A stretch of DNA of 64,000 nucleotides. Origin: Acidimicrobiales bacterium (GTDB lineage: Bacteria > Actinomycetota > Acidimicrobiia > Acidimicrobiales > Aldehydirespiratoraceae). Made by a program: the position numbers and the translations under genes. Numbering within the stretch: position 1 is the first letter of the stretch; every line of letters begins with the position of its first letter. The stretch lies in NCBI GenBank assembly GCA_033344915.1, contig JAWPML010000001.1, positions 1,546,369-1,610,368 of the forward strand, read 5' to 3'. This document shows, one piece after another, positions 1 to 64,000 of this stretch. Under the pieces are notes generated by a model. That model was not told where the DNA came from and did not search any database. It saw only the letters and a list, made by a program, of their open reading frames with translations.

Positions 1-1404
1 GAGCCGGGCGAGGTCGGACGCGTCGGGATGCTCGATCGCGGCGGTCGCGAAGCGGGAGCCGTTCTCGTAGTCCGCCGCCACGAAGTTCACCGTGCCCATC
101 ACGGCCATCGCCTCGGCCTTCAGCGGTGCGTCGCCGTCCCATCTTGCGGCGACGCGCCGAGCAAGGCCGGCCACCTCGGAGCGGGCGCCGGTGGGACCGT
201 AGAACGGGAGGATCAAGCGGTAGGCCCGGCCGGCGGTCTCGTCGTGGTCGAGCGTCCAGTTGAGCGCGGCGACCAGCAGCGAGAAGCGGTCACGGATGCG
301 GGCGAGGACCTCGGTGGAGAACTCGCGCATGCCGGCCGCGAGAATGGCGTCGGCCACCTCCACCATGGAGTCCACGAACGCCTCGTTGACGCCGGCCAGA
401 TCGCCGGACGCCTCCAGTTGCTCGTGGGCGTAGGCCCGGATGCTGTCGAGCAGGCGATATCGCGTGACGCCGTTCGCACCGGGGCGAGCGTCGACCAGAG
501 AACTGTCGACGAGCGCCGTGAGACCGTCGAGGGTGTCGAGTTCGGTCTCGCCGGCCGGGGCCACCCGATGGGCGAGGGCGAGGTCGAACGGACCGGGGAC
601 CGCGGCCAGGCGGCGCAACTGTTCCTGGCGAGCCTCGTCCATGGGCGCGTAGCTCGACTCGATCGCGCGGCGCAGCGACGAGTGGCGTCCGTCGTCGCCG
701 GGCCGGGCGAGAACGTCGAGCTGTCGATCGAGATGCGTCACCAGCTCGGGTGGCGTGAGCACACGACTGCGCGCTGCCGCGAGCTCGATGGCGAGCGGGA
801 GTCCGTCCAGGCGATGCACGACGCGGCCGACCGCGGCCAGGTTCGCCTCGTCCTCCTCCCACGTCGCACCGTGCTCGCGTGAGCGCTCGATGAACAGCCG
901 GGCCGCGGGGGCTTGCGGGACCTCGCGGGGCGGACCGACGCCGGGGAGGGGGAGCGGGTCGAGCACGTACACCCGTTCGCCATCGAGGCGGAGGGGGCGC
1001 CGACTGGTGGCCAGCACCCGGATGTCGCCGCTGCTCGTGAGCGCGGCGGCCGAAGCCGCCGCGCCGGCGATGGCGGACTCACAGTTGTCCAACACGATCA
1101 GCGTGCGCCGCCCGGCGACGCGCAGGTGCAGCGACTCCATGGTGTCGATGTCGAGCTGCCGGGCGACGGCGTGGGCCACGTCGTCGCCGGCGGCGAGCCC
1201 GGCGAGCTCGACGACATGGGACCCGCCCGGGTGGTCGTCCGCGAGGTCTGCGGCGAGCGCGATCGCCAACGAAGTCTTGCCGAGGCCACCGGGCCCGACG
1301 ATCGTGACGAGCGCATGCTCGGCGAGGAGTTCCGCGACGGCGTTCGCGTCCTCGTCGCGCCCGATGAGTCGTTCGATACCCCGCACGGGTCCAGTCTCGC
1401 CCAT
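1..1404 (-). CDS. AfsR/LuxR-type NTPase regulator, C-terminus cut by window edge
   Basis: The frame is open from an ATG at 1404 to the window edge (468 codons) and continues outside. The N-terminus reads MGETGPVRGIERLIGRDED, then Walker A GPGGLGKTS (residues 37-45), Walker B LIVLDNCES (about 102-110) and a GLPLAIELAA motif near residue 195. This order is typical of the NB-ARC/AfsR-like ATPases that sit in large actinobacterial transcription regulators, followed by helical repeats. No adenylate cyclase or DNA-binding domain lies before the ATPase, since a stop in frame is at 1468-1470. An effector such as a LuxR HTH could be in the missing part. The family is clear; the function is not. Confidence 0.75.
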   Translation of the reverse strand, partial: MGETGPVRGIERLIGRDEDANAVAELLAEHALVTIVGPGGLGKTSLAIALAADLADDHPGGSHVVELAGLAAGDDVAHAVARQLDIDTMESLHLRVAGRRTLIVLDNCESAIAGAAASAAALTSSGDIRVLATSRRPLRLDGERVYVLDPLPLPGVGPPREVPQAPAARLFIERSREHGATWEEDEANLAAVGRVVHRLDGLPLAIELAAARSRVLTPPELVTHLDRQLDVLARPGDDGRHSSLRRAIESSYAPMDEARQEQLRRLAAVPGPFDLALAHRVAPAGETELDTLDGLTALVDSSLVDARPGANGVTRYRLLDSIRAYAHEQLEASGDLAGVNEAFVDSMVEVADAILAAGMREFSTEVLARIRDRFSLLVAALNWTLDHDETAGRAYRLILPFYGPTGARSEVAGLARRVAARWDGDAPLKAEAMAVMGTVNFVAADYENGSRFATAAIEHPDASDLARL

Positions 1405-1574
1405 GGGGCGGGGCGGCGGGAAAACCCTGGAGCGCAGCCCACTCAGTGCGCCACGCAACGCCGGAAATCATCGTTATGTAAAGTCCTGGAGGTCCGAGGC
1501 GTCAAGCCCCGGCGCGCGATGGCCGATGAGGTGGCGTGGGGTGTACGTTCGTGTCGCTGCGGGCGGGAGGACTC

Positions 1575-2876
1575 ATGTCGCTTCCGCACTCTGTTCGATC
1601 TGTTCGATCGTCCGGCCTTCGCCGACTCCGGCTCCGCTGGATGCTCGGCCTGGCCGCCCTCGCCTCGGTCTTCGGCTTCGCCGACCTCGCCGCGGCCGAC
1701 AACTCGTTCGACTTCGCGCCGATCCACGCACCCTTCGAGTGCGGCTCCGAATGGCACGGCGGCACCCGACCGGGCCACGGGCTGAACGACTGGAACCTCG
1801 ATCTCAACCGCACCTCGCGGACCTACAGCGACCCGCAACACGATCTCGGACAGCCGCTGATCGCCCAGGCCGACGGCACGATCGTCTGGATCGGCTGGCA
1901 CGTCTCCGCCGGCACCTATGTCGAGATCGACTATGGCGAGATCACCGTGCGCTACATCCATCTCGTCGACGGTTCGGTGCCGGACGGACTCGCCATCGAC
2001 TCCCCCGTGGTCGAGGGGCAGCTCTTCGGCCTGCTGGGCGACACGGGCAACGCCACCCACGCGCACCTGCACCTCGAGTACTTCGACAGCCGGGACTACG
2101 ACGACGCCCGCGCCTGGATCCTTCCCGATGCCAACCAGATCCAGATCCGGATGGCCGGCGAGATCATCGACCCGTGGGAGGTCTTCGTCTCGACCAACTG
2201 TGGCGGCGATCCCCTCCCGACCACGACCACCACGACGACGACCACCACCGAACCGCCCCATCCGTTCGGGGACGTCCCCGTGGAGTCCTACGCCTACCTC
2301 GACGTGGCGCTCCTCTGGGAGCTCGGCATCACCACCGGTACGTCCGAAACCACCTTCTCCCCAGACGACCTCGTCACCCGCGAACAGATGGCGGCGTTCC
2401 TGGCCCGGACGTGGACCGACCTCGCCCCCGCCGACCCGGAGCCCGAACCGGACCCGGCCATCCCCGCCGAGCCGTACCCGTTCGACGACATCGACCCGAC
2501 GTCCTACGCCTACGAGCCGGCGGCCCTCCTCTTCGACCTCGGCGTCACGACGGGCACCGGTGCGCGCTCCTACGACCCGTTCGCCACCGTGGACCGGGAA
2601 CAGATGGCGGCGTTCCTCGCCCGCGTCCACCGCCTCTTCGCCGATCCACCGGTGCCCAGCGAGGACGATCCCCCGTTCCCGCTCCTCGACGTCGACCCGG
2701 CCTCGTATGCCGCGGCCGACATCGAGCTCCTCTGGCGGCTGGGCATCACCACCGGCACGTCGCCGACCACCTACTCCCCCGCCGACCCGGTGGATCGGAA
2801 GCAGATGGCGGCGTTCCTGGCCCGTCTGTGGCGCCTGCTCGACGACGCGCAAGATGACGGAGGCGACGGGAGCTGA
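1575..2876 (+). CDS. Secreted M23-like peptidase with three SLH repeats
   Basis: A 433-residue exported protein. Residues 1-41 form an Arg-rich signal peptide. The LytM/M23 metallopeptidase-like domain follows, with candidate zinc ligands in GHGLND (about 68-72), YIHL (127-130) and HAHLHLE (162-168), the last holding the family HxH motif. A run of ten Thr (about 216-225) links to three S-layer-homology-like repeats (about 229-285, 300-365, 370-425), each ending in EQMAAFLAR or KQMAAFLAR. The start is set by a GGAGG just upstream; an earlier in-frame ATG at 1536 has no such site. It probably cleaves or remodels cell-wall material while anchored through the repeats. The next gene, also exported, begins 12 bases after the stop. 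Confidence 0.82.
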   Translation: MSLPHSVRSVRSSGLRRLRLRWMLGLAALASVFGFADLAAADNSFDFAPIHAPFECGSEWHGGTRPGHGLNDWNLDLNRTSRTYSDPQHDLGQPLIAQADGTIVWIGWHVSAGTYVEIDYGEITVRYIHLVDGSVPDGLAIDSPVVEGQLFGLLGDTGNATHAHLHLEYFDSRDYDDARAWILPDANQIQIRMAGEIIDPWEVFVSTNCGGDPLPTTTTTTTTTTEPPHPFGDVPVESYAYLDVALLWELGITTGTSETTFSPDDLVTREQMAAFLARTWTDLAPADPEPEPDPAIPAEPYPFDDIDPTSYAYEPAALLFDLGVTTGTGARSYDPFATVDREQMAAFLARVHRLFADPPVPSEDDPPFPLLDVDPASYAAADIELLWRLGITTGTSPTTYSPADPVDRKQMAAFLARLWRLLDDAQDDGGDGS

Positions 2877-2888
2877 CAGGCTCGGGGC

Positions 2889-4046
2889 ATGCCCCTGCGC
2901 CGATTCGTCAGCCGTCTCGCCCTCCTGCTCGCCCTCGCGATGGCGGCCGGCGCATGCACGCACGTCCACGTCCTGGTCCTGGCCGGTGAGTCCTTCGGCG
3001 GCCGGGTTCCGGGAACCGCCGGACACGACAATGCGGCGAACTACATCATCCAGTACCTACGAGCCCATGGCGTCGAGGCGATGGACGGCACCACGAACGT
3101 GGCGTCCTACGAGGACGCCTTCGCCTCCGGCACGAACATCATCGGCCGCGTGCCCGGCGCGACGACGCCCGACGAGTACGTGATCGTCGGCGCCCACTAC
3201 GACCATCTCGCGAGCTGCGACAACACCGGCGGCACGGCGACCTGCAACGGCGCCACGGACAACGCCGCCGGCGTCGCGATTGTGTTGGAGATCGCGGCGG
3301 CGATCTTCGACGACGGCCCGGCGCCCGAGCGCACCGTGATCTTCGCCCTGTGGGACCGCGAGGAGGCCGGGCTGCTCGGCAGCAACGCCTGGGTCGCCAC
3401 CAACGCGACGCTCCTCGAGGACGCCGTCGCCTACGTCAACTACGACATCCAGGGCGCCAACCTGCTCCGGAGTCTGCGCAACGACACGCTCGCGGTCGGC
3501 GCGGAGACAGGCGGCGCGGCACTGACCGGCGCGGTGACCGCGGCCGGCGCCGGGTCGACGCTCGATCTCTTCCAGTTGAGCCTCATCTTCGGTCTCGGCC
3601 GCTCCGACCACGCGAACTTCGCCGCCGCGGACGTGCCGACGGTCTTCTTCACGGACGCGACCGGCTCCTGCTACCACACGACCGAGGACACCTACGATGT
3701 CCTCGACCAGGGGAAACTCCAGGAGCAGCGCGACATCGGCGTCGCCCTGGTCAACGAGCTCGCCGCCGGTGTCACCACGCCGACGTTCACCGCCGCACCC
3801 GCCGGCACCTTCGCCGACGCCGTCGTCATCAAGACCCTCGTCGATGCCGGACTCGCCGACCTCGGCCTCTTCTCGGCGTCCGACCAGGCGACGCTGACGT
3901 CGATCTCCGCCGACATCGATGCCATCGTCGCGGCCGGCGCCGGGGCGTTCGACGCGGCCGCACTCAACTCGCTCTTCACCAACTCGCTCTCGCTCGTGAA
4001 CCTGCTCGAGGACGGCACGGACTGCGACGGCTTTCTCACGCCCTGA
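2889..4046 (+). CDS. M28-family aminopeptidase lipoprotein
   Basis: A 385-residue protein with a lipoprotein signal peptide (lipobox AGAC, Cys23). The M28 co-catalytic zinc site is visible: HYDH, TDNAAG, the REEAGLLGS segment with the catalytic Glu, NYD, and a C-terminal YHTTEDTYD. It should remove N-terminal residues from peptides at the outer face of the membrane. The 130 residues after the catalytic domain are Ala-rich and match nothing I recognise. It starts 12 bases after the M23-SLH gene and is probably co-transcribed with it. Confident in the family; the substrate is unknown. Confidence 0.85.
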   Translation: MPLRRFVSRLALLLALAMAAGACTHVHVLVLAGESFGGRVPGTAGHDNAANYIIQYLRAHGVEAMDGTTNVASYEDAFASGTNIIGRVPGATTPDEYVIVGAHYDHLASCDNTGGTATCNGATDNAAGVAIVLEIAAAIFDDGPAPERTVIFALWDREEAGLLGSNAWVATNATLLEDAVAYVNYDIQGANLLRSLRNDTLAVGAETGGAALTGAVTAAGAGSTLDLFQLSLIFGLGRSDHANFAAADVPTVFFTDATGSCYHTTEDTYDVLDQGKLQEQRDIGVALVNELAAGVTTPTFTAAPAGTFADAVVIKTLVDAGLADLGLFSASDQATLTSISADIDAIVAAGAGAFDAAALNSLFTNSLSLVNLLEDGTDCDGFLTP

Positions 4047-4086
4047 GAGCAATTCCCTCACGCTCCGTGGCGCTTGCGAACCCGGG

Positions 4087-4116
4087 ACATGCATGTGATG
4101 ATGGTCACATGCATGT
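4087..4116. promoter_or_regulatory. 30-bp dyad covering a start codon, candidate operator
   Basis: A perfect 12-bp inverted repeat (4087-4098 and 4105-4116, left arm ACATGCATGTGA) with a 6-base spacer. Each arm contains the palindrome ACATGCATGT, with centres 20 bp apart (two helical turns). The ATG of the next gene (4109) lies inside the right arm. The AT-rich composition differs from the flanks. This looks like an operator for a dimeric repressor, or an RNA hairpin that hides the start codon. Confidence 0.55.
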
Positions 4117-4921
4117 TACTAGACGGTCACTTACCCTCCCCCTGGTCCTGCTCCTGGCGCTCGTCGCCGCCGCCTGCACCGTGCAGGTCGGCGCCACCGA
4201 GCTGACGGTCGTCCAGGCCCAGGAGGACGGATTCCTCCAGAACGGCGACGAGCCCTACGTCGCCGTCATCAAGTGGCGGGTCATCCCCGGCACTGCGGGC
4301 TCCGCGTCGGCGCAGTTCATCGGCAACCTCCAGGAGCTCGGCAGCGGCATGGACGACGGCGACAGCGCCTCGATCCCCGCCGCGATGGGCACCGTCGACT
4401 TCCCGGGCATCCAGCACTCCACATTCCAGCAGTTGCTGGCCGAGGGCCGGGTTCCCGAGCTCGTCGGCACGGTGATGGTCGTCATGGAGAGCGATCTCAC
4501 GCCGTGGGGCACGATCAACAACCTCATGAACGATGTCGAGGCAGCCCTCGAGACCGAGCTCGTCAACCAGGTGGAGCCGCTCACCATCGCCCAGCTGACC
4601 GACCCGCAGGCGGTGGCCGACGCCCTCGCGACAGCCGCGGCCAACGTCGAAGCGGCGGTGACCCCCGGCGTGTGGGACTCGATCCTTCTGTTCCTCGGTT
4701 CGCTCGGCAACCCGGACGATCCGATCGCGGTCGGCTTCACGGTGTGGGTCGCGTCCTACGGCGCTCTCGGCGACCTGGTCGAGTCGAGCCTGGTCGGCGC
4801 CCTCCCCGCCAACGCCACCGGCGGCGTGTGGTGGAAGGACGTCGCCGCCAAGACCGAGACGATGACGTTCAGCGGTGACGGTGCCATCTACGAGGTCGAC
4901 ATCACGGCCACGATCTCATAG
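4109..4921 (+). CDS. Putative lipoprotein of unknown function
   Basis: 270 residues. A short lipoprotein signal peptide ends in a lipobox-like AAAC with Cys23. The mature part has no domain I recognise. It is acidic, with a central helical part rich in Ala, Glu and Val (about 120-185), and ends in a segment with WWKDVAAKTETMTF. The chosen ATG at 4109 lies inside a 12-bp inverted repeat, so expression is probably controlled at that site. There is no clear Shine-Dalgarno sequence. It follows the M28 lipoprotein gene by 62 bases but may have its own promoter. Confidence 0.7.
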   Translation: MHVTRRSLTLPLVLLLALVAAACTVQVGATELTVVQAQEDGFLQNGDEPYVAVIKWRVIPGTAGSASAQFIGNLQELGSGMDDGDSASIPAAMGTVDFPGIQHSTFQQLLAEGRVPELVGTVMVVMESDLTPWGTINNLMNDVEAALETELVNQVEPLTIAQLTDPQAVADALATAAANVEAAVTPGVWDSILLFLGSLGNPDDPIAVGFTVWVASYGALGDLVESSLVGALPANATGGVWWKDVAAKTETMTFSGDGAIYEVDITATIS

Positions 4922-4959
4922 CGCCTCGTTGCCGCGGAAGCCGGCTCGCCGCCATGCTC

Positions 4960-4965
4960 TAGCCT
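4960..4965 (+). promoter_or_regulatory. Leaderless -10 box for the M48 gene
   Basis: TAGCCT followed by 7 bases and the ATG at 4973. The transcript is predicted to begin at or next to the start codon. Confidence 0.5.
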
Positions 4966-4972
4966 CGGATCC

Positions 4973-5989
4973 ATGGCGGTCGACGACCTCACCCGGTTCC
5001 CGGACATCAGCCCCACCGCGTGGGAGCACCCGACCGATCGGGCCGCGCTCAACGCGCTACGGCGGATCCCGGGGTTCGACCTCGTGCTGCGCAAGCTCGT
5101 CGGGATGTTCGGCGAGAAGGCGGTCCGGCTGACCTTCAAGGCGAACGCGGTGAAGGTGGGCCCGCAGCAGTACCCGTGGATCCACGAGCGGGTGCTGCGG
5201 GTGTGTGACACCTTCGACCTCGCCGAAGTGCCGGAGGTCTACGTCTCGCAGACACCGCTCGTGAACGCGGGCGCGGTGGGCTTCGACAAGCCGTTCATCG
5301 TGCTCAACTCGTCGACGATCGAGATCCTCGACCGCGACCAGGTCGAGGCGGTGATCGGCCACGAGGTCGCCCACATCATGAGTGGTCACGCCGTGTACCG
5401 CACGATGCTGTTCCTCCTCATGCGGTTCGCCCTCACCCGCTATCCCCTCGCCGGCGTGGCCGTGCGCCCGGTGCTCTACGGGCTGCTCGAATGGCATCGC
5501 CGCTCGGAGCTGTCGTGTGATCGGGCGGCGCTGCTCGCGGTGCAGGATCCCGACGTCGTCATGACCGTGCTCATGCGGATGGCCGGCGGCTCGCGAGGTG
5601 AGGAACTCGACCTCGAATCGTTCATCGCCCAGAGCGACGAGTACCGCGAGGACAAGGACACCATCGCCGGGATCTACAAGGTCCTCGCCGCGCTCGGCAC
5701 GACCCACCCGTTCGCCGTCGTCCGGGTCGCCGAGTTGCGCGACTGGATCGACAGCGGCGAGTACCAGGCGATCCTCGACGGCGACTATCGGACACCGACG
5801 GACGACGAGGCCACGCCCTACACCGACGACGTCGGCGACGCCGCCGCGGGCTATGCGGCGAGCGCCCGCAAGCTGGCCGACGAGGTGGGGTCGAGGGTCA
5901 GCAGCGTCGCCGGCAAGGTGTCCGCCGCCTGGGCCAACGAGCGCGACGGCACTGGATCGGACAGCACGCGGTCGGACAGCACGGAGTAG
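4973..5989 (+). CDS. M48-family zinc metalloprotease
   Basis: 338 residues with HEVAH (130-134), the M48 zinc motif, and a downstream SELSCDRAA segment whose Glu (about 179) is the expected third zinc ligand. The stretch between (about 143-172) is hydrophobic and may lie on or in the membrane. Residues after about 280 are low-complexity and acidic, ending in repeated DSTRSDS-like sequence. The family includes HtpX and Ste24-type proteases that degrade damaged membrane proteins. No signal peptide is seen. A TANNNT box 7 bases upstream supports the start. Confidence 0.85.
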   Translation: MAVDDLTRFPDISPTAWEHPTDRAALNALRRIPGFDLVLRKLVGMFGEKAVRLTFKANAVKVGPQQYPWIHERVLRVCDTFDLAEVPEVYVSQTPLVNAGAVGFDKPFIVLNSSTIEILDRDQVEAVIGHEVAHIMSGHAVYRTMLFLLMRFALTRYPLAGVAVRPVLYGLLEWHRRSELSCDRAALLAVQDPDVVMTVLMRMAGGSRGEELDLESFIAQSDEYREDKDTIAGIYKVLAALGTTHPFAVVRVAELRDWIDSGEYQAILDGDYRTPTDDEATPYTDDVGDAAAGYAASARKLADEVGSRVSSVAGKVSAAWANERDGTGSDSTRSDSTE

Positions 5990-5995
5990 ACGCCG

Positions 5996-6568
5996 CTAGA
6001 CGCCGTCCTCGAACGAACGCCACGGGCCGTCCGGCCGCTGGGTCGACAGGTCGACCGCGTAGAGGTGCCCACCGAAGGGTTGATCGTGCTCGCGGGCGAT
6101 CGGTCGACCGGCGAGACGGCACCACAGCAGGGTGCCGACGCCGCCGTGGCCGACCACGACGACGGTCTCGTCGCCGGCGAAGATGTCCCCGAGACCCGCA
6201 ACCACGCGGGCTTGGGCGTCGACGGCCCGTTCCCAGCCGTTGGCGCTCGCCTCCGGTTGGGCGAAGAGACGGTTCGCCTGGGCCTCGTGTTCGTCGTGCG
6301 GGAGGTAGCCGGTGGCCGAGCGGTCGATCTCGTCGGTCGACGGACGCCGTTCGACCTCGAGCCCGAGCCGGGCGGCGAGGATCTCACCGGTCTCGATCGC
6401 CTTGCGTTCGCCGCTCGTCACGATCCGCTCCACGGCCGGGAGCCAGGTCGCCCGATCGGCGAGGTCCGCGGTGCGCCGGCGACCGACATCGCTGAGCCCC
6501 CACTCGGGCACCGGCACCGCCGGATCGATCACCACCTCCGGGTGGCTGAGGTAGCGCAGCGTCGCCAC
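5996..6568 (-). CDS. Histidine phosphatase (phosphoglycerate-mutase-like) protein
   Basis: 190 residues from a GTG at 6568. The usual RHG catalytic motif is replaced by LSHPEV, which keeps the nucleophilic His. The second His is in GHGGVGTLL near residue 140, and GLSDVGRRR follows the first motif as in the family. This variant is a known type in bacteria, though its substrate is not known. It begins 5 bases after the stop of the PEP-mutase-like gene and is probably co-transcribed. Confidence 0.75.
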   Translation of the reverse strand: MATLRYLSHPEVVIDPAVPVPEWGLSDVGRRRTADLADRATWLPAVERIVTSGERKAIETGEILAARLGLEVERRPSTDEIDRSATGYLPHDEHEAQANRLFAQPEASANGWERAVDAQARVVAGLGDIFAGDETVVVVGHGGVGTLLWCRLAGRPIAREHDQPFGGHLYAVDLSTQRPDGPWRSFEDGV

Positions 6569-6573
6569 AGGAC

Positions 6574-7368
6574 TCAGGCCGGAGGGACGAACGAGCCGCT
6601 CTCCAGCACCGACTCGACCACCCGCCGGCCGTAGGCGACCTGGGCGCCGAAGAGCGAACCCCCGAGGCTGATCCGACGAGCGCCCGCTGCCGCGACCTCC
6701 GGCAGGGTGAGCTCGGATCCGATCGCGACCAGGACGTTCGTCGGGCCGGGAGCGTTCGCGGTCACGGTCCGGATGCTGTCGAGGTCCCAGGTGCCGGGCG
6801 CGTAGAGACAGTGGGCACCGACGCCGGCAAAGCCTTCGAGCCGGGCCAGGGCCTCGTCCAGGCCGCCGTCGAGGCCGTAGAGAAGCACCTCGGTGCGGCC
6901 GGTGATCACGAAGGGTCGGTCGAGGGCGTTCGCGGCCTCGACCGCGGCTTCGATCCGTGCGACCGCGAGCGCCCGGTCGTACAACCCGCGCTCGCCGTCG
7001 CCGGACCAGTCCTCGATCCCCATGCCCGCCGCACCGGTTGCCGCGAAGGCCTGCACCGCCGCGGCCATGTCCTCCGGTTCGTGGCCGTAGCCGTTCTCCG
7101 CATCGACGTTGCACGGCACCTCCGCCGCGGCGACGAGATACGCCGTGTGTTCGGCGTGCTCGGCCATCGTCACGTCGCCCGCCGCGTCATCTCGCCCGAT
7201 CTGGTTGGCGTGGGCGGAACTGGAGGTGGCGATGGCGTCGACCCCCGCCCCGCTCAGCGCTCGGGCGGTCGCCGCGTCGCCCACGTTGGCGAGCAGGAAG
7301 CAACCCTCCCGGTGGAGTTCGGCGAAACGGGCGCCGAGGCGGGCGTGGCGCTCATCGGTGGTGCTCAT
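6574..7368 (-). CDS. Isocitrate lyase/PEP mutase family protein
   Basis: 264 residues. The segments AIATSSSAHAN, NVDAENGYG and GIEDW match the alpha/beta-barrel PEP mutase/isocitrate lyase superfamily, with the Asp/Glu of DAENGYG expected to hold magnesium. Such proteins cleave or form C-C or C-P bonds of 2-oxo and 2-methylcitrate-type acids. The exact substrate cannot be read. ATG at 7368 is chosen; GTG codons at 7371 and 7374 are also in frame. TAGACC lies 6 bases before the ATG, close to the leaderless pattern used elsewhere here. Confidence 0.8.
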   Translation of the reverse strand: MSTTDERHARLGARFAELHREGCFLLANVGDAATARALSGAGVDAIATSSSAHANQIGRDDAAGDVTMAEHAEHTAYLVAAAEVPCNVDAENGYGHEPEDMAAAVQAFAATGAAGMGIEDWSGDGERGLYDRALAVARIEAAVEAANALDRPFVITGRTEVLLYGLDGGLDEALARLEGFAGVGAHCLYAPGTWDLDSIRTVTANAPGPTNVLVAIGSELTLPEVAAAGARRISLGGSLFGAQVAYGRRVVESVLESGSFVPPA

Positions 7369-7436
7369 CACCACGGTCTACACCCTCTCCCCGGCGCCGG
7401 TCAGCGGGAACGGGACCGGAAGGTGGGTTCGTGCTC

Positions 7437-7442
7437 TAGCGT
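7437..7442 (+). promoter_or_regulatory. Leaderless -10 box for the RlmI-like gene
   Basis: TAGCGT followed by 6 bases and the GTG at 7449. Confidence 0.5.
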
Positions 7443-7448
7443 CACGGC

Positions 7449-8690
7449 GTGACCGTCGATCTCGCCGCACTCCCCTCCCCCGGCGAGAAACGGCTGGCGG
7501 TGCGGATCACCAAGGACGCGCTGCGTCATCTGCGGCGTGGCCACCCCTGGGTGTTCGACGGCTCGATCACCTCCGTCTCCCACGACGGCGAGCCGGGCGA
7601 TCTGGCCGTGGTCTTCGACGACACGCGGGCCTTTGCCGGCATCGGCTTGTGGGACCCGGCGTCGCCCATGCGGATCAAGGTGCTGCACGCGGGCTCCCCA
7701 CGGACGATCGACGGGGCGTTCTGGTCGGAGCGGGTCGAGACGGCACGGGCGATCCGCCAGCCGCTCATCGACGACGACCGGACCGACGCCTACCGCCTGA
7801 TCCACGGCGAGAACGACGGCCTGCCCGGTGTCGTCCTCGACTGGTACGCCGGCACGGCCGTGCTGAAGGTCTACACCGCCGCCTGGCTCCCCCACCTCCG
7901 CCCACTGATCGAGGCGATCGTCGACTCGGCCGAGCCGACGACGCTCATCGTGCGCTTCGCCCGTTCGGTGGCCGAACGGGCCGACCTCGGGCTCGTCGAG
8001 GGTGCGGTCGTGCACGGCCCGCCCGTCGAGGAGCCGGTCATGTTCCTCGAGAACGGTCTGCGGTTCGAGGCGCATCCGACGACCGGGCAGAAGACCGGCC
8101 ACTTCCTCGACCAGCGGGTCAACCGGGCACGGGTCCGCGAGCTCGCCGCCGGTCGGCGGGTGCTCGACGTGTTCAGCTGCACCGGCGGCTTCTCGGTCCA
8201 CGCCGCTGCGGGCGGCGCCACCGAGGTGCACAGCGTCGACCTGTCCGGCCCGGCGATCGAGGCCGCGATCCGCAACATGGGCCACAACGCCGAGCTGCCC
8301 GCCGTCGCCGCCTGTCGCCACGAAGGCCACCACGGTGATGCGTTCGAGGTGATGCGGGCAATGGCCGAACGGGGCGAGCAGTTCGACCTGGTCGTGATCG
8401 ACCCACCGTCGTTCGCTCAACGTCAGGCCAGCGTCGACCGGGCGCTCGCCGCCTACGCCCGGCTGACCCGCCTGGGCCTGGCGCTGACCGAGACCGGCGG
8501 CACCTACGTCCAGGCGTCCTGCTCGAGCCGCGTCGATGCGGACACCTTCTTCTCGACCGTGCGGGCCACCGCCGCCGACGAGGGCGTGGTTCTCGACGAG
8601 TTCGAGCGCACCACGCATCCCCTCGACCACCCGATCGGCTTCGCCGAGGGCGGCTACCTGAAGGCGCTCTACGCCACCATCCGCCGCTGA
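7449..8690 (+). CDS. RlmI-like class I SAM-dependent rRNA methyltransferase
   Basis: 413 residues. An N-terminal PUA-type RNA-binding domain (about 15-90, KDALRHLRRGHPWVFDG) is followed by a Rossmann methyltransferase. Motifs seen are RVLDVFSCTGGFS (SAM binding), VDLSGPAIE, and VVIDPPSFAQ, then a conserved QASCSS near residue 358. This is the layout of 23S rRNA m5C1962 methyltransferase (RlmI/YccW family). GTG start with a TANNNT box 6 bases upstream. It is divergent from the PEP-mutase-like gene. Confidence 0.85.
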   Translation: MTVDLAALPSPGEKRLAVRITKDALRHLRRGHPWVFDGSITSVSHDGEPGDLAVVFDDTRAFAGIGLWDPASPMRIKVLHAGSPRTIDGAFWSERVETARAIRQPLIDDDRTDAYRLIHGENDGLPGVVLDWYAGTAVLKVYTAAWLPHLRPLIEAIVDSAEPTTLIVRFARSVAERADLGLVEGAVVHGPPVEEPVMFLENGLRFEAHPTTGQKTGHFLDQRVNRARVRELAAGRRVLDVFSCTGGFSVHAAAGGATEVHSVDLSGPAIEAAIRNMGHNAELPAVAACRHEGHHGDAFEVMRAMAERGEQFDLVVIDPPSFAQRQASVDRALAAYARLTRLGLALTETGGTYVQASCSSRVDADTFFSTVRATAADEGVVLDEFERTTHPLDHPIGFAEGGYLKALYATIRR

Positions 8691-8703
8691 GAGGGCCCGC
8701 GAG

Positions 8704-8709
8704 TACCGT
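8704..8709 (+). promoter_or_regulatory. Leaderless -10 box for the 8716 gene
   Basis: TACCGT followed by GGAGGG and the GTG at 8716. The GGAGGG touches the start codon, too close to act as a normal ribosome binding site, so a leaderless mRNA is more likely. Confidence 0.4.
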
Positions 8710-8715
8710 GGAGGG

Positions 8716-9078
8716 GTGGACGAGTCCGCCCGCATCGAGCTCACGCTGCGTCTCTGGGGCACCGGCGCGCCGGAATCCTTCGACGACTATGTCGAGCGGC
8801 TCATCGGCCTGCTCCCCCGCAACCGGGGTCGACTCGAGCGTCGCGCCGCCGAAGTCGACGCCGGCCCCGGCGCGCCCGACGCCCTCCTCGTGATGTCCTT
8901 CCCGGACTCCGCCTCGGTCGACGGGTTCCTGCGGGACCCACTGCGGGTCGACATGGAGGACCTCGCCTCGGCCGCCGTCAGCCGATCGCTGATCACCGAC
9001 AGCCGGCACCGCGACGGTCCCGATGACGACACCGACGCCGAGGTCGTGCCGCTGCGCGCCGACGAGGCCGATGACTGA
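8716..9078 (+). CDS. Small protein of unknown function
   Basis: 120 residues from GTG. The middle part (ESFDDYVERLIGLLPRNRG ... LLVMSFPDSASVDGFLRDP) resembles the small ferredoxin-fold dimeric alpha-beta barrel proteins (ABM/DUF1330-like), in which a 'fps.e....f..dp' motif is common. I call this only tentatively. The last 25 residues are acidic and probably disordered. Its stop overlaps the start of the SET gene by 8 bases, so the two are co-translated. Confidence 0.6.
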   Translation: MDESARIELTLRLWGTGAPESFDDYVERLIGLLPRNRGRLERRAAEVDAGPGAPDALLVMSFPDSASVDGFLRDPLRVDMEDLASAAVSRSLITDSRHRDGPDDDTDAEVVPLRADEADD

Positions 9079-9388
9079 TCGCGTCGAGTCCCGACCGTCA
9101 TCGATCCACGGGCGGGGCGTCTTCGCGACCGCGCCGATCGCAGAGGGCGACCTGGTCGGCAGCTACGAGGGCGACCCGGCGGACGACGATGGCACCTACG
9201 TGCTGTGGGTCGAGGCCGATGACGGCGAGTGGGACGGCATCGAGGGCACCGGCGTCCTGCGCTTCCTGAACCACAGCCGCACGCCCAACGTCGAGTTCGA
9301 CGGCCCGGACCTCTACGCCCTTCGCGACATCGCCGCCGGCGAGGAGCTGCTCTTCGACTACGGCGACGCGTGGGCTGACGTGCCCTAG
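9071..9388 (+). CDS. Minimal SET-domain protein
   Basis: 105 residues. The SET core is almost the whole protein: SSIHGRGVFA at the N-terminus, GTYVLWV in the middle, then LRFLNHSRTPN (the NHS cofactor and pseudoknot motif) and LLFDYGDAW (the catalytic-Tyr region). SET proteins are protein-lysine methyltransferases; bacterial targets are mostly unknown. It overlaps the upstream gene by 8 bases. Its TAG lies in a CTAG shared with the converging thiD stop. Confidence 0.8.
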   Translation: MTDRVESRPSSIHGRGVFATAPIAEGDLVGSYEGDPADDDGTYVLWVEADDGEWDGIEGTGVLRFLNHSRTPNVEFDGPDLYALRDIAAGEELLFDYGDAWADVP

Positions 9389-10155
9389 CCCTGCCCACCG
9401 AGGTGACGATGGGCGACCGGACCCACCGAACCCGGCGGACCGAGCTGCCACGCGGCGCTGTCGCGGAGTCGATCGGTGACGAAGTCCTTCGCCTCGATGA
9501 CGGCATCACGAACGTCCCGGCCGAGGGCGAGCCCCGCGGTCACCGCGGCAGCGAAGGTGCAACCGCTCCCCCGCACGTTGCGGGTGTCGATCCACTCACC
9601 GGGAAGCGTCGTAGAGGAGCCGGAGGGGTCGATCAGCAGGTCGGTGGCGTCGCGGCGGCCGCCGGTCACGACCACGAGCGGGGCGCCGAGGGCCGCCAAT
9701 GCGGCGGCGTCCGGGCCGAGCAAGGCCGCCTCGGCCTGATTCGGGGTGAGCACCGCGGCCCGGGGATACAGCAGGGCGCGGGCGGCCGTCTCGACGTCAT
9801 CCGCCACGAAGCGCTCACCCGTGCCGGTCACCATCACCGGGTCGACCACCGGGGCCGGCAGCAGGCCCGGGCCGATCCGGTCGGCGATGATCTCCACATG
9901 CGCGGCCGATGACAGCAGGCCGACCTTCAGGGCACTGACGGTCACGTCGGCGAGGATCTGGTCCAACTGGGCGGCGAGGAGCTCCGGGTCCGTGGGGCTG
10001 ACCCGCTCGACCGAGCCGAACCGCTGGGCCGTCACCGCGGTGACGGCCACCATCCCGTGTACCCCGAAGGCGGCGAACGTCGTCAGATCGGCCGCGACGC
10101 CGGCTCCACCGAGCGGATCGTGCGCAGCGATGGCGAGGGCGATCGGTGGTTGCAC
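9385..10155 (-). CDS. thiD: Hydroxymethylpyrimidine (phosphate) kinase
   Basis: 256 residues from GTG 10155. AIAAHDPLGGAGVAADLTTF is the ThiD substrate-binding N-terminus (usually SDSGGGAGIQADLKTF), followed by VTAVTAQ, VDPVMVTGTGE, LTPNQAEA and the ribokinase-type anion hole VRGSGCTFAAA. It phosphorylates HMP and HMP-phosphate in thiamine synthesis. In the first motif 'SDSSGGAG' is replaced by 'HDPLGGAG'. The position of the motif right after the GTG fixes the start. Confidence 0.88.
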   Translation of the reverse strand: MQPPIALAIAAHDPLGGAGVAADLTTFAAFGVHGMVAVTAVTAQRFGSVERVSPTDPELLAAQLDQILADVTVSALKVGLLSSAAHVEIIADRIGPGLLPAPVVDPVMVTGTGERFVADDVETAARALLYPRAAVLTPNQAEAALLGPDAAALAALGAPLVVVTGGRRDATDLLIDPSGSSTTLPGEWIDTRNVRGSGCTFAAAVTAGLALGRDVRDAVIEAKDFVTDRLRDSAAWQLGPPGSVGPVAHRHLGGQG

Positions 10156-10208
10156 ACCGCCGATCGTGCCACACCGCGGTCGGAGCCTCCGCACACGCGA
10201 GACTGCGG

Positions 10209-10763
10209 ATGATGCACGAATCGACCCGTGGCCGGCTGCTGGTGGCGACACCATCGCTTCTCGACCCCAATTTCGTGCGCACGGTCATCTTCATGCTCGA
10301 ACACAACGAGGAGGGCGCCATCGGTGTCGTCCTCAACCGGCCGAGCGAGTTGCCGGTCGCGACCACCATCGAGCCCTGGGCCGGTCGCACGGTTCCGCCC
10401 AGCGTGATCTTCCTCGGCGGACCGGTCTCCCCGTCCTCCGTGATCGCGCTGGCCTCCGTCTCGCTCGACGACGCGGGCGCCAACTGGAACCAGATCCTCG
10501 GCCGCATCGGCACGGTGGATCTCGACGTCGACCCGACCGAGGTGCCCGGTCTCGACGAGGTCCGCATGTTCGCCGGTTACGCCGGCTGGTCGGGGGGCCA
10601 GCTCGAGGCGGAGCTGCACGACGACGGATGGTTCGTGGTCGACGCCGAGCTCACCGACGTGCACACCGATGACCCGTTCGAACTCTGGTGGGAGGTCGTC
10701 GGCCGCCAGCCCGGGCCCATCGGGCGCCTCGCCCACTACCCGCGGGATCCGAGGGACAACTGA
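10209..10763 (+). CDS. YqgE/AlgH family protein
   Basis: 184 residues. RGRLLVATPSLLDPNF, FMLEHNEEGAIGVVLNRP, IFLGGPVS, MFAGYAGWSGGQLEAEL and WFVVDA are the signature blocks of the DUF179/AlgH family. The family is widespread and first named as a regulator of alginate synthesis in Pseudomonas, but its biochemical role is not settled. ATG at 10209 is followed by a second ATG at 10212; a GAGACT lies 7 bases before the latter, a weak leaderless signal. The stop is next to that of the converging SGNH gene. Confidence 0.88.
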   Translation: MMHESTRGRLLVATPSLLDPNFVRTVIFMLEHNEEGAIGVVLNRPSELPVATTIEPWAGRTVPPSVIFLGGPVSPSSVIALASVSLDDAGANWNQILGRIGTVDLDVDPTEVPGLDEVRMFAGYAGWSGGQLEAELHDDGWFVVDAELTDVHTDDPFELWWEVVGRQPGPIGRLAHYPRDPRDN

Positions 10764-11891
10764 CTAGCGGAAGTCCCAGAGCTCGATCATCGCGTCGAAC
10801 ACCAGGTCGGCCACCCACGACGCCGCGCTGCGGGTGAGGTGCACCCCGTCGTCGATCCGGGCGCGGATCTGGTCACCATCGGGGCCGACGATGCGTTGGG
10901 CGTAGCCGCCGTCACCGCCGAACAGCGGCCAGATGTCGATGGCGCTCACGAAATCACGCTCGGCGATGACCACGGCCGCGAGGGCGTTGATCTGCTCGAT
11001 GCCGTCATCGAGACCGCCGTCGCGCATCGGCGGCTGGGTCACCCAGAAGACGTGACGGCCGTCCTTCTCGAGCAGGTCGAAGGTGATCCCCAGGCGGCGA
11101 CTCCACTCGGCCTGCCACTCCGGTGAGCCCTCCACGAGTCGGTTGCCGTCGGCGTCGGTCATGTCCTGGTGGTCGTTGGCGCCGATGAACAGCACGACGG
11201 CTTCGGGATTCGAGTCGGCGTCCACCTCGCGCAGCCGCGCCGGCCAGTTGAAGTAGTCGGGACGGGCGAGGCTCGTCGAGATCTCGTGTTGGACCTCGAC
11301 GTCGAGGGCCAGGTCCGACTCGGTCGTGATCGCATCCGCGAGGTACTCCGCCTGGCTGTCACCGCCGACGAAGACCGTGAGTGGCGCCGAGTCGTCGACC
11401 ACCCGGATCGGGCCGTCCGGAACGGTCGTCGTCGTGGTCGAGGACGTCGACGACGTGACCGGGTCGTCGCCGGGTTCGACCATCGGATCGTCGTCGGTCG
11501 GGTCGTCGTCGAGTCCGGCGTCGGCTGCGACCTCGTCGATCGAGTCGATGCGCTCGGCCGCGTCCTCCCCCGCGCCGCGCACGTCGCGAATCCAGTCGTA
11601 GGGGCGGTTGAGGGAGAGGAAGTTGGCCACCCGGTCGATGCCTTCGGCCACTGCGACCTGCCGGTCCCGGGTCGGGCCGAACTCCTGGCGCTCGGCGATC
11701 TCGACGATCTTGCCCGAGGTCAGCAGGGTGGCGAGGAGTAGGCAGGAGACGGCGGCGATCACGGCCGACCGCACGTCGGAGGTGTGCTGAGAGAGATCCT
11801 TCTCGCGGGCGTCCTGGAACTGCTCGTCGTCCCACGTGTGGCCCCGCTCACGCGGCGTCGTCGCTCGCTGCAGGGGGTCCGAATGCTTCAT
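10764..11891 (-). CDS. Membrane-anchored SGNH hydrolase-like protein, partner of MBOAT
   Basis: 375 residues. One membrane segment (about 41-60, AVIAAVSCLLLATLLT) is followed by an acidic and Thr/Ser-rich linker (about 125-160) and an SGNH-fold domain: FVGGDSQAEYL holds the candidate catalytic Ser, LFIGANDHQD the Asn, and DDGVHLT the Asp/His pair. It lies 18 bases downstream of an MBOAT acyltransferase gene. In alginate, peptidoglycan and cell-wall polysaccharide O-acetylation, an MBOAT carries acetyl across the membrane and an SGNH protein transfers it, so I infer that role here. The polymer is unknown. Confidence 0.78.
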   Translation of the reverse strand: MKHSDPLQRATTPRERGHTWDDEQFQDAREKDLSQHTSDVRSAVIAAVSCLLLATLLTSGKIVEIAERQEFGPTRDRQVAVAEGIDRVANFLSLNRPYDWIRDVRGAGEDAAERIDSIDEVAADAGLDDDPTDDDPMVEPGDDPVTSSTSSTTTTTVPDGPIRVVDDSAPLTVFVGGDSQAEYLADAITTESDLALDVEVQHEISTSLARPDYFNWPARLREVDADSNPEAVVLFIGANDHQDMTDADGNRLVEGSPEWQAEWSRRLGITFDLLEKDGRHVFWVTQPPMRDGGLDDGIEQINALAAVVIAERDFVSAIDIWPLFGGDGGYAQRIVGPDGDQIRARIDDGVHLTRSAASWVADLVFDAMIELWDFR

Positions 11892-11909
11892 GTGCTCACA
11901 CCCCTCTCC

Positions 11910-13418
11910 TCAGAACTGGAAGTAGATGAACTCGGAAATGCCCTCGGGACCGAGAGCGACGACGACCATGATCCATGCCGCGAACGCCACAGAGACCGCG
12001 ACCGGCGGCACGTGGGAGAACAGGGCGGACCACTGACGGGCCAACAGTGGCGGGACGTACTGGGCGGCGATCGAACCGACGATCACCAGGACGACCAACG
12101 GATTGACGAGCTCGGGCGTGACGGTCCACCCGGAGAAGAGGGCACCGAGCACGTCGCCGGCGCGCCCGAGCGAGTCGCTGTTGAAGATCACCCAGCCGAT
12201 GCACACGAAGTGGAAGGTGACCAACCGGCCGAGCCAGAGAGACCGCACCTCGAGCGGCGTGAACGGCACCGGCGACGACGGATCCTCTCGCCAGGCATCG
12301 ACGGCCGCGCCGGAGTGGAGCCGCGCGATCTCCTTGATCCGGACGTCGCGGGAGTCGAGTGGCGTGTCCAGTTCGCCGCGGAGATCGGACAGCAGCCGCT
12401 CCCCCGCCATGCCGAACCCCTGGTAGAGCCCCCACACGACGAACGTCCCCGCGGCGCCGTGCCACAGCCCGCCGAGACCCATCGTGATCAGCAGGTTCCG
12501 ATAGGTGGTCAACCGGCCCTTCCGGTTGCCGCCGAGCGGGAAGTAGAGATAGTCCCGCAGCCACCGCGACAGCGTCATGTGCCAACGCCGCCAGAAGTCC
12601 TGGACCGACACGGCCGCGTAGGGCCGATCGAAGTTCTGCGGGAACCGGAACCCGAGGAGCAGGGCGATCCCGATCGCCATGTCGGTGTAGCCGCTGAAGT
12701 CGGCGTACAGCTGGATCGCGTAGCCGTAGATCCCGAACAGGATGTCGACGGCGCCGTACTCGCCGGGCGTCCCGAACGCGTCGTCGACGATCGCCCGGCC
12801 CAGGAAGTCGGCGATCACGACCTTCTTCAGCAGGCCGCGCCCGATCAGCACCACCGCACGACCGGCCTCGACCTGGTCCGGCACCCGTTCGGACCGGAGC
12901 TCCGGCAGGAACTCGGTGGCCCGAACGATCGGGCCGGCGACGAGCTGCGGGAAGAACGACAGGTACACGGCGAAGTCGAGCAGCGGGGCCGGCGGCGTGT
13001 CCTTGCGGTACACGTCCACGACATAGCTGATGCCCTGGAACGTGAAGAACGAGATCCCGATCGGCAACACGATGTCGAGCGCCGGGCTGGACAGGCCGAG
13101 GTTGCGATCCAGCGAGTCGGTGAAGAAGTCGTAGTACTTGAAGAAGGCGAGCACGCCGAGATCGAGCACCACCGCGACGCTGAGCGCGAGCTTGCGGGCC
13201 GCGTCGTTCGGGCCGCGGTGGATGGCGATCGCCGCGATCTCGTTGCCCACCGTCATCAGCGCGAGGAGGGCCAGGAAGCGGACGTCCCAATAGCCGTAGA
13301 AGTAGTACGACGCGGCGAGCACGAAGAGCTTCCAGGCGGTCACGTGCCGGCGCAACATCCAGCTCACGGGGAGCACCACGGCGAAAAACGCCGCGAAGGT
13401 GAATGTCGGGAACAGCAC
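11910..13418 (-). CDS. MBOAT-family O-acyltransferase (AlgI-like)
   Basis: 502 residues from GTG 13418, with AGGAGG 11 bases upstream. About ten hydrophobic segments are seen. Family blocks include YYFYGYWD, LPIGISFFTFQGISY, AGPIVRATEF, ADFSGYTDMAIG, FWRRWHMTLSRWLRDY and GLGGLWHGA, whose His is the catalytic residue of the family. It is expected to move acetyl groups from a cytoplasmic donor to an extracellular polysaccharide together with the SGNH protein encoded next. The frame runs upstream to 13547, but that part overlaps the divergent promoter. Confidence 0.87.
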   Translation of the reverse strand: MLFPTFTFAAFFAVVLPVSWMLRRHVTAWKLFVLAASYYFYGYWDVRFLALLALMTVGNEIAAIAIHRGPNDAARKLALSVAVVLDLGVLAFFKYYDFFTDSLDRNLGLSSPALDIVLPIGISFFTFQGISYVVDVYRKDTPPAPLLDFAVYLSFFPQLVAGPIVRATEFLPELRSERVPDQVEAGRAVVLIGRGLLKKVVIADFLGRAIVDDAFGTPGEYGAVDILFGIYGYAIQLYADFSGYTDMAIGIALLLGFRFPQNFDRPYAAVSVQDFWRRWHMTLSRWLRDYLYFPLGGNRKGRLTTYRNLLITMGLGGLWHGAAGTFVVWGLYQGFGMAGERLLSDLRGELDTPLDSRDVRIKEIARLHSGAAVDAWREDPSSPVPFTPLEVRSLWLGRLVTFHFVCIGWVIFNSDSLGRAGDVLGALFSGWTVTPELVNPLVVLVIVGSIAAQYVPPLLARQWSALFSHVPPVAVSVAFAAWIMVVVALGPEGISEFIYFQF

Positions 13419-13485
13419 GGAAAGCTCGACCTCCTGTCCGCCCCGGCCGAAGAGTATCCCCGCGATGTCGACCGCCGATGGAGGG

Positions 13486-13491
13486 TAGGTT
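13486..13491 (+). promoter_or_regulatory. Leaderless -10 box for the HelD-like gene
   Basis: TAGGTT followed by 9 bases and the ATG at 13501. Confidence 0.4.
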
Positions 13492-13500
13492 CGCGCCCCT

Positions 13501-15558
13501 ATGTCTGACGGAGCGGACCCCGCCGGGACCCACCCCGACCATGCCACCGAGCAGGCCTACCTCCGCCGCGCCCGCGCCGCACTGGAGGCGATGGCGGTCC
13601 GTTCGGCGCGGGCGCTCGAGTTCAGCGAGCAACGCGTCCGCGACGAGGACTCGGTCGACGCCAAGATCGCCCGGGCCCACATGGCGGACCGCCGCGCCGC
13701 GGTCGATGTCGGTGCGGTCACCCTGTGCTTCGGCCGAATCGACGAAGACCCGGTGACGACCGACGGCGACCGGTGGTACGTCGGCCGGCGCCACATCGAG
13801 GACGAGGCGGGCACGCCGGTGATCGTCGACTGGCGGGCTCCGGTGGCGATCCCGTTCTACCGGGCGACCGCGGTCGACGCCTTCGGCCTCGCCCGTCGCC
13901 GGCGGTTCTCGTGCGACGTCGACGAGCTCGTGGCCATCTTCGACGAGCAACTGGACGACCCGGACTCCATCACCGCCGCCGGGATCCCCGATCCGGTCCT
14001 CGCCGAGATCGAACGGGGCCGCAGCGGCGAGATGTCCGACATCGTGGCCACCATCGCCGCCGAGCAGGACGAGATCATCCGGGCTCCGCTCGACGAGTGC
14101 CTGCTGGTGCAGGGTGGGCCGGGCACCGGCAAGACGGCGGTCGGGCTGCACCGGGCCGCGTACCTGCTGTTCGAACACCGCGAGGCGCTCTCCCAGAGCC
14201 ATGTCCTCGTCATCGGACCGAACCCGGTGTTCCTGCGCTATGTGGCGAACGTGCTGCCGTCGCTCGGTGAGACGGCGGTGAGTCAGGCGACGGTCACCTC
14301 CCTGCTCAGCTCACGCGTGCGGGTGCGAGCCGACGAGCCACCGGACGTCGTCGAGGTGAAGGGCCGGGCGGTGATGGCCGACGTGCTCCGCCGGCTCGCG
14401 ACCGCTCGGATCAAGGCGCCGACGGAGGAGCAGTCGGTGCCGATCGGGCTTCGGTCACTGCGCTTCCCGCCCGATGTCGTCGCCGCCGCGATCACGACCG
14501 CCCGCGACAACGATCTCCCGCTCAACGACGCGAAGGGCGTCTTCACCGAGGTGTTGCTGCGCGACGCCCGTCGCCAGCTCATCGATCGCGACGTAGCTCA
14601 GGAGGACCTCGCTCGCATCCTTCCCGAGCTGCGCAAGAGCGACGGATTCAGGAAGCTGGTGGACAGGGTCTGGCCGAGCCTGAGCGGCGCCCAGGTCGTC
14701 CGCTCCCTGCTCGGCAGCCCGACCAACCGACGTCGGGCGGTCGACGGTCTGCTCTCCGCCGAGGACGCGGACCTGCTCCAGCGTGCGAACGCCAAGAAGA
14801 TCGCCGACGAGCCCTGGACGGCTGCCGACCTGGCGCTGCTGGACGAGGCGAACGCGCTCACCGCGGGCGGCGGCCGCCGGTACGGCCACGTCGTGGTCGA
14901 CGAAGCCCAGGACCTCTCGGCCATGGCGCTGCGGGCGGCCGGGCGCCGCGCCGCCGGCGGCTCGATGACGATCCTCGGCGACATCGCCCAGGCGACCGGC
15001 GTCGGCGCCCAGACGTCCTGGGACGCCGTGACGACCGGGCTCGGAGTCGACGCGGACATCGTGCGGCGACGCGAGCTGACGATCGGCTACCGCGTGCCCG
15101 GCCCCATCCTCGACTACGCGAACCAGCTCCTCACCGTCACGGCGCCCGACATCACCCCGAGCTCCTCGATCCGCGACCGTGGCGCCGGCGCTGAGCACCA
15201 CGAGGTCGCCGACGCCGCACTGGCCGGCACCGTGGCCGAACTGGCAGCCGCCGTCGGCGAGGACTGGGCGACGATCGGCGTGGTGGCGATGCCGGACCGC
15301 ATGGACGAGATCCTGGTGGCGCTCGACGCAGCCGGTCTCGCCGCCGGCGACACCCGCCGGGCCCTCGCGCTGGATCAGCCGATCTCGGTCGTCGACCCGC
15401 CGACGGCGAAGGGGCTCGAGTTCGATGTCACGATCGTCGTCGAACCGGACGCGTTCACGTCGCTGCCGAACGGACTGCGGCTGCTCTACGTCGCGCTGAC
15501 CCGCTCGGTCCAGCGACTGCTGGTCGTGCGCAGCCGGCCGATGCCCGCCCCGCTCTGA
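13501..15558 (+). CDS. HelD/HelR-like UvrD-family ATPase (RNA polymerase recycling)
   Basis: 685 residues. The N-terminal part has a coiled arm (about 15-65) and then YVGRRHIED...VDWRAPVAIPFYRA, the hallmark of HelD proteins. The split helicase core has Walker A QGGPGTGKTAVGLHR near residue 205, Walker B VVVDEAQDLS (about 465), and C-terminal VVDPPTAKGLEFDVTIVVEP and LLYVALTRSVQRLLVV. HelD proteins remove stalled RNA polymerase from DNA; the actinobacterial HelR type also gives rifampicin tolerance. The length of about 690 residues fits. Rifampicin-related expression cannot be read from the sequence. Confidence 0.85.
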   Translation: MSDGADPAGTHPDHATEQAYLRRARAALEAMAVRSARALEFSEQRVRDEDSVDAKIARAHMADRRAAVDVGAVTLCFGRIDEDPVTTDGDRWYVGRRHIEDEAGTPVIVDWRAPVAIPFYRATAVDAFGLARRRRFSCDVDELVAIFDEQLDDPDSITAAGIPDPVLAEIERGRSGEMSDIVATIAAEQDEIIRAPLDECLLVQGGPGTGKTAVGLHRAAYLLFEHREALSQSHVLVIGPNPVFLRYVANVLPSLGETAVSQATVTSLLSSRVRVRADEPPDVVEVKGRAVMADVLRRLATARIKAPTEEQSVPIGLRSLRFPPDVVAAAITTARDNDLPLNDAKGVFTEVLLRDARRQLIDRDVAQEDLARILPELRKSDGFRKLVDRVWPSLSGAQVVRSLLGSPTNRRRAVDGLLSAEDADLLQRANAKKIADEPWTAADLALLDEANALTAGGGRRYGHVVVDEAQDLSAMALRAAGRRAAGGSMTILGDIAQATGVGAQTSWDAVTTGLGVDADIVRRRELTIGYRVPGPILDYANQLLTVTAPDITPSSSIRDRGAGAEHHEVADAALAGTVAELAAAVGEDWATIGVVAMPDRMDEILVALDAAGLAAGDTRRALALDQPISVVDPPTAKGLEFDVTIVVEPDAFTSLPNGLRLLYVALTRSVQRLLVVRSRPMPAPL

Positions 15559-15559
15559 G

Positions 15560-16324
15560 TCACGCCCGGTCGCCGTGGCGGCCCGCCCCTTCGGCGAACC
15601 GGGTGGCCCCCTCCAACGACTCGCCACTGAAGAGGGTGCCGCGTCCGATCTCGGTCTCGTTCAGCAGGGCGTCGTCGAGCGACATGCCCCATTGCTGCTT
15701 GGACGACAGGAGGTCGCCCCGCATGCAGATCGGCGGCAGTTCGGCCAGCTCGTGGGCGAGCGCGAGCGCCGTCGCCCGCGCCTCGCCGGGGGCACACGAG
15801 CGGTTGACGAGCCCCATGCGCACGGCCTCGTCGCCGCTGACCCCCCGTCCGGTGAGGATCAGGTCGTTGGCGTGGGACGCCCCGATCAGGCGGGGCAGGC
15901 GGATCGTGCCGCCGTCGACCAGGGGCACGCCCCAGCGCCGGCAGTAGACGCCGAACACCGCATCGGACGCCGCCACCCGCAGGTCGCACCACGCGGCGAG
16001 CTCGATCCCACCGGCGACCGCGAACCCCTCGACCGCCGCGATCACCGGCTTGTCCAACGTGAGGCGGGTGGGTCCCATCGGGCCCGGGCCGTCGAGTTCG
16101 ACCCGATTGCCGCCGCCCTCCGCGACCGCTTTCAGGTCCGCCCCCGCGCAGAACGTGCCGTTGGCCCCGGTGAGCACCGCCGCCCGTTGCTCGTCGTTCG
16201 CCGCGAACGCCTCGAACGCCGCGAGCAGCTCCCCGGCCGTCTCCCGATCCACGGCGTTGCGGCGTTCGGGTCGATCGATCGTGACGATCAGGACGGGGCC
16301 ATCGGTTTCGACGTGGACTGCCAT
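15560..16324 (-). CDS. Enoyl-CoA hydratase/isomerase family protein
   Basis: 254 residues. Crotonase fold: RPERRNAVDRET, FCAGADLKAV (first oxyanion-hole block), GFAVAGGIELAAWCDLRVA (second), and GVYCRRWGVPLVDGGTIRLPRLIG. The catalytic region resembles the non-hydratase crotonases as much as FadB-like hydratases, so the reaction is open. It is monocistronic. A TACCGT box 6 bases before the ATG supports the start, and the stop abuts that of the converging HelD-like gene. Confidence 0.85.
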   Translation of the reverse strand: MAVHVETDGPVLIVTIDRPERRNAVDRETAGELLAAFEAFAANDEQRAAVLTGANGTFCAGADLKAVAEGGGNRVELDGPGPMGPTRLTLDKPVIAAVEGFAVAGGIELAAWCDLRVAASDAVFGVYCRRWGVPLVDGGTIRLPRLIGASHANDLILTGRGVSGDEAVRMGLVNRSCAPGEARATALALAHELAELPPICMRGDLLSSKQQWGMSLDDALLNETEIGRGTLFSGESLEGATRFAEGAGRHGDRA

Positions 16325-16330
16325 GCCTGC

Positions 16331-16336
16331 ACGGTA
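16331..16336 (-). promoter_or_regulatory. Leaderless -10 box for the 16324 crotonase
   Basis: On the minus strand TACCGT is followed by 6 bases and the ATG at 16324. Confidence 0.5.
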
Positions 16337-16386
16337 GGCCGCGTCGATGCGCAGGGCGCAAGGTTGTGCACGAACACCTGTTCGGA

Positions 16387-16392
16387 TAGCGT
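16387..16392 (+). promoter_or_regulatory. Leaderless -10 box for the AlkB-like gene
   Basis: TAGCGT followed by 8 bases and the ATG at 16401. It is divergent from the crotonase promoter 50 bases away. Confidence 0.5.
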
Positions 16393-16400
16393 GTCTCGCC

Positions 16401-17108
16401 ATGGCGGTGCTCGGCACGTACCAGACCACCCTGTTCGCCCAAGGCGATCCGGCCGTGGTCGCCGACACCGCCGTCCAACGCATCACCCTCGACGAGTGCA
16501 GTTGGGTCGACCTCAGCCGCAACTGGCTGACGGGCGCCGACGCCCTCCTCGATCGCCTCGCCCACGAGATCCCGTGGCGAGGCGGCCGCCGGCCCATGTA
16601 CGGGCGCCTCGTCGAGGAACCCCGGCTCCACGGGCGCATCGACACCGAGATCCCCGAACACCGGGATCTGCTCGAGACGATGCAGGACTGGCTCGAGTCC
16701 CGCTACGGCGGGGAGATCAGCCCCAACTTCGTGAACTACTACCGCGACGGTTCCGACTCCGTCGCCTGGCACGCGGACCGGATCGGCACCCACCAGATCG
16801 ACCCGATCGTCGCCATCGTCTCGCTCGGCGGACCGCGCCGGTTCGGGTTGCGGCCCATGGGCGGCGGCGAGTCCGTCCGTCTCACCCTCGGCTCCGGCGA
16901 CCTCCTCGTGATGGGCGGCGCCTGCCAGCACAGTTGGGAGCACTGTGTGCCGAAGATGGCGGACGCGGCGCCCCGGATGAGCATCACGATGCGCCATGTC
17001 GCCGACGGGCCCGGCACCGGCTCCGGGGACGACTGGTGGTACCGGGAGAGCTCAGGCCGTGACCACGACCCGCACGCGGGCCAGATTGACGATGCGGCGC
17101 TGCGGTGA
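16401..17108 (+). CDS. AlkB-like 2-oxoglutarate/Fe(II) dioxygenase
   Basis: 235 residues. The iron site is complete: AWHADRIG gives HxD, and QHSWEHCVPK the distal His. RMSITMRH carries the Arg that binds 2-oxoglutarate. NFVNYYRDGSDSVAWH is the usual lead-in. AlkB proteins remove alkyl groups from DNA or RNA bases by oxidation. The last 57 bases overlap the 3' end of the converging esterase-like gene, so the C-terminal tail after about residue 215 is probably not essential. Confidence 0.87.
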   Translation: MAVLGTYQTTLFAQGDPAVVADTAVQRITLDECSWVDLSRNWLTGADALLDRLAHEIPWRGGRRPMYGRLVEEPRLHGRIDTEIPEHRDLLETMQDWLESRYGGEISPNFVNYYRDGSDSVAWHADRIGTHQIDPIVAIVSLGGPRRFGLRPMGGGESVRLTLGSGDLLVMGGACQHSWEHCVPKMADAAPRMSITMRHVADGPGTGSGDDWWYRESSGRDHDPHAGQIDDAALR

Positions 17109-19046
17109 TCCGACGTCGCCGTCACGGTGCGCCGTGACCCGCACACACGGGAAGTACACGCCTGGCGTGTCGTAGCTCGTGGCGCGGGTCACTCGCACCT
17201 CGGCACGCGATCCGTCGATGCCGTCCTCCCGGACCGGGAAGGCGCCCGTACCGTCGAAGTCCCAGTCGACGTCCACGATCGTTCCGCAGCCGGGAGGCGT
17301 CGCCGCCTCGGCCTCGATCTCCACGGTCTCCCCCACCCGCACATCGGCTCGCGCGCCGCCGTCGACCGCGGCGGAGACGACGGGCTGGATCCCATGACGG
17401 TGCGCCGCCTCGGCCGGGAGCCGCACGGCGCCGTCGGGCGAACGGCTGACCGCGGTGTCGCGCGGCGGCTCGACGCCGTGCTCCACCCACGAGATCGTGT
17501 CCCGCATGGCCTGGTGCACGTGCCCCCGGTAGTCGACGAACCGGGTGCTGCGGACGGGCACCGGCCCCTCGACGACCTGCGGCCCGGTCACGTGCATGGC
17601 GTTCTCGTTGAACCACACCCGCAGGCCCGCGTCGGTGCCGCGCTGTTCGATCATCAACCGACGCAGATGATCCGGCGCACAGGGCCAGCACTGGGCGTCG
17701 TGGGTGTTCTGGACCACGATCACCTTCTGGTCGACCGCTCCGGTGTAGGGCGCGACGAAGTACAACTCCTCGGACCCGGTCACCCGCGGTCGCTGCGGGT
17801 AGATGGGTTCGCCGTCGATCCGGAACACGGAGAACTCCGGGATGTCCTCGTTCTGGTGCCGGGTCAGGTTGGCGTAGGCGAGGAAGTCGCTGTTGTCGAC
17901 GAGCACCTCGTCGCCCGCCACGACCTGCTCGAACCCGATGCTCATGTTCCGCCGTCCACCGCCGGCGACGATCACCCCAGCGCCGCCACCGAGGCTGAGC
18001 AGCACCCGATCGGCCGCCGCGCCGGTGCGGATCGTGAGTTCGGCGCCGACCGCCTCGCTCGGCGACAGTCCGTCGAGCTCCACGCCGATCACGGCATCCG
18101 GCCGGTCCCGGGCGATCTTGACCACCGCCAGGTACTGGTAGACGTCCATCGCGACGGTGATCTCGGGGCTCGCGGCGATCTCGCCCGCCGTGAGGGTGCG
18201 CACGACGGGGAAGGTGCGCTGGACCCGGCCGGCGCGAACGCTGCCGTCGGCCCCCGCATATCCCGGTTCGGTCCAGAAGTCCTCGAAGTACGTCGGGTCG
18301 AAGTCACGCAGGCCCGGGATGACACCGTTGGACGCAGTGGTCACCGGATGGATCTGATCCTCGGCCCCGCGGGGGAAGCCGAGTCGGTAGAGCGTGGCCA
18401 GCGTTTCGCGCTGCTCCGCGTCGAGACCGGCGAAGGGCTCGCCGGACCCGCCGGGCGCGGTGGCATCGACGACGCCGGCGAGATCGTCACCGAGCGCCCT
18501 GGTGGTCTCGGCGACATGGGCACAGAGCACCTGCTGGGCGACGTGCGGGAGGATGAAGACCACCGCGCCGTCGTAGAGGCCCTCCGGCGCGTTCTCGAGA
18601 CACACGAGGGTCCGCGCCGCTCCGCCGCTGCCGCCGTAGATGTAGCCGTGTTCGGGTGGCTCGCCGTAGACCGATGCCGCGACGACCCGGGAATGGTCCG
18701 CCACCGCCACGTTGGCGCCGTAGTGATGGATCCAGCGGTCGATGTGGCTCGCGTCGGGGCCGTCGTGCCCCTGGTTCGAAACAACGAAGTACGCCCCCGC
18801 CGCCAGGGCGTTCGCCAGATCGCTGGTCAGCGGCGCGGCCGGCGGCCACTGGGCCTCGCTCGTCCCGCCGCCTCCCCCTTCGATGTGGTGGATCATGCGC
18901 CCGCCGTACTGCTCCTCCGGCGGGAAGTAGTAGGAGAAGCGGGTCTCGGTCCCCTCGAACCCTCCCTGCACGAGACGGTGGCGAACCGGTTCGTCGCGCC
19001 ACTCGTCGACCTCGGTGAAGGGCCGGGCGAAGGGATCCTCGTTCAT
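17052..19046 (-). CDS. Orphan alpha/beta-hydrolase-like protein with PKD-like C-terminus
   Basis: 664 residues from ATG 19046. A possible nucleophile elbow YGGSGGAAR (about 138-146), THDAQCWPC (about 455) and NENAMHVTG (about 490) could form a Ser-Asp-His triad as in tannase/feruloyl-esterase-like enzymes; this assignment is tentative. About 560-655 resemble a PKD/Ig-like bead (DVDWDFDGTG, SYDTPGVYFPCVRV). PKD beads are usually extracellular, yet no signal peptide is visible at the start chosen. TAGGGT 7 bases upstream supports that start. The 3' end overlaps the AlkB-like gene by 57 bases. Confidence 0.65.
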   Translation of the reverse strand: MNEDPFARPFTEVDEWRDEPVRHRLVQGGFEGTETRFSYYFPPEEQYGGRMIHHIEGGGGGTSEAQWPPAAPLTSDLANALAAGAYFVVSNQGHDGPDASHIDRWIHHYGANVAVADHSRVVAASVYGEPPEHGYIYGGSGGAARTLVCLENAPEGLYDGAVVFILPHVAQQVLCAHVAETTRALGDDLAGVVDATAPGGSGEPFAGLDAEQRETLATLYRLGFPRGAEDQIHPVTTASNGVIPGLRDFDPTYFEDFWTEPGYAGADGSVRAGRVQRTFPVVRTLTAGEIAASPEITVAMDVYQYLAVVKIARDRPDAVIGVELDGLSPSEAVGAELTIRTGAAADRVLLSLGGGAGVIVAGGGRRNMSIGFEQVVAGDEVLVDNSDFLAYANLTRHQNEDIPEFSVFRIDGEPIYPQRPRVTGSEELYFVAPYTGAVDQKVIVVQNTHDAQCWPCAPDHLRRLMIEQRGTDAGLRVWFNENAMHVTGPQVVEGPVPVRSTRFVDYRGHVHQAMRDTISWVEHGVEPPRDTAVSRSPDGAVRLPAEAAHRHGIQPVVSAAVDGGARADVRVGETVEIEAEAATPPGCGTIVDVDWDFDGTGAFPVREDGIDGSRAEVRVTRATSYDTPGVYFPCVRVTAHRDGDVGSPQRRIVNLARVRVVVTA

Positions 19047-19053
19047 CACGATG

Positions 19054-19059
19054 ACCCTA
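19054..19059 (-). promoter_or_regulatory. Leaderless -10 box for the esterase-like gene
   Basis: On the minus strand TAGGGT is followed by 7 bases and the ATG at 19046. Confidence 0.45.
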
Positions 19060-19079
19060 CGATCACCGCGACGCGGGCG

Positions 19080-19085
19080 TAGTGT
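19080..19085 (+). promoter_or_regulatory. Leaderless -10 box for the HIBADH-like gene
   Basis: TAGTGT followed by 6 bases and the ATG at 19092, 20 bases from the opposed box at 19054. Confidence 0.5.
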
Positions 19086-19091
19086 TCGCCC

Positions 19092-20060
19092 ATGAAGATC
19101 GGATTCATCGGCCTCGGCAACGTCGGCGGCAAGCTCGCCGGTTCACTTCTGCGCAACGGCGCCGAGCTGTACGTACGCGATCTCGACGAGGCCCTCATGG
19201 CCTCGTTCGTCGCCCTCGGCGCCACGGCCACGGCATCACCGAAGGACCTCGCCGAGCACGCCGACATCGTGGTCACGTGTCTCCCCTCCCCGACGATCTG
19301 TGCGGAGGTGATGGAGGCGGATGACGGCGTCATCGCCGGGCTCGGGCCCGGCAAGATCTGGATGGAGATGTCCACGACCGACGAAGCGGAGATCCGCCGG
19401 CTCGCTCCCCTGGTCGAGGCGACCGGCGCGACCCCGGTCGAGTGCCCGGTCTCCGGCGGCTGTCACCGCGCCGCCACCGGCAACATCGCGATCTTCTGCG
19501 GCGGCCCTCGTGAGGCCTTCGAGAAGGCGTTGCCGATCCTCACGATGATGGGCCGTCGCATCCTCCACACCGGGCCACTCGGCTCGGCATCGGTGCTCAA
19601 GGTCGTCACCAACTATCTGGCGTCGATCAACCTCGTCGGCCTCGGTGAGGCCTTCGCCGTGGCCGGCGCGGCGGGGATGGACATGACCACGACCTACGAG
19701 GCGATCCGCATCTCGTCGGGCAACTCGTTCGTCCACGAGACCGAGAGCCAGGTCATCCTCAACGGCAGCTACGACATCAACTTCACGATGGACCTCGTCC
19801 AGAAGGACATGGGCCTCTTCCTCGAGGTCGCCGAGCGGTCCGGACTCGGGCTCGAGGTCGGGCCCGTCCTGCTCGACATCTTCGACGATGCGGCCGAACG
19901 CTACGGGAGCCGCGCCCTCAGCCCGATGGTCGTGCGGCGCCACGAAGAGCAACTCGGCACGGAGTTCCGCGCCCCCGGGTTCCCCCCGGAGATGCTCGAC
20001 GACGAGGCCGAAGCGCCCGGCTACGAGATCGTCGTCGGCCACGGCCCCGGGCGCGACTAG
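19092..20060 (+). CDS. 3-hydroxyisobutyrate-dehydrogenase-family NAD(P) oxidoreductase
   Basis: 322 residues. Nucleotide-binding GFIGLGNVGGKLA at the start, VVTCLPSP, then CPVSGGCHRAATG (substrate site) and LKVVTNYLASINLVGLGEA with the catalytic Lys near 174. This is the beta-hydroxyacid dehydrogenase family, which oxidises 3-hydroxyisobutyrate, tartronate semialdehyde and relatives. The tail from about 285 is longer than usual. The substrate is unknown. The TAG stop lies in a CTAG shared with the converging thioesterase stop. Confidence 0.85.
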   Translation: MKIGFIGLGNVGGKLAGSLLRNGAELYVRDLDEALMASFVALGATATASPKDLAEHADIVVTCLPSPTICAEVMEADDGVIAGLGPGKIWMEMSTTDEAEIRRLAPLVEATGATPVECPVSGGCHRAATGNIAIFCGGPREAFEKALPILTMMGRRILHTGPLGSASVLKVVTNYLASINLVGLGEAFAVAGAAGMDMTTTYEAIRISSGNSFVHETESQVILNGSYDINFTMDLVQKDMGLFLEVAERSGLGLEVGPVLLDIFDDAAERYGSRALSPMVVRRHEEQLGTEFRAPGFPPEMLDDEAEAPGYEIVVGHGPGRD

Positions 20061-20770
20061 GCCCGCGGACTCCCCGGACCGCGACCGTCACCGGGCAGCT
20101 GATCCGTGCGGATGAAGATCCCCTCGGCCTCGGCGCAGAGCGTCTCGCCCACGTGGATCGTGCCCCTCGCGAAGATCTTGCGACCCTCGGTGCGGTCGTG
20201 CCAGGCCCGCAGGGTCAGCGGGGTGTCGAGCGGTGTGGGCGTGCGGTAGACGACGGTGAGGGTCCCGGTGAATCCGCCGAGGCCCTTGGTGACGCACATG
20301 CAGCCGAGCATCTCGTCGAACACCTCGGCGATCACGCCGCCGTGGACACAGTCCGGTGGGCCGTTGTATGCCGCGCCGAGCGTGACCTCGCCGTGGAGCT
20401 CGCCGCCGGTCTCGCCCAACGCCCGCCAGAGCCGCACCGGCGGGGCCAGCGGATGCAGCCGGCCGACCACCGGGCTGTAGGGGAAGATCTCATCGGGTTG
20501 GGGCCGCTCCGCGGCGACGTACTCCTCGCCGGTGAGGTCCTGCACGTCCACCATCCGCGCCCCCGAGTCGTCCGCCAACTGCTCGAAGCGCAGCGCCGCC
20601 TGCATGCGCACGTCGTCGACGATGTGGGGGCGCAGGGCATCCGTCGCCGCCCGCACGGCGCTCGTCTGCGCCTCGACGAGCGATGCCCCGGCTCGCGCCA
20701 GGTCGGCGGTGCGCACGACCTCGATCAGATCTCGCAGCGCGGCGTTGAGGGCTTCAGGCGGGGACGACAT
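20057..20770 (-). CDS. PaaI-like hotdog thioesterase
   Basis: 237 residues. The C-terminal half is a hotdog thioesterase: LGAAYNGPPDCVHGGVIAEVFDEMLG carries the HGG(V/A) motif and the acidic residue expected for catalysis, followed by TGTLTVVYRTPTPL. The first 100 residues are helical and probably not catalytic. It should hydrolyse acyl-CoA. A TACGGT box 6 bases before the ATG at 20770 supports the start. It is convergent with the dehydrogenase (stops share CTAG) and divergent from the SDR gene. Confidence 0.82.
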   Translation of the reverse strand: MSSPPEALNAALRDLIEVVRTADLARAGASLVEAQTSAVRAATDALRPHIVDDVRMQAALRFEQLADDSGARMVDVQDLTGEEYVAAERPQPDEIFPYSPVVGRLHPLAPPVRLWRALGETGGELHGEVTLGAAYNGPPDCVHGGVIAEVFDEMLGCMCVTKGLGGFTGTLTVVYRTPTPLDTPLTLRAWHDRTEGRKIFARGTIHVGETLCAEAEGIFIRTDQLPGDGRGPGSPRA

Positions 20771-20776
20771 CCGGCG

Positions 20777-20782
20777 ACCGTA
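20777..20782 (-). promoter_or_regulatory. Leaderless -10 box for the PaaI-like gene
   Basis: On the minus strand TACGGT is followed by 6 bases and the ATG at 20770. Confidence 0.5.
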
Positions 20783-20815
20783 GGCGCGGGTTCGGTGCGT
20801 CATGCAAACCACCGG

Positions 20816-20821
20816 TACGCT
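20816..20821 (+). promoter_or_regulatory. Leaderless -10 box for the SDR gene
   Basis: TACGCT followed by 7 bases and the GTG at 20829. It decides between GTG 20829 and an ATG at 20802, which would lie upstream of the box. Confidence 0.5.
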
Positions 20822-20828
20822 CCGCGCC

Positions 20829-21581
20829 GTGCAACGCTTCGAAGGAAAGATCGCGCTTCTCACCGGGGTGGCCTCCGGTGTCGGTCGCGCCACGGCCATC
20901 CGTCTCGCGTCGGAGGGCGCGAGCGTCTACGGACTCGACGTCAACGCCGACGGCATGGCCGAGACGCAGGCCACCGTCGAGGCCGACGGGGGCACCCTCA
21001 CGACCCGGGTCACCGACGTGCGCAGCGTCGACGAGTGCCACGCTGCGGTCGCCGACTGTGTCGCCGCGTTCGGCGGTCTGGACGTGCTCGGCAACATCGC
21101 CGGCATCGCCGCCCAGCGCCACGTACACCAGGTCACGGAGTCCGAGTGGGACACCATGAACGACGTCAACCAGAAGGCCGTCTTCTTCCTCTGCCAGGCC
21201 GCCATCCCCCACCTGCTCGAGCGCAACGGCAACATCGTCAACATCGCATCCAACGCCGGGCTGATGGGCCAGGCCTACACGGTGCCGTACTGCGCGACCA
21301 AGGGCGCGGTGGTCAACATGACCAAGGCCCTCGCGATGGAGTTCGTGAAGCAGCCGATCCGCATCAACGCGATCGCCCCGGGCGGCATCGACACCGCCCT
21401 CGTGCACAACTTCGAGCTGCAGGACGACATCGACTTCGCGCTGATGCAGCCCTACACCGGGCACCGCCAGATGAGCACCGCCGAACAGATCGCCGGGCTC
21501 TTCGCGTTCGTGGCGTCCGACGAGGCGGCGAACATCCACGGCTCGATCATCAGCGCCGACGGCGGACTCACCGCCGGGTGA
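20829..21581 (+). CDS. Short-chain dehydrogenase/reductase
   Basis: 250 residues from GTG 20829. Classical SDR motifs are all present: TGVASGVGRATA (cofactor), NIAGIA, NIASNAG with the active Ser region, YCATKGA (YxxxK), and NAIAPGGIDT. The C-terminus SADGGLTAG is typical. It reduces or oxidises an alcohol/ketone using NAD(P); the D in GLDVNAD suggests NAD(H). The HAD gene starts 22 bases after the stop, so the two probably form one transcript. Confidence 0.88.
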   Translation: MQRFEGKIALLTGVASGVGRATAIRLASEGASVYGLDVNADGMAETQATVEADGGTLTTRVTDVRSVDECHAAVADCVAAFGGLDVLGNIAGIAAQRHVHQVTESEWDTMNDVNQKAVFFLCQAAIPHLLERNGNIVNIASNAGLMGQAYTVPYCATKGAVVNMTKALAMEFVKQPIRINAIAPGGIDTALVHNFELQDDIDFALMQPYTGHRQMSTAEQIAGLFAFVASDEAANIHGSIISADGGLTAG

Positions 21582-21603
21582 CAGCCGGGTCTCGGCGAGC
21601 CAC

Positions 21604-22251
21604 GTGAACGAGTCGTTCGTCCTCGGTGTCGACCTCGACGGCGTGTGCGCCGAGCACACGCTGGCGTTCCGCCGCATCGTGGCCGAACGCCTCGGGGTCG
21701 CCGAGGAATCGCTTCCCCTCGAGCGGGGCTGGGACTTCGCCGAGTGGGGGTTCGAGGCCGGCGACTTCGAGGACCATCACCGGTATGCCGCGGTGGAGAA
21801 GCGGATGTTCCGCCACCTGGAACCGATCGAGGGCGCCGCGGAGACGCTGTGGCGCCTGTCCGATGCCGGTGTGTGGATCCGGATCCTCACCCATCGGCTG
21901 TACGTGAACTGGGGCCATCAGGCCGCCGTCGCCGACACGGTCGGGTGGCTCGACGACGCCCGGATCCCCTACCGCGATCTCTGCTTCCTGGGCGCGAAAC
22001 CCCAGGTCGAGGCGGACCTGTACATCGACGACTCGCCCCACAACATCTCTGCGCTGCGCAAGGCCGGCAACGAGGTGATCGTCTTCGATCAGCCGTACAA
22101 CCGCGACCAACGCGACCCGCGCGCCACCACCTGGGCGGAGGTCGAGGAGATCGTGATGGAACGGTTCGCCGAACGGCAGGGGGTCCACGGCGTCCAGCCG
22201 CAGCTTCCCGGCGTCGACGGCACCCTGGGTCGCCGCCTCGGCAGCGAGTAG
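21604..22251 (+). CDS. HAD-superfamily 5'-nucleotidase-like protein
   Basis: 215 residues from GTG. HAD motif I is GVDLDGVCA, motif II RILTHRLY, and motif IV YIDDSPHNI. The cap region and the DDSPHNI motif resemble 5'(3')-deoxyribonucleotidase (NT5C)-type proteins, which dephosphorylate nucleoside monophosphates. It may pair with the SDR upstream, but no shared pathway is clear. Its stop is followed at once by the stop of the converging crotonase gene. Confidence 0.8.
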   Translation: MNESFVLGVDLDGVCAEHTLAFRRIVAERLGVAEESLPLERGWDFAEWGFEAGDFEDHHRYAAVEKRMFRHLEPIEGAAETLWRLSDAGVWIRILTHRLYVNWGHQAAVADTVGWLDDARIPYRDLCFLGAKPQVEADLYIDDSPHNISALRKAGNEVIVFDQPYNRDQRDPRATTWAEVEEIVMERFAERQGVHGVQPQLPGVDGTLGRRLGSE

Positions 22252-23052
22252 CTACTTGCGCTGGAAGTTCGGCGTGCGCTTCTCGGCGAACGCCTTCGGG
22301 CCTTCCTTCGAGTCCTCCGAGGCCATGACGACCCCGGTGTAGGTGTCCTCGTGGGCGAAGGCCTCGGCCTCGGTCATCCCCGGCGTGTCGTGCAGCGTCT
22401 TGAGCACGGCCTCCACGGCGAGCGGACCGTTGGCCGCCACCGTCGCGGCGACCTCCATCGCGTGCTCGAGCGCGGTGCCGTCCGGCACGACCCGGCTGAT
22501 CAGCCCCATCGCCTTCGCCTCCGCGGCCGTGATGTGCTTGCCGGTGAGGAGGATGTCGGCCGCCTCGGCGTAGCCGATCTGGCGAGCGAGGCGGACGGCC
22601 GAGCCACCCATCGGGTACAGCGACCACTTCACCTCGCTGACGCCGAAGGTCGCGCCTTCTGCCGCGATGCGGATGTCGGTGCCCTGGAGGATCTCGGTAC
22701 CCCCGGCGATGGCAACGCCTTCGACGGCCGCGATGATCGGCTTGGTCGGCCGCGAGGTCTTCAGCAGGCCCTCCCAGATGAAGTTGGCGCCCTCGCTGGC
22801 CATGGCCCCTTCGACGTCCCAGTCGTCGGACTCGGCCTTGTCCCCGGAGAGACCCCGCAGATCCATGCCGGCACAGAAGTCGCCGCCCGTGCCGGTGAGC
22901 ACGATGCAGCGGATGTCGTCGTCCTCTGACGCCTCCTTCCAGGCGTCACGCATCCGACCGAACATCTGCAGCGTCATCGCGTTCTTGCGCTCGGGACGGT
23001 TCATCGTGGCGACCATCACGGCGCCCTGGCGTTCGACGAGAAGATCAGGCAT
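22252..23052 (-). CDS. Enoyl-CoA hydratase/isomerase family protein
   Basis: 266 residues. Crotonase blocks: [61 protein letters not shown] and [15 protein letters not shown]. The C-terminal [15 protein letters not shown] is usual for acyl-CoA hydratases. It belongs to a different subgroup from the crotonase at 15560. It is monocistronic with a TACGGT box 8 bases before the ATG. Confidence 0.87.
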
Positions 23053-23060
23053 GGCCGCAG

Positions 23061-23066
23061 ACCGTA
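23061..23066 (-). promoter_or_regulatory. Leaderless -10 box for the 23052 crotonase
   Basis: On the minus strand TACGGT is followed by 8 bases and the ATG at 23052. Confidence 0.45.
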
Positions 23067-23135
23067 TGACGAAGGTCCGGGCGTCGGCCAGTTCGCCGCC
23101 GGATCACTTCATGTACCGCCCGTTGCCGCCGATGG

Positions 23136-23390
23136 ATGGGTGTGCGCAGCAAGGTCGAGATCGTCCAGATCCGGGTGAGCGACATCGAGAGTGGCGATGT
23201 CGTCAACAAGCGCGGTCCCGAGAAGTCCGGGTGGATCGAGGTCGAACGCCTCGAGGTGCTCGAGTCCGGTGACTTCGTCGTGCACGACTCGAGCGACACC
23301 GACAGCTTCACCGCGACCGGATACGACCTCGTGTGGCTCCAGACCGTGCTCTCGCTGGGCGCGAACTCACACTTCGCCCTGCCCCACTAG
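23136..23390 (+). CDS. Small protein of unknown function
   Basis: 84 residues (MGVRSKVEIVQIRVSDI...). It appears as a compact beta-rich protein with alternating hydrophobic residues (GWIEVERLEVLESGDFVVHD), no membrane segment and no motif I recognise. GTG 23142 is another possible start. No ribosome binding site or clear TANNNT box is seen. Its TAG lies in a CTAG shared with the converging reductase stop, which supports the gene being real. Confidence 0.55.
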   Translation: MGVRSKVEIVQIRVSDIESGDVVNKRGPEKSGWIEVERLEVLESGDFVVHDSSDTDSFTATGYDLVWLQTVLSLGANSHFALPH

Positions 23391-24763
23391 CGCGACTCGT
23401 CCGACGCCGCGGGGCGAGCGGTTCGGCCCTCCACCTCGCCGAAGAACTGGGCGGCGGCCTTCTGGATGCCGTACGACCAGGTGGGATACGCGTGCACGGT
23501 CTGGGCGAGCCGGCCGGTGAACGCGTTCGTCCGCATCGCCAGGGCGATCTCGTGGATCATCTCGCCGGCCCGGGGCGCGACGATCGTGGCGCCGATCATG
23601 CGCCCGCCGGCGACCCGGCGGGTGAGCCGCTTCGGACCGGCGATCAGCTTGATGTAGCCCTCGGTGTGTCCGTCGGTCAGGGCGCGGTCCATCTCCGCGA
23701 GCGGGAGCTCGGCCACCCGACCCCCGTGCCGCGACGCCTCGGCTTCGGTCATGCCGATGCGGGCGACCTCCGGCTGGGTGAACGTGACCCAGGGGATCCA
23801 CGACGTGCGGAATCGGCCCCGCACGCCCCTGCGCAGGGCGTTTCCGGCCGCCAGGCGACCCATCTCGTCGGCCGCGTGCGTGAAGGAGAGCTTGCCGGTG
23901 ACGTCGCCGACCGCGTAGACGCCCCGGACATCGGTGGCGAGCCGATCGTCGGTGACGACGTGCCCTTGCGGATCGAGCTCGACGCCGAGCTCCTCGAGCC
24001 CCAGCCCGCCGGAGTTCGGCGCGCGGCCGACCGCGAGCAGGAGCCGCTCGACCACCACCTCTGCTCCGCCACTGACGACCGCCACCCCGTCGGGGCGGGT
24101 CTCCACCGCGTCGATCATCGTGCCTGAGCGGACGTCGACCCCCGCTGCGGCGAGAGCGCGGGCGACCGCGGCGCCGGCTTCGGGTTCCTCGCGCGACAGC
24201 AGCCGCGGGAGGCCCTCGAACAACGTGACCTCGACACCCAGCCAGGCGAACGCCTGGGCGAGCTCACACCCGATCGGTCCACCGCCGACGATGCCGAGGG
24301 TCGCCGGCGCGTCGGCGAGCGAGAACACGCTCTCGTTGGTGAGGACGCGGTCGGGGTCGACCTCGTCGAGACCGGGAATGGCGGGCACCACGGGCCGCGA
24401 ACCCGTCGCCACGATGATGCGCGGGGCGGTGATCCGATCCGCGTCGACGACCACGGTGTCGTGGGTCGCGAGGCGACCGCGACCCTCCCGGACGCCGATC
24501 CCTTCGGCCCGCAGGACGTCGGCCGTCTCGGTCGCCGCGATCCGTTCGACGGTCGAGCCGACACGCGCCATCGCCGCGCCGAACTCGAGGTCCTGGGCCG
24601 CCGCGGCGAGCAGGGTCTTCGACGGCACGCACCCGGTGAACGTGCAGTCGCCACCGATGGGGCCCTCGTTCACGAGGAGGACGTCGGCGCCGGCCCAACG
24701 AGCGGCTCGCGCCGCACCAAGTCCCCCGGCCCCACCGCCGACGATGATGAGGTCGTGGTTCAC
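23387..24763 (-). CDS. FAD-dependent pyridine nucleotide-disulfide oxidoreductase
   Basis: 458 residues from GTG 24763. FAD-binding LIIVGGGAGGLGAAR, redox-active disulfide CTFTGCVPSK (CxxxxC), NAD-binding GIVGGGPIGCELAQA and the second FAD motif GVYAVGDVTG. This is the class I family of mercuric reductase, lipoamide dehydrogenase and mycothione reductase. The C-terminal active site, usually HxHPTxxE, reads VHAYPTWSYG: Tyr replaces the catalytic His and the Glu is missing. A mercuric-reductase-like or other small-substrate role is more likely than lipoamide dehydrogenase. Confidence 0.82.
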   Translation of the reverse strand: MNHDLIIVGGGAGGLGAARAARWAGADVLLVNEGPIGGDCTFTGCVPSKTLLAAAAQDLEFGAAMARVGSTVERIAATETADVLRAEGIGVREGRGRLATHDTVVVDADRITAPRIIVATGSRPVVPAIPGLDEVDPDRVLTNESVFSLADAPATLGIVGGGPIGCELAQAFAWLGVEVTLFEGLPRLLSREEPEAGAAVARALAAAGVDVRSGTMIDAVETRPDGVAVVSGGAEVVVERLLLAVGRAPNSGGLGLEELGVELDPQGHVVTDDRLATDVRGVYAVGDVTGKLSFTHAADEMGRLAAGNALRRGVRGRFRTSWIPWVTFTQPEVARIGMTEAEASRHGGRVAELPLAEMDRALTDGHTEGYIKLIAGPKRLTRRVAGGRMIGATIVAPRAGEMIHEIALAMRTNAFTGRLAQTVHAYPTWSYGIQKAAAQFFGEVEGRTARPAASDESR

Positions 24764-24832
24764 GAGGCGGGAAACCGCATCGGTGGGCGTGCCATTCCCC
24801 CATCGTCGCTCGGGGCGGCCGTCGATGCACGG

Positions 24833-26143
24833 TCAGTGCCGAGCCGTGGCCGGCTGCGGACGTAGCGCGCCGAACCAGACCAGCAGGACGAGACCGGAAC
24901 CGATGACCACAGTCGGGGCCGACCCGAGACCCCAGATCTTCACGCCGATGCTCACCAGAGCGGCGACGCCGAGCATCGACCCCTCACTCCCCCGCCACGG
25001 CTGTCGCGGCGCCAGCAGAGCCCGCCGCTCCACGCCGCTCACGAGGGCGACGATGAGCGTCAACACGACGGCCGCCGCGAACATCATGGGGAGTTTCTGG
25101 AGCCACCAGGCAGCCGAGGCAACCGATGCCGTCGGCAGCCAGCCGAGGGCGTAGAAGCCGGCCGCGGCCACGACGAAGGCCGTGAAGTGCCACAGGTAGA
25201 CCGTCAGCGACACGGCGTTGCCGGCCACGACCGCGGCCCAGGCCTTCGGCGACCGGGCGAGGCGGCCGGAGAGCCACGGGGCGAGTGCCACGGCGGTCGT
25301 CGAGTAGGCGCCGCCGAAGAGCAGCAACGCGATCGACGGCGGGTGGGTCGGCGAGTGGGTGAGGCCCTCGTGGTGGACCATGGCGACCGGCCAGGGCCCG
25401 AAGGCCACCGCGGCGACGGCACCCGTCCACAGGGCCGCCGCCACCGTGACGAGGCGGCGGCCGGTCGGCAGCAGACCGTCGCGCCACGCGAACCCGGCGA
25501 CCTGGAAGAGCAACCACCCGAGGACCCAGTTGACATGGCCGATGAGCGGGACGCCGCTCACGTGCAGTGCCTCGACCGCGGCAAAGACCGCCAGCGCGCC
25601 GACCACGAAGCGGCCGGGGCGGCGACGGAAGGCAGGCAGGACCATCGGGGCGATCGCCGTGTCGATGGTGTAGTTGGCGAGGAACCACAGGGGAATGGCG
25701 GCCGCGATCGCACCGGCGACGACGATGCCCCCGGCCCCGAGCAGCGAACCGACGACGAGCAGCGCGAGCCAGGTCCCGCCGAGCACCACGGCTGGCGCGA
25801 GCATGCGGCGTAGGCGGGCGACAACCCAGTCGGCCCCCCGTCCGCCGCCGCGGGCGTGGGCGTCGAGCGACATCGCCGACGAGAACCCGCCGACCACGAA
25901 GAAGAGGGGCATCACCTGGAAGATCCAGGTGATCCAGGCCAGCTGGGGCGCTTCGGCGAGTGCGTTTCCGGCCCGCAGCGCGCCGTCGTCGTCGAGGGCC
26001 ACCGAGATGGCGGCCCAGTGACCGATCGCCACCGCCAACATGGCGAGGGCGCGATAGGCGTCGATCGCGCGATTGCGGTCGGGCCGCGCTTCGGCGGCGA
26101 GATCGGCGAGCTTCGGAGCGGTCTGCGTGGGCATGACCTCCAC
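24833..26143 (-). CDS. Acyltransferase family 3 membrane protein
   Basis: 436 residues with about ten membrane segments. RNRAIDAYRALAMLAVAIGHW near residue 24 carries the conserved Arg and His of acyltransferase-3/OafA-type proteins, and LFFVVGGFSSAMSL and LTVYLWHFTAFV follow as in the family. These proteins acylate sugars or other small molecules at the membrane. GTG 26143 and ATG 26134 are both possible starts; the GGAGG just before the ATG is too close to decide. No partner gene is adjacent. Confidence 0.8.
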   Translation of the reverse strand: MEVMPTQTAPKLADLAAEARPDRNRAIDAYRALAMLAVAIGHWAAISVALDDDGALRAGNALAEAPQLAWITWIFQVMPLFFVVGGFSSAMSLDAHARGGGRGADWVVARLRRMLAPAVVLGGTWLALLVVGSLLGAGGIVVAGAIAAAIPLWFLANYTIDTAIAPMVLPAFRRRPGRFVVGALAVFAAVEALHVSGVPLIGHVNWVLGWLLFQVAGFAWRDGLLPTGRRLVTVAAALWTGAVAAVAFGPWPVAMVHHEGLTHSPTHPPSIALLLFGGAYSTTAVALAPWLSGRLARSPKAWAAVVAGNAVSLTVYLWHFTAFVVAAAGFYALGWLPTASVASAAWWLQKLPMMFAAAVVLTLIVALVSGVERRALLAPRQPWRGSEGSMLGVAALVSIGVKIWGLGSAPTVVIGSGLVLLVWFGALRPQPATARH

Positions 26144-26172
26144 GAAACCGGATGTACGGGCCTGCTGGCCCC

Positions 26173-26201
26173 GGGGGAATCCCCCAAAACCCCCTAGGGG
26201 G
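26173..26201 (-). terminator. Rho-independent-like terminator of the trpFBA transcript
   Basis: Read on the minus strand: CCCCCTAGGGGG (26190-26201) followed by TTTT, then a second GC hairpin of five pairs (26173-26185). The TAG in the centre of the first palindrome is the trpA stop codon, so the stem begins inside the coding sequence. Confidence 0.6.
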
Positions 26202-26973
26202 TGTCCAACGCGGCCCGGAACTCGGCCACGAGCGCAGCGACGCCCTCCGGGCCACCGCCGTCGAGCATGCGCTGTACGACCGCGGATCCCACCACGACGC
26301 CGTCGGCGACCTCACAGGCCTGTACCGCCTGCTCCGGTGTGCCGATACCCACGCCGACGAGCACGGGCTTGTCGGTCACCGCCTTGACCCGGCGGGCGAT
26401 CACCTTGGCGCTGTCGGCCAGCTCGGCCCGCACGCCGGTGATGCCGAGGAGCCCGACCGCGTAGACGAAACCGTGGGATCGTTCACAGATGCGCGGGAGC
26501 CGCTCGTCGGGGGCCGTGGGGGCCGCGAGCATGACGGTCTCGACACCGGCCGCATCGGCCGCCGCCGCCCACTCGCCCGCCTCCTCCAAAGGGATGTCCG
26601 GCAGGATGCAGCCGCTGACGCCGCCGTCGGCCAGCGTGTTGGCGAAGCGTTCCCAGCCCATCCGGTAGGCGATGTTGCCGTAGGTCATGACGGCGGTGGG
26701 CACACCGATGTCGGCCCCCCGCAACCGATCGAGGATCGACTGGGGCGTCGCCCCGGCGGCGAGGGCCTTGTCGTTGGCGAGCTGGATGGTTGGACCGTCC
26801 ATGACGGGGTCGGAGAACGGCACGCCGATCTCGATGGCGTCCGCGCCGGCGTCGGCGACCGCCTGGATCGTCTCGAGCCAGTCGTCGCCGAGGCCACCGG
26901 TGAGATACGGGACGAGGCACTTGCCGCCACCCTCGCGGCGAGCGCGCAGGGCGGCTTCGAGGGCGCCGGTCAC
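26194..26973 (-). CDS. trpA: Tryptophan synthase alpha chain
   Basis: 259 residues from GTG. It splits indole-3-glycerol phosphate to indole and glyceraldehyde 3-phosphate in the alpha2-beta2 enzyme. Visible are [23 protein letters not shown] (the catalytic Glu and Asp region), [29 protein letters not shown] and [10 protein letters not shown] for phosphate binding. In the first motif the usual PYxTAG reads PYLTGG. The start overlaps the trpB stop as GTGA, and the stop is embedded in a terminator stem. Confidence 0.95.
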
Positions 26974-28124
26974 CCGAGGATGTCCATCATCTGGGCGACG
27001 TCCTTGTCACCGCGGCCGCTGAGGTTGAGCAGGACGGTCTTGCCCGCCAACTCCTCGCGGGCCCGGCTCATCCAGGCGAGGCCGTGGGCCGACTCGAGCG
27101 CGGGGATGATCCCTTCGGTGCGTGACAGCAGCTGGAAGGCCTCGATGACCTCGGCATCGCTCACCGGCTCGTAGCGGGCCCGGCCGATGGCCGCGAGATG
27201 GGCGTGTTCGGGCCCGATCCCGGGATAGTCGAGCCCCGCGGAGATCGACTCGGCCTCGAGCACCTGGCCCCACTCGTCCTGCATGAGATACGAGAACGAG
27301 CCGTGCACGATGCCGGGCACGGCACGACCGACGGCGGCGCCCCCGGCCGGTTCGGCACCGACCAGCATCGCGTCCGTGTCGGCGAAGCCCGCAAAGATCC
27401 CGGCGGCGTTGGACCCACCACCCACACAGGCGACGACGACGTCCGGCGCACCGCCGATGAGCCGCTGGCACTGCTCGCGGGCCTCGTCGCCGATGACGCG
27501 ATGGAACTCGCGGACCATCCAGGGATACGGGTGCGGGCCCATGACGGAACCGAGGCAGTAGTGGGTGGACTCCACGACGGCGACCCAGTGGCGCATGGCC
27601 TCGTTCACCGCGTCCTTCAGGGTGCGGCTGCCGGATTCGGCCGCCCGCACCTCGGTGCCGAGCAGCTTCATGCGAAAGACGTTGAGCTCCTGGCGCTCGA
27701 TGTCGACCGAGCCCATGTAGACGACACAGTCCATGTCGAACAGCGCCGCCGCGGTCGCGGTCGCCACACCGTGCTGGCCGGCACCGGTCTCCGCCACGAG
27801 GCTGGTCTTGCCCATCCGCTTGGCGAGCAGCGCCTGACCGAGCACGTTGTTGATCTTGTGGCTGCCGGTGTGGTTCAGGTCCTCACGCTTGAGAAGCACC
27901 TGACAGCCGAGCTCCTCGCTGAGGTTCGCGCAGACCGTGACCGGCGAAGGACGCCCGGCGTAGTCGGTGAGCAGGCGGTGGAGTTCGTCGCGAAACCCCT
28001 GGTCAGCCCATGCCTCGCGGAACGCGGCGTCGAGCTCCTGGCACGCGGGAACGAGCGTCTCGGGCACGTACATGCCGCCGAACTCGCCGAAGCGGCCGCC
28101 GTCGGTCGGGTCGGTCATCGCCAT
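26970..28124 (-). CDS. trpB: Tryptophan synthase beta chain
   Basis: 384 residues. It joins indole and serine to tryptophan. Motifs: [26 protein letters not shown] (PLP Lys), [27 protein letters not shown] (PLP phosphate) and SGRGDKD at the C-terminus. Full length for the main TrpB1 type. ATG 28124 lies one base after the trpF stop; the next ATG, 28118, is also possible. It overlaps trpA by four bases, which couples equal synthesis of the two subunits. Confidence 0.96.
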
Positions 28125-28125
28125 G

Positions 28126-28800
28126 TCAGAAGTCCAACTGCCAGTCGTAGAGCCCGCTGTCGTCGGGATCGGCGGGATCAGCCGGGCGGATCTCCTCGAA
28201 GGCGGCCCGGGCGTTGTCGATGAACTCGCGCATCTTGACGGGGTCCTTGCGCCCCGGCTCGCGCTCGACGCCACTCGAGACGTCGACGCCCCAGGGCTTC
28301 ACCTGGCGGATGCCGTCGGCGACGTTGCCGGGATGCAGACCGCCCGCGAGCATCACGCGGTGTCCGGCCCGAGGGGCGTCCTCGGCGAGCCGCCAGTCGA
28401 ACAGCTCGCCGCTGCCCGGCTTGTCACCCTCGATGTGGATGACATCGGCGCCGTAGTCCGGGATGCGTGAGAGACCCGGATGGCCTGCGGGAAACGCCTT
28501 GATGACGATGCCCGTGCGTTGACGAACGTCCCGGGTCTGCTCGGCCGACTCGTTGCCGTGCAACTGCGCGGCCCGCAGCCCGGCCCGCTGCACGATCTCC
28601 ACGACGCGATCGGGAAGCTCGTCGCGGAACACGCCGACGGTCATCACCTCGGCGGGGATCCGGCGGGCGATGTCGCGCGCCCGATCGACCGCGATCTGGC
28701 GCGGCGACGGTGCGAACATGAAGCCCAGCGCGTCCGCACCCAGCGCAACGGCGAGAAGCGCGTCCTCCTCGCTGGTGATGCCGCAGATCTTGACGAACAC
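28126..28800 (-). CDS. trpF: Phosphoribosylanthranilate isomerase
   Basis: 224 residues from GTG 28800. [11 protein letters not shown] (with the catalytic Cys), [25 protein letters not shown] and [10 protein letters not shown], then GVDVSSGVE for phosphate binding. It converts PRA to CdRP. The start is supported by a TAGCGT box 7 bases upstream, and this gene leads trpF-trpB-trpA. Unlike Mycobacterium and Streptomyces, which use the shared HisA/PriA enzyme, this organism has its own trpF. Confidence 0.93.
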
Positions 28801-28807
28801 GACGTGG

Positions 28808-28813
28808 ACGCTA
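28808..28813 (-). promoter_or_regulatory. Leaderless -10 box for trpFBA
   Basis: On the minus strand TAGCGT is followed by 7 bases and the GTG at 28800. No trp leader peptide or attenuator is possible upstream of the coding region if this is the only start site. Confidence 0.5.
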
Positions 28814-28851
28814 CCCGGCGTTTGCCGTCGACAAGACGTGTTTCCGCCACA

Positions 28852-29640
28852 TCAGGCGCTGAAGCCGGCCCGCAGTTCGCGCACGCCGTCCGCCGGATCA
28901 CCGTGCTTCACGAGCGTCTCCCCCACGAGCACGGCGTGGTAGCCGGCCGCGCCGAGGACCTGTACGTCCTGCGGGCCCCGGATCCCCGACTCGGCCACCC
29001 GCACGACACCGGCCGGCATCTGCTCGGCCATTCGCACGGCCCGCTCCGTGTCGACCTCGAACGTCACCAGATCCCGCTGGTTGACGCCGATGAGCGTCGC
29101 GTCGACGGCGAGCGCCCGTTCCAGTTCCGCCTCGTCGTGGATCTCCACCAGCGCGTCCAACCCCACGTCGCGGGCGAGGCCGTGGAAGTCGGCCAGCTCC
29201 CCATCGTCGAGCGCGGCGGCGATCAGGAGCACACAGTCGGCGCCCATGATGCGGGCGTCGAGCACGTCGTGTCGGTGCACCGTGAAGTCCTTGCGCAGCA
29301 CGGGCAGGTCCACGGCGTCCCGCGCGGCGCGGAGGTCGTCCACGGACCCGCCGAACCAGTCCTCGTCGGTGAGCACGGACAGACACGCCGCGCCACCGGC
29401 GGCGTACTGAGCAGCCAGAACAGCGGGATCGAGGTCCGGGAACAGGTCGCCCTTGGACGGCGAACGCCGCTTCACCTCGCTGATCACGGCCATCCCTGCG
29501 GCCGCATCCAGTGTGGCGCGAAACCCGCGGGCCGGGGCGGCCGCGAGGGCGTGCGCGGTCAGCGTGTCGGTGTCGCGTTCATCCTTCGCCGCGGCGTCGC
29601 GATGGGCCGCGAGGATCCGGTCCAGATAGGTGACGGGCAG
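28852..29640 (-). CDS. trpC: Indole-3-glycerol-phosphate synthase, apparent CTG start
   Basis: About 262 residues if it starts at CTG 29640. Motifs: YLDRILAAHRD near the N-terminus, ISEVKRRSPSKG (catalytic Lys), SVLTDEDWFGGS, PVLRKDF, GVNQRDL, AESGI and VLVGETLV. The only in-frame ATG is at 29493, inside the conserved core, and would remove about 49 residues with the YLDRIL block. Back to an in-frame stop at 29716-29718 there is no ATG, GTG or TTG before it. CTG at 29640, 15 bases after the upstream gene's stop codon, is the best start; CTG 29625 is another. The gene is probably co-transcribed with the 29655 gene. Confidence 0.88.
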   Translation of the reverse strand: MPVTYLDRILAAHRDAAAKDERDTDTLTAHALAAAPARGFRATLDAAAGMAVISEVKRRSPSKGDLFPDLDPAVLAAQYAAGGAACLSVLTDEDWFGGSVDDLRAARDAVDLPVLRKDFTVHRHDVLDARIMGADCVLLIAAALDDGELADFHGLARDVGLDALVEIHDEAELERALAVDATLIGVNQRDLVTFEVDTERAVRMAEQMPAGVVRVAESGIRGPQDVQVLGAAGYHAVLVGETLVKHGDPADGVRELRAGFSA

Positions 29641-29654
29641 CGTGCCGCCCCGTC

Positions 29655-29960
29655 CTAGAGGCCCTTGCCCGCGACCGGGGTGGCCATGATCAGCTCCGGC
29701 GCCCCGTCGAGCAGGTCACCGATCGAGGCGAACAGCGCCGCCATCGCGTCGGATCCGCCGTGGAGACCCATCGCGTCCGCGTCGGTGTACAGCTCGTAGA
29801 CCCAGGCGACGTTCTCGTCGCCATTGTCGAGGTTGAGGATGTAGATCTCGGTCCCCGCCTCTTCGTTGACGGCCGCCATCATCGGACCGAACGCGGCGAC
29901 GAGTTCATCGCGCTTGCCGGGCTTCGTGGGGAGCTTTGCGATCAGGGAAACTTTTGCCAT
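29655..29960 (-). CDS. ABM-domain (quinol monooxygenase-like) protein
   Basis: 101 residues. KVSLIAKLPTKPGKRDELVAA, NEEAGTEIYIL and VYELYTDADAMGLH are the pattern of small antibiotic-biosynthesis-monooxygenase (YgiN-like) dimers. It may oxidise a quinol or simply bind a small hydrophobic ligand. A TAGAGT box 6 bases before the ATG marks it as first gene of the transcript that includes trpC. Confidence 0.78.
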   Translation of the reverse strand: MAKVSLIAKLPTKPGKRDELVAAFGPMMAAVNEEAGTEIYILNLDNGDENVAWVYELYTDADAMGLHGGSDAMAALFASIGDLLDGAPELIMATPVAGKGL

Positions 29961-29966
29961 CCCGGG

Positions 29967-29972
29967 ACTCTA
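29967..29972 (-). promoter_or_regulatory. Leaderless -10 box for the ABM-trpC transcript
   Basis: On the minus strand TAGAGT is followed by 6 bases and the ATG at 29960. Confidence 0.5.
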
Positions 29973-30003
29973 GGGGGGCGAGGGCCCACGCCGGAAACCG
30001 GAA

Positions 30004-30558
30004 TCAGGGCCGGCGGTCCTGCGATCGACTCATCGACAACGCGACGAGCGGCGCGGCGAGGAAGATGCCGATCGAGAGCAGGACGAGGTACAACCCGATG
30101 AGTGCCAGTCCCCGGAACCCCACGAGGGCTCCCGAGATCAGCGCGGCGAGGCCGAAGAGGATCCCCAGCGCCGGAATGGTCTTCATCCAGGAGGGCAGCG
30201 TGCTGTCGGTGATCGGCCGGTCGTCGCGATCGTCGAACCCGAGGGGGTCGCCTTCGTCGAAGGGCCGCCACGGGTCCGCCCCGTCGACCGTGCCGTGCGA
30301 CGCCGCGTGGAAGGTCGGGCGGGGCGTGCCCCGCAACCGGGCCCGGTCGTAGTCGGCCCGGGCATCGACGTCGCCGAGCACCGCCCACGCCTCGTTGATG
30401 CGCCGCATGCGTTCTTCCGCCCGCCGCCGGCCGCTCTCGGTGCCCGTGTGGAAGTCCGGATGCGCCTCCCGGGCGAGGCGCAGGTACGCCCGCCGGATCT
30501 CGGCCGCGGGGGCGGACGGGTCCACCCCCAACTCCCGATAGTGCGCGTCCCCGGCCAC
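30004..30558 (-). CDS. J-domain protein with C-terminal membrane segments
   Basis: 184 residues from GTG 30558. The J-domain (about 5-70) has HYRELGVDPSA and the essential HPD in REAHPDFHTG, followed by RRINEAWAVLGD. A Gly/Asp-rich spacer leads to two membrane helices (about 128-170). It probably recruits DnaK to the membrane. No zinc-finger or client-binding domain of full DnaJ is present. The TAGGAT box 6 bases upstream fits a leaderless start. Confidence 0.85.
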   Translation of the reverse strand: MAGDAHYRELGVDPSAPAAEIRRAYLRLAREAHPDFHTGTESGRRRAEERMRRINEAWAVLGDVDARADYDRARLRGTPRPTFHAASHGTVDGADPWRPFDEGDPLGFDDRDDRPITDSTLPSWMKTIPALGILFGLAALISGALVGFRGLALIGLYLVLLSIGIFLAAPLVALSMSRSQDRRP

Positions 30559-30564
30559 GCCCGG

Positions 30565-30570
30565 ATCCTA
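30565..30570 (-). promoter_or_regulatory. Leaderless -10 box for the J-domain gene
   Basis: On the minus strand TAGGAT is followed by 6 bases and the GTG at 30558. The -35 area falls in the left arm of the large inverted repeat at 30581. Confidence 0.5.
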
Positions 30571-30580
30571 CGCCCGCTCC

Positions 30581-30666
30581 CCCACCCCACCCCCTTCGTT
30601 CTGGGTGAACGGGGGCGCGGATTCCAGCTCTATGTTCACCCAGAACGAGGGGGTGGGGTGGGTTTT
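30581..30666. repeat. Long inverted repeat between divergent genes
   Basis: Arms 30581-30610 and 30634-30662 are complementary along 29 bases with one bulged T, separated by 23 bases, and a TTTT follows on the plus strand. The outer part of the stem is C-rich/G-rich and the inner part ends in TCTGGGTGAAC. It lies between the J-domain gene and the response regulator gene, where no plus-strand gene would need a terminator. Confidence 0.7.
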
Positions 30667-30754
30667 CACACTTTCCTCACAGTTGTGATCCACAGTCCGG
30701 AGGAGCCGAGCGGGAAGACTGCCGGTGGGTCCGTCGACGACGAGAGGAGCGAAC

Positions 30755-31438
30755 GTGAGCGAGGAGACCGTCGTGGTCATCGTCGAGGACGACCCGAACA
30801 TCGCCGATCTCGTGGAGCTCTACCTCCGCCGCGACGGGTTCCGGCCGTACCAGGCGAGCACCGGCGAGCGGGCGCTGGAGGTCATCGCCGAACGCCGGCC
30901 CAAGCTCGTCCTGCTCGACATCGGGCTGCCGGGCGAACTCGACGGCATCGACGTGTGTCGTCTGGTGCGCGGCGAATCCGACGTCCCCATCATCTTCCTC
31001 ACCGCTCGCGACGACGAGGTCGACCGGGTGCTCGGGCTCGAGCTCGGCGCGGACGACTACGTGACGAAGCCCTTCTCGCCCCGCGAGGTCGTCGCCCGGG
31101 TCAAGGCGATCCTGCGGCGGGCCGAGGCCCGTGACACCGCGGACCGTCCGCCCGTCATCGACGTCGGCGAGCACATCGTGATCGACGCCGGACGACGCGA
31201 GGTGACCGTGCGGGGTGAACCGGTCGCCCTCGCCACCCGCGAGTTCGATCTCGTCCACCATCTCGCCGAGCGGCGCGGGCTCGCCCTCTCCCGTCGCCAG
31301 CTGCTCGACGGCGTCTGGGGCGCCGACTGGGTCGGCGACGACCGCACGGTGGATGTCCACGTGCGCCAGCTCCGCAAGAAGCTCGGTGACGACCTCGCGC
31401 TCGAAACGGTGTGGGGCGTGGGATACCGGCTCGACTGA
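30755..31438 (+). CDS. OmpR/PhoB-family response regulator
   Basis: 227 residues from GTG 30755, placed by GAGGAG upstream. The receiver domain (about 5-118) has the acidic pair EDD, phospho-acceptor Asp in LVLLDIGLPG, the switch Thr in FLTARDDE and Lys in VTKPFSP. The winged-helix domain (about 135-225) has ATREFDLVHHL and TVDVHVRQLRKKLG...VWGVGYRL. It forms a two-component system with the kinase encoded in a 1-base ATGA-type overlap directly downstream. The signal is unknown. Confidence 0.93.
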   Translation: MSEETVVVIVEDDPNIADLVELYLRRDGFRPYQASTGERALEVIAERRPKLVLLDIGLPGELDGIDVCRLVRGESDVPIIFLTARDDEVDRVLGLELGADDYVTKPFSPREVVARVKAILRRAEARDTADRPPVIDVGEHIVIDAGRREVTVRGEPVALATREFDLVHHLAERRGLALSRRQLLDGVWGADWVGDDRTVDVHVRQLRKKLGDDLALETVWGVGYRLD

Positions 31439-32808
31439 TGCGGCGCCGCATCGGCATCTCCCTGATCGGCATGGTGGTCGCCTCGCTCGTGCTCGCCGGG
31501 CTGGGGACGATCGTCCTGGCGTCGGTCACCGACCGGGCGAACGACGAGGAGGACCTGCGCGAACAGACCGATGCGATGCGCGACCTCTTCGCGGAGATCA
31601 CGCTCGCGACCTCGCCGAACGCCGAGGAGAGCCGCACCCAGCAACTCATCCGCCTGAGCCGGACCATGAGCCTCGAGGGCATCGGCGTCCTCGTCTTCCC
31701 GCAGAACGCCGCGGAGCCGCTCGGATCGTTCCCGCCGGGGGTCGAGGCCGCCGATCTCGACAGCGACCTGCTCCGCTCCGGCGCGATCGACAGCGGCCAG
31801 AAGGACGGGCTCATCTGGGCAGCCGGCGGCACGAACAACCGCTCCGGCGGACAGACGCTGGTCGTGCTGACCCGTGAGCCCGATCCGATCGTCCAGCCGG
31901 CGTTTCGCTGGTTCCTCCTCGCCGGTGCAGCGACGGTCATCGTGGCGGTCGGGGTCACCGTGCGGCTCAGCCGCCGCCTCGTCGATCCTGTGCGGGGGGC
32001 GAGCGCCGCCGCGAAGCAGATCGCCGGAGGCGACATGTCCGCCCGCATCGACGAACGCCATGCCGCCGCCGGCGCCGAGCTGGCAGACCTCGTCGGGTCG
32101 GTGAACAGCATGGCCGGCAGCCTCGAGCGCAGCCGCGCCCTCGAACGCCAGTTCCTCCTGTCCGTCAGCCACGACCTGCGCACACCGCTGACCAACATCC
32201 GCGGCTACGCGGAGGCCCTCACCGACGGCGCCGCCGACGATCCGGTAGCGGTCGGCGGGATCATCGAGAGCGAGTCCCGCCGCCTCGAGCGCCTGGTGGG
32301 CGACCTGCTCCTGCTGGCCCGCCTGGAAGGCACCGGGTTCGCCTACAACATCGCGACGCACGACCTCACCCGCATCGTCGAACACACGGTGGACGGGCTT
32401 CGCCAGGAAGCCGCCGAGCGCGAGATCGACGTGACCATCCGTATGCCCGACCCGCCGGTCCAGGCCGACGTCGACCACGACCGTTACAGCCAGGTCGTCG
32501 CCAACCTGGTCGGCAACGCCCTGAAGTTCGCGGACGCCCATGTGGACATCACGCTCTGGTTCGCCGAGGAGATGATCCATCTCGCCGTGAGCGACGACGG
32601 CCCCGGGATCAGCGAGGCGGATCTGCCCCACGTCTTCGAACGGCTCTACGTCGCCCAGCAGAATCCGAAGGTCAAGGAGTCCGGCAGCGGACTCGGGCTC
32701 GCCATCGTGCGGGAGCTGGTCGAAGGCATGGGCGGCTCGGTGGCGGCCCGCACCGCGACCGGCGGCGGTGCCGAGTTCGTGGTCAGCGTGAAGCCGTCGG
32801 CGCGATGA
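31438..32808 (+). CDS. Sensor histidine kinase
   Basis: 456 residues. Two membrane helices (about 5-28 and 158-180) enclose a sensor region of about 130 residues with no known domain. HAMP follows, then HisKA with the phospho-acceptor His in LSVSHDLRTPLTNIRGYAE. HATPase_c has the N box LVGNALKFA, G1 DDGPGIS, F box FERLYV and G2 SGSGLGLAIV. Its ATG overlaps the response-regulator stop. The 3' end overlaps the converging ygfZ-like gene by 26 bases. Confidence 0.92.
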   Translation: MRRRIGISLIGMVVASLVLAGLGTIVLASVTDRANDEEDLREQTDAMRDLFAEITLATSPNAEESRTQQLIRLSRTMSLEGIGVLVFPQNAAEPLGSFPPGVEAADLDSDLLRSGAIDSGQKDGLIWAAGGTNNRSGGQTLVVLTREPDPIVQPAFRWFLLAGAATVIVAVGVTVRLSRRLVDPVRGASAAAKQIAGGDMSARIDERHAAAGAELADLVGSVNSMAGSLERSRALERQFLLSVSHDLRTPLTNIRGYAEALTDGAADDPVAVGGIIESESRRLERLVGDLLLLARLEGTGFAYNIATHDLTRIVEHTVDGLRQEAAEREIDVTIRMPDPPVQADVDHDRYSQVVANLVGNALKFADAHVDITLWFAEEMIHLAVSDDGPGISEADLPHVFERLYVAQQNPKVKESGSGLGLAIVRELVEGMGGSVAARTATGGGAEFVVSVKPSAR

Positions 32809-33582
32809 CCCGGGCGGCGACACCGCCGACCGTCACCTCGCTGTCGATCCCGGCCTTGCGGAGGATGCGCCCGAGCCCCACGGGTCCGGACGCAGACGTG
32901 AGCAGGCCCACGTCCTGCCCGTCGAAGGCCACGCCCGCGCCGACCGCCAACTCGGCCTCGGCCTCGATCACGCGGAGGGGCCGGGGCACGTTGCCCCCGC
33001 GACTGTCAATGCGGGCCACCAACTCCTGGCCCGTGTAGCAGCCCTTGGTGAAGCTGACCGAGAGGTCGATCAGCGGCTGGCCGCCCTCGCCGGGGATCGT
33101 CTCGTCATCGATGTCGACGCCCAGGCGGGGGCACGCGGCACGGATGCGAGCCTCCTCATAGGCCGGATCGAGCTCGGGTGTGAGGTCGTCGGTGGTGAGG
33201 CGTTCGTGGCAACCGAAGCCGGGCCAGTCGAACCACGCAGTCAGCGGGGTGTCGGGCACCCCGGTCGCGCCGCGCGTCTCGAGGGTCGATTCGAGCATCC
33301 ATCCCCCCTCGACGACGAAGGAGGCGTCGGTGCGCAGCTTGAAGCGTTCGAGACGAGCCACCAGCGCGTCGACGGCCGCCGGTTCGGTATCGAGGAGGAA
33401 GCCGTCCTCTTGCGCCCACAGTCGGAACCACGCCACGAGCTTGCCCGCCGGGTCCAGCACCAGCGACCACGCCGAATCGCCCGGGGCGAGCCGGTCGACG
33501 TCCTGGGAGATCTGCCCCTGGAGGTAGGACGCGGCCTCGTCGCCGGTGACCCGGACCACGCCCCGCGCCGCTCGCCGTACGC

Positions 33583-33586
<4 letters not shown>
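32783..33586 (-). CDS. ygfZ: YgfZ/GcvT-like folate-binding protein
   Basis: 267 residues. The YgfZ signature KGCYTGQE is at about residue 190, and the N-terminus has GDEAASYLQGQISQDV, typical of the GcvT fold. YgfZ uses folate and its Cys to help make or repair iron-sulfur proteins. The ATG overlaps the trpE stop (ATGA), so it is the third gene of hisI-trpE-ygfZ. No link to tryptophan synthesis is known. Confidence 0.85.
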
Positions 33587-35115
<1,529 letters not shown>

Positions 35116-35127
35116 CAGCCGGCGTCC

Positions 35128-35550
35128 TCAGCCGAAGGTGAGCGAGTCGGGATCGGTGACCGTGCGGTAGTAGCACGTCTGGCGGGTGGCACCGTGCTCG
35201 TCCTTCGTGTGACAGACGCCCTGGCCGGCCTTGCGGACCCGGTAGAGAAGGCTGTTCTGCTCACAGTTGACCCGCACGTCGACCAGCTCGAGCGTGTCGC
35301 CGCTGGTGGCGCCCTTGTGCCAGATCTCCTCACGCGATGTCGAGTAGAGGACGGCGGACCGCCGCTCGAGCGTGAGCCGGTACGCCTCCTCGTTGGCGTA
35401 GCCGATGAACAGCACGTCACCGGAGTCCGCATCCTGGAGCACGACCGGCACGACCTGATGACCGGCCCGCCCGATCGTGGCGACCTTGTCGAAGTCGAGC
35501 TGTTGGACGAGGCCCTCTTCGAGAGCGGCGTGATCGGTCGACGAACCCAT
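35128..35550 (-). CDS. hisI: Phosphoribosyl-AMP cyclohydrolase, variant metal site
   Basis: 140 residues. GYANEEAYRLTLERR, EIWHKGATSGDT and the three zinc Cys (NCEQN, VCHT, TCYYR) identify HisI. The Mg-binding Asp motif of well-studied HisI, DCDxD, reads NCEQN here, so all three Asp are replaced (by Asn, Glu and Asn). It may belong to a variant subfamily with a different metal site. It is the first gene of hisI-trpE-ygfZ, with TAGAAT 8 bases before the ATG. HisE is absent, and so is a fused HisE domain. Confidence 0.88.
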   Translation of the reverse strand: MGSSTDHAALEEGLVQQLDFDKVATIGRAGHQVVPVVLQDADSGDVLFIGYANEEAYRLTLERRSAVLYSTSREEIWHKGATSGDTLELVDVRVNCEQNSLLYRVRKAGQGVCHTKDEHGATRQTCYYRTVTDPDSLTFG

Positions 35551-35558
35551 GGCCGCCG

Positions 35559-35564
35559 ATTCTA
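35559..35564 (-). promoter_or_regulatory. Leaderless -10 box for hisI-trpE-ygfZ
   Basis: On the minus strand TAGAAT is followed by 8 bases and the ATG at 35550. Confidence 0.5.
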
Positions 35565-35643
35565 CGGTGAGGCCGGCTCGTCCCATCTCCGGTTTCGCCG
35601 ACGTCGCCGGCGAACGTGTCCGAACCTGTCCGAACGGAGCAGG

Positions 35644-35649
35644 CAGAGT
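35644..35649 (+). promoter_or_regulatory. Possible leaderless -10 box for the DUF1203 gene
   Basis: CAGAGT followed by 6 bases and the ATG at 35656. The first base departs from TANNNT. Confidence 0.3.
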
Positions 35650-35655
35650 CGAGAC

Positions 35656-36117
35656 ATGACGACCAACACCTTCACCCTCGAACCCATCTCCGCCGACGAG
35701 GCTGACCGTCATCGGGCCGCGGGCGGCGCGGTGCACGTCGCCGACGAGCACCCGGGCTTTCCCTGTCGCCGCTGCCTCGAGGACGCCCGGGTGGGCGACG
35801 AGCTGATCCTCGTGTCACACGACCCGTTCGACGGCACGACGCCGTACCGCTCGGCCAGCCCGATCTTCCTGCACCGCGCCCCGTGTGCCCCTCCCGCAGA
35901 CCTCGGCGCGATTCCGAAACAGCTGAGGCGGCGCCGGCTCTCCGTACGGGCCTTCGACGAGACGGAACAGATGATCGACGCGGTCCTCGTGGACGGCGAG
36001 GACCTGGATGGCATCGTCGAGCGCTTCCTGGGCGACGACCGGACCGAACGGATCCATGTCCACAACGCCGAGCGAGGCTGCTGGGCGGTGACGATCTCCC
36101 GCCCCGGGGACTGCTGA
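35656..36117 (+). CDS. DUF1203-family protein
   Basis: 153 residues. PCRRCLEDARVGDELILVSHDPF and the following SPIFLHRAPC match the DUF1203 family, small cytoplasmic proteins of unknown function. The Cys pair in CRRC and the His-rich end (RIHVHNAERGCW) could bind metal, but this is not shown. It is divergent from hisI. Confidence 0.75.
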   Translation: MTTNTFTLEPISADEADRHRAAGGAVHVADEHPGFPCRRCLEDARVGDELILVSHDPFDGTTPYRSASPIFLHRAPCAPPADLGAIPKQLRRRRLSVRAFDETEQMIDAVLVDGEDLDGIVERFLGDDRTERIHVHNAERGCWAVTISRPGDC

Positions 36118-36119
36118 TC

Positions 36120-36125
36120 TACATT
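36120..36125 (+). promoter_or_regulatory. Leaderless -10 box for the amidase gene
   Basis: TACATT followed by 6 bases and the ATG at 36132, starting 3 bases after the upstream gene's stop. Confidence 0.4.
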
Positions 36126-36131
36126 CGCCTG

Positions 36132-37568
36132 ATGGCCTCCGAACTCGCCCGCCATGATGCGGTCGCTCTCGCCGAGTTGATCCGCACGGGCGATCTCTCC
36201 CCCGTCGAACTGATCGACGACACCATCGCCCGGATCGAGGCCTTGAATCCGCAGGTCAACGCCATCATCCACCCGGCATTCGAGAAAGCCCGGGCCGCGG
36301 CCGCAGGAGACCTCCCCGACGGTCCGTTCCGGGGCGTGCCGATGCTGATGAAGGACCTCTGGCCGGCCGAGAAGGGCGAGCCGTTGCACCAGGGCGTGCA
36401 GGGTTTGAAGAACGCGGGCTATGTCGCCGACGTCGACGCCAACATCGTCACGGCGTACAAGCGGGCCGGCTTCGTGATGGCGGGACGGACCAACACGCCC
36501 GAGATGGGACTCGCCGCCACGACGGAGCCCGTGGCCTACGGCCCCACCCGCAATCCGTGGGACCTCGAACGGGGCGCCGGTGGCTCCTCGGGTGGCGCGG
36601 CCGCGGCAGTGGCCGCAGGCATGCTCCCGGCCGCGAACGCGAGCGACGGTGGGGGCTCGATCCGCATCCCCGCAGCCATGTGTGGACTCGTGGGGCTCAA
36701 GCCGAGTCGGGGTCGGATCTCGATGGGCCCTCAGCGTGACGAGTGGGGCAACTCGGTCCAGCACGTCGTGTGCCACACCGTGCGCGACAGCGCGGCCATC
36801 CTCGATGCCACGGCGACCCCGTTCCCGGGTGATGGCGTGATCGCGCCGTTCCCGGACCGGCCATTCCTCGACGTCGTCGCCGACGATCCCCGTCCGCTGC
36901 GCATCGGCGTGCTCGACCGGTCGATCCGTGACGGCATCCCCATCGATCCGGAGGTCGCCGCCGCCGTTCGCGATGTCGCTGACCAGCTCGAACGCCTCGG
37001 GCACGAGGTCGTGCACGACTCACCGTCCGCCCTCGACGATCAGGAGCTGATCGCCTCCTACGGGGCCCAGTGGTCGGCGGCGGTGGCCGCATCGCTCGAC
37101 ACCTTCGGCGAGTGGATCGGACGGGAGCTGACCGCCGACGATGTCGAGCCCATGACCTGGGCCTTGGCCGAACGGGGCCGTCGATTGGGCGCCGTCGAGG
37201 CCACGCGGGCCGGTGACGCGGCCATGGTGTTCCGCCACCGGATGGCCGACTGGTGGGCGAACGGGGCCGACCTGCTGCTGGCCCCGACCTGCCTACGTCC
37301 GGCGCCGCTGATCGGCGAGTCGTCGGGCACCGACGAGAACCCGTTCGCCAACATCCACGTCACCCTCGCCTACGCGACCCTGACGGCGCCGTTCAACACC
37401 ACCGGCCAACCGGCGATCTCGTTGCCGCTGGCGCGGTCGTCGGCCGGACTCCCCATCGGAATCCAGTTCGTCGGCGCCTACGGCCGTGAGGACCTGCTGC
37501 TCCAGCTGGCCGGTCAGCTGGAACGGGCGACGCCGTGGGCCGACGACCGGGCACCCATCCACCCGTAG
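36132..37568 (+). CDS. Amidase-signature family hydrolase
   Basis: 478 residues. The Ser-cisSer-Lys triad is visible: MLMKDLWP (Lys), [16 protein letters not shown] (cis-Ser) and [23 protein letters not shown] (nucleophile Ser). The closest recognisable type is 6-aminohexanoate-cyclic-dimer-hydrolase-like amidases, but the substrate cannot be read. It lies between a DUF1203 gene and a GroES gene with no obvious link. Confidence 0.88.
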
Positions 37569-37571
37569 CCG

Positions 37572-37916
37572 TCAGAGGTAGAGCCCGGTACTGCCCTCGT
37601 CGAGCCGCTCGGCCGCGACGGCGTGGATGTCGCGCTCGCGCAGGATGATGTAGTCCCGGCCCCGCACTTCGACCTCGTAGCGGTCCTCGGGATTGAAGAG
37701 CACCTGGTCGCCCTCCTCCATGCTGCGCACGTTGGGCCCCACGGCCACGACCTCGGCCCAGGTGAGCCGCTTGCCCATCTGCGCGGTGGCCGGAATCAGG
37801 ATGCCGCCGGACGAGCGGCGCTCGCCTTCCGCATCACCCAGGTGCACGAGGATGCGATCGTTGAGCATCTTGACGGGGACACCGTCATCGGCGGAGAGCG
37901 TCTCTTTGGTCGGCAC
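37572..37916 (-). CDS. GroES-like co-chaperonin
   Basis: 114 residues from GTG 37916. NDRILVHLGD, SGGILIPATAQMGKRLTWAEVVAVGP and GDQVLFNPEDRYEVEVRGRDYIILRERDIHAV match the GroES beta-barrel and mobile loop. The mobile loop (SSGGILIPAT) is typical for contact with GroEL. Compared with standard GroES (about 97 residues) it has a longer N-terminus and a C-terminal tail. No groEL is adjacent; the normal groES-groEL pair is probably elsewhere. Confidence 0.82.
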   Translation of the reverse strand: MPTKETLSADDGVPVKMLNDRILVHLGDAEGERRSSGGILIPATAQMGKRLTWAEVVAVGPNVRSMEEGDQVLFNPEDRYEVEVRGRDYIILRERDIHAVAAERLDEGSTGLYL

Positions 37917-37924
37917 GATTGGTC

Positions 37925-37940
37925 ACGCTACCGGTAGCGT
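37925..37940. promoter_or_regulatory. Perfect 16-bp palindrome carrying two opposed leaderless -10 boxes
   Basis: ACGCTACCGGTAGCGT reads TAGCGT outward on each strand. On the plus strand the box ends 6 bases before ATG 37947. On the minus strand it ends 8 bases before GTG 37916. Both genes would have leaderless messages, and one protein bound to the palindrome could control both. Confidence 0.6.
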
Positions 37941-37946
37941 CGCCAC

Positions 37947-38567
37947 ATGGAACCCGTCGACGTCTCGGTCGTGCACTTCGAGGCGGAGGACGGAACCCGA
38001 CTCGAGGGCGACCTGCTCGCCCCGGCCGAGGCGAGCGGGACGGCCGTGGTCTGCCATCCCCATCCGCTCTACGGCGGTTCCCGGCAGGACGCCGTCGTCG
38101 CCGCCCTGACCCGGGCGTTCGTCGGGTGCGGCCGGCGGGTGCTGCGCTTCGACTTCCGGGGCACGGGAGGCTCGCAGGGCACCCACGACGGAGGCGGTGC
38201 CGAACGGTCGGACCTCCTCGCCGCCATCGAGGCCGTCGACCCGGGAACCGGCCCGCTGACCATCGCCGGCTACAGCTTCGGCGCCGACATCGCCCTGTCG
38301 GTCGTGCACCCGGCGGCGGCGGGCTGGATCGTGGTCGCTCCGCCGCTGGCGATCATCACGCCCGAAGACATGCCCGCCTCGACCGACGGTCGCCCCGTCA
38401 CCGTCATCACCGGCGAACACGATCAGTTCAATTCGCCGCCGCAACTCCGCTCCCGGCTCGACGGATGGGCCAATGCGGAACTGCACGTGATCGACACCGC
38501 CGATCACTTCTTCGCCGGGAGCCACCAGGCGCTGAGCGAGATCGCGACAGCGGCGATCGGCGCCTGA
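37947..38567 (+). CDS. Alpha/beta hydrolase
   Basis: 206 residues. VVCHPHPLYGGS is the oxyanion block of the small YcjY/DUF-type hydrolases, RFDFRGTGGSQG follows, the nucleophile elbow is GYSFGAD (about residue 110), and ITGEHDQF and TADHFFAG supply the acid and His. The substrate is unknown. It is divergent from the GroES gene, sharing its promoter palindrome. Confidence 0.85.
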   Translation: MEPVDVSVVHFEAEDGTRLEGDLLAPAEASGTAVVCHPHPLYGGSRQDAVVAALTRAFVGCGRRVLRFDFRGTGGSQGTHDGGGAERSDLLAAIEAVDPGTGPLTIAGYSFGADIALSVVHPAAAGWIVVAPPLAIITPEDMPASTDGRPVTVITGEHDQFNSPPQLRSRLDGWANAELHVIDTADHFFAGSHQALSEIATAAIGA

Positions 38568-38581
38568 CCTTTCGACGGTGT

Positions 38582-39370
38582 TCAGCCCGCGTCGCGCTCG
38601 GGCGGTCGCACGGTGACACCGGCGTCCATGAGCACCCGCTTCGCCTCGGCCACGGTGTGCTCGCCGAAGTGGAAGATGCTCGCCGCCAGCACGGCATCGG
38701 CGCCCCCGTCGACCACGCCGTCCACCATGTGCGCCAACGTGCCGACGCCGCCGGAGGCGATGACCGGGATGTCGACCGCCGCGGAGATGGCGCGGGTGAG
38801 GGGGATGTCGTAGCCGTCCTTCGTGCCGTCGCGGTTCATGGAGGTCAGGAGGATCTCCCCCGCGCCGAGGCGTTGCGCCTCCCGGGCCCATACGACGGCG
38901 TCGATACCCGTGCGGGTGCGACCGCCGTGGGTGTAGACCTCGAAACCACTGTCCGTGTCGTCACTGGATCGGGCGTCGATGGCGACCACGCAGCACTGGG
39001 CGCCGAACTCCCGGCTGATCTCGGCCACGAGCTCGGGCCGCTTCACCGCGGCGGTGTTGACGCTCACCTTGTCGGCGCCGGCCCGCAGCAGCCGACGGGC
39101 GTCGTCGACCGTGCGGATGCCGCCGCCGATCGTGAAGGGGATGAAGACCTGCTCGGCCACGGCACGGGCCATCTCCGCCGTCGTGTCGCGCTGATCGGAC
39201 GACGCCGTGATGTCGAGGAACACGAGCTCGTCGGCTCCCTGCTCGTCGTAGCGCGCCGCCAGTTCGACCGGATCGCCGGCGTCGCGGATGTCCACGAAGT
39301 TCACGCCCTTCACGACGCGGCCGGCGTCGACGTCGAGGCACGGGATGATGCGGATCGCCCGGACGGTCAT
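38582..39370 (-). CDS. hisF: Imidazole glycerol phosphate synthase, HisF
   Basis: 262 residues. The cyclase subunit that with HisH makes IGP and [21 protein letters not shown] (catalytic Asp), [52 protein letters not shown] (second Asp) and ASGGVG are all present. The ATG overlaps the hisA stop (ATGA). Last gene of hisDCBHAF; the stop is 14 bases from that of the converging hydrolase. Confidence 0.96.
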
Positions 39371-40104
39371 CGGGCGCCTCCGAGCAGCCGCACCGCGGCC
39401 GCCACGTCCACATGGCCCTCGTAGACGGCCTTGCCGGTGATGACGCCGGACAGTCGGCGTCCGTCGACCTCCACGGCGTCCAGCGCCTCGAGATCGGCCA
39501 TCGAGCCGACCCCGCCACTCGCGATCACGTCGACGGGGGTCGCCCCGAGGACCTCGGTCAGTCCGGCGATGTCCGGTCCTTCCAGCGTGCCGTCCCGGGA
39601 GATGTCCGTGACCACGAAGGCGTCGACGCCGACATCGGCGAACGAGCGGGCGACGTCGAGCACAGACCGACCCGATCCCACGAGCCAACCGTCCGTTGCG
39701 ACCTCCCCGGCCTTCGCGTCGAGCCCGACTGCGACGCGATGGTCACGGGCGAGCGTGCGGACGAGGTCCGGATCGGTCAGCGCCGCGGTGCCGATCACGA
39801 CGCGTTCGACACCGGCCGAGAACAGCGCATCGGCCGCCTCGACACTGCGAACGCCGCCGCCCGTCTGGACGGGCACCGAGACCGCCTCGGCGATGGCCGC
39901 GACCACATCTCGGTTCTCGGGCACACCGGAACGGGCGGCGTCGAGGTCCACCACATGGATCCACCCGGCGCCGGCATCGGCGAACGCGACCGCCTGGGCG
40001 ACCGGGTCGTCGCCGTAGACGGTCTCCCGGCCGTAGTCGCCCTGGTGCAGGCGCACACACTTGCCGTCTCGGAGGTCGATGGCGGGATAGACGTCCATGG
40101 TCAC
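39367..40104 (-). CDS. hisA: ProFAR isomerase
   Basis: 245 residues from GTG overlapping the hisH stop; ATG 40098 is another possible start. [18 protein letters not shown] (catalytic Asp), [45 protein letters not shown] and ASGGVGS are seen. A separate trpF in the window means this need not be the dual-function PriA of other actinobacteria, though a PriA-type function cannot be ruled out from sequence. Confidence 0.95.
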
Positions 40105-40730
40105 GCCGCCTCGCTCGCGGCGACGAAGTTCCGGAGGATACGGATCCCCAGGTCACCGGACTTCTCGGGGTGGAACTGGCAGGCCCACACATTGTCGCGG
40201 GCGACCGCGGCGACGAGGTCGGCGCCGTAGTCGCAGGTGGCGATGACGTCGTCACCGTCCTCGGCGGCGTACGAGTGGACGAAGTACATCCAGCTCTCGT
40301 CGGGCAGGTCGACGAACATCGGATGGTCACCGCGTCGGTTCAGCACGTTCCACTGCATCTGCGGCCGCTTGACGGAGTCGGGGATCCCCACCACGGGGCG
40401 ATCGAAGACCCCCAGACCGTTCACGCCGGGAGCCTCCTCCGACGAGGTGAACAGCAGCTGCATGCCGATGCAGATGCCGAAGAACGGCACGCCGGCATCG
40501 ATGCGTTCGACGGCCACCTCGGCGAGCCCGACCCGTTCGAGCGCGGCCATGCACGGCCCGTAGGCCCCGACGCCGGGAAGGACCACACCGTCGGCGTCGC
40601 GGATCTCGGCGACGTCGGCGGTGAGGCGCGCATCCGCGCCCGCGTGCTCGAATCCCTTGTGGGCCGAGTGCAGGTTGCCGATGCCGTAGTCCAGCACCGC
40701 GATGACCGGTCGCCGCGTCGCGGCCGTCAC
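40101..40730 (-). CDS. hisH: Imidazole glycerol phosphate synthase, HisH
   Basis: 209 residues from GTG 40730. The glutaminase subunit that feeds ammonia to HisF. AVLDYGIGNLHSA at the start, VLPGVGAYG, nucleophile Cys in GICIGMQLLF, HSYAAE, and QFHPEKSGDLG with the catalytic His and Glu. It starts one base after the hisB stop and overlaps hisA at GTGA. Confidence 0.95.
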   Translation of the reverse strand: MTAATRRPVIAVLDYGIGNLHSAHKGFEHAGADARLTADVAEIRDADGVVLPGVGAYGPCMAALERVGLAEVAVERIDAGVPFFGICIGMQLLFTSSEEAPGVNGLGVFDRPVVGIPDSVKRPQMQWNVLNRRGDHPMFVDLPDESWMYFVHSYAAEDGDDVIATCDYGADLVAAVARDNVWACQFHPEKSGDLGIRILRNFVAASEAA

Positions 40731-40731
40731 G

Positions 40732-41322
40732 TCAGAGCGTCCCCTTGGTCGACGGCACCGCGTCGCCCTCCACCCGCACGGCGTCGCGCAGCGAGCGGGC
40801 AACACCCTTGAACGTGGCCTCGATGATGTGGTGCGTGTTGCGGCCGCGGCGCCCGACGATGTGCAGCGTGATGCCCGACGCCATCACGAACGCACGCCAG
40901 AACTCCTCCACCAGCTGGGGGTCGAACGGTGGATCGCCGAGGATCTTCTCGCCGGGGAAGTCGACCTCGTAGTGCAGGTACGGGCGGCCCGACAGGTCGA
41001 GCACGACCTCCACCGCGGCCTCGTCGAGCGGCACCACGATCGACGCGAAGCGCCGCACGCCCCGCTTGTCGCCGAGGGCCGAGCGGAACGTCTCACCGAG
41101 GGCGATGCCGACGTCCTCGACGGTGTGGTGCGCGTCGATCTCCAGATCGCCCTTCGCCTGCACGCTCAGATCGAAGGAGCCATGCCGACCCAGCTGGTCG
41201 AGCATGTGGTCGAAGAACGGCAGACCCGTGCCGACGCTCGTGGTGCCGGATCCGTCGAGCTCGATCGTGATGTCGATCGAGGTCTCCTTCGTGGCACGGG
41301 ATGTGGTTGCGGTACGGCTCAC
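40732..41322 (-). CDS. hisB: Imidazoleglycerol-phosphate dehydratase
   Basis: 196 residues, single-domain type without the phosphatase half. Metal motifs: GLPFFDHMLDQLGRH, DAHHTVEDVGI and NTHHIIEATFKG, with an earlier Glu in the leader part. Start GTG 41322 overlaps the hisC stop (GTGA). It makes imidazole-acetol phosphate, the HisC substrate. Confidence 0.96.
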   Translation of the reverse strand: MSRTATTSRATKETSIDITIELDGSGTTSVGTGLPFFDHMLDQLGRHGSFDLSVQAKGDLEIDAHHTVEDVGIALGETFRSALGDKRGVRRFASIVVPLDEAAVEVVLDLSGRPYLHYEVDFPGEKILGDPPFDPQLVEEFWRAFVMASGITLHIVGRRGRNTHHIIEATFKGVARSLRDAVRVEGDAVPSTKGTL

Positions 41323-42389
41323 GTGAGGATCTCCCTGAGAGCGTTGAGGAATCGGTCGTCCTCGTCGGGGGTGCCGACGGTGACACGGAGGCAGCCGTCG
41401 AGGCGGGGCCACGAGGAACAGTCTCGTACGAGGACGGAGGCATCGGTGAGCCGGCGCCACACGTCGGCGCCGTCGAGCTCCCGGGGCCGGAAGAGCACGA
41501 AGTTGGCGCCGGAGGGCCAGACGTCGACGGGCAGGTCGACGAGCGCGTCACACAGGCGGCCCCGCTCCTCCACGAGCGTCGCCACCCGGGCGTTCATCGC
41601 GTCGAGGTGGTCGAGCGCGACCCGCCCGGCGATCTGGGTCATCGCATCGAGGTGGTACGGCAGCACGACCTTCTCGAGCTCGTCCACGACCCACGACGGG
41701 CCGACGAGATAGCCGAGACGGGCCGCGGCCATCGCCCAGGTCTTGGAGTAGGTGCGGCTCACGACCAGGGGCACCTCGGGGCCGAGGAGATCGAGCGCCG
41801 AGTGGGCCGCGAACTGTCCGTAGGCCTCGTCGACACAGAGCAGTCCGCCGACCTCGCGGACGAGGTCGAGCACCGCCGCGATCTCCTCGAGCGGGTCGAC
41901 CACGCCGGTGGGGTTGTTCGGCGAGCACAGGAACGTGATCGCGGGGGTCGACGCCCGTAGCACCCGCTCGACCTCGGCGAGGTCGAGCCCGAAGTCCGGC
42001 CGGCGCTCGCCCTGGGCGACCCCGGTGCCGGTGATGCGGCTGAGATGCGAGTGCAGGGCGTAGGTCGGCTCGAACATCGCGGCCGTCCGCCCCGGGCCGC
42101 CATAGGTGAGCAGCAGGGTCTGGAGGACCTCGTTCGATCCGTTGGCGGCGAAGACCTGTCCGGGCCCCACCCCGTGCAGTTCGCCGATCCGCGTCCGCAA
42201 CGCCGTCGCGCTCCGATCCGGATAGCGATGCCAGTCGACGCGCTCGATCTCGGCCGCGACCGCAGCCGAGAACGCCGCGGGCGGCGACTCCGGACTCTCG
42301 TTGGTGTTGAGTCGCACGTCGACGTCGATCTGGGGCGAGTGGTACCCGTCCATCAACGCGATCGAGTCGCGTGGCGTGGGCCGGGTCAC
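41319..42389 (-). CDS. hisC: Histidinol-phosphate aminotransferase
   Basis: 356 residues from GTG 42389. LNTNESPESPP, FAANGSNEVLQTLLLTYGGPG, CSPNNPTG, CVDEAYGQFA, RTYSKTWAMAAARLGYLVG (PLP Lys in SK), and NFVLFRPRE near the end match HisC-type fold I aminotransferases. The GTG overlaps the hisD stop (GTGA) and its own stop overlaps hisB, so the three are translationally linked. Confidence 0.95.
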   Translation of the reverse strand: MTRPTPRDSIALMDGYHSPQIDVDVRLNTNESPESPPAAFSAAVAAEIERVDWHRYPDRSATALRTRIGELHGVGPGQVFAANGSNEVLQTLLLTYGGPGRTAAMFEPTYALHSHLSRITGTGVAQGERRPDFGLDLAEVERVLRASTPAITFLCSPNNPTGVVDPLEEIAAVLDLVREVGGLLCVDEAYGQFAAHSALDLLGPEVPLVVSRTYSKTWAMAAARLGYLVGPSWVVDELEKVVLPYHLDAMTQIAGRVALDHLDAMNARVATLVEERGRLCDALVDLPVDVWPSGANFVLFRPRELDGADVWRRLTDASVLVRDCSSWPRLDGCLRVTVGTPDEDDRFLNALREILT

Positions 42390-43675
42390 GACGGCGCTCC
42401 CCGTCGGATGCGGATCGAGGCCGCATGGGCATCGAGCCCCTCGGCGCCGGCGAGCGCTTCGACATGGTCGGCCATCGACGCGAACCCGCGCTCGTCGACC
42501 GTGACCACGTGGACGTCCTTCATGAAGTCGCGCACCGTCAGAGCGCTCGCGAACCGGGCGGTGCCGTTGGTCGGGAGCACATGGCTCGGGCCGGCGACAT
42601 AGTCCCCCAACGACGCCGGCGACCACGGCCCGCAGAAGACCGCACCGGCATGGCGAACCAGCGGGAGCAACGCGGCGGGGTCCTCGGTCTGCAGTTCGAG
42701 GTGTTCGGGCGCGATGTGGTTGCTCACCGCGATGGCCTGCTCGGGCGAATCACACACCACCGCATAGCCGGACGATGCAAGGGTGGCCGAGATGTCAGCC
42801 TGGCGGGGCGCGTCGGCGACCAGACGGGAGATCGCCTCGGTGACCGCATCGGCGAACGACTCGTTCCACGTGACGAGCCACGCGAGGCCGTCCGGGCCGT
42901 GTTCGGCCTGCAGGATCACATCGATGGCCGCGAACTCGGCCGGGGCGCTGCCGTCGGCGACGACCACGACCTCGGACGGGCCCGCGAACGACGAGGGAAC
43001 GCCGACCGTGCCCGCAACCTCCTGTTTCGCGACCGCGACGTAGACGTTGCCGGGGCCGACGATCACATCGACCGCCCGCACGCTCTGCGTGCCGTAGGCG
43101 AGTGCGCCGATGGCCTGGGCGCCGCCGACCGCGACGACCTCGTCGACGCCGGCGATCGCCGCCGCGGCGAGGGTGACGTCCGGAACCCGGCCGTCCGGCC
43201 CGGGCGGGACGGCCAGCACGACCTCGGCCACACCGGCCACGCGGGCGGGCACGGCGGTCATCAGGACGGTCGAGGGATACACGGCCCGGCCCCCCGGGAC
43301 GTAGCACCCGGCCCGTTCGACCGCCCGGTGGAGCCCGACGATCGAGACGCCGGGGCGCTCGTGGTCGACGTCCGCGGGCATCTGCGCTTCGTGGTACGCC
43401 GCGATGGAGGCGGCGGCCGCCACCAGCGCGTCGCGGACATCGGCCGGGATCCGGTCCAGCGCCGCGGCGATCTCCGCCGGCGGCACCACGATCGACGAAA
43501 GCTCCACCCCGTCGAACCGGCGGGTGTACTCGACCAACGCTGCGTCGCCTTCGGCCCGCACCGTGCGCAGGATCTCCCGCACCGCGTCGACCGGTCCGTC
43601 CTCCGGCGCGGCGGGGCGCGGGAGCAGGTCGGCCAGGGCGCCGGTGGAGCCCCGGAGATCGATGCGGGTGAGCAC
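42386..43675 (-). CDS. hisD: Histidinol dehydrogenase
   Basis: 429 residues from GTG 43675. It performs the last two oxidations in histidine synthesis. CYVPGGRAVYPSTVLMTAVPARVAGV, VGGAQAIGALAYGTQSV, DVIVGPGNVYVA, DLxAEHGPDG-like QAEHGPDGLAW and FCGPWSPASLGDYVAGPSHVLPT are the family blocks. HIAPEHLEL holds the catalytic Glu and His. It leads hisDCBHAF, with TAGCGT 6 bases before the GTG. Confidence 0.95.
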   Translation of the reverse strand: MLTRIDLRGSTGALADLLPRPAAPEDGPVDAVREILRTVRAEGDAALVEYTRRFDGVELSSIVVPPAEIAAALDRIPADVRDALVAAAASIAAYHEAQMPADVDHERPGVSIVGLHRAVERAGCYVPGGRAVYPSTVLMTAVPARVAGVAEVVLAVPPGPDGRVPDVTLAAAAIAGVDEVVAVGGAQAIGALAYGTQSVRAVDVIVGPGNVYVAVAKQEVAGTVGVPSSFAGPSEVVVVADGSAPAEFAAIDVILQAEHGPDGLAWLVTWNESFADAVTEAISRLVADAPRQADISATLASSGYAVVCDSPEQAIAVSNHIAPEHLELQTEDPAALLPLVRHAGAVFCGPWSPASLGDYVAGPSHVLPTNGTARFASALTVRDFMKDVHVVTVDERGFASMADHVEALAGAEGLDAHAASIRIRRGAPS

Positions 43676-43681
43676 CCGACC

Positions 43682-43687
43682 ACGCTA
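43682..43687 (-). promoter_or_regulatory. Leaderless -10 box for hisDCBHAF
   Basis: On the minus strand TAGCGT is followed by 6 bases and the GTG at 43675. No leader peptide rich in His precedes hisD, so classical attenuation is unlikely. Confidence 0.5.
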
Positions 43688-43751
43688 CCGGCGCAGACGG
43701 ATCCCTCCCGCGCCTTTACCCGAGCCGCCCGGATGCTCCAGACTGCCGCCC

Positions 43752-43943
43752 ATGGACTCCGACGCCGCCGAGATCTCATCGCTCACGACCGTCGTCGCGG
43801 ACGTGGCGTCGCGGGTCGGGCTGATCGCCGAACGGCGAGGTGCCGATCCGGACGATCCCCTCGTCAGCCGCCTCCACGAGATCGAGCGGGCGCTCATCAC
43901 CGCCGAGCGGCGGCTGCGGTCGACCGCCCGCGAACTCGACTAG
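43752..43943 (+). CDS. Small helical protein of unknown function
   Basis: 63 residues (MDSDAAEISSLTTVVADV...). Predicted helical and mixed charge, ending in RRLRSTARELD. CAGACT lies 7 bases before the ATG, a weak leaderless signal. The stop is directly followed by the next gene's GTG. No known family is seen. Confidence 0.5.
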   Translation: MDSDAAEISSLTTVVADVASRVGLIAERRGADPDDPLVSRLHEIERALITAERRLRSTARELD

Positions 43944-44621
43944 GTGCCGCCGATCTCCGGGCCCGCCGACCGTCGTCGCCGGTGGACGCCACGCGAGCAG
44001 ATCCTCGCCATCGGGCCACTGCTGTTCTTCTGGACCCTCACCGCGACCCTGCTCTGGGTGAGCGCCGAGCAGGACGTGGTCCCCACCGAACGTCTCTTCC
44101 TCGACGCGGCCTCCGTCGCCGACGAGCCCTGGTACACCGGGCTTCTCCACGAAATCGGCGTGCTCGGCTGGACCGTGGCCGCGACCGCCGCGCTGGCTGG
44201 CGCGTTCGTGGCCTCGCTCGCCTCCCGTCGACGAGCGGCGTGGTTCCTCGGCTCGGGCGCCCTGCTGACGATCGTCCTGCTCACCGATGACCTGACGGGG
44301 TTCCACTCCGAGGTCGGGCCCCGCATCGGGCTCCCCAAGTTCACCACGATCGGCGCCATCCTCGGTGGCAGTGTCGTGTGGGTCCTCCTCAACTGGCGGG
44401 AGATCAGCCGGACGAGATGGCTCATCCTGCTCTCGTCGCTCGGCGCACTTGCCCTCTCGGTGCTCGTCGACGTCGAACGACGGACGAGCGACGTCCACAT
44501 CTTCTTCGAGGACGCGCCGAAGCTGTTCGGGATCGTCGGCTGGGCGACCTATTTCGTCTTCACGAGCATCGACCTCACGCGATCGGCTGTGGGGCGGCGC
44601 GTCGGCGGCGAAGCCGCCTGA
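43944..44621 (+). CDS. Membrane protein of unknown function
   Basis: 225 residues from GTG, starting at the base after the upstream TAG. About five hydrophobic segments (23-42, 70-92, 98-115, 133-148, 155-172), with a last one near 195-210. I do not recognise a family. The 3' end overlaps the converging TVP38-like gene by 47 bases. Confidence 0.65.
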   Translation: MPPISGPADRRRRWTPREQILAIGPLLFFWTLTATLLWVSAEQDVVPTERLFLDAASVADEPWYTGLLHEIGVLGWTVAATAALAGAFVASLASRRRAAWFLGSGALLTIVLLTDDLTGFHSEVGPRIGLPKFTTIGAILGGSVVWVLLNWREISRTRWLILLSSLGALALSVLVDVERRTSDVHIFFEDAPKLFGIVGWATYFVFTSIDLTRSAVGRRVGGEAA

Positions 44622-45219
44622 TCACCCCGAACCCGACGAGCGCGATGATCGCGACCCAGCGCACCCGGCGGTCGGCCAGCAGATCCACGCCGGCGCTGCC
44701 GATCGTCGTCGCGAGGATGATGCCGGGGATGATCCCGAGGCCGGTGCCGATGAGGAACGTCCGGAACCGCACGGTGCTGACGCCGAGGAGCCAGTCGGCG
44801 GGTGTCAGCTGGCCGGTCACGATGCGCAGGAGGAAGACCTGGACGAATCCCCCGTTCGCCAGCCGCTCGTCCCAGCCGCGGAGACGGGTCGGCATGTGGT
44901 TCTGGGCCCAGTCGCGGGCGAGGTAGCGAGCCATCGCGAACGCGATCGTCGATGCGCCCATGTTCCCCACCCACGACAGCGCGATCGCCGTCGGCAAGGG
45001 CCAGACGACCGCGGCGGGGACCATGAAGACCAGCCCGGGAACCCCCGCGGGTTGCAGCGCCCACATGATGAGGAGGAACACGACCGGGCCGAGCGCGCCA
45101 CGCTCCGTGAAGAACGCCTCGACTCGGTCGCCGTCGCTGACGAAGTCCCACCCGCCGAGGAGCACGAACGCGAGCAACGCCGCGCCCACTCCCGCGACGA
45201 CGAGGATCCGAGTTCGCAC
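44575..45219 (-). CDS. TVP38/TMEM64 (DedA-like) membrane protein
   Basis: 214 residues from GTG 45219. FFTERGALGPVVFLLIMWALQPAGVPG, VVWPLPTAIALSWVGNMGAS, and LLRIVTGQLTPADWLLGVSTVRFRTFLIGTGLG fit SNARE-associated/VTT-domain proteins, which are linked to lipid scrambling or transport. Family glycine-rich turns (GVSTVRFRTF, FLIGTGLG) are kept. CACACT lies 7 bases before the GTG. Other in-frame starts exist upstream as far as 45423. Confidence 0.78.
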   Translation of the reverse strand: MRTRILVVAGVGAALLAFVLLGGWDFVSDGDRVEAFFTERGALGPVVFLLIMWALQPAGVPGLVFMVPAAVVWPLPTAIALSWVGNMGASTIAFAMARYLARDWAQNHMPTRLRGWDERLANGGFVQVFLLRIVTGQLTPADWLLGVSTVRFRTFLIGTGLGIIPGIILATTIGSAGVDLLADRRVRWVAIIALVGFGVIRRLRRRRAAPQPIA

Positions 45220-45280
45220 GGCGACGAGTGTGGCCGCTGCGATGGCGGAACGAAAGACGGCGGCGGGACTACCAGCGGGA

Positions 45281-45319
45281 AAAGAACGGCGGCCGCTCTC
45301 GTGCACGAGAGCGGCCGCC
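45281..45319 (-). terminator. Terminator downstream of nth
   Basis: A perfect 32-bp palindrome (45288-45319, 16-bp arms, centre GTGCAC). On the minus strand it is followed by GTTCTTTTCCC, the shape of an intrinsic terminator for the nth transcript ending at 45454. It is 135 bases beyond that stop. Confidence 0.6.
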
Positions 45320-45453
45320 AGACGACACAGGGCGGCGGATCCCTCATGTCGTCGATTGTGGCCGAGCGGCGGGTGCTCAGCCAGTACGGAAATATACCCC
45401 GCGACCGGACGCCATTGTGTCATTCAGTGGTCAGATTCTCCGGCGAGTCGATC

Positions 45454-46095
45454 TCAGACGGCGCTCGAGGGGCAGAAGTCGTTGAGGACGCAGTCCTCGC
45501 ACCGGGGTCGGCGGGCGATGCACACGCGCCGACCGTGGAGGATCATCCGCAGGCTGAACAGCCCGCGCTCCATGGCTGGCACCATCGGGTTGAGTTCGAG
45601 TTCCACCTTCACCGGATCGGTCTCCGTGGTGATGCCGAGGAGGCCGGACAACCGCAGTACATGCGTGTCCACGGGGAGCCCCGGTTGTCCGAGGGCGACG
45701 CTGCGGACGACGTTCGCCGTTTTGCGACCGACGCCGGGCAGTCGCACGAGGTCCTTCATCGCGCTCGGCACTTCCCCGTCGTAGTCCTCGACGAGCATCC
45801 GGGCCATCCCGACGAGGCTCTTCGACTTCTGGCGGAATAGGCCGATCGTGTCGACGTAGGGCTCCACCTGCTCGGGCTCGACCTCCGCCAGTGTCCACGG
45901 ATCCGGGAAGCGGGCGAACAGCCCCGGCGTCGCCTTGTTCACCCCGACATCGGTCGCCTGGGCGGAGAGGATCGTCGCCGCCAACAGCTCGAAGGCGTTG
46001 CGATGATCGAGCTCGCACTCGGCGTCGGGATACTCGTCCGCGAGTCGCTCGTGGGTGCGTCGAGCGCGTCCCTTGGGAGTCCGTGGCTTGGCCAT
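45454..46095 (-). CDS. nth: Endonuclease III
   Basis: 213 residues. LLAATILSAQATDVGVNKATP, the helix-hairpin-helix LPGVGRKTANVV with catalytic Lys, VDTHVLRLSG with catalytic Asp, and the [4Fe-4S] Cys pattern CIARRPRCEDCVLNDFC near the C-terminus. It removes oxidised pyrimidines from DNA. TAGTGT 6 bases before the ATG marks a leaderless start; the mshD-like gene diverges from it. Confidence 0.95.
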   Translation of the reverse strand: MAKPRTPKGRARRTHERLADEYPDAECELDHRNAFELLAATILSAQATDVGVNKATPGLFARFPDPWTLAEVEPEQVEPYVDTIGLFRQKSKSLVGMARMLVEDYDGEVPSAMKDLVRLPGVGRKTANVVRSVALGQPGLPVDTHVLRLSGLLGITTETDPVKVELELNPMVPAMERGLFSLRMILHGRRVCIARRPRCEDCVLNDFCPSSAV

Positions 46096-46101
46096 CCGGT
46101 G

Positions 46102-46107
46102 ACACTA
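46102..46107 (-). promoter_or_regulatory. Leaderless -10 box for nth
   Basis: On the minus strand TAGTGT is followed by 6 bases and the ATG at 46095. It lies within 3 bases of the opposed box for mshD. Confidence 0.5.
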
Positions 46108-46109
46108 GC

Positions 46110-46115
46110 TACGCT
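46110..46115 (+). promoter_or_regulatory. Leaderless -10 box for mshD-rlmN
   Basis: TACGCT followed by 7 bases and the GTG at 46123. The two opposed boxes nearly touch, so the two polymerases should compete. Confidence 0.5.
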
Positions 46116-46122
46116 GACAGGC

Positions 46123-46830
46123 GTGGACGTGCGTGTGGACGGACCTCTCGACGGCACGACCCGTTGGGTGCTCGAGGTGGATGCGCCGCGCGCCGACGGC
46201 GGCGCCGACGACCAGCTCGAGTCCGCCCTGCGGTCCGCCCTCGACACGCACGTCGACGGTGCGGTCGAACTCTGGATCCGCGAAGTCGACGACGCGTCCG
46301 ACGCCGCGGCGCGCCGGCTCGGATTCGTGCAGTACCGCGACCTCTGGCAACTCCGCTGCCGCCTGCCCAACGCCCCGAGTGGTCTCCTCACCCGTGCGTT
46401 CACCCTCGCCGACCTCGACGACTTCATCGGCGTGAACAACCGAGCGTTTCACTGGCACCCCGAACAGGGCGGCCTCACCCGCGAGCAGGTGCTCGCGACG
46501 ATGCAGGAACCGTGGTTCGACGCCGACGGCTTCCGCCTGCTCCACGACCACGACGGCGCCGGCGAACTGATCGGCTTCTGCTGGACGAAGATCCACCCGG
46601 ACGAGACGCCTCCACTCGGGGAGATCTACGTCATCGCGATCGACCCGAGCGCCCACGGACGCGGCCTGGGCAAGCCGATGACCCTCGCCGGGCTGGAGTG
46701 GCTCACCGCCGCCGGGCTCGAGCACGGGATGCTCTACGTCGAGTCGGACAACGATCCGGCCAACGCCACCTATGCGGGTATCGGGTTCACCCGTCACCAC
46801 ACGAACCGCGCCTATCGGCTCGACCGATGA
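46123..46830 (+). CDS. mshD: Mycothiol acetyltransferase-like GNAT protein, short
   Basis: 235 residues from GTG 46123. The C-terminal GNAT domain (about 90-235) has FHWHPEQGGLTREQV and GEIYVIAIDPSAHGRGLGKPMT, closely fitting MshD, then YVESDNDPANATYAGIGF. MshD completes mycothiol from acetyl-CoA and Cys-GlcN-Ins. Known MshD is about 300 residues with two GNAT domains; here the N-terminal one is cut down to about 80 residues. It is the strongest sign of an actinobacterium. It overlaps rlmN by ATGA. Confidence 0.82.
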   Translation: MDVRVDGPLDGTTRWVLEVDAPRADGGADDQLESALRSALDTHVDGAVELWIREVDDASDAAARRLGFVQYRDLWQLRCRLPNAPSGLLTRAFTLADLDDFIGVNNRAFHWHPEQGGLTREQVLATMQEPWFDADGFRLLHDHDGAGELIGFCWTKIHPDETPPLGEIYVIAIDPSAHGRGLGKPMTLAGLEWLTAAGLEHGMLYVESDNDPANATYAGIGFTRHHTNRAYRLDR

Positions 46831-47903
46831 CCGACACCCTCGATGCCGCCGGCCGGGCTCGGCGGGATGGTCCCACCCTGCGCTACGACGTCAGCCGCGA
46901 CGAACTCGCCACCGTGCTCGACGGCGAGCCCGCCTACCGACTGGACCAGATCTGGGACGGCATCCACCGACGGGGCGGCGAGCTCGACGACCTCAGCAAC
47001 GTCCCCAAGGCCCTGCGGGCCCGCCTGGGCGAACTCCTGCCCATGGGGCTCACCCCCGAGACCGAATCCGTCAGCGACGACGGCGAGACCGTCAAGTGGC
47101 TCTGGAAACTCCACGACGGGCACCACATCGAGACGGTCCTGATGCACTACGAGGATCGCACGACGGTGTGCGTGTCCTCCCAGGCCGGGTGCGCGATGGC
47201 GTGCGGGTTCTGCGCCACCGGGCAGAGCGGGTTCGACCGCCACCTGTCGGTCGGCGAGATCGTCGAGCAGGTCATCCGGGCCCGGCGCACGTCCGCCCCG
47301 CGCCGCGTCTCCAACATCGTGTTCATGGGCATGGGCGAGCCCTTCGCCAACTACGACCGCACCTGGGCCGCCGTCGAGCGGATCCACGGCGACCTCGGGA
47401 TCGGGGCCCGCCACATCACCCTGTCGACCGTTGGCGTCGTGCCGGGGATCGAGCGCCTCGCGACCGAGGCGCTGCCGGTGAACCTCGCGGTGTCGCTCCA
47501 CGCGGCGAACGACGACCTCCGCGACGAGCTGGTCCCGATCAACCGGCAGTACCCGTTGAACCATCTCGCCGACGCCTGCGAGCGCTATCTGGCCGCCAAG
47601 AACCGACGGTTGTCGTTCGAGTGGGCCCTGATCGACGGTGTCAACGACCAGCCGATCGACGCCCGCGAGCTCGCGGCGCTGTGCCACCGGCTCCATGCCC
47701 ACGTGAACCTGATCCCGCTGAACCCGACGCCCGGCTACCTCACCCGCGGCACCCCGACCGCCCGGGTGCGGGCGTTCCGGGACGAGCTGGTCGATCTCGG
47801 CGTGAACACCACGATCCGCCGCACCCGCGGCACCGAGATCGACGCCGCGTGCGGGCAGCTCCGGGCCTCACGCCAGCTCGTCGACCCGCCTCGGCGCCGC
47901 TGA
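46827..47903 (+). CDS. rlmN: 23S rRNA (adenine2503-C2)-methyltransferase
   Basis: 358 residues. The radical-SAM site is CAMACGFCATG (CxxxCxxC); GMGEPFANYD, HITLSTVGVVPGI, LAVSLHA and the C-terminal RRTRGTEIDAACGQL with the catalytic Cys follow. The enzyme methylates A2503 of 23S rRNA, and in some species A37 of tRNA. The start overlaps the mshD stop. It fits RlmN length. Confidence 0.94.
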   Translation: MTDTLDAAGRARRDGPTLRYDVSRDELATVLDGEPAYRLDQIWDGIHRRGGELDDLSNVPKALRARLGELLPMGLTPETESVSDDGETVKWLWKLHDGHHIETVLMHYEDRTTVCVSSQAGCAMACGFCATGQSGFDRHLSVGEIVEQVIRARRTSAPRRVSNIVFMGMGEPFANYDRTWAAVERIHGDLGIGARHITLSTVGVVPGIERLATEALPVNLAVSLHAANDDLRDELVPINRQYPLNHLADACERYLAAKNRRLSFEWALIDGVNDQPIDARELAALCHRLHAHVNLIPLNPTPGYLTRGTPTARVRAFRDELVDLGVNTTIRRTRGTEIDAACGQLRASRQLVDPPRRR

Positions 47904-47918
47904 CCGGTCCGGGACCTC

Positions 47919-47924
47919 CATAAT
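47919..47924 (+). promoter_or_regulatory. Possible leaderless -10 box for the 47931 gene
   Basis: CATAAT followed by 6 bases and the GTG at 47931. The first base departs from TANNNT. Confidence 0.35.
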
Positions 47925-47930
47925 GGTCCC

Positions 47931-48329
47931 GTGAGCCAAAAGGTCTGGATCAACAACCGGGTTCCCCAAACCCTCTACATCGCCCAGGTGATGCTCTACA
48001 TCCGCGGCGCGTTCGGGGTGCTGAGCCTCGGGTCGATCGGGCGCTACGAGCTGTTCGGGTCCGAAGCCATCTTCAACATCGTCATCCTGCTGGCCTCCTT
48101 CGGTGCGCTCGCGGGCGCCTTCGGCATCGCCAACTCCTACAAGTGGGGCTGGCGGCTCGGTGTGGCGGCCGCGCTCACGCCCTTCGTACTGCGGCTCAAC
48201 GTCGCCGTCATCCTCGGTCTGGGCGACGCGCTGCGCTACGACCTCCTCGGCCTGGTGTTCGACGTCGGTGTGCTCGCCGCCCTCCTGCACCAGCAGAGCG
48301 CGCAGCACCAGCGGCTCTACTTCCGGTGA
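47931..48329 (+). CDS. Small membrane protein of unknown function
   Basis: 132 residues with three or four hydrophobic segments (about 15-35, 48-68, 75-95, 102-120) and a polar tail ending QQSAQHQRLYFR. No family recognised. It overlaps the menG start (GTGA), which makes it the upstream partner in a two-gene unit, though a link to menaquinone is only inferred. Confidence 0.65.
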   Translation: MSQKVWINNRVPQTLYIAQVMLYIRGAFGVLSLGSIGRYELFGSEAIFNIVILLASFGALAGAFGIANSYKWGWRLGVAAALTPFVLRLNVAVILGLGDALRYDLLGLVFDVGVLAALLHQQSAQHQRLYFR

Positions 48330-49057
48330 CCGAACCGGCCGACGCCACGATCCGAACGGACGGCGTCACCCTCGATCCCGATGTGCTCCCGGAGGGCGAG
48401 GACAAGCGCGAGGCCGTGCGGTCGCTGTTCGACACCATCGCGCCCCGCTACGACCTCGTGAACCGGATCATGACCTTCGGGCTCGACGTCCGCTGGCGCA
48501 AGAAGGCCCTCACGAAGCTGGCGTTGCCCCCGGGATCCCGGATCCTCGACCTCGCCTGCGGCACCGGCGACTTCTGCCGCGAGGCCGCCAAGGCCGGGCT
48601 CGAGCCGATCGGCATCGACCTGTCGATGGGCATGCTCGTGGCCGCCCGCACCGATGCGCCGCTGGTGCACGGCGACATCCTCGCCCTCCCCCTCGCCGAC
48701 GAATCGGCCGACGGCGCCACCTGCGGCTTCTCCCTGCGCAATCTCGTGGAACTGCCCGGCTTCTTCGACGAACTCGCCCGGGTGATCCGCCCCGGTGGCC
48801 GGATCTCGCTGCTCGACGCGGCGGAGCCGGAGAACCGGCTGCTCCGCTGGGGACACGGGATCTACTTCGGCCGGATCGTTCCCCGGATCGGCGCGCTGTT
48901 CTCCGACCGCACCGCCTACGAGTACCTTCCCAAGTCGCTCGCCTACATGCCGCCCTGGCCCGAGCTGCACGAACGGATCGCGGCCGCCGGCTTCGTCGAC
49001 GTCGAACGCAAGGTCTTCGTCGGCGCCCACCTGATCACGGCAACCCGCGCCCGGTAA
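48326..49057 (+). CDS. menG: Demethylmenaquinone methyltransferase
   Basis: 243 residues. VRSLFDTIAPRYDLVNRIMTFGLDVRWRK and ILDLACGTGDFC (SAM motif) identify the UbiE/MenG family; CGFSLRNLVE and SLAYMPP complete it. It methylates demethylmenaquinone in the last step of menaquinone synthesis. menA, which makes its precursor, converges from 49429. GTG start in a four-base overlap with the membrane-protein gene. Its TAA stop is part of the next gene's promoter box. Confidence 0.92.
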   Translation: MTEPADATIRTDGVTLDPDVLPEGEDKREAVRSLFDTIAPRYDLVNRIMTFGLDVRWRKKALTKLALPPGSRILDLACGTGDFCREAAKAGLEPIGIDLSMGMLVAARTDAPLVHGDILALPLADESADGATCGFSLRNLVELPGFFDELARVIRPGGRISLLDAAEPENRLLRWGHGIYFGRIVPRIGALFSDRTAYEYLPKSLAYMPPWPELHERIAAAGFVDVERKVFVGAHLITATRAR

Positions 49058-49060
49058 CCT
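49055..49060 (+). promoter_or_regulatory. Leaderless -10 box for the VOC gene
   Basis: TAACCT followed by 6 bases and the ATG at 49067. The TAA is also the menG stop codon. Confidence 0.45.
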
Positions 49061-49066
49061 CCGCCC

Positions 49067-49432
49067 ATGGCCCCATCCGCACTGTTCACCCAGGGCGTCC
49101 ACCACGTTTCCGTCAATGTGGACGACGTCGCCGCCTGCCGCGACTTCTACGTCGACACCCTCGGCTTCGAGCAGATCGATCGACCCGACCTCGGGATCGG
49201 CGGCGTGTGGCTCCAGATGGGCCCCCAGGAGCTCCACCTCGTGGAGCTGCCGCTCGTCGAAGGCTTCGGTCCCCACTTCGCCATCGCGGTGGACGACATC
49301 GATGAGGCGCGGGCCGTGCTGATCGAGCGGGGCGTCGATGTCAGCGAGCCGAGCCCGATCGAGGGCGTGTGCCTCCAGGCGTTCTTCCACGATCCGGCGG
49401 GCAACCAGATCGAGCTGAACCAGCGCCTCTAG
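49067..49432 (+). CDS. Glyoxalase/VOC superfamily protein
   Basis: 121 residues. HHVSVNVDDVAACRDFYVDTLGFEQ and AFFHDPAGNQIELNQ are VOC repeats with candidate metal residues His, His and Glu. The reaction is unknown. Its TAG lies in a CTAG shared with menA. Confidence 0.82.
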   Translation: MAPSALFTQGVHHVSVNVDDVAACRDFYVDTLGFEQIDRPDLGIGGVWLQMGPQELHLVELPLVEGFGPHFAIAVDDIDEARAVLIERGVDVSEPSPIEGVCLQAFFHDPAGNQIELNQRL

Positions 49433-50322
49433 GCGGTCAGCGCCAGCGACAGGGTCAGGCCGAGGCCGCCGAGCATCTGGGCCCGAGCCGTCATCCCGAG
49501 CACGGGTATCAGCGCGGGCCCTCGGGCCCCGCGCCGTACCGCCACAATCGCCATGAGGGCGAAGGGAAGCGCCGCCAGCGCGCCGAGAGTGATGCGTCCG
49601 GTGACCGGCGTGGCCGCCACCGCGACCGCCAGCGCCACCACGTGGGTCCCGAGATACACGAGCCGGGTGCGGGCGTCTCCGAGCCGCACGGCGATGGTCT
49701 GCTTGCCGGCTTCGGTGTCACCCGGGATGTCACGCAGGTTGTTGGTGAGCATGAGGGCGACGGCCCACAGTCCGACCGTCACACTGCACCAGACCGCGGT
49801 GGCGTCCACCCGTTCGAGCAGGACGTAGGTGGTGCCGACCGTGGCGACGAGCCCGAAGAACACGAACACGAACACCTCGCCGAGCCCGAGGTAGCCGTAG
49901 GGCCGCGGGCCGCCGGTGTAGGTCCATCCGGCGGCGAGGCAGAGCAGTCCGACGACGAACAGCTCCGGGCCGACCGCCACGGCGAGGGTCGCGCCGGCCA
50001 GACCGGCCACGGCGAAGGCGAGGGTCGCGGCCCGCTTCACCGTCGCGGCCGGCACGAGACCGGACCCGACGAGGCGCAGCGGACCGACGCGGGCCTCGCC
50101 GTCCGTGCCCCGCACGCCGTCGGAGTAGTCGTTGGCGTAGTTCACGCCGACCTGGAGCGCGAGAGCCACGAGCAGCGCGACCGCGGCGCGCCACCAGGCG
50201 GTGTCGCTCCCCTGCCCCACGACGACCGCGGTGCCGACCGCCACGGGCACGATCGCGGCCGGCAGCGTGCGCAGACGCGCCCCGGCGAGCCAGAGCTGTG
50301 GGCCCGACGGTGGCGCGTTCAC
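49429..50322 (-). CDS. menA: DHNA prenyltransferase
   Basis: 297 residues from GTG 50322, overlapping purN (GTGA). About eight membrane helices. The two Asp-rich Mg-prenyl sites are NYANDYSDGVRGTD (about 62-75) and NNLRDIPGDTEAGK (about 191-204). It attaches the prenyl chain to 1,4-dihydroxy-2-naphthoate. It is the last gene of the purine run; menG is 370 bases away on the other strand. Confidence 0.92.
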   Translation of the reverse strand: MNAPPSGPQLWLAGARLRTLPAAIVPVAVGTAVVVGQGSDTAWWRAAVALLVALALQVGVNYANDYSDGVRGTDGEARVGPLRLVGSGLVPAATVKRAATLAFAVAGLAGATLAVAVGPELFVVGLLCLAAGWTYTGGPRPYGYLGLGEVFVFVFFGLVATVGTTYVLLERVDATAVWCSVTVGLWAVALMLTNNLRDIPGDTEAGKQTIAVRLGDARTRLVYLGTHVVALAVAVAATPVTGRITLGALAALPFALMAIVAVRRGARGPALIPVLGMTARAQMLGGLGLTLSLALTA

Positions 50323-50930
50323 GATGCCCCGATGAGCGACGCCACGGCCTCGACGAGCAGGCGGTGCTCCACCTCGTGGATCCGCTCCTCGAGCGTCTCG
50401 CGGGTGTCATCGTCGCGGATCGGCACCACCTCCGAGAGCAGAACCGGCCCGTCGTCCACGCCCTCGTCGGGGACGAGATGGATCATCACGCCGGTGTGGT
50501 CGAGGCCGGCGCGCACCTTCGCCTCCCACGCGTCGTCGATCGCGTGGGCGCCCGGAAAGGTGCCGGGCAGCGCCGGATGGAGGTTGACCACCCGGCCGGG
50601 GAACCGCCCGAGAAAGGTGTCGGTGAACAGGTGCATCCAGCCGGCGAGCACGATCGCGTCGGGCGCGTGGGCGGCGACCCGTTCGGCCAGGTCGGCGTCG
50701 TACGCCTCGCGGGCGGCGCGTGGGTCCTCGTGGCGGTCGCGGTACGGACCGAGCGGGACGAAGTCCTGGGCGATCCCGTGCTGGTCGGCGCGCTCGCGCG
50801 CGAAGGCCGTCCGTCGGTTGACGTAGACGGCCTCGATGGTCGCGTCGAGCCGTCCGTCGATGGTGGCGTCGATCAACGCCTGCAGATTGGAACCCGAGCC
50901 GGAGGCGAGGACGACGAGGCGCCCTGTCAC
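50319..50930 (-). CDS. purN: Phosphoribosylglycinamide formyltransferase
   Basis: 203 residues from GTG overlapping purM (GTGA). It adds a formyl group to GAR, taking it from formyl-THF. VVLASGSGSNLQALIDA, VYVNRRTAF, LAGWMHLFTDTFL, NLHPALPGTFPGAHAI (active His) and GVMIHLVPDEGVDDGPVL are diagnostic. Confidence 0.94.
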   Translation of the reverse strand: MTGRLVVLASGSGSNLQALIDATIDGRLDATIEAVYVNRRTAFARERADQHGIAQDFVPLGPYRDRHEDPRAAREAYDADLAERVAAHAPDAIVLAGWMHLFTDTFLGRFPGRVVNLHPALPGTFPGAHAIDDAWEAKVRAGLDHTGVMIHLVPDEGVDDGPVLLSEVVPIRDDDTRETLEERIHEVEHRLLVEAVASLIGAS

Positions 50931-51925
50931 CGCCAGTCCCCGACCAGGGCGACGCGCTCGTCACCCGACGCCGCGACGAGCTCGCCCACGACGGCGAGCC
51001 CGGCGTCGTGCACGAGCGCTCGCTGGGCCGCCGGGACGACGATGACGAGACCGAGCCCCATGTTCCAGACCCGAAACGCCTCCTCGTCCGCGATGGCGCC
51101 CCACTCGACCAGGGTGCGGAAGTGCTCGGGCACGTCCCAGCTCCCGAGCTCGAACCGGGCGGAGAGATGGGCGGGCAGCACCCGGGGAACGTTCTCGAAG
51201 AGCCCCCCACCCGTGATGTGGGCCAGCGCCAGCGGTTCGACGCCGGCGGCCCGGATCTCGTCCACGGCGCCGAGATACGGCTGGTGGGGCGTCAGGAGCC
51301 AGTCGAGCATCTCCGCGGTGGGTTCGTGGTCCTCCAGCAGCAGCCGGATCAACGAGTAGCCGTTCGTGTGCGGACTGCGGCTCGCCAACCCGACGAGCAG
51401 GTCGCCCTCGGCGAGGTCGTCGGTGCGGGGCCACAACGTCGCCCGGTCGGCGACGCCGACGATGGTGCCGGCGATGTCGACCGCCCCCGGCATGTAGACG
51501 CCGGGCATCTCCGCCGTCTCGCCGCCGAGCAGTGCGCACCCGACAGCCTGGCAGGCCTCGGCCATGCCGGTGACGATCTCGGCGACGATCTCCGGCACGA
51601 GCGACGCCGTCGCGATGTAGTCGAGGAAGAAGAGCGGCCGAGCCCCCTGCACGAGAATGTCGTCGACACAATGGTTCACGAGGTCGGCGCCCACGCCCCG
51701 CCACGCGCCGTGCCGAGCCGCGAGCTCGACCTTCGTGCCGACACCGTCGGTTGACGCGACGAGCACCTTGCCCGGGCCGAGGTCGTCCGCCGCGAAGAGC
51801 CCGCCGAAGGCCCCGAGCTCGGACAGCACCGCCGGCGTGTTCGTCGCCTTGACGACCTCACCGAGCATCTGGACGGTGCGGTTGCCGGCATCGATGTCGA
51901 CGCCCGCTTCGCGATAGGTGGTCAT
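50927..51925 (-). CDS. purM: Phosphoribosylformylglycinamidine cyclo-ligase
   Basis: 332 residues. YREAGVDIDAGN, LVASTDGVGTKVELA, GADLVNHCVDDILVQGARPLFFLDYIA, CALLGGETAEMPGVY and ITGGGLFENVPRVLP are the AIR-synthetase blocks. It converts FGAM to AIR with ATP. The start overlaps the purD stop. Confidence 0.95.
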   Translation of the reverse strand: MTTYREAGVDIDAGNRTVQMLGEVVKATNTPAVLSELGAFGGLFAADDLGPGKVLVASTDGVGTKVELAARHGAWRGVGADLVNHCVDDILVQGARPLFFLDYIATASLVPEIVAEIVTGMAEACQAVGCALLGGETAEMPGVYMPGAVDIAGTIVGVADRATLWPRTDDLAEGDLLVGLASRSPHTNGYSLIRLLLEDHEPTAEMLDWLLTPHQPYLGAVDEIRAAGVEPLALAHITGGGLFENVPRVLPAHLSARFELGSWDVPEHFRTLVEWGAIADEEAFRVWNMGLGLVIVVPAAQRALVHDAGLAVVGELVAASGDERVALVGDWR

Positions 51926-53208
51926 CGGGGTACCTCTGCCGTCGCCCGGGCGATGTCGGCGCGGTGTTGGGCGCCGTCGAAGTCGATCGCGGCCACCCCC
52001 GCGTGGGCGGCGTCGGCGGCGTCGCCGAGATCGTCGCGCACGGCCGTGACCGTCAGCACCCGGCCGCCGGCCGTGTGCACGACGCCGTCGATCAGGCGGG
52101 TGCCGGCGTGGAAGACGACCCGATCGTCGCCCCCCGCGGCATCGAGGCCGGCGATGGGGACCGGGTCACTGCTCCGCACCGGGTAGCCGGCGCTCGCCAT
52201 CACCACGGTGACCGCAGCCCGGTCGGCCCAGGTGATGTCGAGATCGGCGAGTGTGCCGGCGATGCAGGCGTCCATCACGTCGACGAGGTCGCTGGTGAGC
52301 AGGGGCAGGACGACCTGGGTCTCCGGGTCACCGAAGCGGCAGTTGAACTCGATCACCTTCGGGCCGTCGACCGTGAGCATCATCCCGGCGTAGAGCACGC
52401 CACGGTACGGACGCCCCTCGTCGATCATCGCCTGAAGGGTGGGCGCGATGACCTCCTTGCCGATCCGTTCGAGCAGGGCCTCGTCGGCGATCGGCGACGG
52501 ATGGAATGCCCCCATGCCACCGGTGTTGGGACCGACATCGCCCTCGCCGACACGCTTGTGGTCCTGGGCGGCCGGCATCACGCGGAAGTCGGCGCCGTCG
52601 CAGAACGCGAGGATCGACACCTCCGGGCCGTGGAGTCGCTCTTCGAGGAGGACCTCGTCGCCGGCCGACCCGAACCGCCCCGCCACGAGGATGTCACGGA
52701 CCGCGGCGGCCGCCTCGTCGCGGCTCTCGGCGACGATGACGCCCTTGCCGGCGGCCAGGCCGCTCGCCTTGACGACGGGCACGTCGTCGAGCGACGCGAG
52801 ATGGGCGAGCGCGTCATCCACGTCGGTGAATGTGGCGGCCGCGCCGGTCGGAATGCCGTGGCGCACGAGGAAGTCCTTGCAATGGGCCTTCGACCCCTCG
52901 AGCTGGGCCGCCGCCGCGCTCGGACCGAACGCCGCGATCTCGCGCTCGGCCAGCCGGTCGACCAGACCCGCGACCAGCGGATCCTCCGGGCCGACGACCA
53001 CGAGGTCGATCGCTTCGTCGACGGCGAGGGCCACGAGCCCGTCGAGATCGGTCGCCGATGTCGCCACGTTGCGGCACTTCGCCTCGACCGCGGTGCCGGC
53101 GTTGCCGGGGGCGACGAGGATCTCCGCGACCTGCGGCGACCGGGCGAGCGTCCACGCGAGCGCGTGCTCGCGGCCGCCACCGCCGACGACCAGGATCCGG
53201 CGCCCCAT
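51922..53208 (-). CDS. purD: Phosphoribosylamine-glycine ligase
   Basis: 428 residues. ILVVGGGGREHALAWTL at the start, GPEDPLVAGL, VVKASGLAAGKGVIVA, and the ATP-grasp block YRGVLYAGMMLTVDGPKVIEFNCRFGDPETQ are standard for GARS. It joins glycine to phosphoribosylamine. One base separates it from the purF stop. Confidence 0.95.
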   Translation of the reverse strand: MGRRILVVGGGGREHALAWTLARSPQVAEILVAPGNAGTAVEAKCRNVATSATDLDGLVALAVDEAIDLVVVGPEDPLVAGLVDRLAEREIAAFGPSAAAAQLEGSKAHCKDFLVRHGIPTGAAATFTDVDDALAHLASLDDVPVVKASGLAAGKGVIVAESRDEAAAAVRDILVAGRFGSAGDEVLLEERLHGPEVSILAFCDGADFRVMPAAQDHKRVGEGDVGPNTGGMGAFHPSPIADEALLERIGKEVIAPTLQAMIDEGRPYRGVLYAGMMLTVDGPKVIEFNCRFGDPETQVVLPLLTSDLVDVMDACIAGTLADLDITWADRAAVTVVMASAGYPVRSSDPVPIAGLDAAGGDDRVVFHAGTRLIDGVVHTAGGRVLTVTAVRDDLGDAADAAHAGVAAIDFDGAQHRADIARATAEVPR

Positions 53209-53209
53209 G

Positions 53210-54643
53210 TCAGTCGCCCCAGACCTTCGCGAACTGCTCCTTGGTCTTCAGCTGGAGCTGGACGAACTGCTCCGCCTCGAACGGGTACGAGCCCGTGAAG
53301 CAGGCGTTGCAGTAGCCGTCCTCCGCGTCGAGCCCGCGCATCAGCGCGTCGATCGAGAGGAAGGCGAGCGAGTCGGCGCCGATGTGGGCGCAGATCTCCT
53401 CGACGCTCTTCTGGGCGGCGATCAGCTCGTCGCGCGACGCCATGTCCACACCCATGTAGCACGGGTCGGTGATCGCCGGGCAGGCCACCCGCACGTGCAC
53501 CTCCGCGGCGCCGGCGTCGCGCAGCATCTGCACGAGGGGACCCGACGTCGTACCCCGCACGATCGAGTCGTCCACCATCACGACCCGCTTGCCGAAGAGG
53601 TTGTCGCCCAGCGGGTTGAACTTCATCGCCACGCCGGCCGACCGGAGCTGCTGCGTGGGCTCGATGAAGGTGCGGCCGACATAGCGGTTCTTGATCAGAC
53701 CCTCGGTGTAGGGAATGCCCGACTCCTGGGCGAACCCGACGGCGTGGGGTGTGCCGGAGTCGGGCACGGGACACACGAGATCGGCTTCGACCGGCGCCTC
53801 GCGGGCGAGCTCGCGCCCGAGCCGCTGACGGGTGGAGTGCACCAACCGACCGCCGTGCATGGAGTCGGGGCGGGAGAAGTAGATCTGCTCGAACGTGCAG
53901 AACGCCTTCTGCTTCGGCACCGCGCCCTGCTCGATGTGCAGACCGTTGTCGTCGATGCGGACGATCTCGCCCGGCTCGACCTCGCGCACCAGCTCCGCGC
54001 CGATGGCCGAGAAAGCGCAGGTCTCGGAGGCCAGGACGTAGCCGTTCTCGATCTTGCCGATCACCAGCGGGCGGAACCCCCAGGGATCGCGCACGCCGTA
54101 GATCGCGTCGCGGGTGAGGATCGTGAGGGCGAAGGCGCCCTCGGCCCGGCTCATCAGCACCTTGATGCGGCTCATCCAGTCGCCGCCCGCACCGGTCAGG
54201 AGGTGGACCATCACCTCGGTATCGCTCGACGTCTGGAGCCCGACGCCGCGTTCGAGCAGCTCCCGCCGCAGGACGTGGGCGTTGACGAGGTTGCCGTTGT
54301 GGGCCACCCCCAGCGGACCGTCGATCGTCTCGATCACCTGCGGCTGGGCATTGCGGATGCCGCTGCCACCGGTCGTGGAGTAGCGATTGTGGCCGATGGC
54401 GAGTCCGCCCGGCAGGGTGGACAGGTTCTCCTCGTTGAACACGCTGGCGACGAGGCCCTGACCCTTGTGGACGTGGGCCACCCCCTCGTTGGCGGTGACG
54501 ATGCCCGCGGCCTCCTGGCCGCGGTGCTGGAGGGTGTAGAGGGCGAAGAACGTGAGCCGCGCCGCGTCCTGGCCGGGCGCATGCACCCCGACCACGCCGC
54601 ACTCCTCGTGGAGATCGTCACCTGCTGGGAACACGGGAATCAC
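53210..54643 (-). CDS. purF: Amidophosphoribosyltransferase
   Basis: 477 residues from GTG 54643, overlapping the purK stop (GTGA). The N-terminal Cys (ECGVVGV, residue 16) is exposed after removal of a short propeptide. The Ntn glutaminase has GHNRYSTTGGSG and LGVAHNGNLVNA. The PRTase half has VMVDDSIVRGTTSGP. C-terminal Cys in DGYCNACFTGSYPF suggest an Fe-S cluster as in Bacillus PurF. First committed step of purine synthesis, usually inhibited by purine nucleotides. Confidence 0.95.
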   Translation of the reverse strand: MIPVFPAGDDLHEECGVVGVHAPGQDAARLTFFALYTLQHRGQEAAGIVTANEGVAHVHKGQGLVASVFNEENLSTLPGGLAIGHNRYSTTGGSGIRNAQPQVIETIDGPLGVAHNGNLVNAHVLRRELLERGVGLQTSSDTEVMVHLLTGAGGDWMSRIKVLMSRAEGAFALTILTRDAIYGVRDPWGFRPLVIGKIENGYVLASETCAFSAIGAELVREVEPGEIVRIDDNGLHIEQGAVPKQKAFCTFEQIYFSRPDSMHGGRLVHSTRQRLGRELAREAPVEADLVCPVPDSGTPHAVGFAQESGIPYTEGLIKNRYVGRTFIEPTQQLRSAGVAMKFNPLGDNLFGKRVVMVDDSIVRGTTSGPLVQMLRDAGAAEVHVRVACPAITDPCYMGVDMASRDELIAAQKSVEEICAHIGADSLAFLSIDALMRGLDAEDGYCNACFTGSYPFEAEQFVQLQLKTKEQFAKVWGD

Positions 54644-55779
54644 CGTCCGGAGAGCGCATGGCGCGCGTCGAGGGCCTTTTGTAGTGCGTCGGTGGGCGTG
54701 TCGCCCACACAGGTCAGATGCCCCATTTTCCGGCCCGGCCGCGCGTCGGCCTTGCCGTACAGATGGAGGTGCACGCCGGGATCGGCGAGCGCGGCCGGCC
54801 AGGCGGGCGGGCCGTCCGACCACAGATCGCCGAGAAGCTGCACCATTGCGGCGGGGCGACAGGCGCCGTCGCCGAGCGGGAGCGCGCAGGCGGCGCGGAG
54901 CTGCTGTTCGAACTGGGAGGCGGGCGCGGCCTCGATCGTGCAATGGCCCGAGTTGTGGGGCCGCGGCGCGACCTCGTTGACCAGCAGGGCCGTGTCGGTG
55001 TCGAAGATCTCGACGCACAGCACGCCCACGAGGTCCCAAGCCTCCGCTATCCGATGCGCCAGCCCGCGGGCTTCGTCAGCGCGCGACGACGGGATCGAGG
55101 CGGGCACCATCGTGGTGTCGAGGATGTGGTCGACGTGGTCGTTCTCCATCACGCCGTGGTCCACGATCTGGCCGTCGACGCCGCGGGCGACAATGACCGA
55201 GAGCTCGCGTACGAAGGGCACGACGGTCTCGACGACCAGGCGGGCACCCTCGAGCTGCTCCCACGCAGCTGCGACGGTGTCGAGCGAGTCGATACGCACC
55301 TGGCCCTTGCCGTCGTATCCGAACCGGGCCGCCTTGGCGATCACGGGCCCGTCGAGCGCCTCGACGGCCTCGCGCAGCTCGCCGAGCGTGCGGGCCGGGC
55401 GCCAGGGTGCCACGACGACGCCGGCGGCTTCGAGCGCCCGCTTCTCCTTCTCACGGTCCTGAGCCGCGGCGATGACCGAACCGGACGGCCGCACGGGCAG
55501 ACCTGCGTCGAGCGCCGCGTCGGCCAACCCGGGGTCGACGTTCTCGAACTCCCAGGTGACGACATCGGCTTCGGTAAGGAAGCGGGCGCGGGCCGTCTCG
55601 TCGTCGAACGGCGCGGCGATCTCGATCTCGGCGACGCTCCCGGCCGGGCTGTCCTTCTCCCCGCCGGTGAAGACGACGACGCGATAGCCGTGCTGGTGCG
55701 CGACCTGCGTCAACATCCGGCCGAGCTGCCCGCCGCCGACGATGCCGATCGTGGAACCGGGGAGCAGCGGGTCGGCCAT
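54640..55779 (-). CDS. purK: 5-(carboxyamino)imidazole ribonucleotide synthase
   Basis: 379 residues. TIGIVGGGQLGRMLTQVAHQHGY, the ATP-grasp blocks AKAARFGYDGKGQVR and EIFDTDTALLVNEVAPRPHNSGH, and a C-terminal NLLG-like region (VQLLGDLW). It carboxylates AIR with bicarbonate, feeding PurE. It ends in the overlap with purF and starts 2 bases after purE. Confidence 0.94.
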   Translation of the reverse strand: MADPLLPGSTIGIVGGGQLGRMLTQVAHQHGYRVVVFTGGEKDSPAGSVAEIEIAAPFDDETARARFLTEADVVTWEFENVDPGLADAALDAGLPVRPSGSVIAAAQDREKEKRALEAAGVVVAPWRPARTLGELREAVEALDGPVIAKAARFGYDGKGQVRIDSLDTVAAAWEQLEGARLVVETVVPFVRELSVIVARGVDGQIVDHGVMENDHVDHILDTTMVPASIPSSRADEARGLAHRIAEAWDLVGVLCVEIFDTDTALLVNEVAPRPHNSGHCTIEAAPASQFEQQLRAACALPLGDGACRPAAMVQLLGDLWSDGPPAWPAALADPGVHLHLYGKADARPGRKMGHLTCVGDTPTDALQKALDARHALSGR

Positions 55780-55781
55780 CG

Positions 55782-56273
55782 TCAGCGGTCCAGCTCGATG
55801 GCCCGGACCTGCGCATTGCGCTGGGCCCGGTAGGCGTGCAGGGCGTCGGCCAGCGCGTCGTCGTGGCGGGCCAGCATCGCGACCGCGAGCAACGCCGCGT
55901 TCGTGGCGCCGGCCGGGCCGATGGCCATCGTCGCGACGGGCACGCCCCCGGGCATCTGCACGATGGACAACAGCGAGTCGAGGCCGTTGAGAGCGCGGCT
56001 CTTGATGGGGACGCCGATCACCGGGACGATCGTGTGCCCCGCGACCATCCCGGGCAGATGGGCGGCACCGCCGGCACCGGCGATGACGACCTGGAGGCCG
56101 CGGGTCTCGGCCGATTCCGCGTAGTCGACCATCAGGTCGGGGGTGCGATGGGCCGACACGACGCGGGCCTCGTGGGCGACGCCGAATTCTCCGAGGGTGT
56201 CGGCGGCGAGGCGCATCGTCTCCCAGTCGGAGTCGCTGCCCATGATCACGCCGACGAGCGGATCGTCACTCAC
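55782..56273 (-). CDS. purE: N5-CAIR mutase
   Basis: 163 residues from GTG 56273, chosen because GGGAGG is 9 bases upstream. [41 protein letters not shown] and [33 protein letters not shown] are class I PurE motifs. It moves the carboxylate onto C4. The 76-base gap to purC is the only real break in the purine run. Confidence 0.94.
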
Positions 56274-56349
56274 GCGGTCGTCCCTCCCGAGTCCCCGACC
56301 AGTCTGCATCCTCGCGCGGGCGACGCCACGCGCGTGGGATGAGTTTCGG

Positions 56350-57321
56350 TCATGTCGCCGCGCCTCGGATCGCGTCGACGACGCGTGGTGCGGCCGGGTA
56401 GCTCGCCGGCACCAACGGCGCACCGGTCAGCGCCGCGAAGGCTTCCTGATAGACCCCGGCGGCGAGTTCGGCGAGCGGCCGGTCGAGGGCCGGTGGGTCG
56501 CCGTCGCCCCGATAGCCCCGCTCCGCGTAGACGAGACGCACGGCCTCCTTGTCGAGGTTCTCCGGCTCGAGCCCGGCGGCCAGACGGGCGTCGACGGTGG
56601 AGGCCCGCCAGTAGCGGGAACTGTCGGGCGTGTGGACCTCGTCGATGATCGTCAGGCGATCGTCGTCGTCGAGCCCGAATTCGTACTTCGTGTCCACGAG
56701 CACCAGCCCGGCCGCAGCCGCGAGTTCCTGCCCCCGGGCGAACACGTCGAGGGCGACCGTGCGCACCTCGTCCCAGCGCGCCGCGTCGACCAGGCCGGTC
56801 GCCACGATCTCGCGTTCGGTGATCGGCTCGTCGTGGGCGCCCTGCTCGGCCTTGGTCGTCGGCGTGATGACCGGCTGCGGCAGCGCGTCGTTCTTCTGCA
56901 TGCCGTCCGGGAAGGCCAGGCCGTAGATCTCCCGCTCCCCCGCCGCGTACTTCGTCCACAGGGCGGTGGAGGTCGACCCGGAGAGCCGGCCGCGGACCAC
57001 GACCTCCACCGGCAGGGTGCGACACCGGCGGCCGATGGTGACGTTGGCGTCGGGGACGGAGACCACGTGGGAGGGCACGATGTCGGCGATCCGTTCGAAC
57101 CACCACGCGGCGAGCTCGTTCAGGACCTGGCCTCGGTACGGGACGGTGCCGAGGACATGGTCGAACGCACTGATCCGGTCGGTCGCGATCAGCGCGAGGG
57201 TGTCGCCCAGGTCCACGATGTCGCGCACCTTGCCCCGGATGACCGGGCCGAGATCCGCGACGGCGGCCGCGTCGATACCGTCGAACGGATCGGCCCACGC
57301 GGGGCCGAGATCAATGCTCAT
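56350..57321 (-). CDS. purC: SAICAR synthetase
   Basis: 323 residues. [43 protein letters not shown], and [31 protein letters not shown] identify it. The length of about 320 residues is that of the longer eukaryote-like PurC type, not the 240-residue E. coli type. It adds aspartate to CAIR. The ATG overlaps the purQ stop. Confidence 0.94.
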
Positions 57322-58106
57322 CGGGCGGCCCCGACGAACGCCTCGAACACGGGAAGGCCCGAGCCCTCGTCCGGGCCCGACGGCCGCTGCCAGGCGAACA
57401 CGTGGTCCTCCGGGTGGGGCATGAGGCCGACCACGGCTCCCGACGGATCGCACAGCCCGGCGATGTCGCCGACGCTGCCGTTGGGGTTGGCCGGGTAGGC
57501 GCCGTCGGCGGGCTTCAGCGGCTCCTCGATGGGAGCGGCACCCGTGTGCATGTAGCGGAAGGCGATCTGCCCGCCGTCCTCGAGTCCCTGTGTGACACCG
57601 GGGTCGGTGACCGCGATCCGTCCCTCACCGTGGGCGATCGGGCAGCGGATCACCGCGCCCTCGGCGGCGGAGAGCCAACTCGTGGTGCGGACGTCCACCC
57701 GCAACGTGACCCACCGGCACTCGAACCGGCCCCGGGCGTTCTCGGTGAGCGTGACCGCCCGCGGCGACGACATCGGCCCGGGCAGGAGGCCGGCCTTCAC
57801 CAGTACCTGGAATCCGTTGCAGATGCCGAGAACGGGCCGGCCCGCGGCCACCAGGGCCGCGAGCTCCTCGGCGAACCAGGTGCGCAGCTCGAGCGCGAGC
57901 CGGCCACCCGCGCCCAGCGCGTCGCCGTAGCTGAACCCGCCGGGCAGGAGCACCCCGGCGTGGTCGGCGAACGCGACCCGGCCGTCGCGCAGTTCGTTCA
58001 CGTGGACGATGCGGGGATCACCGCCGGCGAGCTCGACCGCCTGGGCCGCCTCGCCGTCGCGGTTCGTGCCGGACGCGTGGGGAATGAGGATCGGCGGCTC
58101 GCTCAT
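57318..58106 (-). CDS. purQ: FGAM synthase, glutaminase subunit
   Basis: 262 residues. Class I glutamine amidotransferase: VLLPGGFSYGDALGAG, nucleophile Cys in VLGICNGFQVLVKAGLLPG, and PHPEDHVF with the catalytic His/Glu. Longer than the 225-residue Bacillus type. It works with the PurL protein encoded next and the PurS-like domains fused to it. ATGA overlap with purL. Confidence 0.93.
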   Translation of the reverse strand: MSEPPILIPHASGTNRDGEAAQAVELAGGDPRIVHVNELRDGRVAFADHAGVLLPGGFSYGDALGAGGRLALELRTWFAEELAALVAAGRPVLGICNGFQVLVKAGLLPGPMSSPRAVTLTENARGRFECRWVTLRVDVRTTSWLSAAEGAVIRCPIAHGEGRIAVTDPGVTQGLEDGGQIAFRYMHTGAAPIEEPLKPADGAYPANPNGSVGDIAGLCDPSGAVVGLMPHPEDHVFAWQRPSGPDEGSGLPVFEAFVGAAR

Positions 58107-60958
58107 CGCCCAGCTCCCGTGAAGGCCGCGACGGCATCGTCGATGCTCACCTCGACGATGGTGTGGCTCGCCTGCTCCAGGCCTTCGGCGTCGTCGGGTG
58201 CGTCCGACACGCGGATCACGATGCGGTCGTCGGCCATCACCTCGCCGATGCGGCGGGCGTGCCCGCCGAGCGTCTCCGCGACCGCGTCACGGTGTTCCGG
58301 CGAGGCGGCCAGGACGAGCCGGCCCGGCGCTTCGTTGGTGAGCGCGGCGAGCGGATCGAGCCCGTCGGTCGGCACCGTGACGTGGACGCCCGCACGGGCC
58401 CCGAGCGCCATCTCGGCGATGGCGACCAGCAGCCCGCCGTCGCTCGCATCGTGGGCGGCGGCGATCAGTCCGCCGGCAATGGCGGCGTGGACGGCCCGGT
58501 AGCGGGGCAACGGATCGTCGAGCGGCTGCGGCACCTCGGTGGCGCCGAGTTCGAGGACGGCGTCCACCAGCGAGCCCCCGAGACGGGCGGTGCCCTCCCC
58601 CACCAGCCAGAGATCGTGGCCGGGCTGCATCGCCGCACTGTTGATCGCGTGCGCGATGTCGGGCACGAGGCCGACGGCGGAGATGAGCAGCGTGCCCGGG
58701 ATCGCCTGTCCGTCGAACTCGTTGAAGAGGCTGTCCTTCCCCGAGATGAACGGCATCCGATAGCGGCGGGCACCGTCGGTGCAGCCCTGTACGGCGCGAA
58801 CGAGTCCGCCGAGGCGATCCGGCTTGGTCGGGTCACCCCAACAGAAGTTGTCGAGCACGGCGACGCGGTCCGGGTCGCCGCCGACGGCGACCAGGTTGCG
58901 CACCGCCTCGTCCATCGCGAGCAACGCCATCGCCCACGGGTCGTGCAGGCCGACGCGGGGACAGATCCCGTTGCTGAGCACCGCGGCGATCGGGTGGTGG
59001 CCGGTGCCGAGCGGCTTGAGCACGGCGGCATCGGCGGGGCCGTCGGCGTGCGGGCCCATGAACGGGCGCACGACGGTGCCGCCCCGCACCTCGTGATCGT
59101 AGCGGCGGACGATGTCCTCCTTCGAGGCCACGTCGGGGTGCGCGAGCAGGGCGAGCAACAGCTTTGCGTCAGGTGTCGCCGCGAGCGGTGGGGCGGGCGC
59201 GGGGTCGGTCCAGGCGCCGACCATCTCGCGGCGAGGAAGCCCGTCGTGCAGGAACGCCATCGGCATGTCGACGACACCGAGGTCACCCTGACGCACGACG
59301 AGCCGTCGGTCACCGGTGAAGTGGCCGAGATCGGTGAGTTCGACGTCCCAGTCGTCGCAGAGCGCCCGCAGGGCATCGAGCCTGCCCGGTGGGACCGCCA
59401 TCACGATGCGCTCCTGGGCCTCGGACAGCCAGATCTCCCACGGCTGCAGCCCGGGGTACTTCAGCGGCACTCCGGCGAGATCGACCTCGACGCCGAGGTC
59501 CTCGCCCATCTCGCCCACCGCGCTCGAGAAGCCACCGGCGCCACAGTCGGTGATCGCCGTGTAGAGCTGAGCGTCGCGCGCCCGTTCGACGACCTCGATG
59601 CACCCCTTCTCGGTGATCGGGTCGCCGATCTGCACCGCCGACCCGACGGAGTCCACGGTGGAAGCATCCATCCCGGCCGACGAGAAGGTCGCCCCGTGGA
59701 TGCCGTCGCGCCCGACCCGACCGCCGATGGAGATGATGCGATCGCCCCGCTGGGCTTCGGTCGGGTGCGAGCCGTGGGGCAGGAGCCCGAGGGCGCCGCA
59801 GTACACGAGCGGGTTGCCCACGTACCCCTCGTGGTAGAGGACCGCCCCGTTGACGGTGGGCAGGCCGAGCTTGTTGCCGTAGTCGCCGATCCCGGCCACG
59901 ACGCCGTCACGGATGCGACGGGGATGGAGCACGCCGGTGGGCAACCGGTCGTCGGGCAGGTCGCTGGGCCCGAAGCAGAGCACGTCGGTGCACGCGATCG
60001 GCCGGGCGGACACGCCGAGGATGTCGCGCACCACACCGCCGACGCCGGTGTTCGCGCCACCGAACGGCTCCAACGCGGACGGATGGTTGTGGGTCTCCAC
60101 CTTGAACGCGAGGTCCAGATCGTCGTCGAAGGCGATGATGCCGGCGTCGTCCACGAAGGCGCTGCGGAGCCACCACGGATCGAGCTCCTCGGTGACCTCG
60201 CGCAACGCGGGCAGGAGGCCGTCGAGCTCGGTCACGGTGACCGTGCCGTCGGCGGCGGTGTGGGTGAGTTCGATCCGCGCCCGGAAGGTCTTGTGCACAC
60301 AGTGCTCGGACCAGGTCTGGGCGAGCGTCTCGAGTTCCGCGTCGGTCGGGGCGCGCCCCTCGGCCTCGAAGTGGGCCTGGATGACGCGCATCTCGTTGAC
60401 GTCGAGCGAGAGCACCCGCTCGCGGCTGAGCGCGGCGAGCGCGTCGTCGGAGAGCCCGGCCAGCGGCACGTCGTCGACCCGGGCGTCGACGCTCGCCTCC
60501 CCCGCGAAGACGGGCTCGAGCGCGCCGGTGGTCGACCGCTCGATCGTGTCGTTCGCGAGGAGGCGACGGGTGATCGTGGCGACCGCCGTCGCATCGAGAT
60601 CGCCGACCAGGTCGTAGCGACGCGCCGTCGACACCTGGATCGCCGGGAGTCCCAACTGAGCCGCGGCCCGCTCCAGCTCACGGGCGTCCGCATCCGTCAC
60701 GCCGGCCATCGGGGCGACTTCCACCGCCTGACCCACCGGGGCTGGCGGCTCGCCGATCGTGTGGCGGTCGACGACCGGGTCGACCAGCACCTCGGTGCAC
60801 AGCCGGTCCAGATCGCCGGACTCGATCGCGCCGGCGACGTGGTACACCCGGCTGACCCGGCAGTCGTCGAGTCCGTCGACGCCGATGAGCGGCGCCGAGC
60901 TCACGATCTGGGCGCCCTCCGGGTCGTCGGTGGCGATCACGTCGATGCGTAGCGTCAC
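58103..60958 (-). CDS. purL: FGAM synthase, PurL with fused PurS-like N-terminus
   Basis: 951 residues from GTG 60958. Residues 1-150 appear to hold two PurS-like units (the second VEVAPMAGVTDADARELERAAAQLG ... RRLLANDTIE). The synthase part starts near 190: LAQTWSEHCVHKTF, FKVETHNHPSALEPFGGANTGVGGVVRD, NGAVLYHEGY, GAVQIGDPITEKG, GAGGFSSAVGEMGE, DNFCWGDPTKPD, SGKDSLFNEF and AHDASDGGL. No separate purS is in the run. It leads the purine operon with TAGGTT 7 bases before the GTG. Confidence 0.94.
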   Translation of the reverse strand: MTLRIDVIATDDPEGAQIVSSAPLIGVDGLDDCRVSRVYHVAGAIESGDLDRLCTEVLVDPVVDRHTIGEPPAPVGQAVEVAPMAGVTDADARELERAAAQLGLPAIQVSTARRYDLVGDLDATAVATITRRLLANDTIERSTTGALEPVFAGEASVDARVDDVPLAGLSDDALAALSRERVLSLDVNEMRVIQAHFEAEGRAPTDAELETLAQTWSEHCVHKTFRARIELTHTAADGTVTVTELDGLLPALREVTEELDPWWLRSAFVDDAGIIAFDDDLDLAFKVETHNHPSALEPFGGANTGVGGVVRDILGVSARPIACTDVLCFGPSDLPDDRLPTGVLHPRRIRDGVVAGIGDYGNKLGLPTVNGAVLYHEGYVGNPLVYCGALGLLPHGSHPTEAQRGDRIISIGGRVGRDGIHGATFSSAGMDASTVDSVGSAVQIGDPITEKGCIEVVERARDAQLYTAITDCGAGGFSSAVGEMGEDLGVEVDLAGVPLKYPGLQPWEIWLSEAQERIVMAVPPGRLDALRALCDDWDVELTDLGHFTGDRRLVVRQGDLGVVDMPMAFLHDGLPRREMVGAWTDPAPAPPLAATPDAKLLLALLAHPDVASKEDIVRRYDHEVRGGTVVRPFMGPHADGPADAAVLKPLGTGHHPIAAVLSNGICPRVGLHDPWAMALLAMDEAVRNLVAVGGDPDRVAVLDNFCWGDPTKPDRLGGLVRAVQGCTDGARRYRMPFISGKDSLFNEFDGQAIPGTLLISAVGLVPDIAHAINSAAMQPGHDLWLVGEGTARLGGSLVDAVLELGATEVPQPLDDPLPRYRAVHAAIAGGLIAAAHDASDGGLLVAIAEMALGARAGVHVTVPTDGLDPLAALTNEAPGRLVLAASPEHRDAVAETLGGHARRIGEVMADDRIVIRVSDAPDDAEGLEQASHTIVEVSIDDAVAAFTGAGR

Positions 60959-60965
60959 CGCGCCG

Positions 60966-60971
60966 AACCTA
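60966..60971 (-). promoter_or_regulatory. Leaderless -10 box for the purine-menA run
   Basis: On the minus strand TAGGTT is followed by 7 bases and the GTG at 60958. If it is the only start, no purine riboswitch can lie ahead of purL. Confidence 0.5.
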
Positions 60972-60988
60972 GACGCGCCACCCCGGAC

Positions 60989-61005
60989 CCGCGCGCATCG
61001 CGCGG
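60989..61005. other. GC-only hairpin upstream of purL
   Basis: A 7-bp inverted repeat CCGCGCG with a 3-base spacer, 31 to 47 bases upstream of the purL start, near the expected -35 position. It could be a weak operator or a terminator for the genes upstream. Confidence 0.3.
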
Positions 61006-61034
61006 TGCCCGTTTTCCCGGGGTGGGACCAGCGC

Positions 61035-61442
61035 CTACGGAAGCCGGATCGCGTCGAGTGTCACGGTCTCGAGCGCATCGAGCCGAACCGCCATGATGTC
61101 CACGACGGTGCGCCACTTCCCCCAGGGCGATCGCAGCTCGATCCGACCCTCGAGCGCATGCACGAGCGCCGTTGCCGCGCCCCTCGGGAGCGCGACGCGG
61201 CTGGTCCGTCGTTCGCCCACGATCAGCTCGTTGCGCGGCCAACACCCGACACCCAGCTGGGTGTCGACGACGTCTCGGATCTCCCGCAGATCGTCGGGAC
61301 CAGCCACCACGGCACCCGCCGGTACGGGCAGGGACCCGTCCGCGAACGGTCGCAGGTCAGCGGCGCCGGCGGCGAGCCATGCCACCGCCGGATCGTCGTC
61401 GACCAGCAGCCGCTCGTACGCGCGGCGGTGCCGGTCGCTCAG
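61035..61442 (-). CDS. Small protein of unknown function, apparent CTG start
   Basis: 135 residues if it starts at CTG 61442, which overlaps the thiolase stop as CTGA; a GTG at 61385 would give 116. The first 25 residues (SDRHRRAYERLLVDDDPAVAWLAAG) are helical. The rest includes LGVGCWPRNELIVGERR, GAATALVHALEGRIE and GKWRTVVDIMAVRLDALETV. I do not recognise the family. It is the last gene of the DUF35-thiolase unit. Confidence 0.6.
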   Translation of the reverse strand: MSDRHRRAYERLLVDDDPAVAWLAAGAADLRPFADGSLPVPAGAVVAGPDDLREIRDVVDTQLGVGCWPRNELIVGERRTSRVALPRGAATALVHALEGRIELRSPWGKWRTVVDIMAVRLDALETVTLDAIRLP

Positions 61443-62719
61443 AGGCCGGACTTCTCCATGACGTGCACGCCGCAGGCCGACCCGAGGCCGATCACGTGCG
61501 CGAGACCGACCTTGGCGCCCTTGATCTGACGATCACCAGCTTCGCCCCGCAGGTGGGTGGCGACCTCGAACACGTTGGCGACGCCGGTCGCCCCGATCGG
61601 GTGACCCTTCGAGATCAGGCCACCGGACACGTTGACCGGCGTGGTGCCGTCACGGAACGGCGCGCCCGAGTCGATGAAGTCGCCCGCACCGCCCTTCTCG
61701 CAGAGCCCGAGGTTGTCGTAGTGGATGAGCTCGGCCGTCGCGAAGCAGTCGTGGAGCTCGACGAGGTCGAGATCCTTCGGGTCGACACCGGCCGTTTCGT
61801 AGGCCTGTACCGACGCGTTGCGGGTCAGCGTGTTGACGTCGGGCTGGACCTGGGCCGACTCCGTGTACGGGTCGGAGGTCAGCACCGAGGCGGAGATCTT
61901 CACGGCCCGCTTCTGCACCTTCTTGGGCATGCTCTTGAGCCGCGAGCCGGAGACCAGGACCGCAGCCGCGGCACCGTCGCCCGTGGGGCAGCACATGAGG
62001 AGCGTGTTGGGGTAGCTCATCGTGGGCGCCCCCATGATCTCCTCCATGGAGAACTCCTTGCGGTACTGCGCCAGCGGGTTGAGCGTGGAGTGCAGGTGGT
62101 TCTTGTACGCCACCTTGGCGAACTGCTCGAAGCCGACGCCGTCGTAGTCGTTCGCGTACTCCATGCCCGCTTGGGCGAAAACGCCCGGCATGCCCTCGGT
62201 GCCGATGTAGCCGTCGACCCCGGTGACCGCGCCATAGCGACCATCGGGTTCGTAGACGTGCTTCTCCTTCTTGGAGCCCGCCCCGCCGAGGAGCCCCATC
62301 TTGCCCATCTGCTCGGCACCGACGGCGAGTCCCATGTCGGCCTCGCCGGCCTTGATCGACAGGTAGACGGTGCGCAACGCGGTGGCGCCGGTGGCGCACG
62401 CGTTGGCCACGTTGAACACCGGAACGCCGGTCTGCCCGATCTGCTTCTGGAGACGCTGGCCGTAGCCCGTGCTCGCCTGGAACAGCGTGCCCGCGCCGAT
62501 GACGTCCATGTCCTGGATCGTGACGCCACCGTCGGCCATCGCGTTCATCGCCACCTCCGCGCCGAGGTCCACGAGATCCTTGTCGGGATAGCGCCCGAAC
62601 GCGGTCATGTCGGTGCCGATCAGCCAGACGCTGTCGTCCTCGATCTTCGCGGCGGCGGTCTTCTTCTTCGCCGCCGGCTTCTTCTTGGCGGGGGACTTCT
62701 TGGTGCTCTTCGTAGCCAT
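61439..62719 (-). CDS. Thiolase-family protein with lysine-rich N-terminal tail
   Basis: 426 residues from ATG 62719; GTG 62725 is also possible. The first 25 residues are KKSPAKKKPAAKKK-type, as in histone H1 tails. The thiolase core has VANACATGATALRTVYLSI (acyl Cys), ELHDCFATAELIHY, NVSGGLISKGHPIGATGVA (His) and GLGSACGVHVM (second Cys). This is the SCP2/non-decarboxylating type that often pairs with a DUF35 protein to act on sterol or other acyl-CoA. The gene lies 22 bases after the DUF35 gene. Confidence 0.87.
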   Translation of the reverse strand: MATKSTKKSPAKKKPAAKKKTAAAKIEDDSVWLIGTDMTAFGRYPDKDLVDLGAEVAMNAMADGGVTIQDMDVIGAGTLFQASTGYGQRLQKQIGQTGVPVFNVANACATGATALRTVYLSIKAGEADMGLAVGAEQMGKMGLLGGAGSKKEKHVYEPDGRYGAVTGVDGYIGTEGMPGVFAQAGMEYANDYDGVGFEQFAKVAYKNHLHSTLNPLAQYRKEFSMEEIMGAPTMSYPNTLLMCCPTGDGAAAAVLVSGSRLKSMPKKVQKRAVKISASVLTSDPYTESAQVQPDVNTLTRNASVQAYETAGVDPKDLDLVELHDCFATAELIHYDNLGLCEKGGAGDFIDSGAPFRDGTTPVNVSGGLISKGHPIGATGVANVFEVATHLRGEAGDRQIKGAKVGLAHVIGLGSACGVHVMEKSGL

Positions 62720-62741
62720 GTTCACGGTGCCTTTCGTGCGT

Positions 62742-63191
62742 TCAGACGGGTTCGTAGCCGAACGCGACGGCCTCGGTGCCCTCGTCGTCCTTGCCGATCG
62801 GATAGGTGGTCAGCTTCAACTTCATGCCGAGCTCGACCGTCTCGGGGGTCGGGTCACAGTTCACCACGTTGGAGCGAACCGTGGTGCCATCGTCGGTCTC
62901 GACGATCGCCGAGACGTAGGGCGCCGGAATGCCGGGCGCTGCACGGTGCACGATGGTGAACGCCTTCAGCTTGGCGCCGTTGCGCACCCGCGCCTTCTTG
63001 AACTCCTGCTTGCCACAGTTGGCGCACGCATTGCGACGGTCGAAGAAGCGGGCCCCGCAGTTCTTGCACTCGTTGGCCGAGAGATAGGGCCGTTCACCGA
63101 GCCGGAGGTAGTCGACGAGCGGAACCTGCTTCTTGGATCGCTTCGTCGCGCGCTTCTTCGCGGGCTTTTTCGCTGCCTTTTTGGCGGCCAT
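62742..63191 (-). CDS. DUF35 (zinc ribbon-OB) protein with lysine-rich N-terminal tail
   Basis: 149 residues. The tail AAKKAAKKPAKKRATKRSKK (about 2-21) is followed by the zinc ribbon CKNCGARFFDRRNACANCG and an OB-fold (about 80-149). DUF35 proteins bind acyl-CoA and pair with thiolases. ATG is placed by GGAGGA 4 bases upstream. Expressed ahead of the thiolase gene from the gap 63192-63338, which also contains a G-rich stretch and a large hairpin. Confidence 0.88.
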   Translation of the reverse strand: MAAKKAAKKPAKKRATKRSKKQVPLVDYLRLGERPYLSANECKNCGARFFDRRNACANCGKQEFKKARVRNGAKLKAFTIVHRAAPGIPAPYVSAIVETDDGTTVRSNVVNCDPTPETVELGMKLKLTTYPIGKDDEGTEAVAFGYEPV

Positions 63192-63241
63192 CGGTCCTCC
63201 GGGTCGGACGAGTCGGAACGCTGCCGAGCGTAACGGCACCA

Positions 63242-63265
63242 CCCCCCAACCCACCAACCCCACCC
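63242..63265 (-). other. G-quadruplex-like run upstream of the DUF35 gene
   Basis: On the minus strand four G runs (3, 4, 3 and 6) are separated by 1 to 5 bases. It lies in the 5' region of the DUF35-thiolase unit and overlaps the base of the hairpin at 63263. Confidence 0.4.
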
Positions 63266-63317
63266 GAACTGGCGTGTGCATGACCACAGAATCGGGCGGG
63301 GTGCACGCCAGTTCGGG
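63263..63317. repeat. Long inverted repeat, possible terminator
   Basis: Arms 63263-63280 and 63302-63317 pair over 16 bases (CCCGAACTGGCGTG...CA, with two extra bases in one arm), loop 21. It lies 22 bases after the nitroreductase stop on the minus strand. It has the shape of the inverted repeat at 30581: C-rich base, inner part with CTGG, loop of about 21-23. Confidence 0.6.
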
Positions 63318-63338
63318 AAAGGGAACCGGGCGGGAGCG

Positions 63339-63953
63339 CTACCAGTGGGTGCGGTGGATGACCTCGTCGAGGGGTGGGCGGGGTCGGGTGGCGGATGCGG
63401 ACGGACGATCGGGGGCGCGATGGCCGATGGCGACCGTACCGACGGCGCGGCGGCCGGCGGGGACGCCGAAGCGGGCGCGGACGGCGTCCTCGTGGTCGAA
63501 GAGTCCGAAGAAGAGTGCGCCCAGGTCACGAGCCTCGGCCTCGAGCAGGAGCGCCATCACGACCGCTCCCCCGTCGACGAACCAGTACGGCACCGGCCAG
63601 TCCGCCGGATCTGCGCCGAGTCCGGTGTGGGCCTTGTCGTCCTCGGCGTAGCGGGCCGCGTACGCGTCGGGGTCCACCCACGGGACGATCAACACCGGCG
63701 CGGCGAGCAGGCTCGGCCACGGGAACGTCGCCCGGCTGCCGGCCGGAAGCGTCGTGTCCCAGTAGGCGGCGGTCGCCGCGGCACCCTCCAGGACCAGGAA
63801 CTCGGTCCCGCCGGTGTTGCCCGCCGACGGCGCCCGCCGAGCGCGGTCGACCATCGCGTCCACGACGTCGGCGGCGATTGCGGTGTCGACGAACGCCCGC
63901 GTCATGCGCCGCCGCCGAACGACCTCGGCGAACGACGGCGGGGTGTCGCTCAG
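63339..63953 (-). CDS. Nitroreductase-family protein, apparent CTG start
   Basis: 204 residues if it starts at CTG 63953; an ATG at 63905 would give 188. SFAEVVRRRRMTRAF is the usual N-terminal block, whose Arg residues bind the FMN phosphate, and it lies upstream of the ATG. ARRAPSAGNTGG, DGGAVVMALLLEAEARDLG and AVGTVAIGHRA complete the fold. No ATG, GTG or TTG lies further upstream in frame within the window. CTG overlaps the previous gene's TGA as CTGA. Confidence 0.8.
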   Translation of the reverse strand: MSDTPPSFAEVVRRRRMTRAFVDTAIAADVVDAMVDRARRAPSAGNTGGTEFLVLEGAAATAAYWDTTLPAGSRATFPWPSLLAAPVLIVPWVDPDAYAARYAEDDKAHTGLGADPADWPVPYWFVDGGAVVMALLLEAEARDLGALFFGLFDHEDAVRARFGVPAGRRAVGTVAIGHRAPDRPSASATRPRPPLDEVIHRTHW

Positions 63954-64000
63954 AGCAGCTTCTCGAGATCCTCGGCCATGGCCCAGCCGAACGCGATCAG
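63950..64000 (-). CDS. C-terminal end of an upstream gene, cut by window edge
   Basis: Sixteen codons (LIAFGWAMAEDLEKLL) run from the window edge to a TGA at 63950. The stop overlaps the nitroreductase start. The product cannot be named. Confidence 0.55.
   Translation of the reverse strand: MIAFGWAMAEDLEKLL

Follow-up and report, generated by a model that had tools for sequence, protein, structure and literature searches.

A genus-conserved CRP-type site at a lipoprotein start codon: a probable repressor operator in an Acidimicrobiales bacterium

Background

Why does a long and perfect inverted repeat lie across the start codon of a gene? In the window, that is, the whole stretch of 64,000 nucleotides of Acidimicrobiales bacterium DNA analyzed here, positions 4087-4116 (a feature to which no strand is assigned) read ACATGCATGTGA TGATGG TCACATGCATGT: two 12-bp arms around a 6-base spacer, with zero mismatches. 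A sequence-only reading had described this repeat, a palindrome inside each arm, and the position of the dyad over the ATG of a lipoprotein gene. These descriptions are all accurate: the palindrome is ACATGCATGT, with repeat starts 20 bp apart, the ATG is at 4109, and the lipobox-like leader of the gene was recognized by reading. Two functions had been suggested, cooperative binding of two dimers to four half-sites, or an mRNA hairpin that blocks initiation. Overlooked was the centre of the dyad, which has the consensus of a CRP site. Our analysis points to this centre as a conserved CRP-type operator, of a kind that is already known.

The lipoprotein gene and its neighborhood

The gene (P0001, 4109-4921, plus strand) encodes a protein of 270 amino acids with a lipobox-like leader, whose orthologues are 93, 81 and 78% identical. 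The protein has no family match in Pfam or NCBIfam, and an AlphaFold model built from 4 sequences (mean pLDDT 50.3) was of too low quality to support a fold search. Across the four lipoprotein sequences compared, LTVVQAQEDGFLQNGDEPY does not vary. A crude gene caller placed the start at 4181 instead of 4109; we retained 4109 in view of the leader and its conservation. Upstream lies a co-directional gene for an M28-family peptidase (2889-4046, plus strand; PF04389, E 1.3e-39), which ends 62 bp 5' of the ATG.

The inner core of the dyad is conserved

The length of the dyad is by itself weak evidence, as it is unremarkable in this genome. Among 464 kb of genome sequence (the window plus 20 other stretches), 11 perfect inverted repeats have arms of at least 11 bp and a spacer of 3-10, including 6 with arms of at least 12 bp, and three Markov simulations under the same criteria gave 6, 3 and 4 repeats (4, 1 and 1 for the longer arms). 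The longest repeat listed in this sample, at L068 2257-2299, has perfect 19-bp arms around a 5-base loop.

What is clearly beyond chance is the retention of the inner 15 bases and the ATG across four species. The core, TGTGA-TGATGG-TCACA (4094-4109, again without strand), consists of perfect TGTGA and TCACA half-sites at 6-bp spacing, matches the published CRP consensus, and shares the last base of TCACA with the A of the ATG at 4109. We searched 61 genomes, 7 of them from the genus, for the lipoprotein gene (E ≤ 0.001) and found it in 4, all of the one genus (four of its seven genomes). In all four carriers, TGTGA(T/A)GATGGTCAC stands immediately 5' of the ATG, within spacer DNA that has otherwise diverged: the core plus ATG is identical to this genome at 18/18, 18/18 and 17/18 positions in the three relatives, and the 14 bases immediately 5' of the core at 9/14, 2/14 and 3/14. 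Full matches to TGTGANNATGGTCACATG, a pattern derived from these same sequences, occur in the seven genus genomes at this locus only, in the four gene carriers. The gene end that precedes the site is of one kind in G000 and G005 and of another in G003 and G004; since the site is constant nonetheless, it travels with the lipoprotein gene. The M28 gene end is apparently the same in G005, and the different gene end of G003 and G004, which by eye resembles the end of the window gene that terminates at 2876, indicates gain or loss of a gene immediately 5' of the operator.

Further afield, we searched 397 genomes of the order and found lipoprotein homologues (the window gene at 4109-4921, L076 and L078-L081 among them) at 26 places spread over 18 genomes, counts that include the window itself; L074 and L075 coincide with the G005 and G003 loci and were counted once. 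By eye, the site was not seen 5' of the distant homologues at seven of the 25 other places, these being better-scoring ones (L078-L081 and L095-L097, the start of L095 being uncertain), nor was it seen, by pattern and by eye, 5' of L076, which is apparently one sequence with L079. Being conserved in the genus and not seen at these distant homologues, the operator appears to be a genus-level trait.

The outer arms behave differently. The left ACATGCATGT is missing in all three relatives and the right one is retained in G005 only, so that of the four half-sites described earlier, the outer arms are not conserved. Within the window, ACATGCATGT with at most one mismatch has 3 matches, against a shuffle mean of 0.67, and 3 was reached in 2 of 100 shuffles. 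A genome search for ACATGCATGT in pairs, as the sequence-only reading had proposed, returned 5 copies and a pair at 4087-4116 only; two of the remaining three copies lie, by eye, in apparent coding sequence (L001 and L004). With so few copies and no second pair, ACATGCATGT was discarded as a recurrent motif. A single copy, at L072 18215-18224, lies across the start codon predicted for a further gene (MHVDLTTDQK..., minus strand), which is probably leaderless and has GACAGT at -12.

CRP-type sites elsewhere in the genome and in relatives

If the core is a CRP site, is it alone? The pattern TGTGA-N6-TCACA occurs 5 times in this genome, against 1 for the reversed control. Over the 61 genomes, which are related and thus not independent, the counts are 111 and 18, with at least one site in 52 genomes and at least one reversed control in 15. 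All five sites of this genome lie outside predicted genes, in a sample that is 87.8% coding. These five are the only ones used for this comparison: the intergenic fraction among relatives' sites (32/34, own sites included) was set aside because the gene caller had this genome as its training set and predicted few genes in many of the relatives.

Apart from the site at the lipoprotein gene, one perfect site is located about 160 bp 5' of a gene for an Rpf-like transglycosylase lipoprotein (L008 1501-2760; genome 3095847-3097106); excerpts of two studies (PMC4117774, PMC8026907) state that Mycobacterium tuberculosis CRP regulates rpfA. After the Rpf-like gene of L008 comes a frame that matches the PF00211 cyclase family, possibly forming a cAMP feedback loop. 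Another site precedes an NDH-2-like gene and has a TrkA-C gene on its opposite side; another lies past the 3' end of the gene for a tyrosyl-tRNA synthetase, and another 5' of a MarR-family gene (L005 1501-1600; genome 870913-871012). The MarR-family site also reads TGTGA-N6-TCACATG, and translation from this ATG would be in the MarR frame. The likelier MarR start, however, is a second ATG located 84 bases downstream, which has TACAGT at -12. Three of 29 site loci in relatives encode a homologue of one of five site-adjacent proteins of this genome: NDH-2 in G001 (75.5% identity, perfect site present), Rpf in G005 and the lipoprotein in G003.

We also allowed mismatches in the 464 kb sample, using AGTGT-N6-ACACT and ACACT-N6-AGTGT as controls and counting intergenic/coding matches. 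Exact matches numbered 3/0 for the site and 0/0 for each control. At up to one mismatch, the numbers were 3/0 for the site, 0/0 for AGTGT-N6-ACACT and 2/3 for ACACT-N6-AGTGT, so that no copy of the site with exactly one mismatch exists in the 464 kb and one control, with 5 matches, exceeds the site with 3. At up to two mismatches, they were 17/40, 5/19 and 21/20, respectively. Relaxed sites in this sample are not interpretable.

Candidate regulators

The Crp-type HTH family has six places above cut-off in the genome; judged by reading, four of them encode CRP-like proteins that carry a cNMP-type domain at the N-terminus. The main candidate is a protein of 219 amino acids (genome 3905028-3905684, minus strand) that matches CRP/FNR-family structures with E values of 3.4e-34 to 1e-33. 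Those for PDB chains 3h3u, 3mzh and 3d0s, which we take to be the M. tuberculosis CRP protein, are 3.4e-34 to 3.5e-34; chains 4byy, 4cyd and 3r6s are presumably GlxR. A near-identical DNA-recognition stretch, gasrervnka, aligns to gasretvnka; we assume that it is the recognition helix, and that it carries the residues reading TGTGA. Copies of the regulator, 87-96% identical, are found in the other six of the seven genus genomes. On these similarities, the 219-amino-acid protein would be expected to bind the site. A second Crp-like candidate (L014, with REATAR) could be an alternative binder. The nucleotidyl cyclase family PF00211 has thirteen matches in the genome, one with an internal stop, which suggests that a cyclic-nucleotide signal is available.

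A plausible leaderless promoter

Where would transcription start? Among 233 sample genes with an upstream gap, TANNNT occurs at -12, -13 and -14 in 23, 18 and 10 genes, and at other offsets in 0-5; this peak means that leaderless transcription is common in the genome. By this habit, a start at or next to the ATG is likely for the lipoprotein gene as well; the operator, which spans -15 to +1 relative to the ATG, would then overlap it. A candidate -10 element, GATGAT (4097-4102, plus strand), occupies -12 to -7 of the ATG and overlaps the operator; it is GATGAT in three of the four species and GAAGAT in the other (G004). The A and the final T of TANNNT are present in it, and its first base is G instead of T, which makes it a weak or variant -10 at best; GANNNT at -12 is hardly enriched (5/233, compared with 0-5 at most other offsets and a maximum of 10 at -4). 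A possible -35 element, TTGCGA (4074-4079, plus strand), lies 17 bp 5' of GATGAT, and TTGC is found at the identical distance in all four genus loci; it is tentative, since a TTG at 17-bp spacing accompanies just 1 of 76 leaderless genes. Between 3900 and 4300, a scan with a sigma-70-type consensus found no promoter-like site and a terminator scan found none. Given the weak -10, a TTG spacing that is not general and the empty scan, a leaderless promoter is plausible here rather than firm.

Two further features of leaderless genes bear on the core. The TCAC that precedes the start at all four genus loci is found in none of 40 leaderless genes with TANNNT at -12, a count that, with few expected by chance, shows only that TCAC is not required. 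Likewise, the TGn extension is present in none of these 40 genes.

Alternative explanations

Both functions suggested earlier fare poorly. The two exact decamers, whose starts lie 20 bp from each other, could accommodate two dimers binding cooperatively. With no second pair in the genome and the decamers not kept in relatives (none on the left, G005 only on the right), this arrangement has no comparative support, and we consider it extremely unlikely. The label 'operator-like' therefore stands for the inner TGTGA-N6-TCACA, a site for one CRP-type dimer, and falls for the pair of ACATGCATGT palindromes. The sequence-only reading had itself counted a lack of other copies and of conservation in relatives against its proposal: other copies of the decamer pair are indeed lacking, and conservation is lacking for the outer arms and present for the core. 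An mRNA hairpin hiding the start codon is scarcely more credible, in spite of a predicted energy of -22.6 kcal/mol, which in this genome is well beyond that of shuffles (z -3.27, or -3.00 for 101 bases). In the three relatives z is only -1.29, -0.85 and -0.61, the fold predicted for G003 leaves the two arms of the dyad unpaired with each other, and a leaderless mRNA would not contain the 5' arm. Because the core is a palindrome in its own right, G005 and G004 retain a predicted inner stem. A combination of the two ideas is very improbable: the 30 bp would have a double role, serving the promoter of the lipoprotein gene as a CRP operator at the DNA level and, by virtue of arms that have lengthened to 12 bp in this genome, folding into an RNA hairpin that silences the start codon of transcripts reading through from the M28 gene. 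If true, the first codons (Met-His-Val) would also be dictated by the operator.

The remaining alternatives accept the core and interpret it otherwise. The conserved block might be a promoter and nothing else, with an extended -10 (TGT-GATGAT), a leaderless start and a fixed stretch of 6 bases before it, the dyad being incidental. Such a promoter would fit the position of the leaderless -10 in this genome and the conserved TTGC 17 bp upstream, but it would account neither for an invariant TCAC that leaderless genes do without (bearing in mind the low chance expectation) nor for a TGn extension that they lack, and the whole palindrome exceeds its reversed control and is intergenic in all five copies; we regard it as distinctly unlikely. 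A CRP-type operator acting in another mode, as a roadblock to upstream transcription or at a promoter whose start lies elsewhere, is also unlikely, albeit to be taken more seriously. The M28 and lipoprotein genes are co-directional and just 62 bp apart, the gap contains no TA dinucleotide and hence no TANNNT, and the scan found no promoter; against this, the site keeps its position relative to the ATG despite differing upstream gene ends, which points to a promoter belonging to the lipoprotein gene itself.

Proposed mode of action

We consider it probable, from the sequence comparisons above, that the core is a CRP-type operator lying over a leaderless promoter and the start codon, and that it serves to repress the lipoprotein gene. 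A regulator of the CRP/FNR superfamily, of the M. tuberculosis CRP or Corynebacterium glutamicum GlxR type, would bind TGTGA-N6-TCACA as one homodimer centred 7.5 bp 5' of the A of the ATG. The GATGAT -10 would lie within the operator, with transcription beginning at or beside the ATG, so that the bound dimer would sit on both the -10 region and the start, shut out RNA polymerase and repress the gene; repression would be relieved once the regulator leaves the DNA. The sign of regulation is suggested by analogy, because excerpts of PMC4117774 associate binding of M. tuberculosis CRP near the transcription start with repression. The same excerpts place M. tuberculosis CRP sites in clusters at -60 to -40 and +1 to +20; the centre at -7.5 falls between the two. 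We count this against the proposed reading, together with the empty promoter scan, the G in the -10 element, the higher count of the ACACT-N6-AGTGT control at up to one mismatch, the distant homologues inspected, at which no site was seen, and the low number of shared loci (3 of 29) among relatives.

Together with the Rpf-like and NDH-2-like sites, the lipoprotein gene, as a likely CRP-family target, outlines a small candidate regulon; a full-text literature search for a CRP regulon in Acidimicrobiales found no paper. The site also illustrates that, with leaderless transcripts, an operator placed on the -10 element necessarily extends into the start codon. For specialists this is a tidy extension and no surprise.

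Comparison with known systems

The closest parallel is offered by M. tuberculosis CRP (Rv3676) sites near starts, for example at frdA, with a site centre at +4.5 (PMC4117774): there, too, a CRP-type palindrome lies near the start and the regulator is homologous. Unlike the frdA site, the one described here is centred at -7.5, a position counted from the ATG; its target is a lipoprotein without known family, in a genome whose named relatives are Acidimicrobiales and Acidimicrobiia metagenome-assembled genomes (MAGs). With C. glutamicum GlxR, whose consensus is given as TGTGANNTANNTCACA in excerpts of PMC4254451, the site shares half-sites and spacing, and the regulator is again homologous. In contrast to the extended consensus, the central TA is missing here, the spacers being TGATGG or AGATGG, and whereas GlxR is described in those excerpts as mostly an activator, the position of the present site suggests repression. 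Finally, the half-sites and spacing match exactly the E. coli CRP operator, given in PMC4117774 as TGTGAN6TCACA; unlike that operator, the site presented here overlaps the start codon of a gene that is probably leaderless.
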